Part shown: in pieces, positions 1-64,000 of the stretch
Position numbering within the stretch: position 1 is the stretch's first letter
Layout: the number at the start of each line of letters is the position of its first letter
NCBI GenBank assembly: GCA_008501735.1
Contig: QQUF01000053.1
Span: 124,001-188,000, forward strand
DNA length: 64,000 nucleotides
Direction: 5' to 3'
DNA from: Calditrichota bacterium
GTDB taxonomy: Bacteria; CLD3
Notes under the pieces: model-generated
What the model was told of the DNA's origin: nothing
The model's input: the letters and a program-made list of their open reading frames with translations, nothing else
Databases searched by the model: none
Position numbers and translations under genes: made by a program

Positions 1-201
1 ATCGCCTCCTGAACAAAATCCTTTTCCTTCACCTGTGATTACAACAACTTTTACATCGTCCATTTCTTGCAATTCACCTGTCAAAACTTCGAGTTCTCGG
101 TAAACTTCAAACGTCAAAGAATTAAGAGTTTTGGGTCTTTGGAAAGTGATTGTGCAAATTCCGTTTACAGTCTCTAATTTGAAATTATTTTTTTTAGTCA
201 T
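1..201 (-). CDS. Enoyl-CoA hydratase/isomerase family protein, N-terminal part (runs off the left edge)
   Basis: Only the first 67 codons lie in the window. The start ATG is at 201 and the frame is open to base 1. The product begins MTKKNNFKLETVNGICTITF and reaches ITGEGKGFCSGGD, the first oxyanion-hole segment of the crotonase fold (usual form 'tG.G.aFcaGaD'). Crotonases hydrate or isomerise acyl-CoA thioesters in beta-oxidation or related routes; the exact substrate cannot be read from this fragment. The gene is divergent from acetyl-CoA synthetase with a 122-bp gap, so both promoters should lie in 202-323. The neighbourhood fits acyl-CoA metabolism. Confidence 0.85.
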   Translation of the reverse strand, partial: MTKKNNFKLETVNGICTITFQRPKTLNSLTFEVYRELEVLTGELQEMDDVKVVVITGEGKGFCSGGD

Positions 202-323
202 TTTTAGAAATTTTCCCTTGTATAAAAATTGAAAAAATTTGGTCTTTACTTTCCCATTAAAATAAAAATTACTTACTTTAAAAAGCACAAAATTCTTTCC
301 AAAATCAAAAACAGGAGAAATTT

Positions 324-2219
324 ATGTCTGGCAAAAATGACTCGGAGTTTTTTTACCCTTCCGAAGAAGTTAAAGCTCAAGCTAACGTAAAAGATTACGA
401 ATCGCTTTACAAACGTTCAATCGAAGACCGAGAAGGGTTTTGGGCTGAAAGAGCAGAGGATTTGGAGTGGTTTCAAAAATGGGATAAAGTTTTAGATGAT
501 AGTAACAAGCCATTCTATAAGTGGTTTGTCGGAGGGAAAACAAACATCGTTCACAATGCGATTGACAGACATCTGAAAACTTGGCGAAGAAACAAAGTTG
601 CTTTGATTTGGGAAGGTGAACCCGGAGATGTAAGAACTTATTCTTACCACGCACTTAATCGCGAAGTCTCAAGGTTTGCAAATGTGCTCAAAAGTATGGG
701 GGTTAAAAGAGGCGAAATTGTTACAATTTATATGCCTCAAGTTCCTGAACTTCCTATTGCGATGATTGCTTGTGCGAAAATCGGAGCTGCTCACAGTGTT
801 GTTTACGGAGGATTTAGCCACGAAGCACTTTCCGACAGAATTAACGATGCACAAAGTCGAGTTCTTGTTACAGCCGACGGAGGTTGGCGACGAGGAAAAA
901 TTACTGATTTGAAAAAAATCGCTAACAACGCAATGAAAAATTCACCGACAATTGAAGTTTGCATCACCGTAAAAAGAACGGAACACGAAGTTTATATGGA
1001 AAATGACCGCGATTTTTGGTACCACGATTTGATGGGACTTCCAATTGCGAGTCCAAAATGTGAAACCGAAGTTATGGACGCAGAAGATATGCTTTTCATT
1101 CTTTACACTTCGGGAACGACAGGGAAACCAAAAGGAGTTTTGCATACTCACGGAGGTTATTCGGTTTACACTTCAACAACTCATAAATACGTTTTTGACA
1201 TAAAAGATGAAGACCGTTGGTGGTGTGCTGCTGACCCAGGTTGGATTACAGGACATTCTTACATTGTTTATGCTCCGTTAATTAACGGCTCAACTGTAAT
1301 GATGTACGAAGGAGCTCCGAATCATCCTTATCCGAATCGTTGGTGGCAAATGATTGAAAAATACGGAATCACAATTCTTTACACTTCGCCGACAGCTGTC
1401 AGAGGTTTGATGCGTTTTGGTGATTCTTGGTCGCAAAAACACGACTTGAGTTCGCTCAGACTTCTTGGTTCTGTTGGTGAACCGATAAATCCTGAGGCTT
1501 GGAAATGGTACCACAAAGTAATTGGGCGTGAAAAATGTCCGATTATGGATACTTGGTGGCAAACAGAAACAGGCGGTTTTATGATTACACCTTTACCGAT
1601 TACTCCTTTGAAACCAGGTTCTGCAACAAAGCCATTTTTCGGAAATGAAGTTGCGGTTGTTGACGACGCAGGAAATGAAGTTAAAGCAGGTGAAGTTGGA
1701 AAATTAGTTTTAAAAGCTCCTTGGCCCGGAATGGCGAGAACAATTTATGGTGACGATGAACGTTACAAAGAAGTTTATTGGAAAGAGTTTGAAAAGCAAG
1801 GTTGGTACAAAGCAGGTGATTCTGCAAGAATTGACGAAGACGGTTACGTTTGGGTAATTGGAAGAATTGACGACGTGATAAAAGTTAGTGGTTACAGACT
1901 TGGAACGGCAGAAGTCGAAAGTGCTTTTGTAAGTCATTCTGATGTTGCGGAATCTGCTGCAATCGCTTTGCCTCACGAACTTAAAGGAAATTGTATTCAT
2001 GTTTTTGCAATTCTTCGAGCAGGAATGAGCGGAAGTAAAGAACTTGAAGCCGAGTTAAAGAATCACGTTTCGGAAGTTCTTGGTCCGATTGCAAAACCTG
2101 AAAAAGTAATTTTTGTGGATTCGTTGCCAAAAACACGAAGTGGGAAAATTATGCGAAGGGTTCTTAAAGCAAGAGCTTTAGGACAAGATGAAGGAGATTT
2201 GAGTACACTCGAATCTTAG
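324..2219 (+). CDS. acs: Acetyl-CoA synthetase (AMP-forming)
   Basis: Activates acetate to acetyl-CoA through acetyl-AMP in the cytoplasm. At 631 aa it is close to the usual ~650 aa of Acs. Visible motifs are the AMP-binding P-loop YTSGTTGKPKG (about residues 262-272), DTWWQTETGG (about 412-421), the hinge/A8 region GRIDDVIKVSGYRLGTAEVE (about 513-532) and the C-terminal PKTRSGKIMRR (about 601-611). The lysine in that last motif is the catalytic residue that is acetylated in characterised Acs enzymes. GGAG lies 7 nt before the ATG, which supports the start. A bidirectional hairpin terminator follows at 2245-2279. The WWQTETGG signature and N-terminal extension favour acetyl-CoA over longer acyl substrates. 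Confidence 0.96.
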   Translation: MSGKNDSEFFYPSEEVKAQANVKDYESLYKRSIEDREGFWAERAEDLEWFQKWDKVLDDSNKPFYKWFVGGKTNIVHNAIDRHLKTWRRNKVALIWEGEPGDVRTYSYHALNREVSRFANVLKSMGVKRGEIVTIYMPQVPELPIAMIACAKIGAAHSVVYGGFSHEALSDRINDAQSRVLVTADGGWRRGKITDLKKIANNAMKNSPTIEVCITVKRTEHEVYMENDRDFWYHDLMGLPIASPKCETEVMDAEDMLFILYTSGTTGKPKGVLHTHGGYSVYTSTTHKYVFDIKDEDRWWCAADPGWITGHSYIVYAPLINGSTVMMYEGAPNHPYPNRWWQMIEKYGITILYTSPTAVRGLMRFGDSWSQKHDLSSLRLLGSVGEPINPEAWKWYHKVIGREKCPIMDTWWQTETGGFMITPLPITPLKPGSATKPFFGNEVAVVDDAGNEVKAGEVGKLVLKAPWPGMARTIYGDDERYKEVYWKEFEKQGWYKAGDSARIDEDGYVWVIGRIDDVIKVSGYRLGTAEVESAFVSHSDVAESAAIALPHELKGNCIHVFAILRAGMSGSKELEAELKNHVSEVLGPIAKPEKVIFVDSLPKTRSGKIMRRVLKARALGQDEGDLSTLES

Positions 2220-2244
2220 ATTTTAACATAAAGTTTTAAAAACA

Positions 2245-2279
2245 AAAAAGCCGTTGAACAATTAATCCAACGGCTTTTT
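2245..2279. terminator. Bidirectional rho-independent terminator between acs and the first giant gene
   Basis: The 12-nt arm AAAAAGCCGTTG (2245-2256) pairs perfectly with CAACGGCTTTTT (2268-2279) across an 11-nt loop. The flanking A and T runs give a U-tract on either strand, so it can serve both acs (plus) and the giant gene ending at 2306 (minus). The GCCGTTG core recurs in the terminators at 7688-7726 and 14314-14350. Confidence 0.85.
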
Positions 2280-2305
2280 AAATTTATGCAATATTCAAAA
2301 GAATC

Positions 2306-5300
2306 TTATTTGTTAGATCTTTGAATTTGGCCTCTTGTGCCATTAAGTTTTTCAATGTCTTGAATTGCATATTTTAACCAAGTTTCTTGCATTTTTGTGA
2401 GTTTACCTTCAATTTTTAATTGTTTGAAAGTATTCACAGACTGAGTAGAAGCTACAGGTAATCCATAAGGATTTGGAGTAGAAACTACAACAGAAGTAAC
2501 TTGATTTTGAGATTTAGAAGGAGCAACTACAGGAGCATCAGAATCAGCAGTTACATAATAATTAGTTTCAGTTGCAGCAACTCCTGCAGGGTCAGTCCAA
2601 GTAAGAACGTTTCCAGCAGAAATTGCAGTACTCCAAGGTCCATTAGGAGTAGCTGAAGTATAAACCCAGTAATTGTTCGCATTTGGAACAGCTGCCCAAG
2701 TTAAAGTTGCACCAGTAATCATTACAACTGGTGGATCTGGTTGAACTACAACATTGTTAGGGTCAATTCTAACTGACATATTACTACCTAAGAAAGGAGT
2801 ATCATTTGCCATTTGTAAACCATCAGCTGAACCACCTGAAATACCTACTGCAGATTGGTTAAGATTAGAAGCAGACATTACTTCGTAGTTCATTTCAATA
2901 ATTCCATTATCATACATAATAACTTGGAAAGTATTTCTTAATGGAGTAAGGTTGTTTGCGAAATAATCAGTTCTCCAAGGAACTTCGTCAAACTGAATTA
3001 TGTATCTACCATTTGCTACATCGTAATATTCAAGAATAGTTCCAAGTGCTAAATGTAAATCATCCCACCAAGGGAAAATCGCATTATTTGTATTTGTAAC
3101 GAGAGGGTTGTTTATCCAAGATGTTCCTGAGAAAACTCCACCGAAATTAATCCAACCATTTGCATTTACATTTCCGGTAGTATAGCTAGTACCGTAGAAT
3201 GGGAATGAGAATGGAAGAGTAATCGCAGAAGTTCCGTCGTCAGAATTAATAGCACCACCAGGAACAGGAGTTCCTAATCCGTTAATATCAAAGAAATCAA
3301 CAGGAATCGCACCGTCTAAACTGCTTGTCCAAGTATGCCCAAATGCATCAGGACCGCCAAAAGCTGGAACTGAAAAGTAAGTAGCTGTAAATGTATCATT
3401 TGCTGGGTTTTGGTCAATGTCATTTGTTTGGACTACAGTAGCACTAACAGTTTGAGAACCAGTTGCTACAGAAGTTGTATTGAAATACAATGTATCCATT
3501 GCACCAGAAGCAAGTCCTGTGAAAGAATCAGAAGCATCAGGAGTTCCATCGTTATCAAAATCAACATCAACAGTTCCGTCAGCAGCAGCAAGACTTAAGT
3601 TTGAAACAATAACACCAATTGAAAGAGGTGAATTACCAGCAGTTGTTGCAGGCATATCAAATCCTGTAATTCCAACATCAGCAGTTGGTAATGCAGTGTA
3701 ACCAGTTGCTAAAGTGTCATTCGATGTATCTCCGTCAACACCACTTGTAAGAGTAACAAATGCATTTGCTGAATATGCTCCAATTGTTGCAGGAGCAGAA
3801 GCAACGTTAACTGTTACAGTTGTTGTATCACCAGAAGCAAGACCTGTAAATGAATTATTACCATCAGCAATGTTGTCTCCGTCAATGTCAACTTCGACAT
3901 TTCCATCACCAGAAACACCACCAAGGTTAGTTACTTGAACATCAACATTCATTGGATTACCAACAAAAACTAATGCATCAGGAGTAACAGAGATAACTGC
4001 CAAATCTTCATTAGGAGTTACTGTGTAGCTAATTGAAGCGTCATTATCAGAAGGGTTACCATCTGTTCCACTTGTAAGAGTTGCAGTTGCAACAGCAGTA
4101 TAAGGTCCAGCAGTTCCAGGAGCAGTTGCATTAATTGTTAATGTAACAGATGCACCAGAAGCTAAACCTGCAAAAGTATCAGTTCCGTCAGCAACACCAT
4201 CGTTGTCAAGGTCAACTTCAACAGTTCCGTCAGCAACATTACTTCCAGTATTTGTTATTTCAACATCAAATGAAATTGGATTACTTGCAGGAGCTAAACC
4301 ACCATTAAGAGCAAAAGCAGTAACAGAAATATCATCAGCAGCATCAAAAATACTTACTTGGTCAAGAGCTGTGTCATATTCAAAATTAAAACCAGTAGAA
4401 CCTGAAATTGCTCTAAATCTAAACTGAACTGTATCACCTGCATAAGCAAGTAAAGAAACAATTGCATTTTCCCAAGGTGAAGCTTCGGTAGGTTGGAACT
4501 CACCAATTTGAGACCAAACACTTGAATCAGTAATACCCGTTGTAAGGTTAATTACATCTAAATGAAATTCACCTGTTGTATTAAGATTGTGCTTCATATG
4601 GAAAAAATAAGAAAGCTTAGGAGCAGCTAATGAACTTAAATCATAACAAATTGAAAGTGCATTGAAAACACTACCAAATGGAGGACCAGAAGTCTCTGTG
4701 TAAAGATAAAGTCCAGCACCGCCACCTTGTTCACTTGTATAATCTTGAGTAGGACCAGTTGCAGATGAACCTGTATTTCCACCAAAGACTGACCAGTTTT
4801 CGTCATCGGCAGTATCTTGAATCCAACCAGTAGTTATGTCAAATGCACCGTTTCCAGTTGCCCAAGTATCAAATGTTTCTAAGTAAGGATAAGTTGTAAC
4901 ACAAGCAGGAGTTACTGGGTAAACAACTCCTGAAGAGTCGTTTGAAGCATCTCCATCAACACCACTTGTAAGTGTTACAAAAGCAGAAGCCGTAACATTT
5001 CCAGCAGTTCCAGGGGCAGTTCCAGCGAAAGTTACAGTTTGAGTAGCACCAACTGCTAAACCAGAAATAGTTGTTAGGTCGTCATTAACACCATCGTCTT
5101 CAAAATCAATTTCTACTGTAATGTCAGCTGGAGCACCACCAAAATTCTGAACTTCAACATCAACATTAATTGCAGCACCAGCAGGAACTGGGTTTGGAGT
5201 AACTGTAACACTTACAACACCAGCGTCTTCGTTTGGAGTAACAGTGTAACCAACAGTTCCAACATTATTGTTCAAGTTTCCGTCAATACCGCTTGTCATT

Positions 5301-7453
5301 ACTGCAGTTGCAGTTGCAGTATAAGGTCCAGCAGTTGCAGGAGCAGTTGTGTTAATTGTAACAGTTGTACTTGCACCAGAAGCTAAACCTGTAAAAGAGG
5401 CAGTTCCATCAGCAACACCGTCAGAGTCAACATCAATTTCAATATCTCCGTCAGCAACGTTTGTTCCAAAGTTTGCTACTGTAACGTCAAAAGAGATTGG
5501 GTTACTTGCAGGAGCGACTCCGTTAAGAACAACATTTGAGATAGCAACGTTATCAGGTAGAACTTGTAAACCGATTCTAATAGCCAAATTATCTTCTACA
5601 AAAGGTCCGTTATCAACAATCAAGATTCCGTCATCACCAGCTTGGTTTTCCCAACCAACAGTTGCATTTAAAACATCATTCTCATCCATATCTAAATAAT
5701 GAATTTCTGCTGTTCCATCAATGTAAAGATGAATTTGGAAAAATAATGGAACTGATCCACCAAAGGCAACAACACCATTCCATTGAATGATTACTCTGTT
5801 GTTAGCTGCTGAGTCGTCTAAGAAAAGAACTTGTCCAGCAGAACTCGGATTTAAGTCATCCCAAAAAGCAGAAATTACACCATTTGGAACTGCCGCATTT
5901 GGCCAAGCTCCGTTAAAACCAAGAGAAGAGTTTCCGTTACCAGCACCAAAATTCATCCAACCGTTTGAACAAATATTAACAACTGTTTCATTTGTTCCGT
6001 AATAATTGAAGTTAAATGGTAATGTTTGAGTACCAAACGAATCGTCAGTTAAAGCTAAATCTATTGTTCCAGGATTACCTGAAATGTCAACAAAGTTAGC
6101 AGGAACTGTTCCGTCTAAACTACTTTCCCAAATGTAACCATAAGTATCAGGACCGCCAGAAGCAGGAACTACAATGTAAGAAGCTGTTCCAGAGTCATCA
6201 CTTGGGTCTTGGTCAATATCATTTGTTTGAGTAACAGTTGCCATAACAGTTGGAGTTCCTGAAGCTGGAGCTGTTGGGTTAAATGTAAGAGTTATTGCAC
6301 CACTTGAAGCTAATCCAGTAATTGATTGAGTATCATCAACGATACCATCATTTTCATAATCAATATCAACATTACCGTCAGCTGGGTTAAGACCAAGGTT
6401 TTCTACTGTAACATCTACAGCGAAAATAGAATTAGCACCTACTGAAGTAGGTACATTAACAGCAGTAACCGCCATATTTGAAGTAGGCAAAACATCGTAG
6501 GAAACATCACTTGTATCATTAGATAGATTGCCATCAACTCCACTTGTTAAAGTAATGGCTGCTGTTACAGTTTGGCTACCAAATGTTAATGGTACTGTAG
6601 CTGAAACATTGTAAGTCATTGCAGCTCCACCAGCTAAACCTGTAAAAGTTCCTGATGCATCAAAGATTCCGTCTCCATCAACATCTAAGTCAATGTTTCC
6701 ATCTGCAGTTAATCCACCTGTTCCGACATTAGAAATATTGATTCCGAAATCTTGTGTTTGACCTGCAAATGCAGGGTTTGGAGGAGTAATACTTGTTAAG
6801 AAAATATCTTCTGATGTTGGAGGATTTGCAATCAATCTGAGGTTTGCTCTATTAGGACTTGCAAAACCTGAGGCAGTTCCACATTGTGAACTTCCATCAG
6901 TATTGATATAAGTTGCTCCACCTGTGACAACAGAATATTCAGCCGAAGCATTTCCATTACTAACCCAAGGTGGAGTAAACATACAAGTTTCCACAACAAG
7001 GTTAGAAGTTCCGTCCCAAGTGAAAGGAGTATCTAAAGTAATCATATGCCAATCATTTGAAACAGTTACAGATTCTCCATTAATAGGACCATAAGAAGTT
7101 GTAAGTCCTGTTTCGTAAGTAGCTGTTAAAGCAGTTGTGCTTGTATTTTTCAAAGCAACAATAAATTCATTCAATGCTGGTACAGCATTCGGAGTTGTAA
7201 TGTAAAATCCAACTTCTGAAATCATTTCACCTGCAGTCATTCCTTCAGCTGTAAGCTCGGCAGCTGTGTAAAGATATTGGGTTCTTTGACTTTCATAGTA
7301 AGCACCTAAAGGATTTGGATAACTAGTTCCGCTATTTACTGCGGTTCCAGTTCCAATTGTGTAGGTTGCAGCAAATAAAGCTGAACTACTCAATGCGACT
7401 GTAACTAAAGCTGTTAAAGCAACTCTAGATGTCATTTTTCGGAGTTTTGTCAT
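2306..7453 (-). CDS. Giant secreted mosaic protein A (CARDB-like repeats, MAM-like and nidogen-like domains)
   Basis: 1715 aa, probably exported. A Lys/Arg-rich start and hydrophobic run end near ALFAA (about residue 29). Approximate order: unique beta domain 30-213; CARDB-like repeats 1-2 (214-432); nidogen-like domain 433-633 containing GWMNFGAGNG and FWDDLNP; repeats 3-4 (634-848); MAM-like jelly roll 849-1035; repeats 5-7 (1035-1363); second nidogen-like domain 1364-1565; FN3-like domain about 1570-1650 containing NNYWVYTSATPNGPW; short polar tail. Each repeat carries an acidic loop such as DVDGDGIFD, like calcium-binding DxDxDG loops. No T9SS sorting domain is seen at the C-terminus. The function is unknown; adhesion or a surface-layer role is inference. 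Long low-complexity antisense ORFs inside it are artefacts. Confidence 0.88.
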   Translation of the reverse strand: MTKLRKMTSRVALTALVTVALSSSALFAATYTIGTGTAVNSGTSYPNPLGAYYESQRTQYLYTAAELTAEGMTAGEMISEVGFYITTPNAVPALNEFIVALKNTSTTALTATYETGLTTSYGPINGESVTVSNDWHMITLDTPFTWDGTSNLVVETCMFTPPWVSNGNASAEYSVVTGGATYINTDGSSQCGTASGFASPNRANLRLIANPPTSEDIFLTSITPPNPAFAGQTQDFGINISNVGTGGLTADGNIDLDVDGDGIFDASGTFTGLAGGAAMTYNVSATVPLTFGSQTVTAAITLTSGVDGNLSNDTSDVSYDVLPTSNMAVTAVNVPTSVGANSIFAVDVTVENLGLNPADGNVDIDYENDGIVDDTQSITGLASSGAITLTFNPTAPASGTPTVMATVTQTNDIDQDPSDDSGTASYIVVPASGGPDTYGYIWESSLDGTVPANFVDISGNPGTIDLALTDDSFGTQTLPFNFNYYGTNETVVNICSNGWMNFGAGNGNSSLGFNGAWPNAAVPNGVISAFWDDLNPSSAGQVLFLDDSAANNRVIIQWNGVVAFGGSVPLFFQIHLYIDGTAEIHYLDMDENDVLNATVGWENQAGDDGILIVDNGPFVEDNLAIRIGLQVLPDNVAISNVVLNGVAPASNPISFDVTVANFGTNVADGDIEIDVDSDGVADGTASFTGLASGASTTVTINTTAPATAGPYTATATAVMTSGIDGNLNNNVGTVGYTVTPNEDAGVVSVTVTPNPVPAGAAINVDVEVQNFGGAPADITVEIDFEDDGVNDDLTTISGLAVGATQTVTFAGTAPGTAGNVTASAFVTLTSGVDGDASNDSSGVVYPVTPACVTTYPYLETFDTWATGNGAFDITTGWIQDTADDENWSVFGGNTGSSATGPTQDYTSEQGGGAGLYLYTETSGPPFGSVFNALSICYDLSSLAAPKLSYFFHMKHNLNTTGEFHLDVINLTTGITDSSVWSQIGEFQPTEASPWENAIVSLLAYAGDTVQFRFRAISGSTGFNFEYDTALDQVSIFDAADDISVTAFALNGGLAPASNPISFDVEITNTGSNVADGTVEVDLDNDGVADGTDTFAGLASGASVTLTINATAPGTAGPYTAVATATLTSGTDGNPSDNDASISYTVTPNEDLAVISVTPDALVFVGNPMNVDVQVTNLGGVSGDGNVEVDIDGDNIADGNNSFTGLASGDTTTVTVNVASAPATIGAYSANAFVTLTSGVDGDTSNDTLATGYTALPTADVGITGFDMPATTAGNSPLSIGVIVSNLSLAAADGTVDVDFDNDGTPDASDSFTGLASGAMDTLYFNTTSVATGSQTVSATVVQTNDIDQNPANDTFTATYFSVPAFGGPDAFGHTWTSSLDGAIPVDFFDINGLGTPVPGGAINSDDGTSAITLPFSFPFYGTSYTTGNVNANGWINFGGVFSGTSWINNPLVTNTNNAIFPWWDDLHLALGTILEYYDVANGRYIIQFDEVPWRTDYFANNLTPLRNTFQVIMYDNGIIEMNYEVMSASNLNQSAVGISGGSADGLQMANDTPFLGSNMSVRIDPNNVVVQPDPPVVMITGATLTWAAVPNANNYWVYTSATPNGPWSTAISAGNVLTWTDPAGVAATETNYYVTADSDAPVVAPSKSQNQVTSVVVSTPNPYGLPVASTQSVNTFKQLKIEGKLTKMQETWLKYAIQDIEKLNGTRGQIQRSNK

Positions 7454-7463
7454 TATGTTCCTT

Positions 7464-7569
7464 CCTTAAGAAAGTTTAAGGTTAAAAAATTTTGGAAATA
7501 AAAAACTTTTTACTTTTAGACCTTGGGGAGGGCTCAAGAAAATTTGTTTTTTACTTCCAAATCTTTAAA
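7464..7569 (-). promoter_or_regulatory. Conserved structured leader and promoter of giant gene A
   Basis: Read on the minus strand. A -10-like TTTAAA (7569-7564) is followed by a long stem, 7561-7546 pairing with 7506-7491: 16 bp with one G-U pair. The loop holds CTTGAGCCCTCCCCAAGG. A small hairpin, CCTTAA (7481-7476) with TTAAGG (7469-7464), then sits directly before the SD-like AAGGA and the ATG at 7453. The same arrangement precedes giant genes B and C. The element could act as RNA (5' stability or translational control) or as DNA (operator); the sequence alone does not decide. Confidence 0.65.
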
Positions 7570-7687
7570 AGTAAAAAAATAGTATCAGTTATTGGAATTT
7601 GGAGGAAAAACTAATCCAAATTGTTTCTAAAGGTAATTTTAGATAAGTTTTTTGGCAAGACTTATTTTTTTCTTCACTTCTAAAATC

Positions 7688-7726
7688 AAAAAAAGCCGTT
7701 GAACATTAAAGTTCAACGGCTTTTTT
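7688..7726 (-). terminator. Rho-independent terminator of giant gene B
   Basis: AAAAGCCGTTGAAC (7691-7704) pairs perfectly with GTTCAACGGCTTTT (7711-7724) around a 6-nt loop, with A and T runs outside. It lies 41 bp beyond the stop of the minus-strand gene ending at 7767. The rest of the 313-bp gap 7454-7766 holds the leader of gene A and no ORF that I can support. Confidence 0.85.
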
Positions 7727-7766
7727 ATTTAAAAATTAGTAATCGAAATTACTATTTCATTTTGAC

Positions 7767-10700
7767 TTATTTCGAGTGTTCTACTTCAAATAAGTTTGGA
7801 TACATTGAGAGTAACCAAGTTTTCACATCTGCGTCAAGTAATCCTTGAGCTTCTAACTCTTTGTATTCTGCAAGCATTTCATCAGTAATTACAATTTGGT
7901 AGTTACTGTTGTTAGCAAGAGAGTTGTTACCTTTGTTAGAAGTTGGAGCAACTACAGGAGCATCAGTGTCAGCAGTTACGTAATAGAAAGGTTCAGCACT
8001 TGCTGCTCCTGCAGGGTCAGTCCAAGTAAGAACGTTTCCGACAGAAGTTGAAGTATTGAAAGGTCCATTAGGATTTGCTGATTGATAAACCCAATAGTTG
8101 TTTGCATTAGTAACAGCAGGCCAACTTAAGTCAGCTCCGTCAATTGTTACAACTGGAGGATCAACACTTGGAGCACCTAAATCATAAATAATGTTTCCAT
8201 TAAAGATTCTTGGAGTGATTGTTACACTAAAGTAACTTCCACCAGCACCTTCTTTGAACTGAATGTTAGCATCTTGTGATTGGATGTTACCAACAGCAGT
8301 TCCGTTAGTGTAGTTTACAGAACCATTCATTCTTGTAACATAGAATCCCTGAGTAGCACCAGCTGCAATTGGAACATTAATCAAGATTGGTAATTGAGTT
8401 GGAGTTCCATCATCTAGAGCAGTACTTGCAGAAGGAACACCAGTAATACTTCCAGCCATTGTCCAGTTAGCAGCATTAGTTTCATTACCAACATAAGTTC
8501 CACCACCTGTAAGATACCAAACTTCAAAATCTCCAACACCTGGATCAAAGTGAACGTCAAAGCAAGTAATTACAACATCATTGATTGCAGTAATATCAAA
8601 CATATTTCCTGCAGAACCATTACCAGAAGCAAAAGTTGTAGTCAAAGAATTGTTACCACAACCTGCAAGAGGAACAGTGTAACCTAAAGTTGCTGAATTG
8701 TTACTTGGATCTCCGTCACCAGCAAGAGTTTGAGTAACAGTTGCAGTGAAAGAACCTGCAACAGCAGCAGGAACAGTTGCAGTAACCATAATTGCTAAAG
8801 TATCACCAGGAGCAATTGGTCCATAAGCTTGACCAGTAATCTCAGGAGTTCCGTCAGTGTCAACATCAAAATCAAAAGTTCCTGAAGCAGGATTGATTCC
8901 GTTGTTCACAAGTTCAAAATCATAATTGTTTGTTGAACCGTCAGCAGGAGCAGTTGGTCCAGTAAGATTTTGAGCGGAAACATCGTCTGTTGGAATGAGT
9001 GTGTAAGTTGAAGTTGCAGTGTCATTACTTGGGTCACCGTCAACACCACTTGTTAAAGTTACTGTTGCAGCAACAGGAATAACTGTAAAAGGAGTTCCTG
9101 TACCTGCAGTAATTGAAGCTGAAACAGTTGTTGTAGCACCAGAAGCTAAACCAGTAAAGTTTGCACTTCCATCAGCAACACCGTCGTTGTCAACATCAAA
9201 GTCAACAGTTCCGTCTCCTGTACTTCCACCATTATTTGTAACATCAACACTAAATGTTGTTGTCATTCCAGAATAAGCATTTCCAACAATAATGTTAGCA
9301 GCTGATAAGTCTTCATTTGGTGCAACAACGTAATTTAAGTTTGCAGTATTGTCAGAAGGATTACCATCTGTTCCACTTGTTAAATTAGCAGTTGCAACAG
9401 CAGTAGCATTTCCTACAGCTATTGGAGCAGTTGCATTGATAGTTAATGTAACAGAAGCACCAGAAGCTAAACCAGTGAAAGTATCACTTCCATCAGAAAC
9501 ACCATCATTGTCAACATCAAGGTCAACAGTTCCGTCAGCAGCATTACTTCCTGTGTTTGTTATTTCAACATCAAAAGCAATTGGGTTACCAGAAGCGGAA
9601 GCTCCATTAAGAGAGAATGCAGTAACAGAAACATCATCAGCTGCATCAAAAATACTTACTTGGTCAAGACCAGTATCGTTATAGAAGTTTGTTCCACCAC
9701 CAACAATAGTTCTAAAGATAATTCTAACTGTATCGCCTGCATAAGGTAATAATGAGAGAATCTCATTTTCCCAAGGGTCAGCTTCAGCAGTTTGGAATTG
9801 TCCGATTAATGACCAAACACTTGAGTCAGTTACACCAGTTGTCAAGTTTTCGACATCAACGTGGAATTCACCAGCAGTTTGGTTATTGTGGAATGCGTGG
9901 TAGAAGAATGAAAGTTTTGGAGCAGCAAGTGCAGCCATATCAAAACAAATCGAAGTTATTGCAAAAACGTTACCAACAGCAGGACCAGAAGTCTCAGTGT
10001 AAAGATAAAGTCCACCACTGCCACCTTGTTCATTTGTGTAATCTTGAGTTGGTCCAGTTGGAGATGAACCTGTTGAACCACCAAAAACAGTCCAGTTTTG
10101 GTTATCATTTGTATTTTGAATCCAACCTGTTGTGATGTCAAATGCACCGTTTCCAGTTGGCCAAGTATCAAATGTTTCTAAATAAGGATAAGTTGTTACA
10201 CAACTTGGAGTAACTGCAAAGGTTACAGAACCTGTATTGTTAGAAGGATCTCCATCAACACCACTCTGTAAAGTGACTGCAACTGAAGCAGTAGCGTTTC
10301 CAGCAGTTCCTGGAGCAGTTGTGTTAAAAGTTGAAGTTCCAGTTGCACCAGAAGCTAAACCTGTAATGTTATCTGAAGCATCAACGATACCATCATCTTC
10401 GAAGTCAATTTCAACTAAAATGTCAGCAGGTGAAGCACCAAGATTCTGAACATCTACATCAAAGCTCATTGCAGAACCTGAAGGAACAGGGTCTGGAGTA
10501 GCAACAACACTTACAACTCCAATATCTTCACTTGGAGTAACTGTATAAACAGTTGAACCAGAGTTATCAGAAGTGTCGCCGTCAACTGCACTTGTAAGAG
10601 TTGCAGTTGCAGAAGCTGTGTAGTTTCCAATTGTTAAAGGAGCAACAGCAGAAACAGTAACTACTGTAGAAGTTCCTGAAGCTAAGCCAGTGAAAGAAGC

Positions 10701-13700
10701 ACTTCCATCATTAATACCATCATTATCAACATCAATGTCAATGTTTCCGTCAGCAGCATTCAAACCGAAGTTGTAAACTGTAACGTCAAAGTTAACTGCA
10801 GAACCAACAGAAGCAGCACCATTAAGTGCAACATCAGTAACTGCAATGTCATCAGTTCCTTCAGTAATACTTACGTGGTCAATTGCAGCATCACCTGCAC
10901 AACATCCACCATTTTTGATGTATCTGAAACGAACTTTTATAGTTTGTCCTACATAAGCTCCAAGACCAATTTTTGCAGATTCCCAAGGAGAAACTGTGAT
11001 ATCACTTGAAGTTTGAACTTGTCCATTTTGATTCCAAAGTGATGTACCTATAACAACATCATTTTCATCTAAAATATCAACGTGTAAATCTCCAATTAAA
11101 GTACCAAACATATGGTAATAAAATTTGAGAGTTGGTGAAGCAAGAGTTGTAAGGTTAAGACATCTTGAATCAAGAGTTGTGATTTCACCATTGACTCCAC
11201 CTGAAGTTTCAACGAACATATATTTTCCGCTTCCACCACCAAGTTGAGAAGTTACATCATTGTTTGGTCCTGTTGGTGAAGAAGGAGTTCCTAAATCATC
11301 AACTAACCAGTTGAAGCCTACTGTAGTTCCAGAAGCATTTGTCCAACCTCCAGCAACAGGTAAGTTTGCACCGTTTGTCCAAGTATCAAATGTTTCTAAG
11401 TAAGGGAAAGTTGCAACACAACCAGGAAGGACATCATAAAAATCTGTTCCTGTATCATTTGATGGGTCTTGGTCAACACTACTTGTTAAAAGCACTGCTG
11501 CTGAAACTGTGATTTGTCCACCTTGTGTAGGAGCAGTTGTGTTAAAAGTAACTGTTTGTGAAGCTGTTGAAGCTAAACCTGTGAGTGATTGTGTATCATC
11601 AACAATACCATCATTTTCATAATCAAGTGTTACATCAAGGTCAGCAGCTGTTTGACTATTGTTTGTTACAACAACATCAATTTGAACAGGATCACCAGGA
11701 TTTAATAAACCAGCTGGAGCTGTTACACTTGTAACTTCAACATCGTCTGTTGGTAAAACTGTAAAGTTCGCAGACCCTGTATCGTTTAATGGGTCAGAGT
11801 CTAAACCACTTGTTAAAACAACTGTTGCATCTGCTGTATAAGGACCAGCAATACCAGGAGCTGTTACTGTTACACTAACTGTTGTTGTTGTACCAAATGC
11901 CAAACCTGCAAATGAATTTGTTCCATCTGCAATACCGTCTCCGTCAATGTCAACATTAACATCACCGTCGGCTGCATTTTGTGCAAAGTTTTCAACTTCT
12001 ACATCAACATTAAAAATTGCATTTGTAAATACAGGAGGAACTACTGTTACAGAGTTGATTCCTACATCATCTGTTGGAGCATCGCCAACTGTTACTTGGT
12101 CAAGACCTGTGTCATTAACAAAGTTAGTTGGTCCACCAACAATACTTCTCCATCTTAATCTTACTTGGTCACCTGCGTGAGCAGCTAAAGAAGCAGAAAC
12201 TTTTTCCCAAGGGTCAGCTTCGGCACCTTGAAGTTGTCCGATTTGTGACCAAACACTCATATCCGTAAGACCTGTTGAAAGGTTAAGAACGTCTAAGTGA
12301 AATTCACCTGCTGTTTGGTTATCGTGAACCATATGAACATAAAATTGGACTTGAGGAGCAGTTAAGAAACTGAGGTCATAACAAGGTGAAATTACATTAA
12401 AAACAGTTCCTACAGCAGGACCTGAAGTTTCAGTGTAAAGATAAAGTCCTGAACCTAATCCTTGTTCAGTCGTGAAATCTTGGGTTGGTCCTGTGTTAAC
12501 TGAACCTGTATTTCCACCGAAAACAGTCCAGTTACCACCGTCTGCAGTGTCTTGTTCCCAACCTGTTGAAGCGTTAAAAGCTCCTGCACCAGTTGCAAAA
12601 GAATCAAAGTTTTCAACTGCAGGGAAAGTGATTGTACAAGTAGGAGTTACAGTATAAGTTGTAGAACCTGTATCATTGCTTGGTTCAGCATCAACAGCAC
12701 TTGTAAGAACGACTGTTGCACTTGCAGTGTAAACTGCTGCTGTTCCAGGAGCAGTTGTTAAAACTGCTACAGTTACAGTTGCACCAGAAGCCAAGCCTGT
12801 AAAATTGCCTGAAACATCAACAATACCATCATTGTCAATATCAACATCAACGTTTCCGTCTGCGGCAGTTAAACCATTATTTGTAACATCAACATTAATC
12901 GTTAAAGGAGAACCTGCAGCAGCTCCAGCCGAACTAACACTTGTAATTTCGACATCGTCTGTCGGAAGAACATTGTAGCCAGAACTTGTAGTGTCATTTG
13001 CAGTATTACCGTCAACACCACTTGTTAAAGTTACAGCAGCAGTTAATCCAGTATTACCAACTGTTCCAGGAGCAGTTGCACTAACCGTAACAACAGTTTG
13101 TGCTCCACCAGCAGCTAAACCAGTAAATGAACCAGTAGCATCAAAAATTCCATCACCATCAATATCAACATCAACGTTACCGTCAGCAGTTAACCCACCA
13201 GTTCCGATATTTGTTACTGTTACATCATAGTTTGTAAGTTGTCCAGCAAAAGCACTTCCTTGTGGAGAAACACCAATTGCAGCAACATCTTCATTTGCAG
13301 GTGAAACACCTTCAATCAAGAAGTCGTCAATGAACCAACCTTCTGTAGCATTTCCGATACCATCGATTGTGTCAAAACTGAATCTAATTTGAATTGTTCC
13401 CCAAGTTGGGTCAAGTGCTTGGACTACTTGAGTCCAGTTTCCTGCAGTAGTTAATGCTCCAGTATCAATATTTAATAAGAACGTAGAAAAGTTATCATTA
13501 CTGATTTGAAGTCTTTTTTGGTCATAAGTACCCGATTCTGTATTCCAGTTCTGTTGGAACTTTAATTCAGGGTTTTGATAGGCACCAACTGCAATTGATT
13601 GATTCAAGGTTACAAAACCAGCGTTTTGCAAACCACCATCATCATAGCTTAATCCGTTGTTGTAATTTAAGCAAGCAGTTCCTGCAAAAGGAACAGGGCT

Positions 13701-13922
13701 TCCTAAAACTGTTGACGGAGTTGCATCAACCGACCAAGTCGGAGCTCCAGCGGCTCCTGATGTCAGTGTTTGGTTGACCGTCCAATTTCCAATACCCGCT
13801 TCAAAATCATCTGAGAAAATAGTGGATGCTTGAGCAAAGACAGAGGAACTACTAAAAGCGACTGTTGCTAAAGTTGCAAGACTAAGTGCAACTTTAGAAG
13901 TCAAGTTTCTTGTTTGAAACAT
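7767..13922 (-). CDS. Giant secreted mosaic protein B (nine CARDB-like repeats, MAM-like domains)
   Basis: 2051 aa with an N-terminal signal peptide ending near SSSVFAQA (about residue 31). Approximate order: MAM-like jelly roll 31-208; repeats 1-2 (211-425); MAM-like 427-615; repeats 3-4 (616-833); MAM-like 832-1020; repeats 5-6 (1024-1240); MAM-like 1241-1428; repeats 7-9 (1426-1752); unique beta domain 1751-1920; FN3-like domain 1921-2000 containing NNYWVYQSANPNGPF and the shared AGNVLTWTDPAG-like segment; tail. Most repeats contain a DxDxDG loop and the phrase FTGLASGA. The third inner MAM-like domain and the repeat after it are almost identical to a block in protein C, suggesting exchange between paralogues. 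No T9SS sorting domain is seen. Function unknown; probably extracellular or cell-surface. Confidence 0.88.
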   Translation of the reverse strand: MFQTRNLTSKVALSLATLATVAFSSSSVFAQASTIFSDDFEAGIGNWTVNQTLTSGAAGAPTWSVDATPSTVLGSPVPFAGTACLNYNNGLSYDDGGLQNAGFVTLNQSIAVGAYQNPELKFQQNWNTESGTYDQKRLQISNDNFSTFLLNIDTGALTTAGNWTQVVQALDPTWGTIQIRFSFDTIDGIGNATEGWFIDDFLIEGVSPANEDVAAIGVSPQGSAFAGQLTNYDVTVTNIGTGGLTADGNVDVDIDGDGIFDATGSFTGLAAGGAQTVVTVSATAPGTVGNTGLTAAVTLTSGVDGNTANDTTSSGYNVLPTDDVEITSVSSAGAAAGSPLTINVDVTNNGLTAADGNVDVDIDNDGIVDVSGNFTGLASGATVTVAVLTTAPGTAAVYTASATVVLTSAVDAEPSNDTGSTTYTVTPTCTITFPAVENFDSFATGAGAFNASTGWEQDTADGGNWTVFGGNTGSVNTGPTQDFTTEQGLGSGLYLYTETSGPAVGTVFNVISPCYDLSFLTAPQVQFYVHMVHDNQTAGEFHLDVLNLSTGLTDMSVWSQIGQLQGAEADPWEKVSASLAAHAGDQVRLRWRSIVGGPTNFVNDTGLDQVTVGDAPTDDVGINSVTVVPPVFTNAIFNVDVEVENFAQNAADGDVNVDIDGDGIADGTNSFAGLAFGTTTTVSVTVTAPGIAGPYTADATVVLTSGLDSDPLNDTGSANFTVLPTDDVEVTSVTAPAGLLNPGDPVQIDVVVTNNSQTAADLDVTLDYENDGIVDDTQSLTGLASTASQTVTFNTTAPTQGGQITVSAAVLLTSSVDQDPSNDTGTDFYDVLPGCVATFPYLETFDTWTNGANLPVAGGWTNASGTTVGFNWLVDDLGTPSSPTGPNNDVTSQLGGGSGKYMFVETSGGVNGEITTLDSRCLNLTTLASPTLKFYYHMFGTLIGDLHVDILDENDVVIGTSLWNQNGQVQTSSDITVSPWESAKIGLGAYVGQTIKVRFRYIKNGGCCAGDAAIDHVSITEGTDDIAVTDVALNGAASVGSAVNFDVTVYNFGLNAADGNIDIDVDNDGINDGSASFTGLASGTSTVVTVSAVAPLTIGNYTASATATLTSAVDGDTSDNSGSTVYTVTPSEDIGVVSVVATPDPVPSGSAMSFDVDVQNLGASPADILVEIDFEDDGIVDASDNITGLASGATGTSTFNTTAPGTAGNATASVAVTLQSGVDGDPSNNTGSVTFAVTPSCVTTYPYLETFDTWPTGNGAFDITTGWIQNTNDNQNWTVFGGSTGSSPTGPTQDYTNEQGGSGGLYLYTETSGPAVGNVFAITSICFDMAALAAPKLSFFYHAFHNNQTAGEFHVDVENLTTGVTDSSVWSLIGQFQTAEADPWENEILSLLPYAGDTVRIIFRTIVGGGTNFYNDTGLDQVSIFDAADDVSVTAFSLNGASASGNPIAFDVEITNTGSNAADGTVDLDVDNDGVSDGSDTFTGLASGASVTLTINATAPIAVGNATAVATANLTSGTDGNPSDNTANLNYVVAPNEDLSAANIIVGNAYSGMTTTFSVDVTNNGGSTGDGTVDFDVDNDGVADGSANFTGLASGATTTVSASITAGTGTPFTVIPVAATVTLTSGVDGDPSNDTATSTYTLIPTDDVSAQNLTGPTAPADGSTNNYDFELVNNGINPASGTFDFDVDTDGTPEITGQAYGPIAPGDTLAIMVTATVPAAVAGSFTATVTQTLAGDGDPSNNSATLGYTVPLAGCGNNSLTTTFASGNGSAGNMFDITAINDVVITCFDVHFDPGVGDFEVWYLTGGGTYVGNETNAANWTMAGSITGVPSASTALDDGTPTQLPILINVPIAAGATQGFYVTRMNGSVNYTNGTAVGNIQSQDANIQFKEGAGGSYFSVTITPRIFNGNIIYDLGAPSVDPPVVTIDGADLSWPAVTNANNYWVYQSANPNGPFNTSTSVGNVLTWTDPAGAASAEPFYYVTADTDAPVVAPTSNKGNNSLANNSNYQIVITDEMLAEYKELEAQGLLDADVKTWLLSMYPNLFEVEHSK

Positions 13923-13931
13923 AGTTTTTTT

Positions 13932-14042
13932 CCTTAATTAAATCCTAAGGTTTGTTAAAAACTTATTGGAAATAAAAAACAATTTACTTTTGCACCTTGG
14001 GGAGGGTTCAAGCTAATTTTGTTTTTATTTCCAAAAGTTATA
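13932..14042 (-). promoter_or_regulatory. Conserved structured leader and promoter of giant gene B
   Basis: Minus strand: -10-like TATAAC (14042-14037), then the stem TTGGAAATAAAAAC (14034-14021) pairing with 13980-13966 (one extra A). The loop carries CTTGAACCCTCCCCAAGG, and the SD hairpin CCTTA/TAAGG spans 13950-13932. The only AAGGA near the ATG lies in the 3' arm of that hairpin, so translation could depend on its opening. An inverted repeat AATTCG-N7-CGAATT (14053-14071) lies just upstream, near the expected -33 region, and might be an operator. Confidence 0.65.
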
Positions 14043-14215
14043 AATGTAAATAAATTCGAGCAAAACGAATTTTCGTAAAAGTTACATTGTTGTTATAGCA
14101 AATTAAATTTTTCTTATCTAAGTCATTTCCGATATTGAATGAGTGAAATACCGACTAGAATAGAAACCAAAACCATACTTAAGAAATAGACCGCAATTAA
14201 ATTTAATTTTTAAGA

Positions 14216-14246
14216 ATTACAAAAGAAGTGGGGATTCTTTTGTAAT
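14216..14246. repeat. Orphan perfect 12-bp inverted repeat in the 448-bp gap between giant genes B and C
   Basis: ATTACAAAAGAA (14216-14227) and TTCTTTTGTAAT (14235-14246) are perfect reverse complements around the 7-nt loop GTGGGGA. No U-tract follows on either strand, so it does not look like a terminator. The rest of 13923-14370 holds the B leader, the C terminator and AT-rich sequence with no supportable ORF. Confidence 0.55.
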
Positions 14247-14313
14247 AAATATTAATTTAATTTTAAAGTGTGATTAAGGCAAGTTTTTTTTTGATAGTTA
14301 CATTCTTACAAAC

Positions 14314-14350
14314 AAAAAAGCCGTTAGACTTTAAGTCTAACGGCTTTTTT
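14314..14350 (-). terminator. Rho-independent terminator of giant gene C
   Basis: AAAAAAGCCGTTAGACTT and AAGTCTAACGGCTTTTTT form an almost uninterrupted 18-bp stem with a tiny loop, 20 bp past the stop of the minus-strand gene ending at 14371. It shares the GCCGTT core with the other two terminators of this gene family. Confidence 0.85.
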
Positions 14351-14370
14351 AAAATTAAAACTAAAGAAGT

Positions 14371-17300
14371 CTAATGTTTTGTAGCATTAACTTTTTGAGT
14401 TTGCTTTTGAACATTTTCGATTTCTTCTTCAACTTGATTACTAAGCATTAATTGGAATGAAGAATTATTAGCTTTTTGCTTAGTGATTGTTGTTTTACTT
14501 ACATTTTGATTAACAACTGTAATCGTTGGATTACTATTCTTAGAAGAAGTAATCGGCGAAACAGGAACATCAGAATCTGCAGTTACATAGTAGAAAGGTT
14601 CTGTAGTTGCAGTTCCCGCAGGATCAGTCCAAGTAAGAACATTTCCAGCTGAAATAGCAGGACTCCAAGGACCATTTGGATTTGCAGAAGTGTAGACCCA
14701 ATAGTTGTTCGCGTTGTTAGAAGCTGGCCAACTTAAAGTTGCACCATCAATTGAAACAACAACATCATCAGGAGTAATTGCTCCGCAACCACCAACACGA
14801 AGCATTTGAATAAAATTAGCTCCGACAGTTGCTGTGTTTGTCCAATTTCCAACTCCGCCACCTAAAGGTGCGTAGTAAAAGATGTTTGCAAGTCCACCTG
14901 TAAGAGTACGACTGTCTTGGTCAACACCGATTGGGAAAGTTCCAACTGTACTTGCAGTCAATTGGTCTCCACCAAAATAAACTGTAGAACCAGCAGGGAA
15001 TTGTAGTGGATTAGCAGAAAGATCAAAAGTAATCCAAGTGTCTAACGGACTTATAGCTGCTAAAGCTGTATAAGTTGTAGGCGGAACTAATGTTTGGAGT
15101 AGAGTTCCAGGCTCGTTATTAGGTCCATCTGCATTCCAAGCTGAAACACTAAACTGTTCTGACATATCACCAGGAGTTCTTACCCAAATAATAATTTTGT
15201 CAATTGTAACAGCATTACAAAAGTCAAAACGATTTACAAAGGAACCTGTAGCAGTATTAAAACCTAAACCATCGTTAGTAGGATTAAGTCCGTCATCATA
15301 ACCAAATGCTTCAGTATCAATTGCAATATCATAAGTTGCAACATCATTAGAAGGATCTATATCACCTGCTAATTGAGTTGCTGCGGTCATTGTAACATTC
15401 CCAATAGCTTCGGCACTTGGGTCGAAAGAAGGGAAAGTTACTTGTGCAGATGCTAAACTTGCTAAGTTAGGAACGTTAACAGTTTGGTTGTAGTTCGTTC
15501 CAATTGTAGCATTTACATCAAATGAAACAGTGTTTCCACCATTGTTTGTAACTGTAAGAACTACATCGTAACAATCAATACAATTTCCAGCAACACTATA
15601 CCCAACATCAATACTTGTCAACTCAACTTCGTCATTAGCAATTGCTGGGGCTTCACGAACAGAGACTTGGTCTAGAGCAGTATCATTATAGAAGTTAGTA
15701 GCTCCACCAACAATCGTTCTGAATCTAAATCTAACAGTATTACCTGCATGTGCAGATAAAGATACAAGAGCTTCTTCCCAAGGTTGTGCTTCAGCAGTTT
15801 GGAATTGGCCGATTAATGACCAAACACTTGAATCAGTTATTCCTGTTGTTAAGTCAATAATATCAACGTGAAACTCACCAGCTGTTTGCCCATTATGGAA
15901 AGCGTGATAGAAGAAAGATAATTGAGGATCTGTTAATGAGAGTAAATCAAAACAATGCGAAGTGATTGAAAATACATTCCCAACTGCAGGTCCTGAAGTT
16001 TCTGTATAAAGATAAAGTCCTGAACCAAGACCTTGCTCAGCAGTGTAATCTTGAGTAGGACCAGTAGTTACAGAACCTGTACTTCCGCCAAAAACAGTCC
16101 AATTTTGGTTATCGTTAGTATCTTGAGTCCAACCTGTTGTGATGTCAAATGCACCATTACCAGTAGCCCAGGTATCAAAAGTTTCTGTGTAAGGGTAAAT
16201 TGTTTCACAAGAAGGAGTAACTGAGAAAGTTAAACTAGCAGTGTCATTAGAAGGATCTCCGTCAATACCACTTGTTAGTATAACTGTAGCTGAAGCTATG
16301 TAACTTCCTGCTGTCCCAGGTGATGTTGTAGAAAATGTTTCAGTTTGGGTTGCACCAGAAGCTAATCCTGAAATATTGCTTGAAGCATCAACTATACCGT
16401 CATTATCAAAATCAATGTCAACTTGAGCATCAATTACTGATCCGCCAAAATTCTGAACAGCAACATTAAAGTCCATTAAAGAACTTGAAGGAACAGGGTT
16501 TGGGTTTGCTGTTAAGGAAGTAATTCCCGCATCTTCGTTTGGAGTTACGGTGTAACCAACAGTTCCAGTGTTATTGTTTAAGTTTCCGTCAATACCACTT
16601 GTCATTACTGCAGTTGCTGTTGCTGTGAAAGGTCCAGCAGTTGCAGGAGCAGTTGTGTTAATTGTAACAGTTGTACTTGCACCAGAGGCTAAACCTACAA
16701 ATGCAGCAGTTCCGTCATCAATACCATCAGAGTCAATATCAATGTTGACATCTCCGTCAGCAACGTTTGTTCCGAAGTTTGCTACTGTAACGTCAAATGA
16801 AATTGGGTTACTTGCAGGAGCGACTCCGTTAAGAACAACATTTGAAACTGCAACGTTATCAGGTAAGATTTGTAAACCGATTCTTACAGCTAAGTTGTCA
16901 GAAACAAAAGGAGCATTGTCAGTAATTGCGATTCCATCATCACCAGCTTGGTTTTCCCAGCCAACAGTTGCACTTACAACATCGTTTTCATCCATATCTA
17001 AATAATGGAATTCGATTGTCCCGTCAGTGTAAAGATGAATTTGGAAAGACATTGGGACTGTTCCACCAAAGGCTACAACACCATTCCATTGAATGATTAC
17101 TCTGTTATTTGTCGCTGAGTCGTCTAAGTAAAGAACTTGCCCACCAGAACTTGGATTCAAGTCATCCCAGAAAGGTGAGACAACACCATTTGGAACTGCT
17201 GCATTTGGCCAAACTCCGTTAAAACCAAGAGAAGTGTTTCCGTTACCAGCACCAAAATTCATCCAACCGTTTGAACAAATATTAATAACAGTTTCATTTG

Positions 17301-20300
17301 TTCCATAATAATTGAAGTTAAAAGGTATTGTAACTGATGCGAAAGAATCATCAGTTAAATTTTGGTTGACTGTATTAGGATCACCTGAAATATCAACATA
17401 ATTAAAAGGTACTGTTCCGTCTAAACTACTTTCCCAAATATAACCATAAACATCAGGTCCACCTGATGCAGGAACTACATAAGTAGTAAAAGTAGAAGTA
17501 TTGTTTGAAAGGTCTCCGTCAATACCACTTGTCATATTTACAACAGCAGTAGAAATATTATTTCCACCAGTTGTTGGAGCATTTGTGTTGAATGTTAAAG
17601 TAGTTGAGTCGCCTGAGGCTAAACCTGTAAACCCTTGAGTATCATCAACAATGCCATCAGTGTCAAAATCAACTTCAACATTTCCATCAGCAGGAGAGCC
17701 ACCTTGATTTTTTACAGTAATATCTAAACTCATTGCTGAGCCTGAACCGATTGTCCCAGGTCCTGTAAATGCTGTAATTGCCAAATCTTCGTTAGGAGCA
17801 ACAGCATAAGGTAAGTTAGAAGTGTTATCAGCAGGATTTCCATCAGTTCCACTTGTTAAATTAGCGGTTATGACAGCTGTGTAAGTTGCTGCAGTTGCAG
17901 GAGCAATTGAATTAAGTGTAAAATTAACTGTGTTACCAGAAGCTAATGCTGTGAATGTATCACTGACATCAACAATTCCATCATTGTCAATATCGAGGTC
18001 AACATTTCCATCAGCAACATTACTTCCTGTATTTGTTACTTCAACATCAAAAGCAATTGGATTACCTGCCGAAGCAGCACCATTTACAGAAAATGCAGTA
18101 ACAGAAATATCATCAGCGGCATCAAAAATACTTACTTGGTCAAGACCTGTGTCATTGTAAAAATTAGTTGCACCACCAACAATTGTTCTAAACTGAATTC
18201 TAATTGTGCTACCAGCATAAGGAAGTAATGAAAGAACTTCATTTTCCCAAGGGTCAGCTTCAGCAGTTTGGAATTGTCCAATTAATGACCAAACACTTGA
18301 GTCGGTTACACCAGTTGTCATATTTTCAATATCAACGTGGAACTCACCGGCTGTTTGGTTATTGTGGAATGCGTGATAGAAGAAAGAAAGTTTTGGAGCA
18401 GTAAGTGCAGCCATATCAAAACAAATTGATGTGATTGCAAAAACATTACCAACAGCAGGACCAGAAGTCTCTGTGTAAAGATAATTTCCTGCAACACCTG
18501 TTTGCTCATTTGTATAATCTTGAGTTGGTCCAGTTGGACTTGAACCTGTGTTTCCAGCAAAAACAGTCCAGTTTTGGTTATCATTTGTATTTTGAATCCA
18601 ACCAGTAGTTACATCAAATGCACCGTTTCCTGTTGGCCAAGTATCAAATGTTTCTAAGTAAGGGAAAGCCGTAACACAACTTGGTGTAACCGCATAAATA
18701 GAGGTAGCTGTATCATTTGTTATATCTTGGTCAATACCACTTGTCATTGTTACTGTAGCAGAAACTGTAACGTTTCCAGCAGTTCCAGGTGCCGTTCCAT
18801 TGAAAGTCTCAGTTTGAGAAGCACCAGAAGCTAAGCCTGAAACATTACTTGAAGCATCAACAATACCATCATTTTCAAAGTCAATATCTACTGACATATC
18901 AGCAGAACTATTACCATTGTTTGTAACTACAACATCAAAACTTATTGCAGTTCCAGATGGAATTGGATTTGGAGTAGCTGTAATGCTTGTAACTTCAACA
19001 TCAGAAGTTGGGACAGTTGTATAATTTGTAGTTGCAACGTCATTTGTATTGTCTTGGTCAACCCCGGAAGTAAGAATTGCAGTTCCTGTTGCTGTGAAGT
19101 TTCCAACAGTTGCAGGAGAAGTTGCCACAATATTTACTGTTGTAGAAGCACCACCAACTAAACCTGTGAAAGTTCCAGTTGCATCAGTGATTCCGTCATT
19201 GTCAACATCAACGTCAACATTTCCATCTGCTGAAAGGAAACCATTATTTGTAACTACAACATCAAAAGTAGATTGTGCACCAGCAAATGCAGAAACATTA
19301 GTTATGCTTGTTGCTTCAACATCATCACCAGCTACAACGTCATAATTAGTCGCAGTCGTATTGTTGAAAGGTTTTTCATCTGTTGCACTTGTCATTGTTG
19401 CAGTAGCAGAAGCAGTGTAAGTTCCTAATGCCCCAGGAACTGTTCCTTGGATTTGGACTACAACTGTATCACCTGCTGCAAGACCTGCGAAAGTATCACT
19501 ACCATCTGCAAATCCATCATTGTCAATATCAAGGTCAACAGTTCCGTCTGCTACATTGAGTCCTTTATTTACAACCGTAATATCAGCTGTAACTGTTGAG
19601 TTAACTCCACCATTTGGAACGAATAAAGATGTAATAGCAACATCGTCATTTGCAGGAGTGTCATCTAAAGTTGCATTCCAAACTTGTGAGACTTCAAGAG
19701 CAGTTAAGGCACTTCCATAAAGTCTGAATTCGTCCATTGCTTGTCCAGCAGAAAGACAACTATTAGTTCCTCCACCTTGTGCTCCAACTGCAAAGTTGGA
19801 AACTCCTGTTCCTTGAATATTTAAAACTGGTTGTGCAACAGTATTATTCAGAACTCCATTTAAGTAAGCTCTAATCTCTGGAACTGAACTGTCGTAAACA
19901 AAAGTAACAGCTTGTGCAGGACCAGCTACTGGAGCTCCTCCTGTTACAAGAACATCAGTCATTCCACCACCACGAAGCATCCAGTTTCCTGCTCCAGCAA
20001 CTCCATTTGTGAAACAACGAAGTGAAGAAGCTGTAACGTCTCCAAGAATATAAATCAGAGTAGTTGGTGGACCGTTTGTGTAATCTACCCAGAAGTGCAT
20101 TGTCCAATCACCAGAGAGGTTTGTTTGCCAACCTGTGTCAACAAAATTTGTATTGGATGTTCCACCGATTCCAACTAAACCACCATTAAATTGTCCTGCT
20201 CCAGGAGTGAGAGTGTGTCCGTTCACAGTTGCATTTTGCGAACCAACAAATGGACTTGCTTCATTTAATGTAGTTGTGCCACCTGATTCATTAAATTTAT

Positions 20301-20415
20301 AATAAAGCATATCAGGGAATGTTTGTGCAAAAGCAGAAGAACTGCTCATTGCTACTGAACCTAAAACTGCGACACTTAAGGCAATTTTAGAGATGAGTCT
20401 TTTGGGGTAAACCAT
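14371..20415 (-). CDS. Giant secreted mosaic protein C (LamG-like domain, CARDB-like repeats, MAM-like and nidogen-like domains)
   Basis: 2014 aa with a signal peptide ending near SSSAFAQT. Approximate order: LamG/concanavalin-like domain 31-247 (YYKFNESGG, WTMHFWVDY, AMDEFRLYGSAL); repeats 1-3 (255-575); MAM-like 578-770; repeats 4-5 (767-985); nidogen-like 985-1187; repeats 6-7 (1185-1403); MAM-like 1402-1590; a diverged repeat 8 without the acidic loop (1592-1700); unique beta domain 1702-1885; FN3-like 1884-1960; Lys/Gln-rich tail. The nidogen-like domain with repeats 6-7 closely matches protein A, and the first MAM-like domain closely matches protein B. LamG-like domains often bind glycans, so surface adhesion is a reasonable but unproven guess. 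No T9SS sorting domain is seen. Confidence 0.88.
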   Translation of the reverse strand: MVYPKRLISKIALSVAVLGSVAMSSSSAFAQTFPDMLYYKFNESGGTTTLNEASPFVGSQNATVNGHTLTPGAGQFNGGLVGIGGTSNTNFVDTGWQTNLSGDWTMHFWVDYTNGPPTTLIYILGDVTASSLRCFTNGVAGAGNWMLRGGGMTDVLVTGGAPVAGPAQAVTFVYDSSVPEIRAYLNGVLNNTVAQPVLNIQGTGVSNFAVGAQGGGTNSCLSAGQAMDEFRLYGSALTALEVSQVWNATLDDTPANDDVAITSLFVPNGGVNSTVTADITVVNKGLNVADGTVDLDIDNDGFADGSDTFAGLAAGDTVVVQIQGTVPGALGTYTASATATMTSATDEKPFNNTTATNYDVVAGDDVEATSITNVSAFAGAQSTFDVVVTNNGFLSADGNVDVDVDNDGITDATGTFTGLVGGASTTVNIVATSPATVGNFTATGTAILTSGVDQDNTNDVATTNYTTVPTSDVEVTSITATPNPIPSGTAISFDVVVTNNGNSSADMSVDIDFENDGIVDASSNVSGLASGASQTETFNGTAPGTAGNVTVSATVTMTSGIDQDITNDTATSIYAVTPSCVTAFPYLETFDTWPTGNGAFDVTTGWIQNTNDNQNWTVFAGNTGSSPTGPTQDYTNEQTGVAGNYLYTETSGPAVGNVFAITSICFDMAALTAPKLSFFYHAFHNNQTAGEFHVDIENMTTGVTDSSVWSLIGQFQTAEADPWENEVLSLLPYAGSTIRIQFRTIVGGATNFYNDTGLDQVSIFDAADDISVTAFSVNGAASAGNPIAFDVEVTNTGSNVADGNVDLDIDNDGIVDVSDTFTALASGNTVNFTLNSIAPATAATYTAVITANLTSGTDGNPADNTSNLPYAVAPNEDLAITAFTGPGTIGSGSAMSLDITVKNQGGSPADGNVEVDFDTDGIVDDTQGFTGLASGDSTTLTFNTNAPTTGGNNISTAVVNMTSGIDGDLSNNTSTFTTYVVPASGGPDVYGYIWESSLDGTVPFNYVDISGDPNTVNQNLTDDSFASVTIPFNFNYYGTNETVINICSNGWMNFGAGNGNTSLGFNGVWPNAAVPNGVVSPFWDDLNPSSGGQVLYLDDSATNNRVIIQWNGVVAFGGTVPMSFQIHLYTDGTIEFHYLDMDENDVVSATVGWENQAGDDGIAITDNAPFVSDNLAVRIGLQILPDNVAVSNVVLNGVAPASNPISFDVTVANFGTNVADGDVNIDIDSDGIDDGTAAFVGLASGASTTVTINTTAPATAGPFTATATAVMTSGIDGNLNNNTGTVGYTVTPNEDAGITSLTANPNPVPSSSLMDFNVAVQNFGGSVIDAQVDIDFDNDGIVDASSNISGLASGATQTETFSTTSPGTAGSYIASATVILTSGIDGDPSNDTASLTFSVTPSCETIYPYTETFDTWATGNGAFDITTGWTQDTNDNQNWTVFGGSTGSVTTGPTQDYTAEQGLGSGLYLYTETSGPAVGNVFSITSHCFDLLSLTDPQLSFFYHAFHNGQTAGEFHVDIIDLTTGITDSSVWSLIGQFQTAEAQPWEEALVSLSAHAGNTVRFRFRTIVGGATNFYNDTALDQVSVREAPAIANDEVELTSIDVGYSVAGNCIDCYDVVLTVTNNGGNTVSFDVNATIGTNYNQTVNVPNLASLASAQVTFPSFDPSAEAIGNVTMTAATQLAGDIDPSNDVATYDIAIDTEAFGYDDGLNPTNDGLGFNTATGSFVNRFDFCNAVTIDKIIIWVRTPGDMSEQFSVSAWNADGPNNEPGTLLQTLVPPTTYTALAAISPLDTWITFDLSANPLQFPAGSTVYFGGDQLTASTVGTFPIGVDQDSRTLTGGLANIFYYAPLGGGVGNWTNTATVGANFIQMLRVGGCGAITPDDVVVSIDGATLSWPASNNANNYWVYTSANPNGPWSPAISAGNVLTWTDPAGTATTEPFYYVTADSDVPVSPITSSKNSNPTITVVNQNVSKTTITKQKANNSSFQLMLSNQVEEEIENVQKQTQKVNATKH

Positions 20416-20425
20416 TGTAATTGTT

Positions 20426-20534
20426 CCTTAATTAAACCTAAGGTTTAGACAAAAATTTTTGGCTAATAAAAATATTTTACTTTGTGCCTTGGGGTGGGTT
20501 CAAGCTTATTTATTTTTTATTGCCAAAATTTATA
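20426..20534 (-). promoter_or_regulatory. Conserved structured leader and promoter of giant gene C
   Basis: Minus strand: -10-like TATAAA (20534-20529), then the stem TTTTGGCAATAAAAAATA (20528-20511) pairing with 20474-20457 with small bulges. The loop carries CTTGAACCCACCCCAAGG, and an SD hairpin CCTTA/TAAGG spans 20443-20426. Compared with the A and B copies, an A-U pair in the stem is replaced by a C-G pair (GGAA/TTCC becomes GGCA/TGCC). This compensatory change supports a conserved hairpin. Beyond the leader, up to the next stop at 20679, nothing else is seen. Confidence 0.65.
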
Positions 20535-20678
20535 AAAGCTAAATGTAATTTTAAAAAAATATAAATCTAGCTCTACCTAATAAAGTTTGTGCATAAAACT
20601 AATAAAAACAAAATTAATGTTTTGGTCAAGTTTAATTTTGTTCTTATTAGTTTTAGATGTGTGAGGATTGAAAATTTA

Positions 20679-21914
20679 TTATTGATTAGGTAATTCAATT
20701 CTGAAATATTTCATTTTACGAACAAAATTTTCTACTGGCATTTCCAAACTTTTAGCTGCTTTTAAAATGTTATTTTGATTTTTTTCTAGAACTTTTAGGA
20801 TAAATTTTTTATTTAAATTCTCTGACTCTTTATTGAAGTATTGTTCTTCCACATCTTGAAATTCATATTCGTCAAATACTTTTTGAGACTTTTGATTAAT
20901 CAACTCTATTAAACAATTCATATTTTGAATTGAAAGTTGCATAAAGCCTTCATTGCCAATCTTTTTGGAATGTTCATAACCAAGCCTATAATATTTTAAT
21001 GACTCTTCAAACTCTTCTATATTTTTATAAATTAATCCTAAGTTAGTAAATACTTGAGTAGAAATAATATCTGAATTAATTGTATTGAGGTTATGCTCTA
21101 GCGATTTTTGATAATATTCCTTGCCTAAAGTATAATTTTTTAATTCGGTTTCTATGTAGCCTAAAAAGAAGTAAGAATAAACTACACCTTTGTCCATTCC
21201 ATACTTGAGAGATATTTCTAATCTTAGATTATACAATTTGTGAGCTCTTGAAAATTGCCCATTCGCTAAAGCAATATTTGCAATGCAAGAGAGAATCTTA
21301 TGCTTGTAAGGATAAGGAATCAATTTGTAAGCTTTTTTTAAATCTAGATACGCTTGTTTAGGGTTACTTTTATCAATAACATAGTAAGCATTTATACTTT
21401 CTGCATAAAGTTCATCATCTTTTTCATTGTTCCTAACTTCTAAAGCTAACTTCTTAATCTCGTCATCAATTTCTTTTAACCCAACTCCTTTTCTACCTAA
21501 AAATTCAATCTGAATTAGTTTTGATTCATTGGTGACTAAGATTTTCGTGGATTCGTCAAAAACTTCTTTTGCTTTGACAAAATCATACCTTGAAAACATA
21601 AGAGTTCTTACATAGGTGTTTAGTGCTTTGACTTTTTCTAAGTTATTTTTTGCCAACTTTATGCTTTCAAAATGCTTTTTTTCTCCGTCGTAACTTGGAA
21701 GTTCTTCATAAATCCGAGCTAATAAGATTGTTACCTGAAATTTTACTTCGTGGCTCTGAGTTTGAAGTTTTTCATAAATTTCCTCCAATACTTTTGCACA
21801 GTTCTTTTCAGTGAATTCTACTCGTTTGAAATCAATTTCTGGTATTTTTGTGTTTATGAATTTAGAAATTTCCGTAAAAAAGAATCTCAGCTCAAGAACA
21901 TTAATATTTTTCAT
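20679..21914 (-). CDS. TPR-repeat protein with a C-terminal Fis-type helix-turn-helix
   Basis: 411 aa, no signal peptide, so probably cytoplasmic. Most of the protein is alpha-helical with TPR-like stretches, clearest at about residues 190-340 (ANGQFSRAHKLYNLRLEISL, NYTLGKEYYQKSLEHNLNTI, EFEESLKYYRLGYEHSKKIG). The last ~40 residues, FILKVLEKNQNNILKAAKSL onward, resemble the Fis/NtrC-type DNA-binding helix-turn-helix ('NK.kAA..Lg') in a weakened form. No receiver or AAA+ domain is present. It overlaps the upstream 137-aa gene by 14 bp, suggesting translational coupling, and lies just upstream of giant gene C. A role in regulating that locus is inference from position. A longer relative is at 48307-49785. 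Confidence 0.75.
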   Translation of the reverse strand: MKNINVLELRFFFTEISKFINTKIPEIDFKRVEFTEKNCAKVLEEIYEKLQTQSHEVKFQVTILLARIYEELPSYDGEKKHFESIKLAKNNLEKVKALNTYVRTLMFSRYDFVKAKEVFDESTKILVTNESKLIQIEFLGRKGVGLKEIDDEIKKLALEVRNNEKDDELYAESINAYYVIDKSNPKQAYLDLKKAYKLIPYPYKHKILSCIANIALANGQFSRAHKLYNLRLEISLKYGMDKGVVYSYFFLGYIETELKNYTLGKEYYQKSLEHNLNTINSDIISTQVFTNLGLIYKNIEEFEESLKYYRLGYEHSKKIGNEGFMQLSIQNMNCLIELINQKSQKVFDEYEFQDVEEQYFNKESENLNKKFILKVLEKNQNNILKAAKSLEMPVENFVRKMKYFRIELPNQ

Positions 21915-22314
21915 TCGGTTTGGAACCTCCTTGGAGAAACTCGCTTAAAGATGCTTGTACTTCAATAGAAGTAAAATTAACATCGCCTCTAACACCTTTT
22001 GCTGAAACACTTGTTGTCCCACTTAAAGCTCGCCACTCTGTTCCGTCAAAATATTGACATTCTCCTTCCGTAGAAATTACACTAAGTGTTACAGTTTCAT
22101 TCCAAAGGGCTTGGCATTCATTTTCGGTAACAGTAACTCCAGAAGGTGGTGTGATTGTTACCGTTTCTGTTCCGCTTAATTCGATTCCTTTACCTTCGTA
22201 TTCTCCAGTGCTATCAATTACAGCAACCTTTCCACTTGAGTCAATGTATTTGGGCGAACCTGAAAATGAATGGATAGTAAAAGTATATGATGAAACCCAC
22301 TTAAAAACTGTCAT
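21901..22314 (-). CDS. Hypothetical small protein, first gene of the TPR-Fis pair
   Basis: 137 aa and not recognised. It is rich in Thr, Ser, Val and Gly with an alternating beta-like pattern (GIELSGTETVTITPPSGVTV). It has two Cys, at about residues 67 and 85, each in an 'EC' pair, and no convincing signal peptide. GGAG precedes the ATG with good spacing on the minus strand. Its stop overlaps the start of the TPR-Fis gene by 14 bp, so the two are probably co-translated and may work together. A small beta-rich carrier, a phage-like structural fragment or a ligand of the TPR protein are all possible. Confidence 0.7.
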   Translation of the reverse strand: MTVFKWVSSYTFTIHSFSGSPKYIDSSGKVAVIDSTGEYEGKGIELSGTETVTITPPSGVTVTENECQALWNETVTLSVISTEGECQYFDGTEWRALSGTTSVSAKGVRGDVNFTSIEVQASLSEFLQGGSKPNEKY

Positions 22315-22637
22315 AAATATTCTCCGATTTTTTAATTTCTACTAAAAACTTACTGAACTTCAATTGGGAACAACTCTTCGATATAAAAAAATTCCCTTTT
22401 TTTATAAAAAGTAAATTTAAATTTTGGAATAAATGATACCCGATAAAGTTACTAAAAACTCGTTGACTTTATTTTCTAATCGGGCTAAATTGCATTCCAA
22501 CTTCAAAACCGAAACCAACAAGGACTGCTTATAAGCCATTGTTAACGAATTGTAATTTTTTTCTGAATTTTTAACCTTAAATTCGCAAACTTTTTAACGG
22601 GTAAAAAGTAGTAATTTTAGTTTTGGAGTCTTGTAAA
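22315..22637. promoter_or_regulatory. Divergent 323-bp promoter region between the TPR-Fis pair and porU
   Basis: No ORF is supported here. On the minus strand a -10-like TATAAA (about 22405-22400) is followed a few bases later by GGGAA, which can pair with TTCCC near 22370. The transcript of the 137-aa gene may therefore begin with a hairpin placed like those of the giant genes, although the sequence differs. On the plus strand GGAG at 22625-22628 is the SD of porU. I see no clear -35/-10 for porU. Confidence 0.4.
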
Positions 22638-25600
22638 ATGGTAAATTTCTTTACATCATTTTTTACATTCCTTTTTATTCTCTCAACACAAACACTTTTT
22701 GCAAAACAATCTGTGGAGATTTTTCAAAGTTCTCCACAAGAGTTGATTTTTATTTATTCACCAAGTGTAAAAGTTGACACTTCTGAATTAACAAAAGAGA
22801 TAAAAGTTGTTTTTGGAGACGCTCAACAAAATTCACTAAATGGAGAATTTGAGCGTAATTTCTTAGTTGGAATTGCAGAAAATTCAAATCCCTCAATTCA
22901 AGTTTTAGAAACAGAATTTCAAAAAGTTTCAGGTTTTAAACTTCACAAAAACATAAGCCAAGAAATTGACAATCCAAGTTCAATCTCACGAAATTTAGTT
23001 TCGATTGAAAAAGGTGGCAAACTTAGGTTTCTACCTGTCGCAAAAGTTTCGGTGAATCCTGTTCGGACAGACGGAAACGGAGTTGAAATTCTAACCTCAA
23101 TAAAAGTAAAAATAAATCTTGATTCTCCCACAAATCTCAAAAGAAAAAGTTTACCCAAAAAAGAATTGAATTTTTACAAATCTCAAGTCCTAAACTTTGG
23201 ACAAATTGAACTCTTTGCTTCAATGAATACAATTAGCTCACTTTCCAAGCCAAACGACAATCTTGGGAAAGTTTACAGAATTTCACTTTCGGAAGAAGGG
23301 ATTTATAAAATTACAGGAAAGTGGCTCACTGACAATATCGCAGATTTTAGTTTGAATGAAATTCCATCACTAAGTGAAATTAGACTTTTCGGATTTGGAA
23401 GCAAAAGGATAGAACTCGCAGAATTCCCAGAAGAGGTTCCTAAAAGCCTTGAAGAGTTTTGGGCAGAAATTCCAATTGAAATAAAAGACAACAACGGCAA
23501 CGGTAAATTTGACTCAGATGATTTTTTCATTTTCTATGGAAGACCTTTGAACTTTTGGAAATCGTTTTCTGACCCAAGCGGAAATCCGAAAGTTGAGTTC
23601 AGCGGAATGCACCCTTACGCAGAAGAAAGTAATTATTTTTTGAACTTTGATTCTGGAATTACTGGCAAAAGATTTGAAGCTAAAAATAGCGAAACCGCAA
23701 GTGAAACAGTTACTTCTTACACAGAGCTGGTTCGTGGAGAAGTTGACAGAGTAAACCCTTTGCACACTGGAACTAAGTATTTTGCAGGAGTGATGACTTA
23801 CACAGGAAGTGGCAATGGAAATACTCCAGCCGAAGCAAACCCTGACATTAATTTTAGTGATTTCGTTCAAGGGACGAATTTGGATTACAAGTTTGTTTAC
23901 ACAGCTTACGATTTTTACCAATACGTCGGAGGCGGTTATAAAAACAAATTTTCAGTAACTGCAAACGGTCAAAACTTAGGAACTTCAAACGTTACAACAG
24001 GAGGTTGGACAACTTCTTTCCGTGAAGGAATTTTGGAAGGAACTTTGCCACTTACCCAAGAGAATTATTCTTTCAGAAGTACTTTTAGTATTTCGCCAAC
24101 AAGTGGTGAAGCAGCATTTGACTTTTACGAGTTTCGTTATGAAAGAAACTTAAAGGCTGTTGGGAACGAGTTAGTCTTTTTCGGGAAAAACTCAAGTGAA
24201 GCAGTCCGCTACCAAACAACAAACTTTTCGCAAAAACCAAGAGTTTTTGAAATTTCTGATTTTGACGAACTGACTGAAATTACAGGCACAAATTACTCAA
24301 GCCAAAATTTGACCTTCGGAAATTCGGAAACTGCCGAAGCCAAAAAACTCTACTACTTAACTGTTGAGGGTAATTTCAAAACTCCACTTGCGATTGAACG
24401 AAAAAAATTTGGTGGAACAGCACCACATTTGCGAGACACAGACAACTCAGCAGATTTTTTAATAATTACTCACGAAGATTTTTATGACGAAGCTTTAAGG
24501 CTCAAAGAATTTCGAGAAGCAAATTCTGACCCAAGAGTTTACTTAAAAACAGAAGTGATACTGACTCAAGACATTTACGATGAGTTTTCGGGTGGGATTT
24601 ACGATGCTTTAGCTTTGAGAGATTTTTTGCACTACACTTTCAATAATTGGCGTGGAAATTCAGGAGCAGAAATTCCTCCTCGTTACGTTCTTTTCTTGGG
24701 CGACAGTGATTTTGATTTTAGAAATTTAGAATTTGATAATGATAACAATTGGGTTCCAACCTTTGAAGTTGATGCAGGAAGCGATTTGATTTCGAGAGCG
24801 ACTGACGATAAGTTTGCAATGCTTACGGAAGGTGACGTAATTCTTGACTTGGCAACTGGAAGAGTTCCAGCTGAGTCAGCAGAAGAAGCACAAATTTTCA
24901 TTGACAAAATTATTGCTTACGAAGGTTCACCAAAGTTTGGCGACTGGAGAATGCGAGTAACTTTAGTTGGAGACGACGAGTTTGCAGGTAACGGAAGTTC
25001 GAATGAATTTTTACATATTTCACAATCTGAATCTCTTGCAGGAATTATCACAAATGGAAACCCAAGAGGATTTGATTTAAACAAAATTTACTTACCAGAA
25101 TATCCGACTGTCAGTGACGCAGCAACTGCAACAGGTCGTGGAAAACCAGAAGCTGCTGATGACCTTTTGAGCAGCATTAACAATCTCGGAAGTTTGGTGG
25201 TGAATTACATCGGACACGGAAATCCTACAAATTGGGCTCACGAAAGAGTTTTTAATCAAGACAGACATCTTGGGAAATTGAAAAACGAACACCTTCCACT
25301 TTTCATCGCAGCGACTTGTGACTTTGGAGTTTTTGACCCTGCTGAGGGAAGTAAAAGTTTTACGGAAGAATTAATTTTGCTCAAAGAAGCTGGTGGAATC
25401 GGAGTTGTTAGTGCATCAAGAATTACTTTGTCGAATGCAAACGCAGCACTTAACAACCAATTCTTTACACAACTTTTCCGAACTGAAGACCAATTTATGA
25501 GACTTGGTGATGCTTTGATGAAAGCAAAAAATTCAAACGGAAGTTCAACGACACCAGATTCCAATGAAGAAAAATATTACTTGTTCTCAGACCCGACTTT

Positions 25601-26699
25601 GATTTTTGCTTCACCAAGACTTCGTGCAAGTAATTTACAAATTACAGGCGGTTCGATAAAAGCACTTTCACCAACTGAAATTAAAGGTACAATTTTGGAC
25701 GAAGCAAACTCACAAGCTTTGGCTAATTTTAACGGAACTGTAACTGTCAAGATTTTAGATGCAAATAAATCAAGACCTCACGGAAATTCAGGTTACACTC
25801 TACAAGGAAACAATCTTTTTAAAGGAAACGTTACTTCTGACCCAACAAACCCAGGAAATTTTTCGGCTAAATTTTTCACTCCAAAAGATATTTCTTACGA
25901 AAAAACTGCAAAAATTTTGGTTTACTTTAACGATTCTTCAAAAGACGAAAGATTAAGATTTGATGGCTCAGGGATTTTGGAAGGTGTTTTACTTGAAGGT
26001 GGAAATGTAGCTTTTGAAGATTCTGTCGGACCTGAAATCAACTTTGAAGTTTTGACTGAAGGCACTGACGAAATTGAAACAATGTTAGACATTTCAATTT
26101 CAGATTCGACTTCGGGAATCAATTTGACAGGGAAACAAGGGCACAGAATCATTTTGACTTTTGACAAAGATTACGACACAATTTATGACTTAACAGACAG
26201 ATTTACTTACGAAACCAATAGTTTTACGAATGGCAAAATTTTGTACGAAATCGAAGAATTAGAAGAAGGAGAGCACACTTTTGAAATCACTGCTTGGGAC
26301 AATTTCAACAATGCAACAACTGTGGAAGGAAAATTATTTTTTGCAAGCGAAAGCTCCTTTGAACTCGAAGAAGTTTACAATTTTCCAAACCCAATGACAA
26401 AAAATGATTCACAGACAGAATTTATTTTTAAACTGAACCATTCTCAAGTAAATTCAAGCCTCGATGTTGAAGTCAAAATCTACACTCTGGCAGGCAGATT
26501 GATTGAAACGTTGAAATTAAATGAACAACCTCAAAGTGGCGGTTCGGGATTTTACTCCATTCCTTGGAGCGGAAGAGATAGAGATGGAGATAAAATTTCA
26601 AATGGAACTTATTTTTATTACATTAACGCGTCTTCAGAAACAGAAGACGGAGAAGTTGTTAAGGCTTCCAAAATAGGTAAATTAGCAATAATAAGATAA
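22638..26699 (+). CDS. porU: PorU-like type IX secretion sortase (gingipain-fold, peptidase family C25)
   Basis: 1353 aa from the ATG at 22638. A TTG 15 bp upstream is in frame, but GGAG (22625-22628) fits the ATG. Signal peptide MVNFFTSFFTFLFILSTQTL. The C25 domain shows LFLGDSDFD, LATGRVPAES and the catalytic pair: His about 860 in NYIGHGNPTNW and Cys about 894 in IAATCDFGVFD, 34 residues apart as in gingipains. The C-terminus (from VYNFPNPM) is a FlgD-like sorting-type domain. In characterised systems PorU removes the C-terminal signal of T9SS cargo at the outer membrane and joins the cargo to a lipid, working with PorV, which is encoded next. A cargo gingipain is the alternative; the porV neighbour favours PorU. 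Confidence 0.87.
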   Translation: MVNFFTSFFTFLFILSTQTLFAKQSVEIFQSSPQELIFIYSPSVKVDTSELTKEIKVVFGDAQQNSLNGEFERNFLVGIAENSNPSIQVLETEFQKVSGFKLHKNISQEIDNPSSISRNLVSIEKGGKLRFLPVAKVSVNPVRTDGNGVEILTSIKVKINLDSPTNLKRKSLPKKELNFYKSQVLNFGQIELFASMNTISSLSKPNDNLGKVYRISLSEEGIYKITGKWLTDNIADFSLNEIPSLSEIRLFGFGSKRIELAEFPEEVPKSLEEFWAEIPIEIKDNNGNGKFDSDDFFIFYGRPLNFWKSFSDPSGNPKVEFSGMHPYAEESNYFLNFDSGITGKRFEAKNSETASETVTSYTELVRGEVDRVNPLHTGTKYFAGVMTYTGSGNGNTPAEANPDINFSDFVQGTNLDYKFVYTAYDFYQYVGGGYKNKFSVTANGQNLGTSNVTTGGWTTSFREGILEGTLPLTQENYSFRSTFSISPTSGEAAFDFYEFRYERNLKAVGNELVFFGKNSSEAVRYQTTNFSQKPRVFEISDFDELTEITGTNYSSQNLTFGNSETAEAKKLYYLTVEGNFKTPLAIERKKFGGTAPHLRDTDNSADFLIITHEDFYDEALRLKEFREANSDPRVYLKTEVILTQDIYDEFSGGIYDALALRDFLHYTFNNWRGNSGAEIPPRYVLFLGDSDFDFRNLEFDNDNNWVPTFEVDAGSDLISRATDDKFAMLTEGDVILDLATGRVPAESAEEAQIFIDKIIAYEGSPKFGDWRMRVTLVGDDEFAGNGSSNEFLHISQSESLAGIITNGNPRGFDLNKIYLPEYPTVSDAATATGRGKPEAADDLLSSINNLGSLVVNYIGHGNPTNWAHERVFNQDRHLGKLKNEHLPLFIAATCDFGVFDPAEGSKSFTEELILLKEAGGIGVVSASRITLSNANAALNNQFFTQLFRTEDQFMRLGDALMKAKNSNGSSTTPDSNEEKYYLFSDPTLIFASPRLRASNLQITGGSIKALSPTEIKGTILDEANSQALANFNGTVTVKILDANKSRPHGNSGYTLQGNNLFKGNVTSDPTNPGNFSAKFFTPKDISYEKTAKILVYFNDSSKDERLRFDGSGILEGVLLEGGNVAFEDSVGPEINFEVLTEGTDEIETMLDISISDSTSGINLTGKQGHRIILTFDKDYDTIYDLTDRFTYETNSFTNGKILYEIEELEEGEHTFEITAWDNFNNATTVEGKLFFASESSFELEEVYNFPNPMTKNDSQTEFIFKLNHSQVNSSLDVEVKIYTLAGRLIETLKLNEQPQSGGSGFYSIPWSGRDRDGDKISNGTYFYYINASSETEDGEVVKASKIGKLAIIR

Positions 26700-26726
26700 A
26701 ACGACTTAATATCCGGAGGATTTTAA

Positions 26727-27815
26727 ATGTCAAAAAAAATTAAAGGGTTATTCTTATCAGCCCTAATGATTCTTTCATTTTCAACAAGTGCTTTTGCAGT
26801 AAGTGAAGCTACGGCACTTTTTCTTTTAATTAATCCAGGAGCAAGAGCAGGTGGAATGGGTGAAGCATTTATGGGAATTGCAGACGATGCAACAGGGCTT
26901 TACTACAATCCTGCGAGTATTGGATTTTTTAGAAATACAAGATTTCACTTTATGCACTCAAACTGGCTTCCACAATTAGCAGACGATTTGTTCTACGATT
27001 ATTTTGCAGGAACTTACTACGTTGACGGAGTCGGGACTTTTGGTGCAAACATTACCTATCTTAATCTTGGTGACCAAATTAGAACTAATGAATTTGGACA
27101 AGAAGAAGGAACTTTCACGAGTTACAACTTTGCTGCAAACTTGGCTTACGCTTACCAATTCTCAGAAAGACAAACACTCGGTGTAGGAATGAAACTCGTT
27201 TGGATGAAACTTGCTGATGACCAAAGTGTTGGGAATGAAACAACAAAAGGAAGTGCAAAAACTCTTGCTGTTGACATTGGCTATATGCACAAAGATTTCT
27301 TGACAAAAGATTTGACTTTCGGTGCTTCGATTGCGAACATAGGACCAAAAGTTACTTTTAACGACAAAGACCAAGCCGACCCACTTCCAACAAACTTGAA
27401 ACTTGGTTTCGGTTACAAAGTTGTTGAGGACAGATTTAACAAACTTACTTTCCTTTATGACGTTAATCGCCAACTTGTAAAAGCTAACAAAGTTGACACA
27501 GTTTTTACTGCAACTGACACAACTGTTACAGGTGGAGAAAAAGACCCAGTTTACAAAGCGATTTTTACAACTTGGACTGATGACAAAACTTTAGAAAGAT
27601 TTGTTCACAACGTTGGAGCAGAGTATTGGTACTCTGACCTTGTTGCTTTAAGAGCAGGTTACATTTGGGATCCTGAAGGAAAGATTGAAGCTCCAACTCT
27701 TGGATTTGGTTTGAAATACTTACAATTTAGGTTTGATTTCGGGATAATTATTACTCTTGATTCAGACCACCCTTTGTCGAATACTCTGAGATTTTCTTTA
27801 GACGCACAACTGTGA
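26727..27815 (+). CDS. porV: PorV-like outer-membrane protein of the type IX secretion system
   Basis: 362 aa with signal peptide ending STSAFAVS. The N-terminus of the mature protein, LLINPGARAGGMGEAFMGIA followed by DDATGLYYNPAS, is the hallmark of the PorV/PorQ (UPF0164) family of beta-barrels. The rest alternates like an outer-membrane barrel. PorV receives cargo from the SprA translocon and passes it to PorU. GGAGG stands 8 nt before the ATG, and the gene starts 27 bp after porU, so the two are probably one transcript. A 30-bp perfect palindrome follows at 27831-27860 and may end or weaken the transcript. PorQ or a relative cannot be excluded. Confidence 0.85.
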   Translation: MSKKIKGLFLSALMILSFSTSAFAVSEATALFLLINPGARAGGMGEAFMGIADDATGLYYNPASIGFFRNTRFHFMHSNWLPQLADDLFYDYFAGTYYVDGVGTFGANITYLNLGDQIRTNEFGQEEGTFTSYNFAANLAYAYQFSERQTLGVGMKLVWMKLADDQSVGNETTKGSAKTLAVDIGYMHKDFLTKDLTFGASIANIGPKVTFNDKDQADPLPTNLKLGFGYKVVEDRFNKLTFLYDVNRQLVKANKVDTVFTATDTTVTGGEKDPVYKAIFTTWTDDKTLERFVHNVGAEYWYSDLVALRAGYIWDPEGKIEAPTLGFGLKYLQFRFDFGIIITLDSDHPLSNTLRFSLDAQL

Positions 27816-27830
27816 CGTAAAATTTTATGA

Positions 27831-27860
27831 ACCTGAAAGGTTTTAAAACCTTTCAGGTTA
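27831..27860. repeat. Perfect 30-bp palindrome after porV
   Basis: AACCTGAAAGGTTTT is followed directly by its exact reverse complement AAAACCTTTCAGGTT, with no loop. It lies 15 bp after the porV stop. It could be a repetitive palindromic unit or a weak bidirectional terminator; no second full copy was found in the window. Confidence 0.8.
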
Positions 27861-27928
27861 CTTTTCGAGAAATATTTTATTAAAAAATCCCTACTTAAAA
27901 ATTATAAGTTTTAAAAGTTAGAGAAACT

Positions 27929-30900
27929 TTGAAATTATCTAAAAAACAAACAACCACAATACTTTTGGCAGTTTTAACTGCTTTTGCAAACTTGGCTTTA
28001 GCGAAGGATTACGTCCCGAAACTAAATTCTTTTGCGAAAAAAATACCTTCTAAGGTTAGTGAAACACAAAAAGTCCTTGCGATAATGGTTGAATTTCAAA
28101 AAGAAGCCGTTGACGATAAAAGCACAACTGGACAAGGTGAGTTTGCAAGTAATTTAAGTGAGCATTTTTTGTTGACAGGAATTGATTCCGTTGAAACAAA
28201 ACACAACGAAATTATTGACGTTGCACCTCATAACAGGCAGTTTTTTGAATATCAACTTCAAGCAGTAAAAAATTATTACGAAGAAGTTTCCAATGGGAAT
28301 TTGGAAATCGAATACGAAGTTTACCCGAAAAATGGAAGTACTTACAGACTTCCTCGTCAAATGGCTTTTTACAATCCTGCAACTTCCGAGTCAGCACTTG
28401 ACAGAGGTTTGACAAGACTTACTGTTGATGCTTTTGAAGCCGCTGACAAAGATTCAGAAATTAATTTTTCAGAATACAATCATTTTGTGGTTTTTCACGC
28501 AGGAGTTGGGAACGACATTGCTTTAGGTTTTGACGAAACTCCAAATGACATTCCTTCTGTCTTTTTAGATGAGACATTTTTCAACACAAACCTTCCAAAG
28601 GCTTACAGACCTGACATTGACCCGATTTACGAAACTACTCCAAAGCGAATCATTGTTGGCGACGGAGCGGATTCGACAGGTTTTGAAATTACAAAATGTG
28701 TGATTTTGCCTGAAACCGAATCGCAAGTTGGTTTGCAAGTTGGAATGACAGGAACAGCAGTTTTGCAAATCGGATTTTCGTTCGGTTTACCAAGTTTATT
28801 CGACACTGACGACGGTTCGCCCGGAATTGGAAATTGGGGTTTGATGGACCAAGGTTCCGCGAATTTGCGAGGACTTTTACCCGCTGAACCTTGTGCTTGG
28901 ACGAAAGTTTATCAAAATTGGCTAACTCCTCAAGAAATTACAAGAAACCAAACAGGTTTAGAAGTCAGAGCAAAAACTCCAAGCCAAACACAAAATATTT
29001 ATAAAATTCCGATTACAGCTTCTGAATATTTTTTAGTAGAAAACAGAAACAGAAAACTCGGAACAGACAGCCTAACTTACGCAACTGACAGCAATGGAAA
29101 TCAAATCGGCTTGAAAGTTGACGAGTACGGTTTGCTTGAAATGATTGTTGAACCGACTGACACACTTGGTGTAATTCTTAAAGCTGAAAATTACGATCTT
29201 GCAATTCCCGGAGATGGAATTTTGATTTGGCACATTGACAATTCAATAATTTCAAAAAGAATCGCTACCAATTCAATTAATTCTTCCGACACACTTCGGG
29301 CAGTGAATTTGATGGAAGCTGACGGAGTTCAAGACATCGGTCAAGAATACGGATTTTTTAGTGCCGGAGCAGGAAAAGAAAGTGGAACTGCAAACGACGC
29401 TTGGTATTCTGAAAATTTTGATTGGGTAAAAAACAACAGAGCTGTTTACACAGGCGTTGACAAAGTTGAGTTCAAAAGTTTTTCACGACCTTCGACAAAA
29501 GCAAATACAGGTGGTTTTTCTCACTTGAAAATTGACAATTTCTCAAGTCGCGACACAGTAATGACTTTCGATGTGAACTTTGAAAACACAATTCCAGGGT
29601 TTCCAATTAATACGGTATCGTTTAATAATTTGACAGAAACATTTACTTTTGATGGAAAATCGGAATTAGTTTTTGCTAATCCTGAAGAATTGAAAAGAAT
29701 CTTTTGGAATGAAGAATTAGGAATTGCTCAGGATTCTGTAATTGAAACTTTCTCTGATATGTTAATTCATACTTTAAGACCAACTTTACTTGCTGACGAA
29801 ATGCAAAGTGGAATCGAACCTTGGTCGCAACCAAATGGGCGAGAAGAAATTTTAATTCCTAAAACATTAGGGCTTAAATCTTATGGAATAGCTTTAAAAG
29901 ATTTTCCTCAAAATGAAACTTTAACGACTACTCCTGTTACAACTAAAGGAAATATTTTAGATAAAAAGATTCTTTTAGGAACTGAAAGTGGAAAATTGAT
30001 AGTACTTGAAAATCGCGGAGATTACGATACTTTGCTTGTAACTCAAAACTTACAACTTACGACTTGGGAAATTTCACATTTAGCCTACAACAAAGAAAGT
30101 GCTTTCGTAGGTGCAGGAAACTTAATTTATAAAATAAATTTGGCATCTTTTGAGGTTAACGAAGTTGTTAACTTGGAAGAACAAATCACAGATTTGATAG
30201 TTGCTGAATTTTCTGATAATACTGAAAATTTGATTCTTTTAACAAAAACATCTTTAAAGATGTTTGATAGTAATGGAGTAACAAAATTTAGTTTTGATTT
30301 TGGTGAAAAATTTTCCTCAGGGCTGGCAGTTGAAGACTTTGACTTAGATGGAAGAGTTGAAATTGTTGTTACAAGAGATGATAAAATTTATGTTTTTACA
30401 GAGAATGGAATTTCAAAACCAAATTTTCCTGTAACATTAAAAGACGAGTGGATTTACTTCCCACCTCTAATTGGAGATGTAAACTCTGACGGAAAAGGTG
30501 AAATTATTTTTATAGCCCAAGAAAATAATTTACTCTATGCTATTGATTTAAATGGTCAAATTGTTCAAGGATTTCCATTTGCGATTGGAGGAATACCAAA
30601 TTCTTCACCAATATTAGCAAATTTAAAACCTGGTGAGGAATTAGAACTTTTTGTAAAAACTACATCTTTAGATCTTTACGGCTTCTCAATTCCAAATTCA
30701 AAATTTACTGAAAGACCGCTTTGGTCGGGTGAAGGCGGAAACAAATTTCATTCAAGTTTTGTCGAAAAATCAGAAGAAGAAATTAAATCCGAAGCAACAG
30801 GAAATGGAGTTCTCCACAAAGTTTACAACTACCCAAATCCTGCCAAAACAGAAACAAAAATTAGATTTTATCTAACTAAAGACGCAGAAGTTAAAGTTAG

Positions 30901-31069
30901 AATTTATGACCTTGCTGGACATTTTGTTGATGAATTTATAAAACAAGGACAAGCCAATCAAGTCGGTGAAATTGTCTGGGATTTGGATAAAGTTTCAAAC
31001 GGTGTTTACTACACAAAGGTTGAAGCTGACGGAGATTCAAAAATGATTAAAATTGCAGTAGTGAAATAA
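27929..31069 (+). CDS. M6-metalloprotease-like secreted protein with a degenerate active site and T9SS sorting domain
   Basis: 1046 aa with a TTG start; the in-frame stop at 27905-27907 leaves no ATG option, and the start gives a good signal peptide ending LALAKDY. The M6-like region (about 45-340) shows the family landmark GLPSLFDTDDGSPGIGNWGL, but where HExGH should stand the residues are L279-Q280-I281-G282-F283. Both histidines and the glutamate are gone, so it is probably not a zinc protease. Next comes an FG-GAP/propeller-like part (about 790-930: VEDFDLDGRVEIVVT, GDVNSDGKGEIIF). It ends with a type A sorting domain (YNYPNPAKTETKIRFYL to the end). Predicted cargo of the T9SS; a binding or scaffold role is inference. 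Its stop overlaps the next start by 1 bp. Confidence 0.8.
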   Translation: MKLSKKQTTTILLAVLTAFANLALAKDYVPKLNSFAKKIPSKVSETQKVLAIMVEFQKEAVDDKSTTGQGEFASNLSEHFLLTGIDSVETKHNEIIDVAPHNRQFFEYQLQAVKNYYEEVSNGNLEIEYEVYPKNGSTYRLPRQMAFYNPATSESALDRGLTRLTVDAFEAADKDSEINFSEYNHFVVFHAGVGNDIALGFDETPNDIPSVFLDETFFNTNLPKAYRPDIDPIYETTPKRIIVGDGADSTGFEITKCVILPETESQVGLQVGMTGTAVLQIGFSFGLPSLFDTDDGSPGIGNWGLMDQGSANLRGLLPAEPCAWTKVYQNWLTPQEITRNQTGLEVRAKTPSQTQNIYKIPITASEYFLVENRNRKLGTDSLTYATDSNGNQIGLKVDEYGLLEMIVEPTDTLGVILKAENYDLAIPGDGILIWHIDNSIISKRIATNSINSSDTLRAVNLMEADGVQDIGQEYGFFSAGAGKESGTANDAWYSENFDWVKNNRAVYTGVDKVEFKSFSRPSTKANTGGFSHLKIDNFSSRDTVMTFDVNFENTIPGFPINTVSFNNLTETFTFDGKSELVFANPEELKRIFWNEELGIAQDSVIETFSDMLIHTLRPTLLADEMQSGIEPWSQPNGREEILIPKTLGLKSYGIALKDFPQNETLTTTPVTTKGNILDKKILLGTESGKLIVLENRGDYDTLLVTQNLQLTTWEISHLAYNKESAFVGAGNLIYKINLASFEVNEVVNLEEQITDLIVAEFSDNTENLILLTKTSLKMFDSNGVTKFSFDFGEKFSSGLAVEDFDLDGRVEIVVTRDDKIYVFTENGISKPNFPVTLKDEWIYFPPLIGDVNSDGKGEIIFIAQENNLLYAIDLNGQIVQGFPFAIGGIPNSSPILANLKPGEELELFVKTTSLDLYGFSIPNSKFTERPLWSGEGGNKFHSSFVEKSEEEIKSEATGNGVLHKVYNYPNPAKTETKIRFYLTKDAEVKVRIYDLAGHFVDEFIKQGQANQVGEIVWDLDKVSNGVYYTKVEADGDSKMIKIAVVK

Positions 31070-34000
31070 TGGTAAACAATTTGATAAATTTTCTTACTAA
31101 CCGACTAAAGTCAGCAATCCTTTTATTCGTTATTGTTCATTGCTCACTCTTTGTTGTAAATGCACAACCTGCTGCTTACAATCATCCTGAACTTGAGTGG
31201 CAAACAATTGAGTCGCTACATTTCAAAGTACATTTCCATCAAGGAACAGAGCGAACTGCAAGAGTTACTTCAAAAATTGCCGAAGAAGTTTATGGACCAA
31301 TTACAAATCTTTACGATTTTGAGCCTGATGAAAAGATGAATTTGGTGATTCGCGACCACGATGATTACTCGAATGGTGGAGCTTTTTACTTCGATAACAC
31401 AATTGAAATTTGGGCAAGCAATTTGGATTATGATTTGCGTGGTTCGCACAATTGGTTGAGAGACGTTATCGCTCACGAATTTGTGCATATGATTCAGCTT
31501 CAAGCCTCAAGAAAATCTGACAGTAGAAGATTTCCTGCGGCTTATTTGCAAGTTCTCGCTTACGAAAAAGAAAAACGTCCTGATGTTATTCGCGGTTATC
31601 CGAATGTGATAGCTTCTTATCCTTTTCCAACTGTGATTGTTCCGCTTTGGTTTGCGGAAGGTGTTGCACAACACCAAGAAAAAACTGTTCACTACGACAT
31701 TTATGACGCTCACAGAGATATGATTATCAGAACTCGTTACTTAAACGACGAAATCCTTTCTTACTCTGAAATGGGTTCTTTTGGAAAAGGCGGAACAGGA
31801 AACGAATCGGTTTACAATCAAGGTTACGCTCTTACAAATTTTATTGCCAAAAAATACGGTGAAAAATCAATCGCAGAAATTGCCAAAAATCTTTCTTCAA
31901 AAATCAATTTCTCTTTTGAAAGTGCAGTTGAAAAGGCAATCGGAATTTCGGGTGAAGAAGTTTACAAAGAGTGGCGAAAAGAACTCGACAAAACTTATGA
32001 AAAACGCCTTTCAAAAATCAGAGCTAACGAAGTAAGTGGCGAAAAATTACTTTTAACAGAAAATTCAGTTCCTTACAAAAACGGTTTTTACTGCTCGGTT
32101 TGTGCAGGGCATTCAAACGAAACTGTCGGAGTTTCAACTCATTCGCAACTCGGATTCAAGCATTCCACAAAACAAAATTTTTCTGAAACAGTGGACGGTG
32201 GTGGAACAACAAATCTTTATCCGACTTGGACAAAAGACGGCAAAAAATTAGCTTTCATTTCAAATTTTGAAGGCGGCGGATTTTTCTCTTACACAAGCGT
32301 TTACACTTACGACTTTGAAACTAAAGAACACAAAAAATTAAAGTCAGGCGTTTACTCAACACCTTCTTGGACTGATGACGGAAATAAAATTGTTTACGCA
32401 AGAAAAGGTAAACTCAACGAATACAAATCGAGATTTTCAGACCTCTACATTTACGACCTCGAATCGGAAGAAGAAACAAGACTAACTCACGACCTTCGTG
32501 CTTTTAATCCTTCGGTTTCTCCTGACGGGAAAAAAGTTGCCTTTTCGGTGAACTTCGACGGAACAATGAATTTGGTTGTTGGAACTTTGGATTCGGCAAG
32601 TGTGAAAGGTTTGAGATATTTAACTAACTTTGAAAATGGCGAACAAACTTACTACCCAAAATGGTCTGCTGACGGAAAACAAATCACTTTTGCGACTTCG
32701 CTTCTTGATGGAAGAGATGTTGCAGTTGTGAATTCTGACGGAACAAATTTCCGCTACATTTTGAATACCAAACTTGACGAAAGAAATCCAAATTTCACTC
32801 CTGACGGCAAAAAAATTCTTTACGCTTGCGACAAATCAGGAATTTTCAACATTTTTTCTTATGACCTCGAAACAGATAAAAGTGAACTTTTGACGAATGT
32901 TACAGGAAGTGCTTTTATGCCTGAAATGAATTCTGACGGCAAAATAGCTTACTCAGAATTTGCAGTTGACGGTTATAAAATCGCAATTCTTGATGAACCA
33001 AAACCACTCGACGAAGCAAATTCAGTTTACATCGAAAATTACATCGAAACAATTCCCGACAGAAAATTTGACGACACAATTTATCCAATGACAGAAGCGA
33101 AAGATTACAATCCTGAACTTGGAAAAATGATTTTGTTTCCAAGAGCAACTTTCGATTACGGAACTTTCAAACCCGGAGTTTACGGCTATTGGAACGGAAT
33201 TTTGAACAAATACAATTTCTTTTGGGGACTTTCCACAAACAAAGATTTTGAAATTGACGCTTTTTCAATCATCGAATACAAATTCAAAAGACCGACTTTA
33301 TTCTTTGAACTTTATTACATCTCGCGAAAACTCAAGGATTCGTCAGTCGGTAGAGCAACTGAAAATCTCGACGACATAATTAACAACGAGACTTCGATTC
33401 GTAGAGACTTTCAATACATTTTTGATTTGTTTGAAATTGATGCAGGAATTAGAGAAAAAATTGACGCTGAAAATGACTACCAACTCGCTTTTGTTCACAG
33501 TCGTTACTCGACAAAGTTAAAGTTTGACACTTTTATAATCGACAACGTTGACTCAACAACGACTTTTAGAGCTGACCTTTCGCAGTTTCGTTACTTCAAA
33601 CCTGAACCTTATTTTCTAGGTTACTCATTTTCTTCAAAATGGCATTACAGAAGTATCGCTCCAGCTCTTGACAGAAATATAAATCCTCACATCGGGCGTG
33701 AATTTACAGTTCAAATTGACAACGAATTGAACCAATTCAACAGAGATTCGGACTTTAGTATTTCGGAAACAGGAACTCTTGAGCAAAACCGAATTGACTA
33801 CTTTATGAGCAAATTTCAAGTTGATTACTCTGAGCATTTACCTGTTCCGTTTATGAAAAAGTGGCGACACAGTTTGACTGCGAATTTCAAAGGTGGAGTT
33901 TTGGTTGGTTACAACAAAAATAACATCGCTCCAAGAGATTCAATCAGTGCTTTTCCTGAAAAGTATACAAGAGAAGAGAGAACACCTGACGATTATTTTA

Positions 34001-34572
34001 ACTTTTTTGGAGGTGGCTTTCCGGGAATGAAAGGTTATTCTTACTACGCTCTTGAAGGTAAAAATATGGCGATTCTGAATTTGAATTACCGTTTTCCAAT
34101 CATCAAAAGTTTAGATTTAGAATTTTTACACTTACGTTTTGACAAACTTTATGGAAGTGTTTTCGCTGACATTGGAAATCTTTGGGATAACAGTAGCCCG
34201 AGCAATGCTTTTAAAGATATTAGCACAGGAAAGTCAAATTTAAATTCGCAGAAATCTTACAGCAATTACGACTACGACAGATTGAAAAACGATTGGAACG
34301 ATTTCAAAATTGATGTTGGTTACCAATTGCGAACAAGTTTATTTTCATTCTTCGGCTATCCGACAGCACTTGAATTTTCTGCTGCTTACGGCTTGACAGA
34401 ATTTGATACTTTGGTTGACGTTGACCCAGTTAGTGGAATTGAAAAAGACAGACTTTTTTATCCTGAAACTGTTCCCGTAGCCGAAAGAGAACCAGGAATT
34501 CCTTATGTTGATAAAGTCATCAAAAATGGTGGTGAATGGCGTTACTACTTTACTGTTCTGTTTACTTTTTAG
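31069..34572 (+). CDS. Predicted cell-surface metallopeptidase fused to a TolB-like propeller and a C-terminal outer-membrane barrel
   Basis: 1167 aa. The signal-peptide core is followed by AQ (about 32-33). A gluzincin/peptidase MA-like domain follows, with HEFVH at 136-140 and a likely third ligand Glu197 in LWFAEGVA. Residues about 370-640 hold TolB/PD40-type propeller repeats (YPTWTKDGKKLAFISN, NPSVSPDGKKVAFSV, YPKWSADGKQITFAT, NPNFTPDGKKILYAC). Residues about 680-1167 look like an Omp85/surface-antigen beta-barrel (FPGMKGYSYYALEGK) ending in aromatic FTVLFTF. ATG overlaps the previous stop (TAATG), implying coupling. The domain order suggests a peptidase anchored in the outer membrane by its own barrel; which side the peptidase faces cannot be told. 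The substrate is unknown. Confidence 0.8.
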   Translation: MVNNLINFLTNRLKSAILLFVIVHCSLFVVNAQPAAYNHPELEWQTIESLHFKVHFHQGTERTARVTSKIAEEVYGPITNLYDFEPDEKMNLVIRDHDDYSNGGAFYFDNTIEIWASNLDYDLRGSHNWLRDVIAHEFVHMIQLQASRKSDSRRFPAAYLQVLAYEKEKRPDVIRGYPNVIASYPFPTVIVPLWFAEGVAQHQEKTVHYDIYDAHRDMIIRTRYLNDEILSYSEMGSFGKGGTGNESVYNQGYALTNFIAKKYGEKSIAEIAKNLSSKINFSFESAVEKAIGISGEEVYKEWRKELDKTYEKRLSKIRANEVSGEKLLLTENSVPYKNGFYCSVCAGHSNETVGVSTHSQLGFKHSTKQNFSETVDGGGTTNLYPTWTKDGKKLAFISNFEGGGFFSYTSVYTYDFETKEHKKLKSGVYSTPSWTDDGNKIVYARKGKLNEYKSRFSDLYIYDLESEEETRLTHDLRAFNPSVSPDGKKVAFSVNFDGTMNLVVGTLDSASVKGLRYLTNFENGEQTYYPKWSADGKQITFATSLLDGRDVAVVNSDGTNFRYILNTKLDERNPNFTPDGKKILYACDKSGIFNIFSYDLETDKSELLTNVTGSAFMPEMNSDGKIAYSEFAVDGYKIAILDEPKPLDEANSVYIENYIETIPDRKFDDTIYPMTEAKDYNPELGKMILFPRATFDYGTFKPGVYGYWNGILNKYNFFWGLSTNKDFEIDAFSIIEYKFKRPTLFFELYYISRKLKDSSVGRATENLDDIINNETSIRRDFQYIFDLFEIDAGIREKIDAENDYQLAFVHSRYSTKLKFDTFIIDNVDSTTTFRADLSQFRYFKPEPYFLGYSFSSKWHYRSIAPALDRNINPHIGREFTVQIDNELNQFNRDSDFSISETGTLEQNRIDYFMSKFQVDYSEHLPVPFMKKWRHSLTANFKGGVLVGYNKNNIAPRDSISAFPEKYTREERTPDDYFNFFGGGFPGMKGYSYYALEGKNMAILNLNYRFPIIKSLDLEFLHLRFDKLYGSVFADIGNLWDNSSPSNAFKDISTGKSNLNSQKSYSNYDYDRLKNDWNDFKIDVGYQLRTSLFSFFGYPTALEFSAAYGLTEFDTLVDVDPVSGIEKDRLFYPETVPVAEREPGIPYVDKVIKNGGEWRYYFTVLFTF

Positions 34573-34639
34573 GAAGAATTCAGGAGACAGTAGTCAGAAT
34601 CCAGAAGTTGGTTTGGCGGTAATTTTTAAGTTTTTAGAA

Positions 34640-34657
34640 TTGCGGACTTTAGTCCGT
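34640..34657. repeat. Single copy of the GGACTTTAGTCC palindromic repeat family
   Basis: TTGCGGACTTTAGTCCGT in the 178-bp gap 34573-34750. It matches the left arm of the longer inverted repeat at 50514-50571 and is related to that at 45908-45964. The rest of the gap holds no ORF. Confidence 0.7.
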
Positions 34658-34750
34658 GAGAGTTAAAGGTTTTTTGAGTAATTTTTTAGGTTAAAGTTTA
34701 TGAAGCAAATTTTTTATCAGTCATTTAGCAAACTGGAGTTTTAAAAAAAA

Positions 34751-35728
34751 TTGTTTTTCGGTAAAATAAATTTAGCAGTTTTCTTTGTTGTTCTTTTGTG
34801 GATTAATCCATTGAAAGCTCAATTTCAATTTTCTTCAAAGAACTTGATGAGAACCGAAGTTGGACTACAAAAACAAAGTGCCTCTTTTAACCAAATGCTT
34901 TTGCAAGACTCAGATTTACCGGTTGAAAACGAGTGGAACAAACCAAAACCTGAAGGTTGGAAAAGCCCAATGGTTGGAGCTTTACTTTCGGCTTTGCTTC
35001 CGGGACTTGGACAAGTTTATGGCGGAAATTACGTTACAGGTTCGATTTACTTTGCTTCGGAAGTTAGTCTTTGGGGTGGAATTAGTTACTACAATTCAAA
35101 AGGCGACGACAAAACAGACGAATTTATAGATTTTGCAGAAGCTAATTGGCACGTTGAACGTTACTACGGTTACTTGATTTCTCATTACATTAGTGAAAAT
35201 GGTGGAACGAATACTTTTGGCGACCCTGATGTAGATGGTTTTTTTGACCTTTCAGCTTCGGAAGTTAATTTTCTAAAAGATTATGAAAACAATGTTTGTG
35301 GAACAGGTTGTTCGCACCACGTAATTAATGAGGCTTTGGTAACAGGAAAGAAAGACAGGAATTACTACGAGAATATTTATAAATACGACCAATTTTCGCA
35401 AGGTTGGATTGACATTGTTTATCCTGAAGGTGCAGAAACTGTCGCTTATGTAAATAATGTAAATATTGCTTACAAGCCTTTTGACTTGGGAAATTCTGTA
35501 AGTGAAAAACGAAATGAATACCGAAAAATGAGAAACGATGCGAATGATTTTTACAAAACAGCCGATAACTTTAGTCTTGGACTTTTTGCAACAAGATTAG
35601 TGAGTGCAATTCACGCAGCAGTTTCGATTAATAATCAGAACAAAGAGAAATTCGCAAGTCTAACTCCTGATGTAATTCGTTATAACGGGAATCTTGTAAA
35701 CGCCGCAACTTTAAAGATTCGTTGGTAA
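34751..35728 (+). CDS. DUF5683-like membrane-associated protein, first of a tandem pair
   Basis: 325 aa from a TTG start; no nearby ATG gives the signal-like N-terminus (FFVVLLWINPLKAQ). The landmark is KSPMVGALLSALLPGLGQVY followed by GGNYVTGSIYFASE (about 75-110). This 'PG.GQ.Y.G....G..yf..E' pattern is typical of DUF5683 proteins, which are predicted to be envelope proteins in this group. The remainder is soluble-looking with several Asn/Tyr-rich stretches, plus a helix RLVSAIHAAVSINNQNK near the end. The function is unknown. The next gene starts at the base after its stop and carries the same motif pair, so this is a tandem duplication. Position after the surface-peptidase genes suggests an envelope role. 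Confidence 0.68.
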   Translation: MFFGKINLAVFFVVLLWINPLKAQFQFSSKNLMRTEVGLQKQSASFNQMLLQDSDLPVENEWNKPKPEGWKSPMVGALLSALLPGLGQVYGGNYVTGSIYFASEVSLWGGISYYNSKGDDKTDEFIDFAEANWHVERYYGYLISHYISENGGTNTFGDPDVDGFFDLSASEVNFLKDYENNVCGTGCSHHVINEALVTGKKDRNYYENIYKYDQFSQGWIDIVYPEGAETVAYVNNVNIAYKPFDLGNSVSEKRNEYRKMRNDANDFYKTADNFSLGLFATRLVSAIHAAVSINNQNKEKFASLTPDVIRYNGNLVNAATLKIRW

Positions 35729-36475
35729 ATGAAAATGATAAAAACAACGACACTACTTTTAATTATAATTCTTAGTTTCTCAGCTTTTGCAGAAGATTTC
35801 AAAAGAGAAAAACTTTTGGCAGAAACCGAAGCAAGTTTTGAGAATTTCCAAAACTCCTTGCAAAGCGAATTTGAACCAACAGTTCAAATTAAGAAACCAG
35901 CTCTTGCAATGATTTTATCGCTTTTAGTTCCCGGAGCAGGTGAGGCTTACGTCGGAAATCAAAAACGAGCTTACGCATTTTTTGCTGCAGAAGTCTTGCT
36001 TTGGAGTTCTTACTTTGGAGTTGATGCTTACGGAAAATCAGTTGAAAAAGACGCTGTGAATTACGGAAGTAATTATTCGGGAGTTGACCTTCACGGAAGA
36101 AACAGAGATTTCAGAACAGACGTGAGTTTTTACCAATCAATGGACGAATTTAACACCGACCAATTACAAAACAGAAATTACAGTAGAGTTTACAAGAAAA
36201 CAGACGAAAATAATTGGGATTGGCAAGGTTCAGAAGCGAACCGTAAGTCTTACCGAAAACTTTTACTTCGAGGAAGAGACTTCCAAAATAGAGCGAAATT
36301 TGCAGGCTTTGCGATTTTTGCAAACCACGTAATTTCGGCAATTCATTCTGCATTTCTTGCACGTAATTTGAACAAAAGTTATGGCGAGAAAAACACTCCT
36401 CTCAAATTCAATTACACTTACGATTCAATGCTCCAAAGCGAGTTCTTTCAGGTTAGGTTGGAGACTAAGTTTTAA
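35729..36475 (+). CDS. DUF5683-like membrane-associated protein, second of a tandem pair
   Basis: 248 aa. The ATG follows immediately after the preceding TAA. Signal peptide MKMIKTTTLLLIIILSFSAF. Residues about 57-90 carry KPALAMILSLLVPGAGEAYV and GNQKRAYAFFAAEVLLWSSY, matching the same segment of its neighbour, and the C-terminal helix FAIFANHVISAIHSAFLARN also matches. The middle is shorter than in the neighbour. Function unknown; it is the last gene of the 22.6-36.5 kb plus-strand block. Confidence 0.68.
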   Translation: MKMIKTTTLLLIIILSFSAFAEDFKREKLLAETEASFENFQNSLQSEFEPTVQIKKPALAMILSLLVPGAGEAYVGNQKRAYAFFAAEVLLWSSYFGVDAYGKSVEKDAVNYGSNYSGVDLHGRNRDFRTDVSFYQSMDEFNTDQLQNRNYSRVYKKTDENNWDWQGSEANRKSYRKLLLRGRDFQNRAKFAGFAIFANHVISAIHSAFLARNLNKSYGEKNTPLKFNYTYDSMLQSEFFQVRLETKF

Positions 36476-36535
36476 CTAATTTTTCATTCCAAATTCAACT
36501 AAAAGAAAAAGACCTAAAAAATGGTAATTTAAAAA

Positions 36536-37351
36536 ATGAATTTCGAAGTAGAAGAAATCCAATTTGAGAATGTTTCAGACAATACAATTTTTGATTCTTT
36601 AAAGACTGAATGGAGAAAAAGCCTTACAGCTCCTCAAGATGATATGTGGGAAACGTTTACAGAATTTGCAGAACATTGGAAAATTAATTTCAAAAATCAA
36701 ACTATCGGTTATGCCTGTGTAAATAGCGATAATTGCCTTTTACAATTTTTTCTTATACCTGAATGGATACAGACAGGAAGTTCAATTTTTGAAAAATTTG
36801 CCCACCAACTAAAAATCCAAAAAGCAATAATTGGAACAAATAATCCTCATTGTCTTTCAATGGCTATGAATTTTCAAGAATCAGTAGAAATTCAATTTTA
36901 TCTTTTTTCAGATTATCTAAATGAAAAAGTAGGGGATAAAGAAGGAACGTTAAGATTGGTTAAAATTGATGAACTTGAGAAATTTGTAGAATTCTGTCAC
37001 ATCAGTACTGGAGGTCCAAAAGATTGGTTAAGTGGATATGTTAGTAATTTGATAACCAAAGGCGAATATTTTGTCTTTGAGGAAAAAGGCGAAATCTTGG
37101 GTATTTGTGAAGTACGGAAAAGTGAAACCAATCCTAAAGTTGCAAATTTAGGAATGATTGTTTCGCCAAATCATAGAAAAAAAGGTTTAGGAACATTTCT
37201 TCTCGGAAAAGCGAAAGAAATTTCTCTTGAGTGGAAAAGGGAGCCAATTTGTGGTTGTGAGAAAGAAAATATTGGCTCTTTAAAAGCTATTCATAAAAAT
37301 GGATTTAGAAGTATTCATCAAATGTTGTTGCTAAAGTTTGGTTCTCAATGA
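36536..37351 (+). CDS. GNAT-family N-acetyltransferase
   Basis: 271 aa. The C-terminal half holds a clear GNAT acetyl-CoA site: LGMIVSPNHRKKGLGTFLLG (about 204-223), with R/K-x-x-G-x-G/A in HRKKGLG, and ends with the N-x-x-S-x-x-x-x-x-x-x-G-F pattern (ENIGSLKAIHKNGF). The N-terminal ~130 residues look like a second, degenerate GNAT fold without that motif. The substrate is unknown. The stop overlaps the start of the next gene by 4 bp (ATGA), so it is co-translated with a PLP enzyme of the D-threonine aldolase type. The product may therefore act on an amino acid or amino-acid analogue; that is inference. Confidence 0.8.
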   Translation: MNFEVEEIQFENVSDNTIFDSLKTEWRKSLTAPQDDMWETFTEFAEHWKINFKNQTIGYACVNSDNCLLQFFLIPEWIQTGSSIFEKFAHQLKIQKAIIGTNNPHCLSMAMNFQESVEIQFYLFSDYLNEKVGDKEGTLRLVKIDELEKFVEFCHISTGGPKDWLSGYVSNLITKGEYFVFEEKGEILGICEVRKSETNPKVANLGMIVSPNHRKKGLGTFLLGKAKEISLEWKREPICGCEKENIGSLKAIHKNGFRSIHQMLLLKFGSQ

Positions 37352-38427
37352 TTACAAAACCAACACTACTTTTAGACGAGATAAAGTGTAAGGAGAACAT
37401 AAATAAGATGTTTTCTAAAGCACAGTTTTATGGCTTGGATTTTCGTCCTCATTTTAAAACTCATCAATCACTTGAAATTGGAAAATGGTTTAAGGAAAAA
37501 GGTGTCGATAAAATTACAGTTTCTTCCGTCACAATGGCTGAATATTTTGCTGTTGATTGGAATGACATTACAATTGCTTTTCCTGTGAACATTCTTGAAA
37601 TCAACAAAATCAATGCTTTGGCTGAAAAAATAAATTTGAACTTATTGGTTGAAAGCGAGGGGAGTATTGAGTTTTTATCGGAAAAAATTACTTCTGAAAT
37701 TGATGTTTTTATCAAAATTGATGTTGGGTATCACCGAACCGGAATTTCACCAAATGAGATTCAACTAATTGATAAAATTTTGCAGGTCATCGAAGGAAGT
37801 CAGTTAATTAATTTTAGTGGATTTTTGGGTCACGCAGGACAAACTTATGAGTGTAAAAACAAAGAAGAAATTAGACGAGTTCATAAAACCAGTTTAGAAA
37901 TTATGGGCAAACTCAAGGAAAAATACAAAGAGCAATTTCCTTCTTTGATAATTTCTCTGGGAGACACACCAAGTTGTAGCGTTGCAAAGAATTTTACAGG
38001 AGTAGATGAGATTCGACCCGGAAATTTTGTGTTTTACGATTTAACTCAAAATCAAATTGGCTCAAATGATATTTCACAAATTGCAGTTGCTTTGGCGTGC
38101 CCGATTGTAGCTGTCCATAAAAATCGCTCTGAAATAATTATTTACGGAGGAGGAGTTCATCTTTCAAAAGAAAGATTGGAAGGCGAAGAAGGAACGATTT
38201 TTGGCAGAGTTGTGGAAAAGAAAAAGAGTGGTTGGGGAAATCCGATTCCTAAAATGTACGTGAAAAGTTTATCACAAGAACACGGAATAATTTCTGCTCC
38301 AAGAGACGAAATAGAAAAATATAAAATAGGTGATTATTTATTAATTTTACCTGTTCATTCGTGTATGGTTGGAAATTTGATGAAAGATTACTGCACTCTT
38401 GACGGTCGAATGATTTCAAAACTTTAA
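37348..38427 (+). CDS. D-threonine aldolase / D-serine dehydratase-like PLP enzyme (alanine racemase fold type III)
   Basis: 359 aa. RPHFKTHQ near residue 33 is the PLP-lysine motif of this family, in which the Lys forms the Schiff base. FIKIDVGYHRTGI (about 120-132) and the phosphate-binding region SLGDTPSCSV (about 208-217) follow. The C-terminal LLILPVHSCMVGN carries the His-x-Cys pair that binds a metal in D-threonine aldolases and eukaryotic-type D-serine dehydratases. The reaction would be cleavage or dehydration of a D-hydroxy-amino acid; which one cannot be decided by eye. Translationally coupled to the preceding GNAT gene. The 238-bp gap after it shows no ORF. Confidence 0.82.
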   Translation: MITKPTLLLDEIKCKENINKMFSKAQFYGLDFRPHFKTHQSLEIGKWFKEKGVDKITVSSVTMAEYFAVDWNDITIAFPVNILEINKINALAEKINLNLLVESEGSIEFLSEKITSEIDVFIKIDVGYHRTGISPNEIQLIDKILQVIEGSQLINFSGFLGHAGQTYECKNKEEIRRVHKTSLEIMGKLKEKYKEQFPSLIISLGDTPSCSVAKNFTGVDEIRPGNFVFYDLTQNQIGSNDISQIAVALACPIVAVHKNRSEIIIYGGGVHLSKERLEGEEGTIFGRVVEKKKSGWGNPIPKMYVKSLSQEHGIISAPRDEIEKYKIGDYLLILPVHSCMVGNLMKDYCTLDGRMISKL

Positions 38428-38665
38428 AAATTACCACAGAACACTCTCTTTTTAAATTCTATTAGGCTCACAGTTCTTTACTCAAAGGCTTTTTTTCTAG
38501 CTTAGAGACAGAACTTTAGTTGCTTTAACTACAAAGTATAATGAAATTTCTTTGCCTAGAGCTTTTCTCATTTCTAAAATATCTATTTATTAGACTGAAT
38601 TAAAAATTTTATTATATCCAATATACTTAATTTGTATCTTATAAACTCATTTCAAAGATAAGAAC

Positions 38666-39742
38666 ATGAATACTGTTAAAAAGAACCAACATTATATCCC
38701 TAAATTTTATTTAAGAAATTTTTCATACGAACTAAATGCCAAACAAATTGGTATTTATAACATAAAATCAAGTTTTTTCTTTCAAACAGCTAAATTAAAA
38801 ACCCAAGGTTCCAAAGATTTCTTTTATGGGCATGATGGAGTCATAGAAAATAATTTAGCTAATATTGAAAACTTATTAGCTTCAGAAGTTAGAGAAATAA
38901 TAAGAACTGAAAATGTAATCCAAAAAGACGGAATAAAATACCTTAATTTATTAATATTTGTTGGATTAACTCATGTAAGAAACCCAGTTTATATTGATTT
39001 TATCAAGAAAACAAGAGAAAAATTTATAGAAAAACTCGATGGACATTATGGAAAAATAAATTTAAATAATGCATTTCCAGAGATAACACATGAAGAAGTT
39101 ATCAAAATCGCATTGTCTCATTGTAAGGATGTAGTGGGTAACTTATTTGATTTAAAGTATAAGCTTTTAATAAATCGTACTAAAATTCCATTTATTACAT
39201 CTGACTTTCCCATAGTAAGACAAAATCAATTTTTAGAAAAAAGAAAAATTTCTCACGGAAAAACAGGATATGGAAATATTGGGTTGCAAATTTTTATTCC
39301 TCTTAACCCTAAAATCACTTTAGTTTTTTATGATTCTAATATCTATAAAATAGGCTCTAGAAAAATAACTCTTGATTTAACTAGGAAAGCTGATATTGAA
39401 AAATTAAATATTCTTCAAATTTTAAATTGCGGTGAAGCTCTTTTTTTTAATGAAAATATATCTAAGTCTTATATCGAATACCTAATTTCAAAATCTCAAG
39501 GACCCATGAATACACATAAACCTTTAGTAAAACTACATCCTAATGTGAAACTAATTGGTATTGATGAAGAGAAAGGTCCTTCTCAAAAGAGTAGCTTATT
39601 AGAACTGAAAATGGTAGATAGTGATGTTAAATTAGAAATTAAAGGGCTAAAAATTTTACCAAAGGCAAAAAAAATAAAAATTAATAAAGAATTGATTCCA
39701 TTAAGGAAATGGCCAAAAAAATTGAGAGCAAACAGTCGATGA
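38666..39742 (+). CDS. DUF4238 family protein
   Basis: 358 aa, no signal peptide. The N-terminus KKNQHYIPKFYLRNFS is the signature of DUF4238 ('qHyvPrfyLrnF'), followed by LLIFVGLTHVRNP and LINRTKIPFITSDFPIVRQN, which are typical of the family ('fitsD.Pv'). The biochemical function of the family is unknown; members are scattered in accessory regions. The gene is visibly more A-rich than its neighbours (many AAA/ATA codons) and stands alone between two gaps without genes, which suggests recent acquisition. The last 60 residues are strongly basic. Confidence 0.8.
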   Translation: MNTVKKNQHYIPKFYLRNFSYELNAKQIGIYNIKSSFFFQTAKLKTQGSKDFFYGHDGVIENNLANIENLLASEVREIIRTENVIQKDGIKYLNLLIFVGLTHVRNPVYIDFIKKTREKFIEKLDGHYGKINLNNAFPEITHEEVIKIALSHCKDVVGNLFDLKYKLLINRTKIPFITSDFPIVRQNQFLEKRKISHGKTGYGNIGLQIFIPLNPKITLVFYDSNIYKIGSRKITLDLTRKADIEKLNILQILNCGEALFFNENISKSYIEYLISKSQGPMNTHKPLVKLHPNVKLIGIDEEKGPSQKSSLLELKMVDSDVKLEIKGLKILPKAKKIKINKELIPLRKWPKKLRANSR

Positions 39743-39853
39743 TTTTTATATTCTTTACATTTTTAAGTCAAACTAAACTTCTTTATTTTACCCGTTTTAC
39801 AACCTAAATTAATTTTCACTGAATGTTAAACCAAACGAGTGAACGGAGAAAAA

Positions 39854-40195
39854 ATGAACCAAATCTTATTAGTACCAATGATTACAGGTTTAATCTTTGT
39901 GATTACAGGATTAATCTTTCAAAAATTTCCACCAAAGAAAATTAATGGTTTAGTAGGTTACAGGACAAAAAAATCAATGAAGTCTCAAGAATCTTGGGAT
40001 TTTGCTCAGGTTTACTCAAGCCAACAAACTGTAAAAATTGGCTCAATTCTCACAATGACCTCATTTTCAGGATTGTTTTTTCCATTTGAAGACCCAATTA
40101 AAGGAGCTGTTGAGCTCGGATTAACATTTGCTGTTCTATTTCTCTTAATATCCTCAACTGAAAAAGAATTGAAATCAAAATTTGGTGAAAATTAA
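39854..40195 (+). CDS. SdpI family small membrane protein
   Basis: 113 aa from the ATG at 39854. An in-frame GTG lies at 39839, but GGAG (39845-39848) fits the ATG. A hydrophobic helix (VPMITGLIFVITGLIF) is followed by the family signature PPKKINGLVGYRTKKSMKS and ESWDFAQVYSSQ, then two further hydrophobic stretches (about 65-75 and 85-98). SdpI-type proteins include the immunity protein against the SdpC toxin of Bacillus, but most members have no known toxin partner, and no sdpC-like gene is visible here. Integral membrane location is expected. Confidence 0.75.
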   Translation: MNQILLVPMITGLIFVITGLIFQKFPPKKINGLVGYRTKKSMKSQESWDFAQVYSSQQTVKIGSILTMTSFSGLFFPFEDPIKGAVELGLTFAVLFLLISSTEKELKSKFGEN

Positions 40196-40236
40196 AAAAT
40201 GAAAAGAAGAATATTTTCAACATTTTGGGGAAAACT

Positions 40237-41100
40237 ATGTTTGATATAGACAAACTTGAATTTAAAAAATTAGATTTGAACGGATTAAAAACCTTAGTCA
40301 GTTGGGCAGAAACTGAAGGTTGGAATCCAGGACTTTCTGATACTGATGTTTTTTGGAAAACAGACCCTGATGGATTTTTAGGTTTTTACTTTAATAATTC
40401 TCTAATTGCTGGAGGAGCAATTGTTTCTTATAACGATGAATTCGGTTTTATGGGACTTTTCATTGTTAAATCAGAATATAGAAACCTCGGGATTGGTAAA
40501 AAATTATGGTATCTGAGACGAGATATGTTAATCGAAAGACTTAAAAATAACTCCTCAATTGGTATGGACGGTGTTGTCGATATGCAACCTTTTTACCAGA
40601 AAGGAGGATTTGAAATTGCTTTTATCGACAAACGATATGAAAAAATAGGAATCGAATTGCCTGTCAGCGAGAAAGTTAAACCTATAGTAGAGGAAGATTT
40701 TAATCAAATTTTAGATTATGATAAAAAGTGTTTTGGTTTCATAAGACCACAATTTTTAAAGCTATGGTTAAATTTGCCTGAGAGTAGAACTTACAAATAT
40801 TCAGAAAATAATGAACTAAAAGGGTTTGCTGTTCTGAGAAAGTGTTCATCAGGTTTTAAGATTGGTCCATTATTCGCAGACAATGACAACATTGCAGAAG
40901 AATTATATAAGGCTTGTTTGAATTCTGCAATTGGAAATTCCGTTTATCTTGACATTCCGATGATTAACAATGGAGCTGTGAAAATGGTAGGAAAATATAA
41001 TGCAAAGTATGTCTTCGAATGTGCAAGAATGTATAAAGGAAGTCCACCTCAAGTTGATGTCAGTAAAGTTTATGGTATAACTACTTTTGAACTTGGGTAA
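40237..41100 (+). CDS. GNAT-family N-acetyltransferase with a second C-terminal acetyltransferase-like domain
   Basis: 287 aa from the ATG at 40237 (preceded by GGGG; the upstream TTG at 40225 is less likely). The first domain has the GNAT acetyl-CoA motif in GLFIVKSEYRNLGIGKKLWY and QPFYQKGGFEIAF, typical of the YitH/Acetyltransf_1 plus Acetyltransf_18 two-domain type. The second half (from about residue 150) includes GFAVLRKCSSGFKIGPLFAD, the matching segment of that family's C-terminal domain. The substrate is unknown. It sits in a run of single-gene accessory functions. Confidence 0.8.
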   Translation: MFDIDKLEFKKLDLNGLKTLVSWAETEGWNPGLSDTDVFWKTDPDGFLGFYFNNSLIAGGAIVSYNDEFGFMGLFIVKSEYRNLGIGKKLWYLRRDMLIERLKNNSSIGMDGVVDMQPFYQKGGFEIAFIDKRYEKIGIELPVSEKVKPIVEEDFNQILDYDKKCFGFIRPQFLKLWLNLPESRTYKYSENNELKGFAVLRKCSSGFKIGPLFADNDNIAEELYKACLNSAIGNSVYLDIPMINNGAVKMVGKYNAKYVFECARMYKGSPPQVDVSKVYGITTFELG

Positions 41101-41192
41101 ATGCAAAAAACACTCATTTAGTGCTTTTGGTGAACAAAGATTTAAAATCAAAATTTAACGTTAAAAATTTTTTGAAAAATTGAATTAGAGAA

Positions 41193-41720
41193 ATGAAAAG
41201 AATTATAGGCATTAATGGAAGTGCAAGTCAAAACTCCTCTAACTTAGCAATCCTTAATTTTGTTGAAGAAGTTGGTAAGACTGAATTTGAATTGGAAATT
41301 TTTGATGACTTAACAGAACTTCCGCATTTTAAAACAGAACTAAGCGACGAAAATGTACCAGAAAAAATAGTTGAATTTCGTAACAAAATTGCAAAAGCAG
41401 AAGGAATCATCATTAGTACTCCCGAATATATCTTCAGTATTCCGAGTGGATTAAAAAATGCAATTGAGTGGTGTGTTTCAACAATTATTTTTTCGGATAA
41501 ACCGATTGGAATTATCACAGCTTCTGCGAGTGGAGAAAAGGGACACGAAGAATTAAAAATGATTATGAAAACAGTGCAAACAAAGTTCACCGATGAAACG
41601 ACTTTGCTTATTCAAGGTGTAAAAGGTAAAATTGATAAAGAAGGAAAAATTAAAGACTTTGAGACGAAAGAGAGATTGAGAAAATTTGTCCGGGCATTTT
41701 GTAAATTGATTGAGAGATAG
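41193..41720 (+). CDS. NADPH-dependent FMN reductase-like flavoprotein
   Basis: 175 aa. GINGSASQNSSNLAIL at the N-terminus is the FMN phosphate-binding 'GS.R..S.n' loop, and TPEYIFSIPSGLKNAIEW (about 74-91) is the 'PeYn.s.p..LKnaiDw' signature of the family. Members reduce FMN, quinones, azo dyes or chromate using NAD(P)H in the cytoplasm; the physiological substrate is open. Length is normal for the family. ATG preceded by AGAGAA. Confidence 0.85.
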   Translation: MKRIIGINGSASQNSSNLAILNFVEEVGKTEFELEIFDDLTELPHFKTELSDENVPEKIVEFRNKIAKAEGIIISTPEYIFSIPSGLKNAIEWCVSTIIFSDKPIGIITASASGEKGHEELKMIMKTVQTKFTDETTLLIQGVKGKIDKEGKIKDFETKERLRKFVRAFCKLIER

Positions 41721-41813
41721 TGAGAGAATTCTAAATTTCCCTATTTCTTTTTTTAGTGTTTTTTCGTGTATTTCGTGGGCAGAAAAAACAGTCATTTACT
41801 TTAGAAATCTTCA

Positions 41814-43130
41814 TTGAAATTAACTTCATTTTTAAAAAATAGCGTTTGGGCTTTTACAGACAAAGGTATTCAAGCACTTTTCGGTGTCTTTTTGGCGATT
41901 TACATTCTTCGTGAATTGCCAAGCGATGAAGCTGCACTTTTCATAAATCTTCAAGTAATTTTCCTAACATTTTCAAACATCGTTCACGGAATGGCTCTTG
42001 GTCCGATGGTAAAATTTTACTCGGAAGATACAACTAAGCACAATTTTGTGTTGGCAAGTTTTGCTCTAAATTTAATCGGTTTTGTTGTCGGAACGATTTT
42101 ACTTGTAGTTCTTACTCCTATTTTAAGTTCGATTTTACAACTTCCGAAACTTATTGATTTGATGTACTTGGCGATAATAATTTCATTTTTTAGCCTAATC
42201 AAAAACTTCGTGAGTGAGATTTACCGAGCAAAAAATGTCATCTGGATTTACAGTATCATTAACATAATTCAGCAACTTAGTAGTTTGGTAGCTTTACTTT
42301 GGATTTCGTTTGAAATCGGTTTGGAATCGGCTGAACAAGTCGCTTTTGTAATTCTCGGAGGAGTCCTTACAGGTCTGACTGTTACATTTTTTATTTTGCT
42401 TTTCAGAGGAAGTTTCAAGGCAATAAAAGAGATGAGTTTGGGCTTTTCGGAAGAACTAAAAAAGATTTGGGATTTCGGAAAATACACTTCACTTTCGATA
42501 ACTTTACAGCACGTTTACGACAAAGTTGATATTTTGATGATTACTTCGCTTCTTGGAGTTCAGGAAGTTGTGCTTTACTATGCAGTGATAAATTTCAAAA
42601 AAGTTTATGATTTGATGAAGCAAATCATTCACATTCTTTTCTTTTCAACTATGTCAAAACTTTGGTATGAAAAAAAGGTTGAAGAGTTACGTGATTTCTT
42701 TGAAAAAATCATCTTTTCCACAACTTCCGTTTTGATTGTTGGTTCGGTATTTTTATTTTTCTCAGCGGATTTTCTTTTCGACGTGCTTTACAAAAATAAA
42801 TTCCCCGAAGGTGCGAATATGCTTCGGATTTTCACTTTTTACGCTCTCGTTCTAAGTTGGAATACAACTGGTGAAGCACTTCTTTTAGCTTTGAATAAGC
42901 CTAAAAGTTTACTTGCAGTTCGAGTCTTCTCAAGCATTCTAAACGTAATTATGAATTATTTTTTAATCTCATACTTTGGTGTTCTGGGAGCGATTCTTTC
43001 AACTTTAATTGCAATAACAATTGTTTCGATTATTTACGCTTACCAAAGCAAAAAGGAAATCGGGTTTACTTTTATAGGAGTTTTAGGGCGTTACAAAGAT
43101 TCGATGAATTTGCTGAGAAATAGAAGGTAG
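41814..43130 (+). CDS. Oligosaccharide flippase / polysaccharide biosynthesis membrane protein (Wzx/MATE-like)
   Basis: 438 aa, TTG start with no in-frame ATG nearby. It shows about twelve hydrophobic segments and the N-terminal pattern SVWAFTDKGIQALFGVFLAI typical of polysaccharide-export flippases. No other glycan gene adjoins it, so its lipid-linked substrate cannot be guessed. The sequence just upstream (about 41750-41780, with TTTTCGTGTATTTCGTGG) looks like a fragment of a dispersed intergenic repeat. A palindromic repeat follows the gene at 43151-43174. Confidence 0.8.
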   Translation: MKLTSFLKNSVWAFTDKGIQALFGVFLAIYILRELPSDEAALFINLQVIFLTFSNIVHGMALGPMVKFYSEDTTKHNFVLASFALNLIGFVVGTILLVVLTPILSSILQLPKLIDLMYLAIIISFFSLIKNFVSEIYRAKNVIWIYSIINIIQQLSSLVALLWISFEIGLESAEQVAFVILGGVLTGLTVTFFILLFRGSFKAIKEMSLGFSEELKKIWDFGKYTSLSITLQHVYDKVDILMITSLLGVQEVVLYYAVINFKKVYDLMKQIIHILFFSTMSKLWYEKKVEELRDFFEKIIFSTTSVLIVGSVFLFFSADFLFDVLYKNKFPEGANMLRIFTFYALVLSWNTTGEALLLALNKPKSLLAVRVFSSILNVIMNYFLISYFGVLGAILSTLIAITIVSIIYAYQSKKEIGFTFIGVLGRYKDSMNLLRNRR

Positions 43131-43150
43131 TATCACGGATTTTACGATTC

Positions 43151-43174
43151 TAGGGAGCAAAAATTTTTGTTCCT
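43151..43174. repeat. Palindromic repeat centred on CAAAAATTTTTG, copy 1
   Basis: TAGGGAGCAAAAATTTTTGT plus TCCT forms a near-perfect palindrome after the flippase gene, between convergent genes. A related copy lies at 61045-61072. It may be a mobile palindromic unit that also terminates transcription. Confidence 0.6.
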
Positions 43175-43229
43175 ACAGAAACTTCTAATGCGAAAGAATT
43201 AGAAAAACCTATTAAACATTAGTCATTAG

Positions 43230-45362
43230 TTAGCCGATTTGGCTTAAGTCCATTTTTTTCTTGAGAGATTTTTGGAACTCTTGCCTTAAGAGTTTGTGTT
43301 CAGGGTTTCGGAGTTGTGGGTCTTGTTCGATGATTGAAAAAGCCATTTTTCTTGCGACTTCGAGAATTTCACCGTCTTCGGTAATTTTTGCGATTTTGAA
43401 TTCAGGCATTCCGCTTTGTTTTGTTCCAAAGAAATCACCAGAGCCACGAATTTGTAAATCTTCTTCTGCGATTCTGAAACCGTCGTTAGTTTGCTCCATA
43501 ATTTCCAATCTTTGCCTTGCTTCCGTCGAACGTGCGTACTGTGAAACGAGCAAACAGTAAGATTGGTAATCGCCTCTTCCGACTCTTCCACGAAGTTGGT
43601 GAAGTTGTGAAAGGCCAAAACGTTCTGCGTGTTCAACAACCATCACAGAGGAGTTAGGAACGTCAACTCCAACTTCAACGACAGTTGTACTGACAAGGAT
43701 ATCTAGTTCTTTAGCTTTGAACTTTTGCATCACTTCGTCTTTCTCGGAATTTTTCATTTTTCCGTGAAGAAGCCCAAGTTTGAATTCAGGGAAAACTTCT
43801 TCTTGCAAAAGTTGGTAACTTTCGGTTGCTGCTTTCAAGTCTAATTTTTCTGACTCCTCAACAAGCGGATAAATTACGTAGGCTTGTCTTCCTTTTTTTA
43901 TTTCCGAGCGAACAAATTCAAAAACAAAACCTCTGTCTTTGTCAAAGTAAACTTTGGTTTTAATTGGCTTTCTACCTTTCGGAAGTTCGCGAATCACAGA
44001 GACATCAAGGTCTCCGTAAACTGTCATCGCTAAAGTTCTTGGAATCGGAGTTGCTGTCATCACGAGAACATCAGGAGTAAAATTTCCGTAGCCTTTGTCG
44101 CGAAGTTTAGCTCTTTGGATTACTCCAAAACGGTGTTGTTCGTCAATTACAACAAAACCTAATTTTTTGAAAATTACGTTGTCTTCGATGAGTGCGTGAG
44201 TTCCGACTAAAAGTTTTATTTCGCCACTTTCGAGTTCTGTCAAAAGTTTTTCGCGTATTTTTTTTCTTTGCTTACCGACCAAAATTCCTGTTTTAATTCC
44301 GAGACTTTCAAACCAACCTTTGATGTTTTCAAAATGTTGTTCTGCTAAAATTTCAGTCGGAGCCATAATCGCAGTTTGAAATCCGTTTGCAATTGCCATC
44401 AAGCACGAAAAAACTGCGACAACAGTTTTACCCGAACCAACGTCTCCTTGCAAGAGTCTGTTCATTGGTTGTGAGGATTTCATATCTTTTCGGATTGTGC
44501 GAAGAACGTTTTTTTGGCTGTCAGTGAGTTCAAAAGGCAGAATTTCTTTTACAAATTTTGTGGCAAATTCTCCGACTTCTTCAAAATTTATTCCGATTTC
44601 GGAAGTATGAGTTTTTCGCCTTTTGGTTGCAAGTAGTAGCTGGAAAAAGAAAAGTTCGTCAAATTTTAGACGCTTAATTGCTAACTCTTTTTGTTGTAAA
44701 TCTTGTGGGAAGTGTGCAAATCTTAAAGCAGTTTGAAGGTCTAAAACTTTTAGTTTTTCAACTAAGTATTTTGGTAAAGGGTCTTTAATGTGCTGTAAAT
44801 AATTGTCAACTACTGTTTTAATGATTTTTCTGAAACCACGACTGTCAAGGTAAACTTTTTTCAAACCTTCTGTTGAAGGGTATTGAGAAACGATAGTTCC
44901 TGTTTTGAAAAAATTCTTTCCTGCCTCCGAACCGATTTTGTCAAAATCTGGGTGTTGGATTTGTGGAACTCCACGAAAGTTCGTAACCTTTCCGCTAAAA
45001 GCAACTGTTTCGCCGACAGTGAAAGCCTTTGACCAAAAATTTACTCGGTTAAACCAAACAAAATTTATAATTCCTGTTGCATCGGAAGCTACAACTACGA
45101 AACGTGAAGTTGTACCTGTTGCGAGCATTCCAAAGTTGTCAATTCTGACGATGACCGTAATTTCATTTTCAGATTCGTTTGGTAAATCCCGAATTGGTGA
45201 AATCGTAGTTCTGTCAAGGTAACGACGCGGAAGGTACCAAAGTAGGTCTTTGACTGTGAAGATTTGTTCTTTGTTTAAAGCGTTTGCTTTGAGAGGTCCA
45301 ACTCCTTTTACCCAAGTAACTTCGGTTTGTAAAGGAGGAGGTTTTCGGATTGGTTCTGTCAT
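43230..45362 (-). CDS. recG: ATP-dependent DNA helicase RecG
   Basis: 710 aa, the usual RecG length. An N-terminal OB-fold wedge domain (about 1-200) precedes helicase motifs: GDVGSGKT (Walker A, about 305-312), APTEILAEQH, DEQHRFGV (the RecG form of motif II), TATPIPRTLA, and QLRGRVGRGDYQSYCLL (motif VI). RecG remodels stalled replication forks and Holliday junctions, with the wedge splitting the strands. The start ATG at 45362 gives an N-terminus beginning MTEPIRKPPPLQTEVTWVKG, which leads into the usual 'v.gvG..ka..L...gi.t..dLL.y.P..Y.d' pattern. It is downstream of the STAS gene on the same strand with a 45-bp gap. Confidence 0.95.
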   Translation of the reverse strand: MTEPIRKPPPLQTEVTWVKGVGPLKANALNKEQIFTVKDLLWYLPRRYLDRTTISPIRDLPNESENEITVIVRIDNFGMLATGTTSRFVVVASDATGIINFVWFNRVNFWSKAFTVGETVAFSGKVTNFRGVPQIQHPDFDKIGSEAGKNFFKTGTIVSQYPSTEGLKKVYLDSRGFRKIIKTVVDNYLQHIKDPLPKYLVEKLKVLDLQTALRFAHFPQDLQQKELAIKRLKFDELFFFQLLLATKRRKTHTSEIGINFEEVGEFATKFVKEILPFELTDSQKNVLRTIRKDMKSSQPMNRLLQGDVGSGKTVVAVFSCLMAIANGFQTAIMAPTEILAEQHFENIKGWFESLGIKTGILVGKQRKKIREKLLTELESGEIKLLVGTHALIEDNVIFKKLGFVVIDEQHRFGVIQRAKLRDKGYGNFTPDVLVMTATPIPRTLAMTVYGDLDVSVIRELPKGRKPIKTKVYFDKDRGFVFEFVRSEIKKGRQAYVIYPLVEESEKLDLKAATESYQLLQEEVFPEFKLGLLHGKMKNSEKDEVMQKFKAKELDILVSTTVVEVGVDVPNSSVMVVEHAERFGLSQLHQLRGRVGRGDYQSYCLLVSQYARSTEARQRLEIMEQTNDGFRIAEEDLQIRGSGDFFGTKQSGMPEFKIAKITEDGEILEVARKMAFSIIEQDPQLRNPEHKLLRQEFQKSLKKKMDLSQIG

Positions 45363-45407
45363 TCAAATTAAAAGCAGAAACTCAAATTTTCGAGTTTCTG
45401 CAAAAAT

Positions 45408-45749
45408 TTAATCTTCTAAAGATGTAACAGCTTCGTCAACGGAATTGAAAGCACTGAAAATTTTAGAAAGTTGAGTGATTACAAAAAGGCTTTCGATTTT
45501 GTCTGTGATATTTGCTAAAGCTAATTTACCGTCAACATCGTTTAACAAATTCAAACTTCCTGTTAAAGCTCCGATTCCAGTACTGTTCATCCACTTAACT
45601 TTACGTAAATCAAAAACAACTTTAGTTACGCCAACGTCAATAAGGCTTTTAACGTGTTCTTTGATTTCTGAAGTTTCGTCTCCACCCATTAGTTTACCCG
45701 AAAGTTCTAAGACTACGCAATGACCTTTTTTGATTTCTTTAATTGCCAT
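45408..45749 (-). CDS. STAS-domain anti-sigma factor antagonist
   Basis: 113 aa from the ATG at 45749; the frame extends upstream, but GAGGAAATT just before this ATG fixes it. A single STAS domain carries KVKWMNSTGIGALTG, where Ser56 is in the position phosphorylated in SpoIIAA/RsbV-type antagonists. Such proteins release a sigma factor or another target by binding its serine-kinase anti-sigma factor in a partner switch. No RsbW-type kinase or PP2C phosphatase is seen nearby. The ECF anti-sigma at 54109 is of a different (zinc-finger) type and is unlikely to be its partner. Confidence 0.88.
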   Translation of the reverse strand: MAIKEIKKGHCVVLELSGKLMGGDETSEIKEHVKSLIDVGVTKVVFDLRKVKWMNSTGIGALTGSLNLLNDVDGKLALANITDKIESLFVITQLSKIFSAFNSVDEAVTSLED

Positions 45750-45850
45750 AATTTCCTCGATTAGGTTTAGTTCATTTTGATGCAAATGATAATTCGTAAA
45801 ATTAAGTAATTTGTTTAAAAAAACAAAAGAATTACGGATTCAATGAGTAA

Positions 45851-45893
45851 TGCACAATTAACAGTACACAATTAACAGTGCACAATTAACAGT
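45851..45893. repeat. Three tandem copies of a 14-bp unit, CACAATTAACAGT plus one base
   Basis: Three near-identical units stand in tandem in the 228-bp gap between the STAS gene and the Omp85-like gene, preceded by AATGAGTAATG and followed within 20 bp by the inverted repeat 45908-45964. Together they look like a compound intergenic repeat element. No ORF is supported in 45750-45977. Confidence 0.75.
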
Positions 45894-45907
45894 ATCTTTA
45901 TTGCTAT

Positions 45908-45964
45908 GGGATTACCGACTTTAGTCGGTTTGTAAAATGAAGAACCGACTAAAGTCGGCAATCC
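45908..45964. repeat. Inverted repeat of the CCGACTTTAGTCGG family
   Basis: GGATTACCGACTTTAGTCGG (from 45909) and CCGACTAAAGTCGGCAATCC (to 45964) form two arms that pair over about 21 bp, and each arm is itself a short palindrome. Related copies are at 34640-34657 and 50514-50571, where the inner bases are swapped (CGGACTTTAGTCCG). A partial copy lies in the coding region near 31100. Confidence 0.8.
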
Positions 45965-45977
45965 AAAACATTATTCA

Positions 45978-47321
45978 TTAGAAAGAGACAAAGATTCCTA
46001 AAAGAAACTCAAACTTAAATTTTTCATCAAAGGCAAATTCGGTACGAATGACTTCACGGTAAGGAATGTGAAAGTTTAATCCAAACCCAAAACCTTTTTG
46101 TAAGTCTGAAAATGAATTTGGTCTTTGAGAATCTTGATACCAAGCATCACCAGAATCGAAGAAAAGTTCACCACTAATTCCAAATTTAAAATTATCTGTG
46201 TAGTCTTCTGAAAAATCAAAACTTCTTACTTTATAGTGTTTGGTTTTTAGAATCGGGAAACGGTAAGCGATTGAAGTTAAGAAAAGCTGCTCTCCGTCTC
46301 GTTGGTCTCTAAAATGTCCACGAACAGTGTAAATCGAACCTAAAACGTACCTGTCATAAACAGGAACTTTACCTTTTGAATTTTGAGAAAGAATGTGAAA
46401 GCCCAAAGTTTGATGCTTGGAAATCGGGAAAAAGTAACGTGCGTCAACAAAACTTTTCCAATAATTTGCAGTTGTCGAAGTGAGACCAATTCGTTGGAAA
46501 GTGCTTTCAAAATAGATTCCTTTGTTCGGATAAAAAATCAAATCTCTTGTGTCAAAAATGTAAGAAAGTAAAAGAGAAGGCAATTTGTCATTCTCTTTTG
46601 GTGAAAGAAAAATATCTTTGATTGGTTCGTCTTTTTGACTTTGGACATTTCTGTAACCAACTCCAGCAAAGATTTTATGGTCGAACCCAATTTGTCTTCC
46701 AAGAGTTAAAAATCCACCTTGTTCGAGAGTTTTGAGAGAACTTAGGTTTAGTGGTTGCCAAGAGTTGTCAAACTCAGATTCGACTTCAAGCGTTCTTCTG
46801 AAAAGCATTGTTTGGAGAATTAATTTTTTGTCAGTGAGCCAAGGAATCAAATAAAAAAGTTCGTAACCTGCGTTGTAGCCAAGACTTACGCTCGCAGAAA
46901 GTTTCTCATTGTTACCGCGAAAGTTTGTGTGTTTTAGGCTTAACTTGAGCGTAACTTTTTCTTCCGCAAGTCCATTCCAACTCGTGAAAATATTTTTGAA
47001 TTTTGAAAAAGTGAAACTGTTCTCTGCGTTGAAGACTTCAGGAACGGGCCAAATAAACCACCTTTCGTCAACTGTGATTTTTAAGGTCGAATCTCTAAAG
47101 GTCGCATCAACTTTGTCGAAGAGTCCAAGTGATTCGATTTTCCGCCTGTCAAGTTCGATTGAAGCAGAGTCAGCAATACTTCCAATTTTGAGCCTCATTT
47201 CTCGAGTTATGACTTCGGTACGAGTTTTCTTATTGCCCAAAACCTCAATTTTTCCAATGACTTGTGCCTGTAAAAGGGACGAAAGAAAAATTAAAAAAAA
47301 TATACAAAGTGCCTTTAACAT
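45978..47321 (-). CDS. Omp85-family outer-membrane protein with one POTRA domain (TamA/BamA-like)
   Basis: 447 aa from the ATG at 47321; an in-frame TTG at 47342 would add 7 residues and neither has a strong SD. Signal peptide MLKALCIFFLIFLSSLLQAQ. One POTRA domain follows (GKIEVLGNKKTRTEVITREM to LKITVDERW, about 22-90), then a 16-strand-type barrel. It contains the Omp85 signature YTVRGHFRDQRDG (about 337-349) and ends in FLLGIFVSF with a terminal Phe, as outer-membrane barrels do. It is shorter than BamA (one POTRA instead of five), so it may insert or export a specialised substrate rather than being the main assembly factor. Confidence 0.82.
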   Translation of the reverse strand: MLKALCIFFLIFLSSLLQAQVIGKIEVLGNKKTRTEVITREMRLKIGSIADSASIELDRRKIESLGLFDKVDATFRDSTLKITVDERWFIWPVPEVFNAENSFTFSKFKNIFTSWNGLAEEKVTLKLSLKHTNFRGNNEKLSASVSLGYNAGYELFYLIPWLTDKKLILQTMLFRRTLEVESEFDNSWQPLNLSSLKTLEQGGFLTLGRQIGFDHKIFAGVGYRNVQSQKDEPIKDIFLSPKENDKLPSLLLSYIFDTRDLIFYPNKGIYFESTFQRIGLTSTTANYWKSFVDARYFFPISKHQTLGFHILSQNSKGKVPVYDRYVLGSIYTVRGHFRDQRDGEQLFLTSIAYRFPILKTKHYKVRSFDFSEDYTDNFKFGISGELFFDSGDAWYQDSQRPNSFSDLQKGFGFGLNFHIPYREVIRTEFAFDEKFKFEFLLGIFVSF

Positions 47322-47461
47322 AGCTTGGAAAATACTTCGCAAAAATGTTCAGACAAAATGAATTAATTTTGAAGAAATGGACTTGACAACTAATAGCTAA
47401 TAAATTAACTTCAACCCTCTTTTGCTGAAAAGAAAACAAATAATTTTTTGGAGATAAATAA

Positions 47462-47770
47462 ATGTACGCAATAGTTGAAGTTGCAGGACGTCAATACAAA
47501 GTTAAAGAAAATGCTACTGTTAAGGTTCCTTTGTTGAAATCTGACGCTGGTGCTTCTGTTGAGTTTGACAAAGTCCTTCTCGTATCAGGTGATGAAGTTA
47601 AAGTTGGTTCTCCGACTGTTGAAGGTTGCAAAGTTACTGCTACCGTTCAAGAGCACGGAAGAGACAAAAAAGTAACTAACTTTAAGAAAAAAAGACGTAA
47701 AGGTTACAAAAGAAAAATCGGACATCGTCAGGATTTTACAGCAATTAAGATTGACAGTATCACAATATAA
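47462..47770 (+). CDS. rplU: 50S ribosomal protein L21
   Basis: 102 aa. MYAIVEVAGRQYKVKE is the standard L21 start, and the C-terminal part carries the basic KKRRKGYKRKIGHRQDFT segment that binds 23S rRNA. GGAG lies 10 nt before the ATG. It heads the conserved rplU-rpmA pair with a 20-bp gap. A TTGACA at 47383-47388 is a possible -35 for this operon, but no good -10 was found at the right distance. Confidence 0.97.
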   Translation: MYAIVEVAGRQYKVKENATVKVPLLKSDAGASVEFDKVLLVSGDEVKVGSPTVEGCKVTATVQEHGRDKKVTNFKKKRRKGYKRKIGHRQDFTAIKIDSITI

Positions 47771-47790
47771 ATTTCATAGGAATTTAGAAA

Positions 47791-48060
47791 ATGGCACATA
47801 AAAAAGGTGTTGGTTCTTCTCGTAACGGAAGAGACAGTGAAGCTAAAAGACTTGGATTGAAAAAATCAGGTGGTAGTTTTGCTATGGCAGGAAACATAAT
47901 TGTAAGACAACGTGGTACACAATTTCACCCTGGCAAAAATGTTGGCTTAGGAAAAGATTTTACAATTTATGCTTTGGTCAACGGAATCGTTACTTTCGAA
48001 CCTATCGCAAAAACAAAGAAAAAACGTATTTCTGTTTACCCAGTTTCTGAGGAAGCTTAA
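47791..48060 (+). CDS. rpmA: 50S ribosomal protein L27
   Basis: 89 aa. [20 protein letters not shown] followed by LGLKKSGG is the L27 signature, and [19 protein letters not shown] follows. It starts directly with MAHKKG: there is no cleavable N-terminal extension of the kind found in Firmicutes L27. Second gene of the rplU-rpmA operon. Confidence 0.97.
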
Positions 48061-48090
48061 ATCCTCACCGATTAGATTATTATCAATTTT

Positions 48091-48119
48091 ATTAAGAGGA
48101 GTTTTTTGCTTCTCTTAAT
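48091..48119 (+). terminator. Possible terminator after rpmA
   Basis: ATTAAGAGGAG pairs with CTTCTCTTAAT (one G-U pair) around TTTTTTG, 31 bp after the rpmA stop. The U-tract after the hairpin is short (TTT then CCCCC), so termination may be weak. The rest of the 246-bp gap before 48307 is AT-rich without an ORF and should contain the promoter of the next gene. Confidence 0.5.
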
Positions 48120-48306
48120 TTCCCCCTAAAAATATACAATGCAACTTCTTGTATTACTTTTAAGTAATGTTCTTTAATAATTTATTTTAAATATTTATGA
48201 ATAAAGAATATCAAATTTTGGTTTATATCCTATTGAAATTCAATTTTATAATTTGCATCTAACTTTATTAACTAAAAGAAGTAGTAAACTAACAAATGAG
48301 TAAAAA

Positions 48307-49785
48307 ATGTTCAAAGAACTAACAAGAATTTCGGAAAGAAAAATTATCGCACTTTTAGACGAGTTAAGTCTCAAATGTCGCGTTGACCCACCAGAGATAA
48401 GTTTCTTAACTTTTGAAAAAGAGGTAACGGAGTTCCTTGAACTTGTTTCAAGTACAATTCAAGTCATAACAGAACCAGACGAAAAAGCAGAACTTAGTTT
48501 CCTGCTTGCAGAGACTCTGAGCTATCTTGAAAATTTCAAGTGTGTAAAATATTATGGTCTTGCACACGATAATTTTGGCAATTCTTATAAGAAAATGTAC
48601 TCAATTTCAAGACAGGTAGATTTCTGGTTAGCTTTGGGGAAAATTGACCAAGCTGAAGAAGTATTAAATTCTATTTTTGTTAAGATTAATAACCCGATGA
48701 CCGATGAGTTTGAGAAAAAAGAATTAAATCTCGCATTTTTAAAATTGGCTGAAGTGTATTTCTACCAAAGCAATGATGAAAATGCAAAGGAAATTCTTGC
48801 AAATGAACTCAGTGGAGAACTTGAAATTGAAGTTGAACTTTCAAAAGAAATGCTTTTGGCACAAATTGCAACGGAAGAAAATAACTTTACGAAGGGCAAA
48901 AATCACATTGTGAAGTGTGAAAGACTTGTGCAATCTTTTGAAGATGAAAATGATAGAGCAATTTTGTTACGAAAAGTCGCAGAATTATTTGTTACTGTTG
49001 ATTCAAATGCTGAAGCAAAAGAAGCTTACTTAAAAATTATTAAAATCTTAAGAAATGATCAAGATTTGATGGGGCTTTCTGAAATTTATCTTGAACTTGC
49101 AAAAGTTGTAAGGAAGATTGACCCGATTTTGGCAAATGAGTTTTTAGGCTTTTCTTTAGTTTATGGCGATTTGAGTGGAGATTTCCCAAAATCAACCCAA
49201 AACTATGTAAAAATTTGTGATGAATTTCAAGAAGATTTAGACCTTGGAACAATTACAGATTACCTTGATTTAGCTTTCAAACGTTCACTTAGAAATAAGT
49301 TCACTCGCGGACTTACAGCTTCTTTTGACAAACTCAAAGAAAGTACAAAATTAGTCCTTGAAGCACTTGAAGAACAAGAAAATGCTTTGAATGAAGGTGA
49401 TTTGAGAACAAGAGTTATTCGTGCTTTAGTTCAGTCACAAGGAAACAAGTCGAGGGCTGCGAGCATTATCGGAGTTGATAATTCGACATTTCACCGTTAC
49501 TTGAACAATCTTGGAATTAACAAAGAGAAAATCACAAGAAGACTTTTCAAAGAAAAATCTCAAGAAGAAATCGAAAACTACTTACAAGAAGATGATTTGA
49601 TTTTAAATTATTCTGTTCGTGAAGACCAATTTGAAGATGGCTTAGACGGTTTGCTTGAGGAATTTGAAAAGCACGTAATTGAAGGAGTTGTCCAAGATTA
49701 CGGAACGGACTATAAAGATGTCGAACATCTTCTAAAAATTAGTCCACAAAAATTCAATAATTTGTTGAAAAAATACGACATTTAA
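48307..49785 (+). CDS. TPR-like regulator with a Fis-type helix-turn-helix
   Basis: 492 aa, cytoplasmic. Residues about 40-320 are helical TPR-like repeats (ENAKEILANELSGELEIEVE, NAEAKEAYLKIIKILRNDQD, GLSEIYLELAKVVRKIDPIL). A clear Fis/NtrC-type DNA-binding helix-turn-helix follows at about 372-410: RVIRALVQSQGNKSRAASII and GVDNSTFHRYLNNLGI, matching the 'NKsrAA..LGi.rsTlyr.L..lgI' pattern. There is an additional ~80-residue acidic tail that again looks helix-turn-helix-like at the very end (DYKDVEHLLKISPQKFNNLL). There is no AAA+ or receiver domain, so it is not a sigma-54 activator. It has the same architecture as 20679-21914. Targets are unknown. Confidence 0.78.
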   Translation: MFKELTRISERKIIALLDELSLKCRVDPPEISFLTFEKEVTEFLELVSSTIQVITEPDEKAELSFLLAETLSYLENFKCVKYYGLAHDNFGNSYKKMYSISRQVDFWLALGKIDQAEEVLNSIFVKINNPMTDEFEKKELNLAFLKLAEVYFYQSNDENAKEILANELSGELEIEVELSKEMLLAQIATEENNFTKGKNHIVKCERLVQSFEDENDRAILLRKVAELFVTVDSNAEAKEAYLKIIKILRNDQDLMGLSEIYLELAKVVRKIDPILANEFLGFSLVYGDLSGDFPKSTQNYVKICDEFQEDLDLGTITDYLDLAFKRSLRNKFTRGLTASFDKLKESTKLVLEALEEQENALNEGDLRTRVIRALVQSQGNKSRAASIIGVDNSTFHRYLNNLGINKEKITRRLFKEKSQEEIENYLQEDDLILNYSVREDQFEDGLDGLLEEFEKHVIEGVVQDYGTDYKDVEHLLKISPQKFNNLLKKYDI

Positions 49786-49811
49786 TTTTGAAATAAATTT
49801 TCAAAACTTTT

Positions 49812-49847
49812 GAAGGCAACAAAGCATTTTGTTGCCTTCTTTTTTTG
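49812..49847 (+). terminator. Rho-independent terminator of the TPR-Fis gene
   Basis: GAAGGCAACAAA (49812-49823) pairs perfectly with TTTGTTGCCTTC (49828-49839) around a 4-nt loop, followed by a run of seven T, 26 bp past the stop. Confidence 0.88.
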
Positions 49848-49895
49848 TTTAAATTCCAACGAAAATTAATCTTAAATAATAATATTGAAAAGAAA

Positions 49896-50498
49896 ATGTA
49901 CCACGAATTAGAAGTTATAGAATTACCAGAAAGTTTTATCGAATGGCAGTTTGCAGAACGTAAAGAAAACGCCGAAAAATTTGGAGGAATGCCTTCTCTT
50001 GCTGTTGCTCCGATAATTTTAACTTTGCCTGAAAATCAGGAAGAGAATTTCATCTCAGAACCAAAAGTCATCGGAATGACTGCTAAACCTGAGTTCTTGG
50101 AAGAATACACTGACAAGTTTAAAGATATTTACGAAAGAAACGTTTCAGCAGGAAAAGGGAAAGTTAGTAAAGAAGCATTAAGTTTCTTAGCTGATTACTA
50201 CTCAAGTCCTGAAAATCTCAACTTGACTTGTTTTAGTTCACTTGAAATTTCTTCTTCTCAAACGATGAAAAATTTAGAGAAAAGCCCTTACTGCACTTTA
50301 CTCTTCTACAATTTTGCTTTACGAAAAGGGCAATTTAGAGTTTTTAAAGTAGAATCTTTTGCACAAATTGTTGACAAAGATGACCCGTTTTTCGATTACG
50401 TTTACCACAGGAATTCACTTTTTCATGGAAGAGCAGAAGAGTGCAAAGTATTAAAATTTAATGTCTTAAGTGTAACAGAATCAAAAGCAAGAATGTAA
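49896..50498 (+). CDS. Hypothetical protein
   Basis: 200 aa from the ATG at 49896. The frame is open back to a TTG at 49845, but that codon lies in the T-tract of the preceding terminator. The product starts MYHELEVIELPESFIEWQFA. It has no signal peptide or membrane segment, is mildly acidic and has no motif that I recognise. Features include AGKGKVSKEALSFLADYYSS and a C-terminal beta-rich part (RKGQFRVFKVESFAQIVDKD). It stands alone between a terminator and a palindromic repeat and is followed by serS. Confidence 0.7.
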   Translation: MYHELEVIELPESFIEWQFAERKENAEKFGGMPSLAVAPIILTLPENQEENFISEPKVIGMTAKPEFLEEYTDKFKDIYERNVSAGKGKVSKEALSFLADYYSSPENLNLTCFSSLEISSSQTMKNLEKSPYCTLLFYNFALRKGQFRVFKVESFAQIVDKDDPFFDYVYHRNSLFHGRAEECKVLKFNVLSVTESKARM

Positions 50499-50513
50499 GT
50501 GAAAAATAAGAAA

Positions 50514-50571
50514 AGGATTGCGGACTTTAGTCCGTTTTTTAGCAAAGTAAGGGGTTAAAGTCCGCAATCCT
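50514..50571. repeat. Inverted repeat of the CGGACTTTAGTCCG family
   Basis: AGGATTGCGGACTTTAG (50514-50530) pairs with TTAAAGTCCGCAATCCT (50555-50571), with a T-run in the loop. It is the same element as at 34640-34657 and a variant of 45908-45964. It lies between the hypothetical gene and serS and could end transcription of the former. Confidence 0.8.
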
Positions 50572-50595
50572 AAGTTCAAAAATTAGAGAAATAAA

Positions 50596-51864
50596 ATGTT
50601 AGACCCAAAATTTATTCGGGAAAATTTAGACTTTGTCAAAGAACAAATTGGCAAGAAGAAATATCCTGCTGACCTTGACAAGTTCATTGATTTAGATGCT
50701 GAGAAACGCAAAATCTTGTCAGAAGCTGACCAACTCAAAAACCGTAGAAATGTTGTTTCAAAAGAAATCGGAGCGATAAAAAAAGCAAAAGGAAATGCTG
50801 ACGAACTCATCGCAGAGATGCAAACCGTTTCAAAAAGTATTCAAGAATTTGATGTAAGACTCAAAGAAATTGAGTTAGCAATTAATGAAATAATGCTCAA
50901 CGTTCCAAATATTCCTCACGAGTCTGTTCCTTTTGGTGAAAACCCAAACGACAATGTTACAATCGAAACTTGGGGTGAAATTCCAAAATTCGATTTCCCT
51001 GTTTTAGAACACACAGATTTGATTGAAAAACACAAACTTATTGATTTAAAACGTGGTGCTAAAATCGCAGGTTCAGGTTTTCCTGTTTTTATGGGAGATG
51101 GAGCAAGAATTCAACGAGCTTTAATTTCACTTTTCTTAGACAGAAATGTCAATCTTTATGGATTTACTGAAATTTCTCCGCCACTTCTTGTGAATGAAGA
51201 TTCTGCAAGGGGAACTGGGCAACTTCCTGACAAAGAAGCTCAAATGTACGAAGCCACAATTGATAAACTTTTTTTGATTCCAACATCAGAAGTTCCTTTG
51301 GTAAACCTTTACAGAGACGAAATTCTTGACGAAGCAGATTTGCCAATTTACAACACAGGTTACACTCCTTGTTTTCGCCGAGAAGCAGGTTCTTACGGAA
51401 AAGACGTAAAAGGAATCAACAGAGTTCACCAATTCGATAAAGTTGAACTTGTGAAAATTTGCAAGCCCGAAGATTCTTACGCAGAGTTTGACAAAATTGT
51501 AGAAAATGTTGCGGATACTTTGAAAGCTTTGAACTTGCCTCACAGACAGCTTTTGCTTTGCACAGGTGATATGGGAATGACTCAGACTAAAACGATTGAT
51601 TTTGAAGTTTGGTCGCCTGCACAAGAAAAATGGCTTGAAGTTTCTTCTGTTTCAAACTGCGAATCTTACCAAGCAAGACGTGCAAACATTCGTTTCCGAA
51701 GAACTTCGACAGGAAAAGTTGAGTTTGTTCATACTCTAAATGGTTCAGGTTTAGCTTTGCCAAGAACCTTGATTGGGATTTTGGAAAACAACCAACAAGC
51801 TGACGGCTCAATTTTAATTCCGGAAGCTTTACAAAAATTCTTCGGAAAAGACAAAATTCAGTAA
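50596..51864 (+). CDS. serS: Seryl-tRNA synthetase
   Basis: 422 aa, the usual length. An N-terminal two-helix coiled-coil arm (about 27-100) that binds the long arm of tRNA-Ser is followed by class II motifs: motif 2 FRREAGSYGKDVKGINRVHQ (about 260-279) and motif 3 NGSGLALPRTLIGILENNQQ (about 382-401). TSEVPLVNLYRDE and WLEVSSVSNCESYQARRANI also match the family. It charges tRNA-Ser with serine (and tRNA-Sec where present). A radical SAM gene follows after 15 bp and is probably co-transcribed. Confidence 0.97.
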   Translation: MLDPKFIRENLDFVKEQIGKKKYPADLDKFIDLDAEKRKILSEADQLKNRRNVVSKEIGAIKKAKGNADELIAEMQTVSKSIQEFDVRLKEIELAINEIMLNVPNIPHESVPFGENPNDNVTIETWGEIPKFDFPVLEHTDLIEKHKLIDLKRGAKIAGSGFPVFMGDGARIQRALISLFLDRNVNLYGFTEISPPLLVNEDSARGTGQLPDKEAQMYEATIDKLFLIPTSEVPLVNLYRDEILDEADLPIYNTGYTPCFRREAGSYGKDVKGINRVHQFDKVELVKICKPEDSYAEFDKIVENVADTLKALNLPHRQLLLCTGDMGMTQTKTIDFEVWSPAQEKWLEVSSVSNCESYQARRANIRFRRTSTGKVEFVHTLNGSGLALPRTLIGILENNQQADGSILIPEALQKFFGKDKIQ

Positions 51865-51879
51865 AGAAGTTTCAAAAAA

Positions 51880-52653
51880 TTGAGTTTTAACACAAACGAA
51901 AATGATATTTTTTTTGGTCCTGTAACTTCGAGGCGTTTGGGAACTTCGCTTGGAATTGACCTTTTACCTTATTCTGACAAATATTGCAGTATGAATTGCG
52001 TTTATTGCGAATGTGGTGTAACGAAGACCCTGACAACAATTTCCGACTCAAGTAAAGCCTTTCCGACTTTGGTACAAATTGAAAATGGGTTCCGATTGAA
52101 AATGAAAGAAATTGGTAATTCCAAAATCGAATCTTTGACTTACGCAGGACACGGAGAGCCAACTCTTCACCCAAATTTTCTTGGAATTACAAAGTTAATT
52201 TACAACTTGAGAAATGAATTCTTACCTAAATCAAAAATCACTTTACTCACAAATTCCACAACTGTCAACGAGCCAAAAATTCGTGAGAGTTACAAATTTA
52301 TCGACAAGGTTTACTTCAAACTTGACACTGTGAATGAAGAACTTTTCAGAAAGATTAACCGAACTCCACAAGAAATTAAACTTCAAGAAATTGTTGACGG
52401 GATTAATTCTTTTGATGAAAAAAGATTTCAGGTTTTGTTCTTACAAAGCAAAAATTTTGACAATTCTTTGGACAAACACATTGAAGAATTGATTTCAACT
52501 TTTAAAAAACTAAAACCAACAGAAATACAACTTTATTCGGTTGCACGTTTCCCAGCTGTTGAAGAAGTGAAACCTATTTTAAAAGAAAGAATGGAAGCAA
52601 TTCACCAAAAATTTGTGTCGGAACTCCAAGACACTGAAATTTTGGTTTTTTAG
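51880..52653 (+). CDS. Radical SAM domain protein
   Basis: 257 aa from a TTG start. The [4Fe-4S] cluster motif is C-x3-C-x2-C, seen as YCSMNCVYCECG (about 35-46) after IFFGPVTSRRLGTSLGIDLL. YAGHGEPTLHPNF (about 88-100) is the SAM-binding 'GEP' motif. The start 'f.GPv.SrRLG.SLGidl' is typical of a widespread group of short radical SAM proteins of unknown substrate. It ends one codon before tatC, so the two genes are almost certainly co-transcribed. No partner precursor peptide is visible. Confidence 0.87.
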   Translation: MSFNTNENDIFFGPVTSRRLGTSLGIDLLPYSDKYCSMNCVYCECGVTKTLTTISDSSKAFPTLVQIENGFRLKMKEIGNSKIESLTYAGHGEPTLHPNFLGITKLIYNLRNEFLPKSKITLLTNSTTVNEPKIRESYKFIDKVYFKLDTVNEELFRKINRTPQEIKLQEIVDGINSFDEKRFQVLFLQSKNFDNSLDKHIEELISTFKKLKPTEIQLYSVARFPAVEEVKPILKERMEAIHQKFVSELQDTEILVF

Positions 52654-52656
52654 AAA

Positions 52657-53415
52657 ATGGCAGAATACAATGAAGAAATGACTTTTTGGGACCACCTTGA
52701 GGAACTTCGGTTTACTTTAATTCGGTGTTTTGTGGGAATGATTATCGGAATGTTAATTTGCTATTCTTTCGGTGACGAACTCGTAAAATTTTTGCTTAAA
52801 CCTTACGTTGAGTACACAGGAAATAAAGTAATGAATCTAAAACCAACAGAAGGCTTTGTTACAAAGCTTGAAGTTTCGGCGATTGCAGGTTTATTTCTGG
52901 CTTTTCCTTACGTCCTTTATCAACTTTGGGCTTTTATTGCTCCAGGTCTTTACAAAAATGAAAAGAAATTAATTTTTCCTGTAATCTTTTTTGCAACACT
53001 TTTGTTTTTTGGTGGTGGAGCTTTTGGGTATTTCAATTTGGATTATGCTTTTATTTTTCTAACTGAATTTGAAATTACTGAATACACACAAAATGCTTAC
53101 TCATTGAATTACACTGTCTCTTTTATTTCGAGATTTTTGTTAGCTTTTGCAATTTCATTTCAAGAGCCGATTGTGATTTACATTTTGGCTAAGATGGGAA
53201 TTGCAACACCTGAGTTTCTGAGGCAAAAAAGAAAATATGCCTTCGTGATTATTTTGATAGTTGCAGCGGTTGTAACACCAACAACTGACCCTTTTACATT
53301 CTTGTTGATGGCTTTGCCTTTACAGCTTCTTTACGAAGTCGGGATTTTTGTAGCTGGCAAAGTTAAGCCTGTCGAAATTGAAGAAGAGGAAGAAAACTCA
53401 ATAGAACCGACCTAA
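52657..53415 (+). CDS. tatC: Sec-independent protein translocase subunit TatC
   Basis: 252 aa. MTFWDHLEELRFTLIRCFVG is the conserved cytoplasmic N-terminus that recognises twin-arginine signals, followed by six hydrophobic helices. The periplasmic loop and LYKNEKKLIFP (about 110-120) and the segment TPEFLRQKRKYAFVIILIVA (about 187-206) match the family. An acidic C-terminal tail (EIEEEEENSIEPT) follows the last helix. TatC is the receptor of the Tat pathway for folded proteins. No tatA/tatB gene is in the window. Confidence 0.95.
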   Translation: MAEYNEEMTFWDHLEELRFTLIRCFVGMIIGMLICYSFGDELVKFLLKPYVEYTGNKVMNLKPTEGFVTKLEVSAIAGLFLAFPYVLYQLWAFIAPGLYKNEKKLIFPVIFFATLLFFGGGAFGYFNLDYAFIFLTEFEITEYTQNAYSLNYTVSFISRFLLAFAISFQEPIVIYILAKMGIATPEFLRQKRKYAFVIILIVAAVVTPTTDPFTFLLMALPLQLLYEVGIFVAGKVKPVEIEEEEENSIEPT

Positions 53416-53531
53416 AAACACATTTAAGCCATTTAAAAATTTAAGGTTTGAAAAACTCCTTATTAAGTTATAAATTATTTTCTTTATGGAATAGAAAAGA
53501 AATTTAACTGTTTAATTCAGGGTCAAACGAA

Positions 53532-54122
53532 GTGGTAGAAACAAACTCACAGCACGATAAGTTTATCAAACTGACTGAACCTTTGCTAGATTCTCTTTAC
53601 TCAACAGCTTACAGAATGACTAATGATAAACTTGATGCAGAAGACTTAGTCCAAGAAACTTTCTTGAAAGCTTTTAGGGCATTTGAAAGATTTCAAGAGG
53701 GAACGAATTTCAAGGCGTGGATTTTTAAGATTTTAGTAAATGCTGGCATCTCAAATTACAGAAAAAAAGCTATTAGACCCCAAGTCTCAAGTTATGAAGA
53801 ATTTGAAGAATATTACCTTTATGCAAAGTTGGAACGAAACAAATTTGAAAATACAGTCAATAAGTTTGATGTTTTAGATGAATTATTCGGAGACGATGTT
53901 AAAGGTGCTTTGGAAAGCGTTTCGGAACACTTTAGAGAAATTATTATTTTAGCAGATATCGAAGAGTTCTCTTACAAGGAAATCGCCGAAATTTTAGATA
54001 TTCCAATTGGAACTGTAATGTCTAGACTTTCAAGAGCAAGAAGTGCGATGCAAAAAATCTTGTGGGATTACGCAATAAAAAATGGTTACGTTAGGAGCAT
54101 AGATAAAAATGGAACAAAATGA
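53532..54122 (+). CDS. ECF-type RNA polymerase sigma factor
   Basis: 196 aa from a GTG start. Region 2 (about 15-80) includes LYSTAYRMTNDKLDAEDLVQ and ETFLKAFRAFERFQEGTNFK, binding the -10 element and core polymerase. Region 4 (about 128-185) includes EEFSYKEIAEILDIPIGTVM and SRLSRARSAMQK, the helix-turn-helix for the -35. It lacks regions 1 and 3, as ECF factors do. It overlaps the next gene, a zinc-finger anti-sigma, by 14 bp, so the pair is a coupled stress or envelope signalling module. Autoregulation is usual for such pairs, but no promoter motif was identified. Confidence 0.92.
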   Translation: MVETNSQHDKFIKLTEPLLDSLYSTAYRMTNDKLDAEDLVQETFLKAFRAFERFQEGTNFKAWIFKILVNAGISNYRKKAIRPQVSSYEEFEEYYLYAKLERNKFENTVNKFDVLDELFGDDVKGALESVSEHFREIIILADIEEFSYKEIAEILDIPIGTVMSRLSRARSAMQKILWDYAIKNGYVRSIDKNGTK

Positions 54123-54354
54123 CACTGAGATGATTGATTGTCGAGAAGCAATTACAAAATTGTATATGTTTCTTGATGATGAAATTACAGCAGGTGAAGT
54201 TTCGAAATTTAAGACGCACATCGAAAGATGTGGGCACTGTAATGAGGTTGCACTTTTTTATGAAAAGTTCAAAAAGGTAATGAAATCTTCTTGTGGGGTT
54301 GAAATGCCAACAGGACTTAAAGAAAAATTAATCTCATCAATTAAAGCTGCTTAA
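54109..54354 (+). CDS. Zinc-finger (ZAS) anti-sigma factor
   Basis: 81 aa. The anti-sigma zinc-binding signature H-x3-C-x2-C is seen as HIERCGHCNEV (about 44-54), after CREAITKLYMFLDDEITAGE. There is no membrane helix, so it is a soluble anti-sigma like RsrA-type proteins; the cysteines could sense redox state or metal, which is inference. It overlaps the sigma gene by 14 bp. A 17-bp stem terminator follows immediately. Confidence 0.88.
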   Translation: MEQNDTEMIDCREAITKLYMFLDDEITAGEVSKFKTHIERCGHCNEVALFYEKFKKVMKSSCGVEMPTGLKEKLISSIKAA

Positions 54355-54395
54355 AGAAAAAGCCTAACAACTAAAAACTGTTAGGCTTTTTCTTT
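54353..54395. terminator. Bidirectional terminator between the anti-sigma gene and birA
   Basis: A perfect 17-bp stem (54353-54369 with 54379-54395, core AAAAAGCCTAACA) and a 9-nt loop. The left arm begins inside the anti-sigma stop codon, and the birA stop codon (54381-54383) lies in the right arm, so both genes end within the hairpin. Confidence 0.88.
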
Positions 54396-55136
54396 TAAAG
54401 TTGTATCACCTGCTTGAAAGAACTTCTTTTTACCATCTCTGAAAAGAAGAATTAGTTCACCTTCTTTGCTAACTCCACAAAATTTTCCTTCAAAAATCTC
54501 ACTGTTAGAAGTAAGACGAATTTCTTCTCCAAAGAAATCACAATTTTTTCCCCAAAACCCTAACCAATCTGAAATGGATTTACCAATTTGATTTTCAACC
54601 TCTTTAAGAAAACTGTGAAGTAAATCAAGTCTATTGATTTTTTTGCCTGACTCCAAAAACAATGACGAAGCATTTGGTAAATCTTGTGGTAGCTTTTCGT
54701 GATTCACATTGATTCCTGTTCCAATGACAATGGAATCAGAGTTTGAAGTTGTTTGAGCTAAAATTCCACAAACCTTTTTTCGATTCACTAAAACATCGTT
54801 GGGCCATTTTACCGAAGCCTTAAATCCCATTTCTTTCAGGATATTTGTTAAACAAGCGGCAAAAAGCATTGAAAGAAGTGGTTTCTTGAAAATCTCCTTT
54901 TCTTCGAGAATTACTGAAAACCAAAGTCCAAGACCTTTTGAAGAAATCCAATTTCTGCCAAGTCTGCCTTTTCCTTGATTTTGTTCTTCTGCCAAAATCA
55001 GAGTTCCAGAAATTGTATTTTGCCTAACTAACGAAATTCCAAAAGTGTTTGTTGAGTCTATCGTTTCAAAAAAATAAATTCTTTGAATTAAGTTGAGGTT
55101 CTGAAATTTCTCTTGAAGTTCTTTTTGTGTAATCAT
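54381..55136 (-). CDS. birA: Biotin-[acetyl-CoA-carboxylase] ligase
   Basis: 251 aa. It activates biotin to biotinyl-AMP and attaches it to the carboxylase carrier protein. Motifs: ETIDSTNTFG (about 25-34), GRLGRNWISSKGLGLWFSVI (about 57-76; the GRGR(R/K)-x-W loop is here GRLGRNW) and KWPNDVLVNRKKVCGILAQT (about 111-130). It lacks the N-terminal helix-turn-helix of E. coli BirA, so it is a class I ligase without repressor function. The C-terminal small SH3-like domain is present. Stop codon inside a shared terminator. Confidence 0.93.
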   Translation of the reverse strand: MITQKELQEKFQNLNLIQRIYFFETIDSTNTFGISLVRQNTISGTLILAEEQNQGKGRLGRNWISSKGLGLWFSVILEEKEIFKKPLLSMLFAACLTNILKEMGFKASVKWPNDVLVNRKKVCGILAQTTSNSDSIVIGTGINVNHEKLPQDLPNASSLFLESGKKINRLDLLHSFLKEVENQIGKSISDWLGFWGKNCDFFGEEIRLTSNSEIFEGKFCGVSKEGELILLFRDGKKKFFQAGDTTLKEKA

Positions 55137-55344
55137 CTTGCTAAAAACCTTCTGTCAAATTTTGTAGAATTTAACAAAAAATTAAATCTTTACCTATCAA
55201 ATGGCTCAAAGTTTTCAGATAGATTTTTCACCTTTTAATAAATTGGGAAGTTTTTCAAAAATTTTGTCGTTTAAAATAATAAGTTGGGAACTAGTTTTGT
55301 TTTGATTAGTTTAAGACTTGTGTTTCACTAAGCAAAGGAGTTTA

Positions 55345-58300
55345 ATGCAAAAAATTGCTACTGTATTTTTCTCTATTTTTCTCATTTTCACAAACCTAAA
55401 AAATTCTCAAGCTGAGCTTTGGCATAGTTTAAATGACCAAAACCTCAGAAAAACTCAAGTAAACCTTGTTCATTCCGATGATAAATTTGCAATTGTCGAA
55501 TTTGAGTTTAGTGGGTTTAGTGTAAACGAACGAAAAATTGACGGGCAAAAGTTTAGTCAATTAACCATTCCCGAAACAATTCTTTCCGAAGAATTTGGAA
55601 TGCCAACTTTGCCGATTTTGGAAAAATATTTGCAAATTCCAAACACAAAAGAACCACGTCTTGAAATCATTGACTTTACTGAACACACTTTCACTAACAT
55701 TGAAATTCCTCCTTTCTCAAAAAGCCTCAATGAAATAAAATTCAATTCGGAAGTTTACTCTTTTAATAAAAATTTCCCTTCAAAATTTGCAGAAATTGGT
55801 GAACCTGCAATTTTCAGAGACTTAAGAATTTTGAAGCTAAAAATTAATCCTGTTAAGTTTAATCCCATTACTCAAGAAGTTTCGGTTTTAAGCAAAATTA
55901 CTGTGCGAATTAATTATGAGGGCTTTGGAGGAGCGAATCAAATATTAACTCCTGTTGCAAAAAAATCTTTTTCGTTCTCGCCTCTTTACTCAGAATTTTT
56001 ATTGAATTTCCAAGACTCTGGAAATACTTCTGAGAATGCGCAAAATTTGCTTTTAATTCACCCAAAAGAGTTTCAAGAATCTTTAAAATCTTTTATCTCT
56101 TGGAAAGAAAAAATTGGCTTTAAAGTAAGCCAAACAACACTTTCAGAATTTGGCTTAAATCCGAATCCAGAGAAAATTAAGGCATTTCTTCAAGACAAAT
56201 TTTATTCTAAAAATGATAAACCTGACTTTGTAATTTTGGTTGGGAACGACAAAATCATTCCAACAAAAGAAAACGATTCTTTTTACCGAAATCTTGATGG
56301 AAATGACTCTTTTCCAGAAATTTTACTTGGTAGAATTCCTGTAAGTTCTGAAAGCGATTTGGAAAAAATTCTTTCAAAAATTATTGCCTACGAGCAAAGT
56401 GGAATTTCAGAAAACCAAACTAAAAAAGCTTTAATCTTAGAAAGTGAAAGTTCGGTTTTAGGTAAAATTTTAACAGAGAAAAATTTTAGTTCTAAAACTT
56501 TGGGCTCAGAAAAGCTAAGTCTGGAAAAAGATGAAATTCAGTTTCTTTTCGATTTCTCTAAAAAAGGCTCAAAAATTATTTCTCCTAAAAATTCACTCGT
56601 CATTAGAAAAGGTGAAAAATTACTTGAGGATTGGATTTACACAAACTCAGTCGGAGTTTTTCAATTTGCCTCCAACGAAGGCAAATTTACTGAAAACTTC
56701 TTACAAACTTTTGCAAACGAAAACTTTACAACTTTAGGCGAAGTCTTCACAAATTCAATTCTGAAACACCAAGAAAAACAAAGTTCTTTTGCATTTTTTG
56801 GCGACCCAACAACAATAATTTTTTCGACTAAACCGAAAGAAGTTTCCTTAGACAAAACATTTGAAACTTTAATGAGCGGTTCAGAAATTGAACTTAATTT
56901 ATCCTCTAGGTCAAAGCCTTTAGCCAATGCAGAAGTGGATTTAATTCTTGATAAAAAATCATTTTTTAGAGCAAAAACTAACTCAAATGGTGCGATAAAA
57001 ATTGCTTTCCCAAGTAACTTTGAAGGTGAAGCGGAAATTTTGATAAAAGCTAGAAACCATCTCCCCAAAATTCATTTTTTCAAAGTTGTAAACGATGGAA
57101 AACCATTTTTGACTTTAGAAGGTCATAGCTTGGCTGATAAAAATTATTTGAATTTTGGCAAAAACGAGCTCAAGTTGAATTTGAAAAATGTTGGGACTGC
57201 TGAAACTCAAAATTTGCGAATTTCACTTTCGACTGCAAACGAATTTGTTGAAGTTCAAAATCCAGTTTTAGAAGTTGGTAGTTTACCAATTAACTCAATT
57301 TTAAATTTACAATTCCCTTTTGAAATTAGGCTTAAAGAAGGCTTTCCGATTGAAACAAAAAGTATTTTGTTTGAGGTGAAATTCTCAGACCAAACTTTTA
57401 TTTGGAAAGAGAATTTGGAGTTAGAAGTTCGAACGCCAAAAATCCAAGTTGCAAAGTCTTACGTTGCTAATTCTCAAGAATTATTTTTGGAATTAGAAAA
57501 CATAGGTTTACAAAAGATTTCTGAACTTGAAGTAAGTTTGAAATCTAATTTCTTTCAATTCAACGACACTACTTTTACTCTGGTTTTTGGAAACTCAAAC
57601 TTGGCTTTCGTAGAATTTACTTTGTCAGAAGCATTCGAAGGAAATGTCAAAATTCCTTTAGAACTTGAGGTAAAAAATGCTAATGGATTTTCTCAAAACT
57701 TAGTCGTTGAAGTTGAGCAAAAAGTCGCTGAAAGTGAAATTTTACTTCAAGATTCAAACAAGTGGGATTTCGAAAATTCTTCTCAAAGTGTGAAGTGGAG
57801 ATTTGATAAACAGCCGAGGAAGATTTTAAGTGAGGTCAAGACTTACAGAGGGAATTCGCCAAGTCTGAACTTTAGTGGAATTGAGACAATTGAAAACGGT
57901 CAACAACGAGTTTTTGGAAAAGCAACTACCTTAGAAATTGATGTTTCAGAAATTGTAAACTCTGTTTTAGAATTTTATTCGATGCACTTTGTTGAACCTA
58001 CAAATGACTTTGACAGAAGATTTTTGGCAATTTCAAACGACAATTTTGTAACAACTTTGTATTCCGAACAGTTGATAAATTCAGAATTTTGTGGAGTTTG
58101 GAAAAAATACTCGATTCCTTTAGAAAACTCTTGGGGAAAAGTCCAAATTCGTTTTGAGTTTGATTCTGTTGACGAACTTGAAAACAGTGGAGCAGGTTGG
58201 TTTATTGATGGAATTAAAATCAAAAATGGAGTTAACACTCAAATTGATTTAGACAAAAAATTTGTTTCTCAAATTCAAGAACAAAACAAATTTACTAATT

Positions 58301-59589
58301 TAAATTTACCGTTAAAAGCCAGTTCAAATTTAGAGTTCAAAATACTTGAAACAACAAGTGGAAATTTAGAATCGCTTCTTCTGAAGAAACAAGGTAAACT
58401 CAAAAAATTAGCAAAAAGTGAAAACCGAACAGAAAGTTTTGAACTTCAAAAACAACTTTCACTTTTGTCGTTAGAAATTGAAAAAAGTAAAATTTTAGGA
58501 GAAACTCCAAGTTGGTTAAGTCTAAATTTTGATTCAGAAGTTTTGAGTTTAAATTTTAATTCTGAAGCACTCGAAGAGGGAAATTACTCAGCAGAGATTC
58601 AACTTTTTTCAAACTTGAATGAAGACGAAGTTTTGGATAAAATTCAAGTTGTTTTCACAGTTGATAATTCTCCAATGGAAATTGATTCTGCTCCTGATTT
58701 TGTTTTAATGGAAGATGAGTTTTTAGAGTTTAATTTGGAAGATTTGGTAACTTTTGGCGATTTTAAGAAAATCGAATGGAGTGCCTTTTGTGAAAATCCT
58801 AGCATTTTTATTGCGGTTGAAGATGGAATTTTGAAGCTTGAAACAACAGAAAATCTTAATTTGGAAACTCCTGAAAAATTAATTCTTGAGGCAATGAACA
58901 TTGAAAGTTCTGAGATTTATTCTGATACAGTTTTGATTTCGATTTTACCTGTTAATGACGAACCGAATGAGTTTGAAATTGTTTCACCTGAGTTTAACTC
59001 TTGGCTTACTTTTGAAAACAGAAATTCAGTTGAAGTAGATTTTGTTTGGCAGAAACCGCAAGACTTTGATTTTGAAGACTTTACTTACACTTTAGAGATT
59101 TCGAGCGATTCAAACTTCGTTACAAAAGAGACTTTTTCAGTTGAAAATGACACAAGCTTCACAGTTAATTTTTCTCCACAAAATCTTGGGTGGAAGTATT
59201 GGCGAGTTTTTGTGAATGACGGTGAGTTTGTAAAAGTTTGCAAAAATAATTTTGGTCTAATCAATTTAATTTTGGCTTTGAACGGAACAGAGGAATCTAA
59301 TTCGACTCCGCAAGTTTTTGAGTTAGAACAAAATTATCCAAATCCGTTTAACGGTTCAACTCAAATTTCCTACCAACTTCCTGAAGCAAGTTTGGTTAAA
59401 GTTCGGATTTACAATGCACTTGGGCAAGAAATCAAAACTCTTGTGAATCAAACACAAGAAGCAGGATTCTATAAACTTAATTGGGACGCAAAAGATGAAA
59501 AAGGAAGCGATGTCGGAAGTGGAATTTACTTTTACCGAATGGAAGCTAAAGATTTCGTCAAAACTCGTAAAATGATTTTCTTGAAGTAA
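55345..59589 (+). CDS. Gingipain-like (C25) T9SS cargo protein lacking the catalytic His/Cys pair
   Basis: 1414 aa from the ATG at 55345 (AGGAG 5 nt upstream; an upstream in-frame TTG is less likely). A hydrophobic signal segment ends near NSQAELW. Next is a C25-type propeptide region, then a caspase-like fold with FVILVGNDKIIPT, FPEILLGRIPVSSESDLEKI and IIAYEQSG. Where active members have GHG and a Cys-containing loop, this protein has VGVFQFASNEGKFTENFLQT; no Cys or GHG occurs in the region, and about 60 residues appear to be missing. Later parts: Ig-like domains, a MAM-like jelly roll (about 760-930; GAGWFIDGIKI) and a textbook type A sorting domain (NYPNPFNGSTQISYQLPEAS to the end). Probably a non-enzymatic surface protein exported by the T9SS. 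Confidence 0.83.
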   Translation: MQKIATVFFSIFLIFTNLKNSQAELWHSLNDQNLRKTQVNLVHSDDKFAIVEFEFSGFSVNERKIDGQKFSQLTIPETILSEEFGMPTLPILEKYLQIPNTKEPRLEIIDFTEHTFTNIEIPPFSKSLNEIKFNSEVYSFNKNFPSKFAEIGEPAIFRDLRILKLKINPVKFNPITQEVSVLSKITVRINYEGFGGANQILTPVAKKSFSFSPLYSEFLLNFQDSGNTSENAQNLLLIHPKEFQESLKSFISWKEKIGFKVSQTTLSEFGLNPNPEKIKAFLQDKFYSKNDKPDFVILVGNDKIIPTKENDSFYRNLDGNDSFPEILLGRIPVSSESDLEKILSKIIAYEQSGISENQTKKALILESESSVLGKILTEKNFSSKTLGSEKLSLEKDEIQFLFDFSKKGSKIISPKNSLVIRKGEKLLEDWIYTNSVGVFQFASNEGKFTENFLQTFANENFTTLGEVFTNSILKHQEKQSSFAFFGDPTTIIFSTKPKEVSLDKTFETLMSGSEIELNLSSRSKPLANAEVDLILDKKSFFRAKTNSNGAIKIAFPSNFEGEAEILIKARNHLPKIHFFKVVNDGKPFLTLEGHSLADKNYLNFGKNELKLNLKNVGTAETQNLRISLSTANEFVEVQNPVLEVGSLPINSILNLQFPFEIRLKEGFPIETKSILFEVKFSDQTFIWKENLELEVRTPKIQVAKSYVANSQELFLELENIGLQKISELEVSLKSNFFQFNDTTFTLVFGNSNLAFVEFTLSEAFEGNVKIPLELEVKNANGFSQNLVVEVEQKVAESEILLQDSNKWDFENSSQSVKWRFDKQPRKILSEVKTYRGNSPSLNFSGIETIENGQQRVFGKATTLEIDVSEIVNSVLEFYSMHFVEPTNDFDRRFLAISNDNFVTTLYSEQLINSEFCGVWKKYSIPLENSWGKVQIRFEFDSVDELENSGAGWFIDGIKIKNGVNTQIDLDKKFVSQIQEQNKFTNLNLPLKASSNLEFKILETTSGNLESLLLKKQGKLKKLAKSENRTESFELQKQLSLLSLEIEKSKILGETPSWLSLNFDSEVLSLNFNSEALEEGNYSAEIQLFSNLNEDEVLDKIQVVFTVDNSPMEIDSAPDFVLMEDEFLEFNLEDLVTFGDFKKIEWSAFCENPSIFIAVEDGILKLETTENLNLETPEKLILEAMNIESSEIYSDTVLISILPVNDEPNEFEIVSPEFNSWLTFENRNSVEVDFVWQKPQDFDFEDFTYTLEISSDSNFVTKETFSVENDTSFTVNFSPQNLGWKYWRVFVNDGEFVKVCKNNFGLINLILALNGTEESNSTPQVFELEQNYPNPFNGSTQISYQLPEASLVKVRIYNALGQEIKTLVNQTQEAGFYKLNWDAKDEKGSDVGSGIYFYRMEAKDFVKTRKMIFLK

Positions 59590-59874
59590 AAAGTTCTTTA
59601 TTTCTTTTAAAATTCTAAAGTCAGTTGTTAGTAGTTTCTTCATTAATAATTTTGCCTTAGGAATACGTTTTTAAAAAAGTATCTTTGAAACAGGATTATT
59701 TTCCGTTGATATTAATTATCCCTTCACACAAAATTCAAACGAATTTTTAATAAAACTCTAGTAGTCAATTTAATGCCTGATTACTACTAAGTAACCCTCT
59801 AATAGAAATTTAAAATTTACGTTTTGCCTATCTCATTAATCTGCAATCCGTTTCAATTCAAGAGAGAAAATTAT

Positions 59875-61017
59875 ATGACTTTATTAAAAATGGGTGTTAT
59901 AGGAACTTCAAAGAAAGAAGACGAAAGACGTGTTCCTCTACATCCTGAACATTTTAACAGGCTTCCAGAATCTATCCGTAAACAGCTTGTTTTTGAAGAA
60001 GGCTATGGAACTCCTTTCAATATTAGTGATGATGAAATTAGAAAGCAAACTGGCGGAATTGCCACTCGAAGTGAAATCTTGTCGGAGATTGGGCTAGTTC
60101 TTATTGCCAAACCTATTTTATCTGATTTGGAGGAACTGAAAGTCGGTGGAATTTTGTGGGGGTATCCTCATTGTGCACAACAAAAACAAATTACACAAAC
60201 AGCGATTGATAAAAAATTAACATTGATTGCTTTTGAAGATATGTTTGTTTGGTCTCCAAGTGGACAAATGGGAAGACACACTTTTTATAAAAATAATGAA
60301 ATGGCTGGTTATAGTGCTGTCATTCACGCACTTCAATTGAAGGGAATTGACGGACATTATGGAAATCAAAGGAAAGTGATTATTTTTAGTTTTGGAGCGG
60401 TTAGTCGAGGAGCTATTTATGCACTTAAAGCACACGGATTTAGAGACATTACAATTTGTATCCAAAGACCTGACCACGAAGTTCGTGAAGAAATTTTAGA
60501 TGTTCATTATGTTCGTATTCGTGAAGGTATAAATGGAGAAGCAAGAATGGTAACTATTGAACACGACGGAACGGTCCAACCTTTATCAAAATTAATTAAT
60601 GAAGCTGAAATAATTATTAATGGTACTTTTCAGGACACAAATAATCCGATTGATTTTGTTACAGAAGATGAAAAAGATACTCTAAGATCAGGTACTTTAA
60701 TAATTGATGTTAGTTGCGATGAAGGAATGGGATTTTATTTTGCAAAACCTACAACTTTTAAAGACCCGATTTTGAAAATAAATAACATAGATTATTATGC
60801 TGTTGACCATACGCCAAGTTATTTCTGGGAAAGTGCTTCAAGGTCGATTTCCGCAGCATTAATTGTGTATGTTCAATCTGTTATAAATGGTCGTGAAGGT
60901 TGGATGCAAAACGAAACTATTAAAAATGCTATAAATATTGATGAAGGTGTGATTGTCAAAGATAATATTCTTAGATTTCAGAATCGTGATGCTGTTTACC
61001 CTCATAAGGTCTATTAG
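59875..61017 (+). CDS. Alanine dehydrogenase / N5-(carboxyethyl)ornithine synthase-like enzyme
   Basis: 380 aa from the ATG at 59875, preceded by GAGAAAATT; the frame extends to a TTG at 59824. The N-terminal TSKKEDERRVPLHPEHFNRL is the 'K..E.RV.l.P' substrate site of the AlaDH/PNT family. The middle holds a Rossmann segment (KVIIFSFGAVSRGAIYALKA, about 185-204), with the G-x-G-x-x-x-G loop altered to SFGAVSRGA. The C-terminal DHTPSYFWESASRSISAALI resembles the carboxyethylornithine synthase branch rather than classical alanine dehydrogenase. That branch joins an amino acid to pyruvate by reductive amination. The 285-bp gap before it (59590-59874) has no ORF. Confidence 0.7.
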   Translation: MTLLKMGVIGTSKKEDERRVPLHPEHFNRLPESIRKQLVFEEGYGTPFNISDDEIRKQTGGIATRSEILSEIGLVLIAKPILSDLEELKVGGILWGYPHCAQQKQITQTAIDKKLTLIAFEDMFVWSPSGQMGRHTFYKNNEMAGYSAVIHALQLKGIDGHYGNQRKVIIFSFGAVSRGAIYALKAHGFRDITICIQRPDHEVREEILDVHYVRIREGINGEARMVTIEHDGTVQPLSKLINEAEIIINGTFQDTNNPIDFVTEDEKDTLRSGTLIIDVSCDEGMGFYFAKPTTFKDPILKINNIDYYAVDHTPSYFWESASRSISAALIVYVQSVINGREGWMQNETIKNAINIDEGVIVKDNILRFQNRDAVYPHKVY

Positions 61018-61044
61018 TTAGCTCAATAAAAAAATGAAATTCTT

Positions 61045-61072
61045 GTAGAGGACAAAATTTTTTGCTCTCTAC
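61045..61072. repeat. Palindromic repeat centred on CAAAATTTTTTG, copy 2 (possible bidirectional terminator)
   Basis: GTAGAGGACAAAA and TTTTGCTCTCTAC form a near-perfect palindrome between two convergent genes, touching the stop codon of the OYE gene. It has the same layout as 43151-43174. The stem can form on both strands, so it may end both transcripts. Confidence 0.65.
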
Positions 61073-62160
61073 TACTTTACAAAACCTTTCCAATGACTCA
61101 TATAATTTAAGAACTTTTCGCCTAAGCCTTCATTACGTAAATATTCTTTTGTAACAGGTGTTTCGATTGGAGTAAAGTTTGGGTTCTCGATTACCTTTGC
61201 AGGGAAATCGTGGTGAAGAATTGCAGATTTCCCAATCGTAACAAAGTCAACTCCTTGATTTAAAATTTTGCTAACATCTTTTCCACTATAAATTTTTCCT
61301 GCAACTGTCAAAAGCACATTTTTAAAATCAAGACTTGTAAAATGCTCTAAAAGTGAAAGATTTCGATGTTCTTCTTCTTCGGGAAGTTTGAAACTATCCC
61401 ACAAAGAAATGTCGAGAAAATCAACTTTACCTTCGTCAATAAATCTTTCGCAAATTGATTTAACCTCAAGCAATTTCATTCCAACTCTTTCAGGAGAAAG
61501 CCTAACTCCAAGAAGGAATTCTTTACCGCAAGCCTCTCGTATTCCAGCAACAATTTCAAATAAAATTCTGGCTCGATTTTCCAAACTTCCACCGTACTCA
61601 TCAGTTCTGAGATTGACTTCTGAACTCAAAAATTGTGTTAAAATGTATCCGTGAGCTCCGTGAACTTCAACTCCGTCGTAACCACTTTCTTTTGCTCTAA
61701 TTGCCGCTTTTATAAAATCATCTCTTAGTTCTTTGACTTCTTCAAGAGAAAGTTCACGAGTTCCGAATTCTTCATTCACAGAAGGGCAAACAGGTTTTTG
61801 TTTAATTAATTTTTCGGGAGAACGCATTCCTGCGTGATGCAATTGAATTACTGCAAGACTTCCGTGTGATTTAATGTTTGAAGCTAATTTTTTATGCCCT
61901 TCAATGTGTTTGTCAGAAAAGATTCCTAACTGTCCCGAGAATCCTTTCCCAACTTCTTGAACGTGAGAAGCACAAGTCATTACTAAGCCAAATTGCCCTT
62001 TTGCTCTCATCGTTAGCCAGTGTAATTCGTCGTCTGAAAGTTTTCCGTCTTCGTGACTTTGGCAATTCGTCATTGGTGCAAGCATAAATCTATTTTTCAT
62101 TTCTGCTCCACAAGGGAACTTTATCGGAGTTTTAGGAGAGTTTTTCATTTTGGATTCCAT
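61072..62160 (-). CDS. NADH:flavin oxidoreductase, Old Yellow Enzyme family
   Basis: 362 aa TIM-barrel flavoprotein. Landmarks: NRFMLAPMTNCQSHEDGKLS (FMN-binding start, about 23-42), IQLHHAGMRSP (about 105-115), GYDGVEVHGAHGYILTQFLS (about 159-178) and VNLRTDEYGGSLENRARILF (about 181-200). The HGAHGY-LxxF and R-DxYGGS patterns are diagnostic of the family. It contains only the FMN barrel; there is no C-terminal iron-sulfur/FAD extension, so it is the simple type that reduces activated alkenes or other electrophiles. The physiological substrate is not deducible. It ends against a palindrome shared with the convergent gene. The 142-bp gap to the next gene contains CACAGATTTCACGGATTT, like a dispersed repeat. 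Confidence 0.9.
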   Translation of the reverse strand: MESKMKNSPKTPIKFPCGAEMKNRFMLAPMTNCQSHEDGKLSDDELHWLTMRAKGQFGLVMTCASHVQEVGKGFSGQLGIFSDKHIEGHKKLASNIKSHGSLAVIQLHHAGMRSPEKLIKQKPVCPSVNEEFGTRELSLEEVKELRDDFIKAAIRAKESGYDGVEVHGAHGYILTQFLSSEVNLRTDEYGGSLENRARILFEIVAGIREACGKEFLLGVRLSPERVGMKLLEVKSICERFIDEGKVDFLDISLWDSFKLPEEEEHRNLSLLEHFTSLDFKNVLLTVAGKIYSGKDVSKILNQGVDFVTIGKSAILHHDFPAKVIENPNFTPIETPVTKEYLRNEGLGEKFLNYMSHWKGFVK

Positions 62161-62302
62161 TTTTGTAATTTCTTAGTTGTTTGAATCACATATTTTAAGG
62201 ATTACACAGATTTCACGGATTTTGTAAGGAGTTAAATCATAAGTTGATTTAATATGTGTTACTCAGTGTATTCAGCCTAATCCGTGATTCAAACGTGATT
62301 TC

Positions 62303-64000
62303 TCATTTATTTTTAACATATTTTTCTAACCATTGGTCTTGCTCCCACAACAAATGTAGAACACTTTCCTTAGCTCGATAACCGTGACTTTCGTTAGGCA
62401 AAATAACTAATCTTACTGGAGCACCAAGTCCTTTTAAAGCATTAAAATATCTTTTGCTTTGCATCGGATAAGTTCCGGAATTGTTGTCCGCTTCGCCGTG
62501 AATCAAAAGCATTGGAGTTTTCATTTTGTCTGCGTGCATAAACGGCGACATTTTGTAATAAACTTCAGGAGCTTCCCAATAATTTCTTTCTTCGCCTTGG
62601 AACCCAAAAGGTGTTAGGGTTCTGTTGTAAGCTCCACTTCGTGCAATTCCTGCTGCAAAAAGGTCTGAGTGTGAAAGCAAGTTTGCAACCATAAAAGCTC
62701 CGTAACTGTGTCCTCCAACAGCAACACGATTTCTGTCAATGTAACCTAACTCATCTACTGCATCAATTGCGGCTTTTGCGTTGGCAACCAATTGTTCGCG
62801 GAAAGTATCGTTTGGTTGTTCGTCGCCTTCACCAACTATCGGAAATCTTGCACGGTTTAAAACAACGTAACCTTTGGTAACCCAATAAATTGGTGAGCCG
62901 TAATAAGGATAAGTGAATTTATTCGGGTTTGAAGTCTTTTGAGAAGCACTTGATTGATTTTTAAATTCAATTGGATAAGCCCACAAAATCATCGGCATTT
63001 TTTCTTTTTTCTCTTTGTCGTAACCAATTGGCAAATACAAAGTTCCCGAAAGTTCCAATCCGTCATCTCTTTTGTAAGAAATTACTTCTTTGTGGATTCC
63101 TTGAATGCTTTTAAATGGATTGTCAAAATCTGTTAATTGGTTAAGTTGATTTTTCTCTAAATCTCTAAAAAAATAATTCGGGTATTCGTCAGGAGATTCA
63201 ATTCGCACTAAAATTTGATTTTTATCAATGTCAAATTCGTAAAGGTTTTCCAATTTATCTGTAAATTTCGATTGATAAATTCGACTGAGTTTTTGGGCTT
63301 TAAGGTTGATTCTGTCGATAAAAGGGAATTGTCCTTTATCCGAAAAACCGTCTCCTTTCAAGTAAGCATTTTCACCTTTTAAAGCTAAAACATCACTTCC
63401 CATTTTATTTCTTTTGGTAACAAAATCTCCCGGGTCGCTGTACTTGTCTTGATAATTTCTATCGAAAAGAATTTTAGCTTCCGAAGAAGGCGAAGAAGGA
63501 TTGAATAAATAGGTTTTCATATTTCGGTCATTCCACCAATAATCAAAAATTATGGCAGTTTTTTCATTTCCCCACAAAGCTTTGTAGTATCTGTTTTTAG
63601 TTTTAAACAAACTTTTAGCTTCTTTGTCAAATGGTGCATTCAGTTGAAAAATTTCATCTCTGAATTTGGCTTCTTTTTCAGGATTTCCTTCGTCAAGAGC
63701 TTGGACAAAAATCAAACTTGCAGGTTTGTCATCTCTCCAACTGAACTTTCTTCGTCCTGTGTGAACAGCCATAAAACCTTTTGGCAAATCCTCAACCAAA
63801 GGTGTTTCAGCAACAGTTTCAACTTTGAGACCATCTTTGGAATAAATGACAGTTTTTGATGCAAATCTGTAGTAAGGCACCAAGTATGAAAATGGTTTTT
63901 CAATTGTTTCTACCATAACGTATTCGCCGTTTGGTGAGAACTCAATTTCATAGTACATTGCACTTTCTAACCACTTTTCACTTTGTCCGTCCAATGAAAT
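62303..64000 (-). CDS. Prolyl oligopeptidase family (S9) serine peptidase, C-terminal part (runs off the right edge)
   Basis: The reading frame is open to base 64000 with no proper start in the window, so at least 566 residues are seen and the N-terminus is missing. The first ~300 residues look like a seven-bladed propeller. The alpha/beta-hydrolase domain follows, with catalytic Ser in GGHSYGAFMVANLL, Asp in LIHGEADNN and His in NESHGYRAKE. The segment ELSGTLYLPIGYDKEKKEKM with PMILWAYPIEF resembles the S9D (plant glutamyl endopeptidase-like) group rather than DPP4. Location cannot be judged without the N-terminus. Confidence 0.88.
   Translation of the reverse strand: MSLDGQSEKWLESAMYYEIEFSPNGEYVMVETIEKPFSYLVPYYRFASKTVIYSKDGLKVETVAETPLVEDLPKGFMAVHTGRRKFSWRDDKPASLIFVQALDEGNPEKEAKFRDEIFQLNAPFDKEAKSLFKTKNRYYKALWGNEKTAIIFDYWWNDRNMKTYLFNPSSPSSEAKILFDRNYQDKYSDPGDFVTKRNKMGSDVLALKGENAYLKGDGFSDKGQFPFIDRINLKAQKLSRIYQSKFTDKLENLYEFDIDKNQILVRIESPDEYPNYFFRDLEKNQLNQLTDFDNPFKSIQGIHKEVISYKRDDGLELSGTLYLPIGYDKEKKEKMPMILWAYPIEFKNQSSASQKTSNPNKFTYPYYGSPIYWVTKGYVVLNRARFPIVGEGDEQPNDTFREQLVANAKAAIDAVDELGYIDRNRVAVGGHSYGAFMVANLLSHSDLFAAGIARSGAYNRTLTPFGFQGEERNYWEAPEVYYKMSPFMHADKMKTPMLLIHGEADNNSGTYPMQSKRYFNALKGLGAPVRLVILPNESHGYRAKESVLHLLWEQDQWLEKYVKNK

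Follow-up and report, generated by a model that had tools for sequence, protein, structure and literature searches.

A Short C-rich Core before Giant and Other Exported-Protein Genes of Two Related Bacteria, Probably a Shared Switch for Cell-Surface Proteins

Giant Genes and Their Leaders

The DNA analysed here, referred to as the window, is a 64,000-nucleotide stretch from a Calditrichota bacterium (GenBank assembly GCA_008501735.1, contig QQUF01000053.1, positions 124,001 to 188,000 of the forward strand), in which three giant genes, A, B and C, lie on the minus strand (Table 1). Their products, 1715-2051 aa in length, have signal peptides together with MAM, CARDB and DUF11 domains, and neighbouring genes, for a C25 peptidase and for PorV-type proteins, are of the kind found with type IX secretion. 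A leader of about 110 nt common to the three genes had been described in an original prediction, and it has been confirmed at the places given there and with the same layout, namely a -10-like box, an AT-rich stem, a loop with CTTGARCCCWCCCCAAGG and an SD hairpin. The near-invariance claimed for the loop likewise stood, with the 18-mers of all three leaders carrying the predicted sequence. When up to one mismatch is allowed, an 11-nt core within this loop, CCTCCCCAAGG, is found three times in the window, each time inside one of the leaders, as compared to 0.26 matches expected. The presence of an intrinsic terminator between genes B and A indicates that A at least has its own promoter. The layout had also been thought to correspond to no described element, and in agreement with this a check of the window against 4227 Rfam families (release 15) gave none at the gathering threshold, a permissive Rfam search yielding only chance-level matches. 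Upstream of leader C, at window positions 20594-20655, there is also a 24-nt inverted repeat, 96% complementary and with a 14-nt loop.

Table 1. Positions of the leader elements, genes and terminator in the window.
Feature	Positions	Strand	Sequence or remark
Leader A, 5' arm of stem	7546-7562	-	ATTTGGAAGTAAAAAAC
Leader A, loop motif	7521-7538	-	CTTGAGCCCTCCCCAAGG
Leader A, 3' arm of stem	7491-7506	-	GTTTTTTATTTCCAAA
Gene A	2306-7453	-	Exported CARDB/MAM protein, 1715 aa
Intrinsic terminator between genes B and A	7689-7726	-	
Leader B, candidate promoter	14033-14064	-	TTTG-N20-TAACTTTT, Bacteroidota type, 1 mismatch
Leader B, 5' arm of long stem	14020-14036	-	TTTTGGAAATAAAAACA; stem p = 0.004 against shuffles
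Leader B, loop motif	13995-14012	-	CTTGAACCCTCCCCAAGG; core at 13995-14005
Leader B, 3' arm of stem	13966-13980	-	GTTTTTTATTTCCAA
Leader B, small hairpin over SD	13931-13950	-	CCUUAG...UUAAGG, predicted fold; SD AAGGA at 13931-13935
Gene B	7767-13922	-	Exported MAM/CARDB protein, 2051 aa
Leader C, 5' arm of stem	20512-20528	-	TTTTGGCAATAAAAAAT
Leader C, loop motif	20487-20504	-	CTTGAACCCACCCCAAGG, T to A variant of core
Leader C, 3' arm of stem	20457-20474	-	TATTTTTATTAGCCAAAA
Gene C	14371-20415	-	Exported CARDB/MAM protein, 2014 aa

Giant MAM/CARDB/DUF11 genes occur in this genome as two tandem arrays 30 kb apart, C-B-A in the window (2306-22314) and E-D outside it (G000:C48:95114-107490). 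A fourth leader of the same kind, D, is located 30 kb away at G000:C48:101445 and precedes the gene for a MAM/CARDB product of 2085 aa. In the fifth giant gene, E, the core is present, the strong stem is absent and the leader has diverged. An alignment of A-D gave pairwise identities of at most 0.44 upstream, of 0.76-0.82 starting exactly at the -10/-7 box of the candidate promoter, and of 0.58-0.77 through the signal peptide, after which identity drops; conservation within this module is slightly higher in the leader than in the coding portion. As the homology spans the region from the -10 box to the signal peptide, the four leaders represent duplicated, paralogous promoter-leader-signal-peptide modules. 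Leader and N-terminal coding sequence are near-identical between C and D, which suggests a recent duplication or conversion.

Repeats of other kinds have been observed as well. Imperfect hairpins with GGACTTTAGTCC / CGACTTTAGTCG in common are found at window positions 34644-34655, 45909-45964 and 50514-50571, and this repeat, with up to two mismatches, gave 11 matches where 3.7 were expected; it is possibly a REP-like intergenic repeat. An inverted repeat, AACCTGAAAGGTT...AACCTTTCAGGTT or a close form of it, is present at two distant places (window 27830-27859 and L142 near position 1560) and is probably a recurring terminator.

Distribution of the Core

The core has six sites in this 4.14-Mb genome (A, B, C as a one-base variant, D, E, and a further site, G) and four in a genome of the sister genus (F, H, I, J). 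In the giant genes it is lengthened to 18 nt, and the 4.14-Mb genome has five copies of the 18-mer, E matching in a shortened form. All ten sites, exact or with the C variant, are intergenic and lie 5' of genes whose products have signal peptides as judged by inspection, at about 40-105 nt from the start codon. Eight are in the sense orientation relative to the gene and two, which constitute one orthologous locus (G/H), are inverted. The element had been described from the giant genes alone but is not specific to them, since in addition to A-E (giant MAM/CARDB) the core precedes genes for a GEVED-containing protein (J), for small exported proteins of one family (F and I) and for a 272-aa exported protein (G/H). 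Wherever a credible promoter was found, the core is downstream of it, the predicted promoters in B, D, F, G and H ending 6-36 nt upstream of the core. Cores with one or two mismatches in the two genomes fall almost entirely within genes, the two intergenic exceptions resembling SD regions, so that the exact core is essentially confined to these leaders.

Beyond these two genomes, no clear core site was detected in the seven remaining genomes of the class, where the matches examined were in genes or at background level. When the contigs of all GTDB species were searched for the 18-mer, 20 matches were obtained, one of which is the sister genome; as for the others, the two examined and the organisms named (Peribacillus, Alphaproteobacteria etc.) look like chance. 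One motif match was found in viral contigs, inside a gene, and none in phage and plasmid records. Paralogues of F, I and J that do not have the motif occur in both genomes, which rules out the motif as a general leader of one protein family. The leaders of motif-less relatives of F and I carry CUCUCCUUA or CUCCUCCUGAG, complementary to their own SD (L144 upstream of 1419, minus strand; L145 upstream of 913, plus strand), and sequestration of the SD may be widespread in the lineage. Occurring before at least 10 exported-protein genes in two related bacteria, the core is probably an undescribed shared switch for cell-surface proteins.

Stems Enclosing the Core

The core can fold by itself as CCU-CCCCA-AGG, with the next outward pair being C-G in F and A-U in I and J, and its asymmetric centre, CCCCA, is invariant at all sites. 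When the enclosing stems were compared to dinucleotide shuffles with 40-nt flanks, those of A, B and D gave p values of 0.001-0.004, that of C being marginal (0.042). The earlier claim that pairing is kept while the stem sequence changes holds in that such changes are real, but within A-D they are small, and in three copies alone not significant. The difference between GGAA/TTCC in A and B and the corresponding stretch in C was confirmed, although the C form is GGC(A)A/TTAGCC with a bulged A; it constitutes a single event dividing A/B from C/D, besides which there are one C-G/U-A pair and one G-U. Among A-D, RNAalifold detected two pairs changed on both sides, its covariation term being unfavourable (+0.38). 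One promoter reading for B, that with the Bacteroidota-type -7 box, would place the transcription start inside the 5' arm and leave the covarying GG(A/C)A untranscribed.

The persistence of the stem with changing sequence is better supported by sites I and J than by A-D. At these two sites of the sister genus, before unrelated genes, long stems surround the core with arm sequences wholly different from those of A-D (ACCAAAAACATTTTCA/TTGAAAACAGTTTTTGGT in I, p = 0.006 against shuffles; AAAAATTAAAGC/GCTTTAATTTTT in J, p = 0.007). A Fisher test over five independent sense lineages, with A-D counted as one lineage, gave p values of 0.0001-0.0018 with shuffles as the null and of 0.002-0.012 with matched 5' regions from the two genomes, a null that rests on 43 upstream regions; the overall spread depends on the null and on the representative taken for A-D. 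Compared to all noncoding stretches, for which intergenic stretches of the loci analysed stood in for the whole genome, the stemmed sites reached p values of only 0.011-0.114, noncoding DNA being AT-rich and hairpin-prone. No significant enclosing stem was found at four of the ten sites (E, F, G and H), and the absence at the sense sites E and F makes the stem a frequent feature and not a universal one.

The Inverted Sites

G and H are orthologous, one in each genus, and in the direction of the gene the motif reads CCTTGGGGAGGGTTCAAG. Given that the inverted orientation is found at this one orthologous gene, the G/H leader contains the motif as its exact reverse complement, CCUUGGGGAGGGUUCAAG. 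In G, a promoter TTGACA-17-TAAAAT ends 13 nt before the motif, and in H a promoter TTTG-N19-TATCTTTG, a perfect match to the Bacteroidota-type consensus (PMC7366714), ends 6 nt before it, which should place the motif close to the very start of both transcripts. Identity between G and H is 0.75 from the motif to the SD, that is, over the whole 5' UTR, as compared to 0.38 over the 60 nt upstream on the promoter side. Both leaders have a hairpin, GGGUUCAAG/CUUGAA(C/U)(U)C, with a variable loop and conserved arms in which a C to U change keeps the pairing. The conservation of the whole untranslated stretch, and not of the promoter side, points to RNA. In predicted folds, a CCUU of the G/H leader can pair with its own SD, and the motif is partly single-stranded before the conserved hairpin.

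The G/H leader is antisense to the loop of A-D over 18 nt, with one G-U position in A and one mismatch in C, and to at least 12 nt of the other sense leaders. The duplexes predicted between sense leaders and G or H have energies of -26 to -43 kcal/mol, values that follow directly from the complementarity, which is itself a necessary result of the inversion. Complementarity alone does not distinguish between RNA pairing and a DNA site that functions in both orientations, and with the core identical in both genomes there is no informative variation for compensatory change between pairing partners.

Possible Modes of Action

The core lies before signal-peptide genes, and we infer that it acts as RNA in the 5' UTR. 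The explanation tentatively preferred is that of an RNA element in the 5' UTRs of a surface-protein regulon belonging to a single bacterial family, with a C-rich box in the loop that possibly pairs with the G-rich leader of G/H. In the giant genes, I and J, the CCU-CCCCA-AGG hairpin would sit on a long AT-rich stem close to where the mRNA begins, and the loop would display its C-rich box for base pairing. The best candidate for a partner, and the only one seen, is the leader of G, or of H in the sister genus; a pairing of 12-18 bp could couple the translation or stability of surface-protein mRNAs to the G/H transcript, and binding of the C-rich loop could also free the SD of G/H. As would be expected of RNAs that pair in trans, complementary sequences are found in two leaders of one cell, in both genera. 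An inverted motif is not predicted by a strand-specific RNA loop unless the G/H leader is its pairing partner. Counting against action as RNA are the occurrence of both orientations, where a structured cis-regulatory RNA would have a fixed one, along with the four stem-less sites, the frequency of stems in an AT-rich genome, the restriction of the motif to two genomes and the motif-less paralogues of F, I and J. Hfq was found in neither of the two genomes, a chaperone of this type being usual but not obligatory for trans-pairing RNAs, and each genome has one RRM protein with a glycine/arginine-rich tail (G000:C50:21011-21220 and G001:C190:16983-17195). That the G/H leader, antisense to the displayed loops, forms with them an mRNA-to-mRNA network, in which a single transcript sets the output of a whole group of adhesin-like proteins through contact between loops, neither Hfq nor a dedicated sRNA being needed, is a more specific proposal and an unlikely one.

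A DNA operator is the main alternative, realistic if doubtful. Here a putative transcription factor would bind CCTCCCCAAGG just downstream of, or overlapping, the transcription start, the stems of A-D having been inherited by duplication and those of I and J being AT-rich chance structures. Both motif orientations at the same kind of place are explained without further assumption, and the absence of a stem at four sites also suits an operator; the promoters predicted in B, D, F, G and H place the core at a usual operator position, and CCT-N5-AGG is an inverted repeat that extends to 5 bp in F, I and J. A short orientation-free site near the promoters of a coherent gene set, before signal-peptide genes in ten of ten cases, is also what an operator would look like. 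Nonetheless, the invariant asymmetric centre would be unusual for a symmetric dimer site, the conservation of the G/H 5' UTR reaches to the SD, beyond any operator, and enclosing stems recur in three lineages.

Stem-loops of the ompA type, known from Escherichia coli, are stabilising structures at the 5' end of mRNA, and a hairpin of this kind, on abundant surface-protein mRNAs, may have spread with the duplicated promoter-leader-signal-peptide module, the motif having no partner. The extent of the A-D homology, exactly from the -10 box to the signal peptide, fits this, as do a stem that starts near the predicted 5' end and the 5' hairpins of G and H; the likeness to ompA is that a surface-protein mRNA has a stem-loop close to its 5' end. 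Such a hairpin needs no invariant loop, yet here the loop is invariant and more conserved than the stem, is present in E and F where the stem is missing, and turns up again before unrelated genes in another genus, so that this explanation appears rather improbable. It is very improbable that the leaders are alike by chance or only through recent gene duplication: A-D are clearly paralogous modules, C and D being nearly identical, but for the core this is contradicted by its retention in the diverged leader of E and in the non-homologous leaders and genes of F, I, J, G and H, across two genera. Finally, a ribosome-stalling leader peptide read through the motif (TTG AAC CCT CCC CAA GGT..., giving NPPQG), for which a TTG-started frame in A-D (a 62-aa mechanical ORF in D) and the slow translation of proline pairs could be cited, is hardly credible and was rejected, given that the start is replaced by TTA in E and TTC in F, that no SD precedes the TTG, that in I a stop codon stands directly before the frame, that start codon or frame is missing in J as well, and that the inverted G/H site cannot encode NPPQG.

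Comparison with Known Systems and Significance

With regard to the RNA element preferred above, comparable C-rich loops are known from Staphylococcus aureus, where UCCC boxes in the hairpin loops of RNAIII and the Rsa sRNAs contact G-rich sequences in other RNAs (reviewed in PMC3861533). Common to both is an accessible C-rich loop with the capacity to pair with another RNA at a G-rich sequence resembling an SD; in the present case, known from sequence, the loop is located in mRNA leaders instead of a separate sRNA, and its complement is 5' in another mRNA leader, overlapping an SD only partly. In Bacteroides, the RRM protein RbpB and sRNAs control outer-membrane proteins (PMC11697453). The FopS/GibS and RbpB system of Bacteroides thetaiotaomicron would resemble the one described here in that RRM-protein bacteria use a common short seed to control many outer-membrane protein mRNAs at their 5' end (PMC11697453). 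FopS, however, is a family of sRNAs present in multiple copies, which pair close to the start codon, whereas here the repeated element is in mRNA leaders and the sole complementary sequence is one mRNA leader. A 5'-UTR hairpin with an invariant loop before a set of genes is likewise found in Rfam cis-regulatory leader families, none of which matches in the window at the gathering threshold.

Sequence by itself has been enough to define a small regulon, made up of giant adhesin-like proteins and other exported ones, in an Hfq-free and little-studied lineage that has type IX secretion genes. The core provides one testable site for the joint switching of these surface proteins. If the two orientations do reflect RNA pairing, mRNA leaders would regulate each other directly, a mode of control rarely documented in bacteria.
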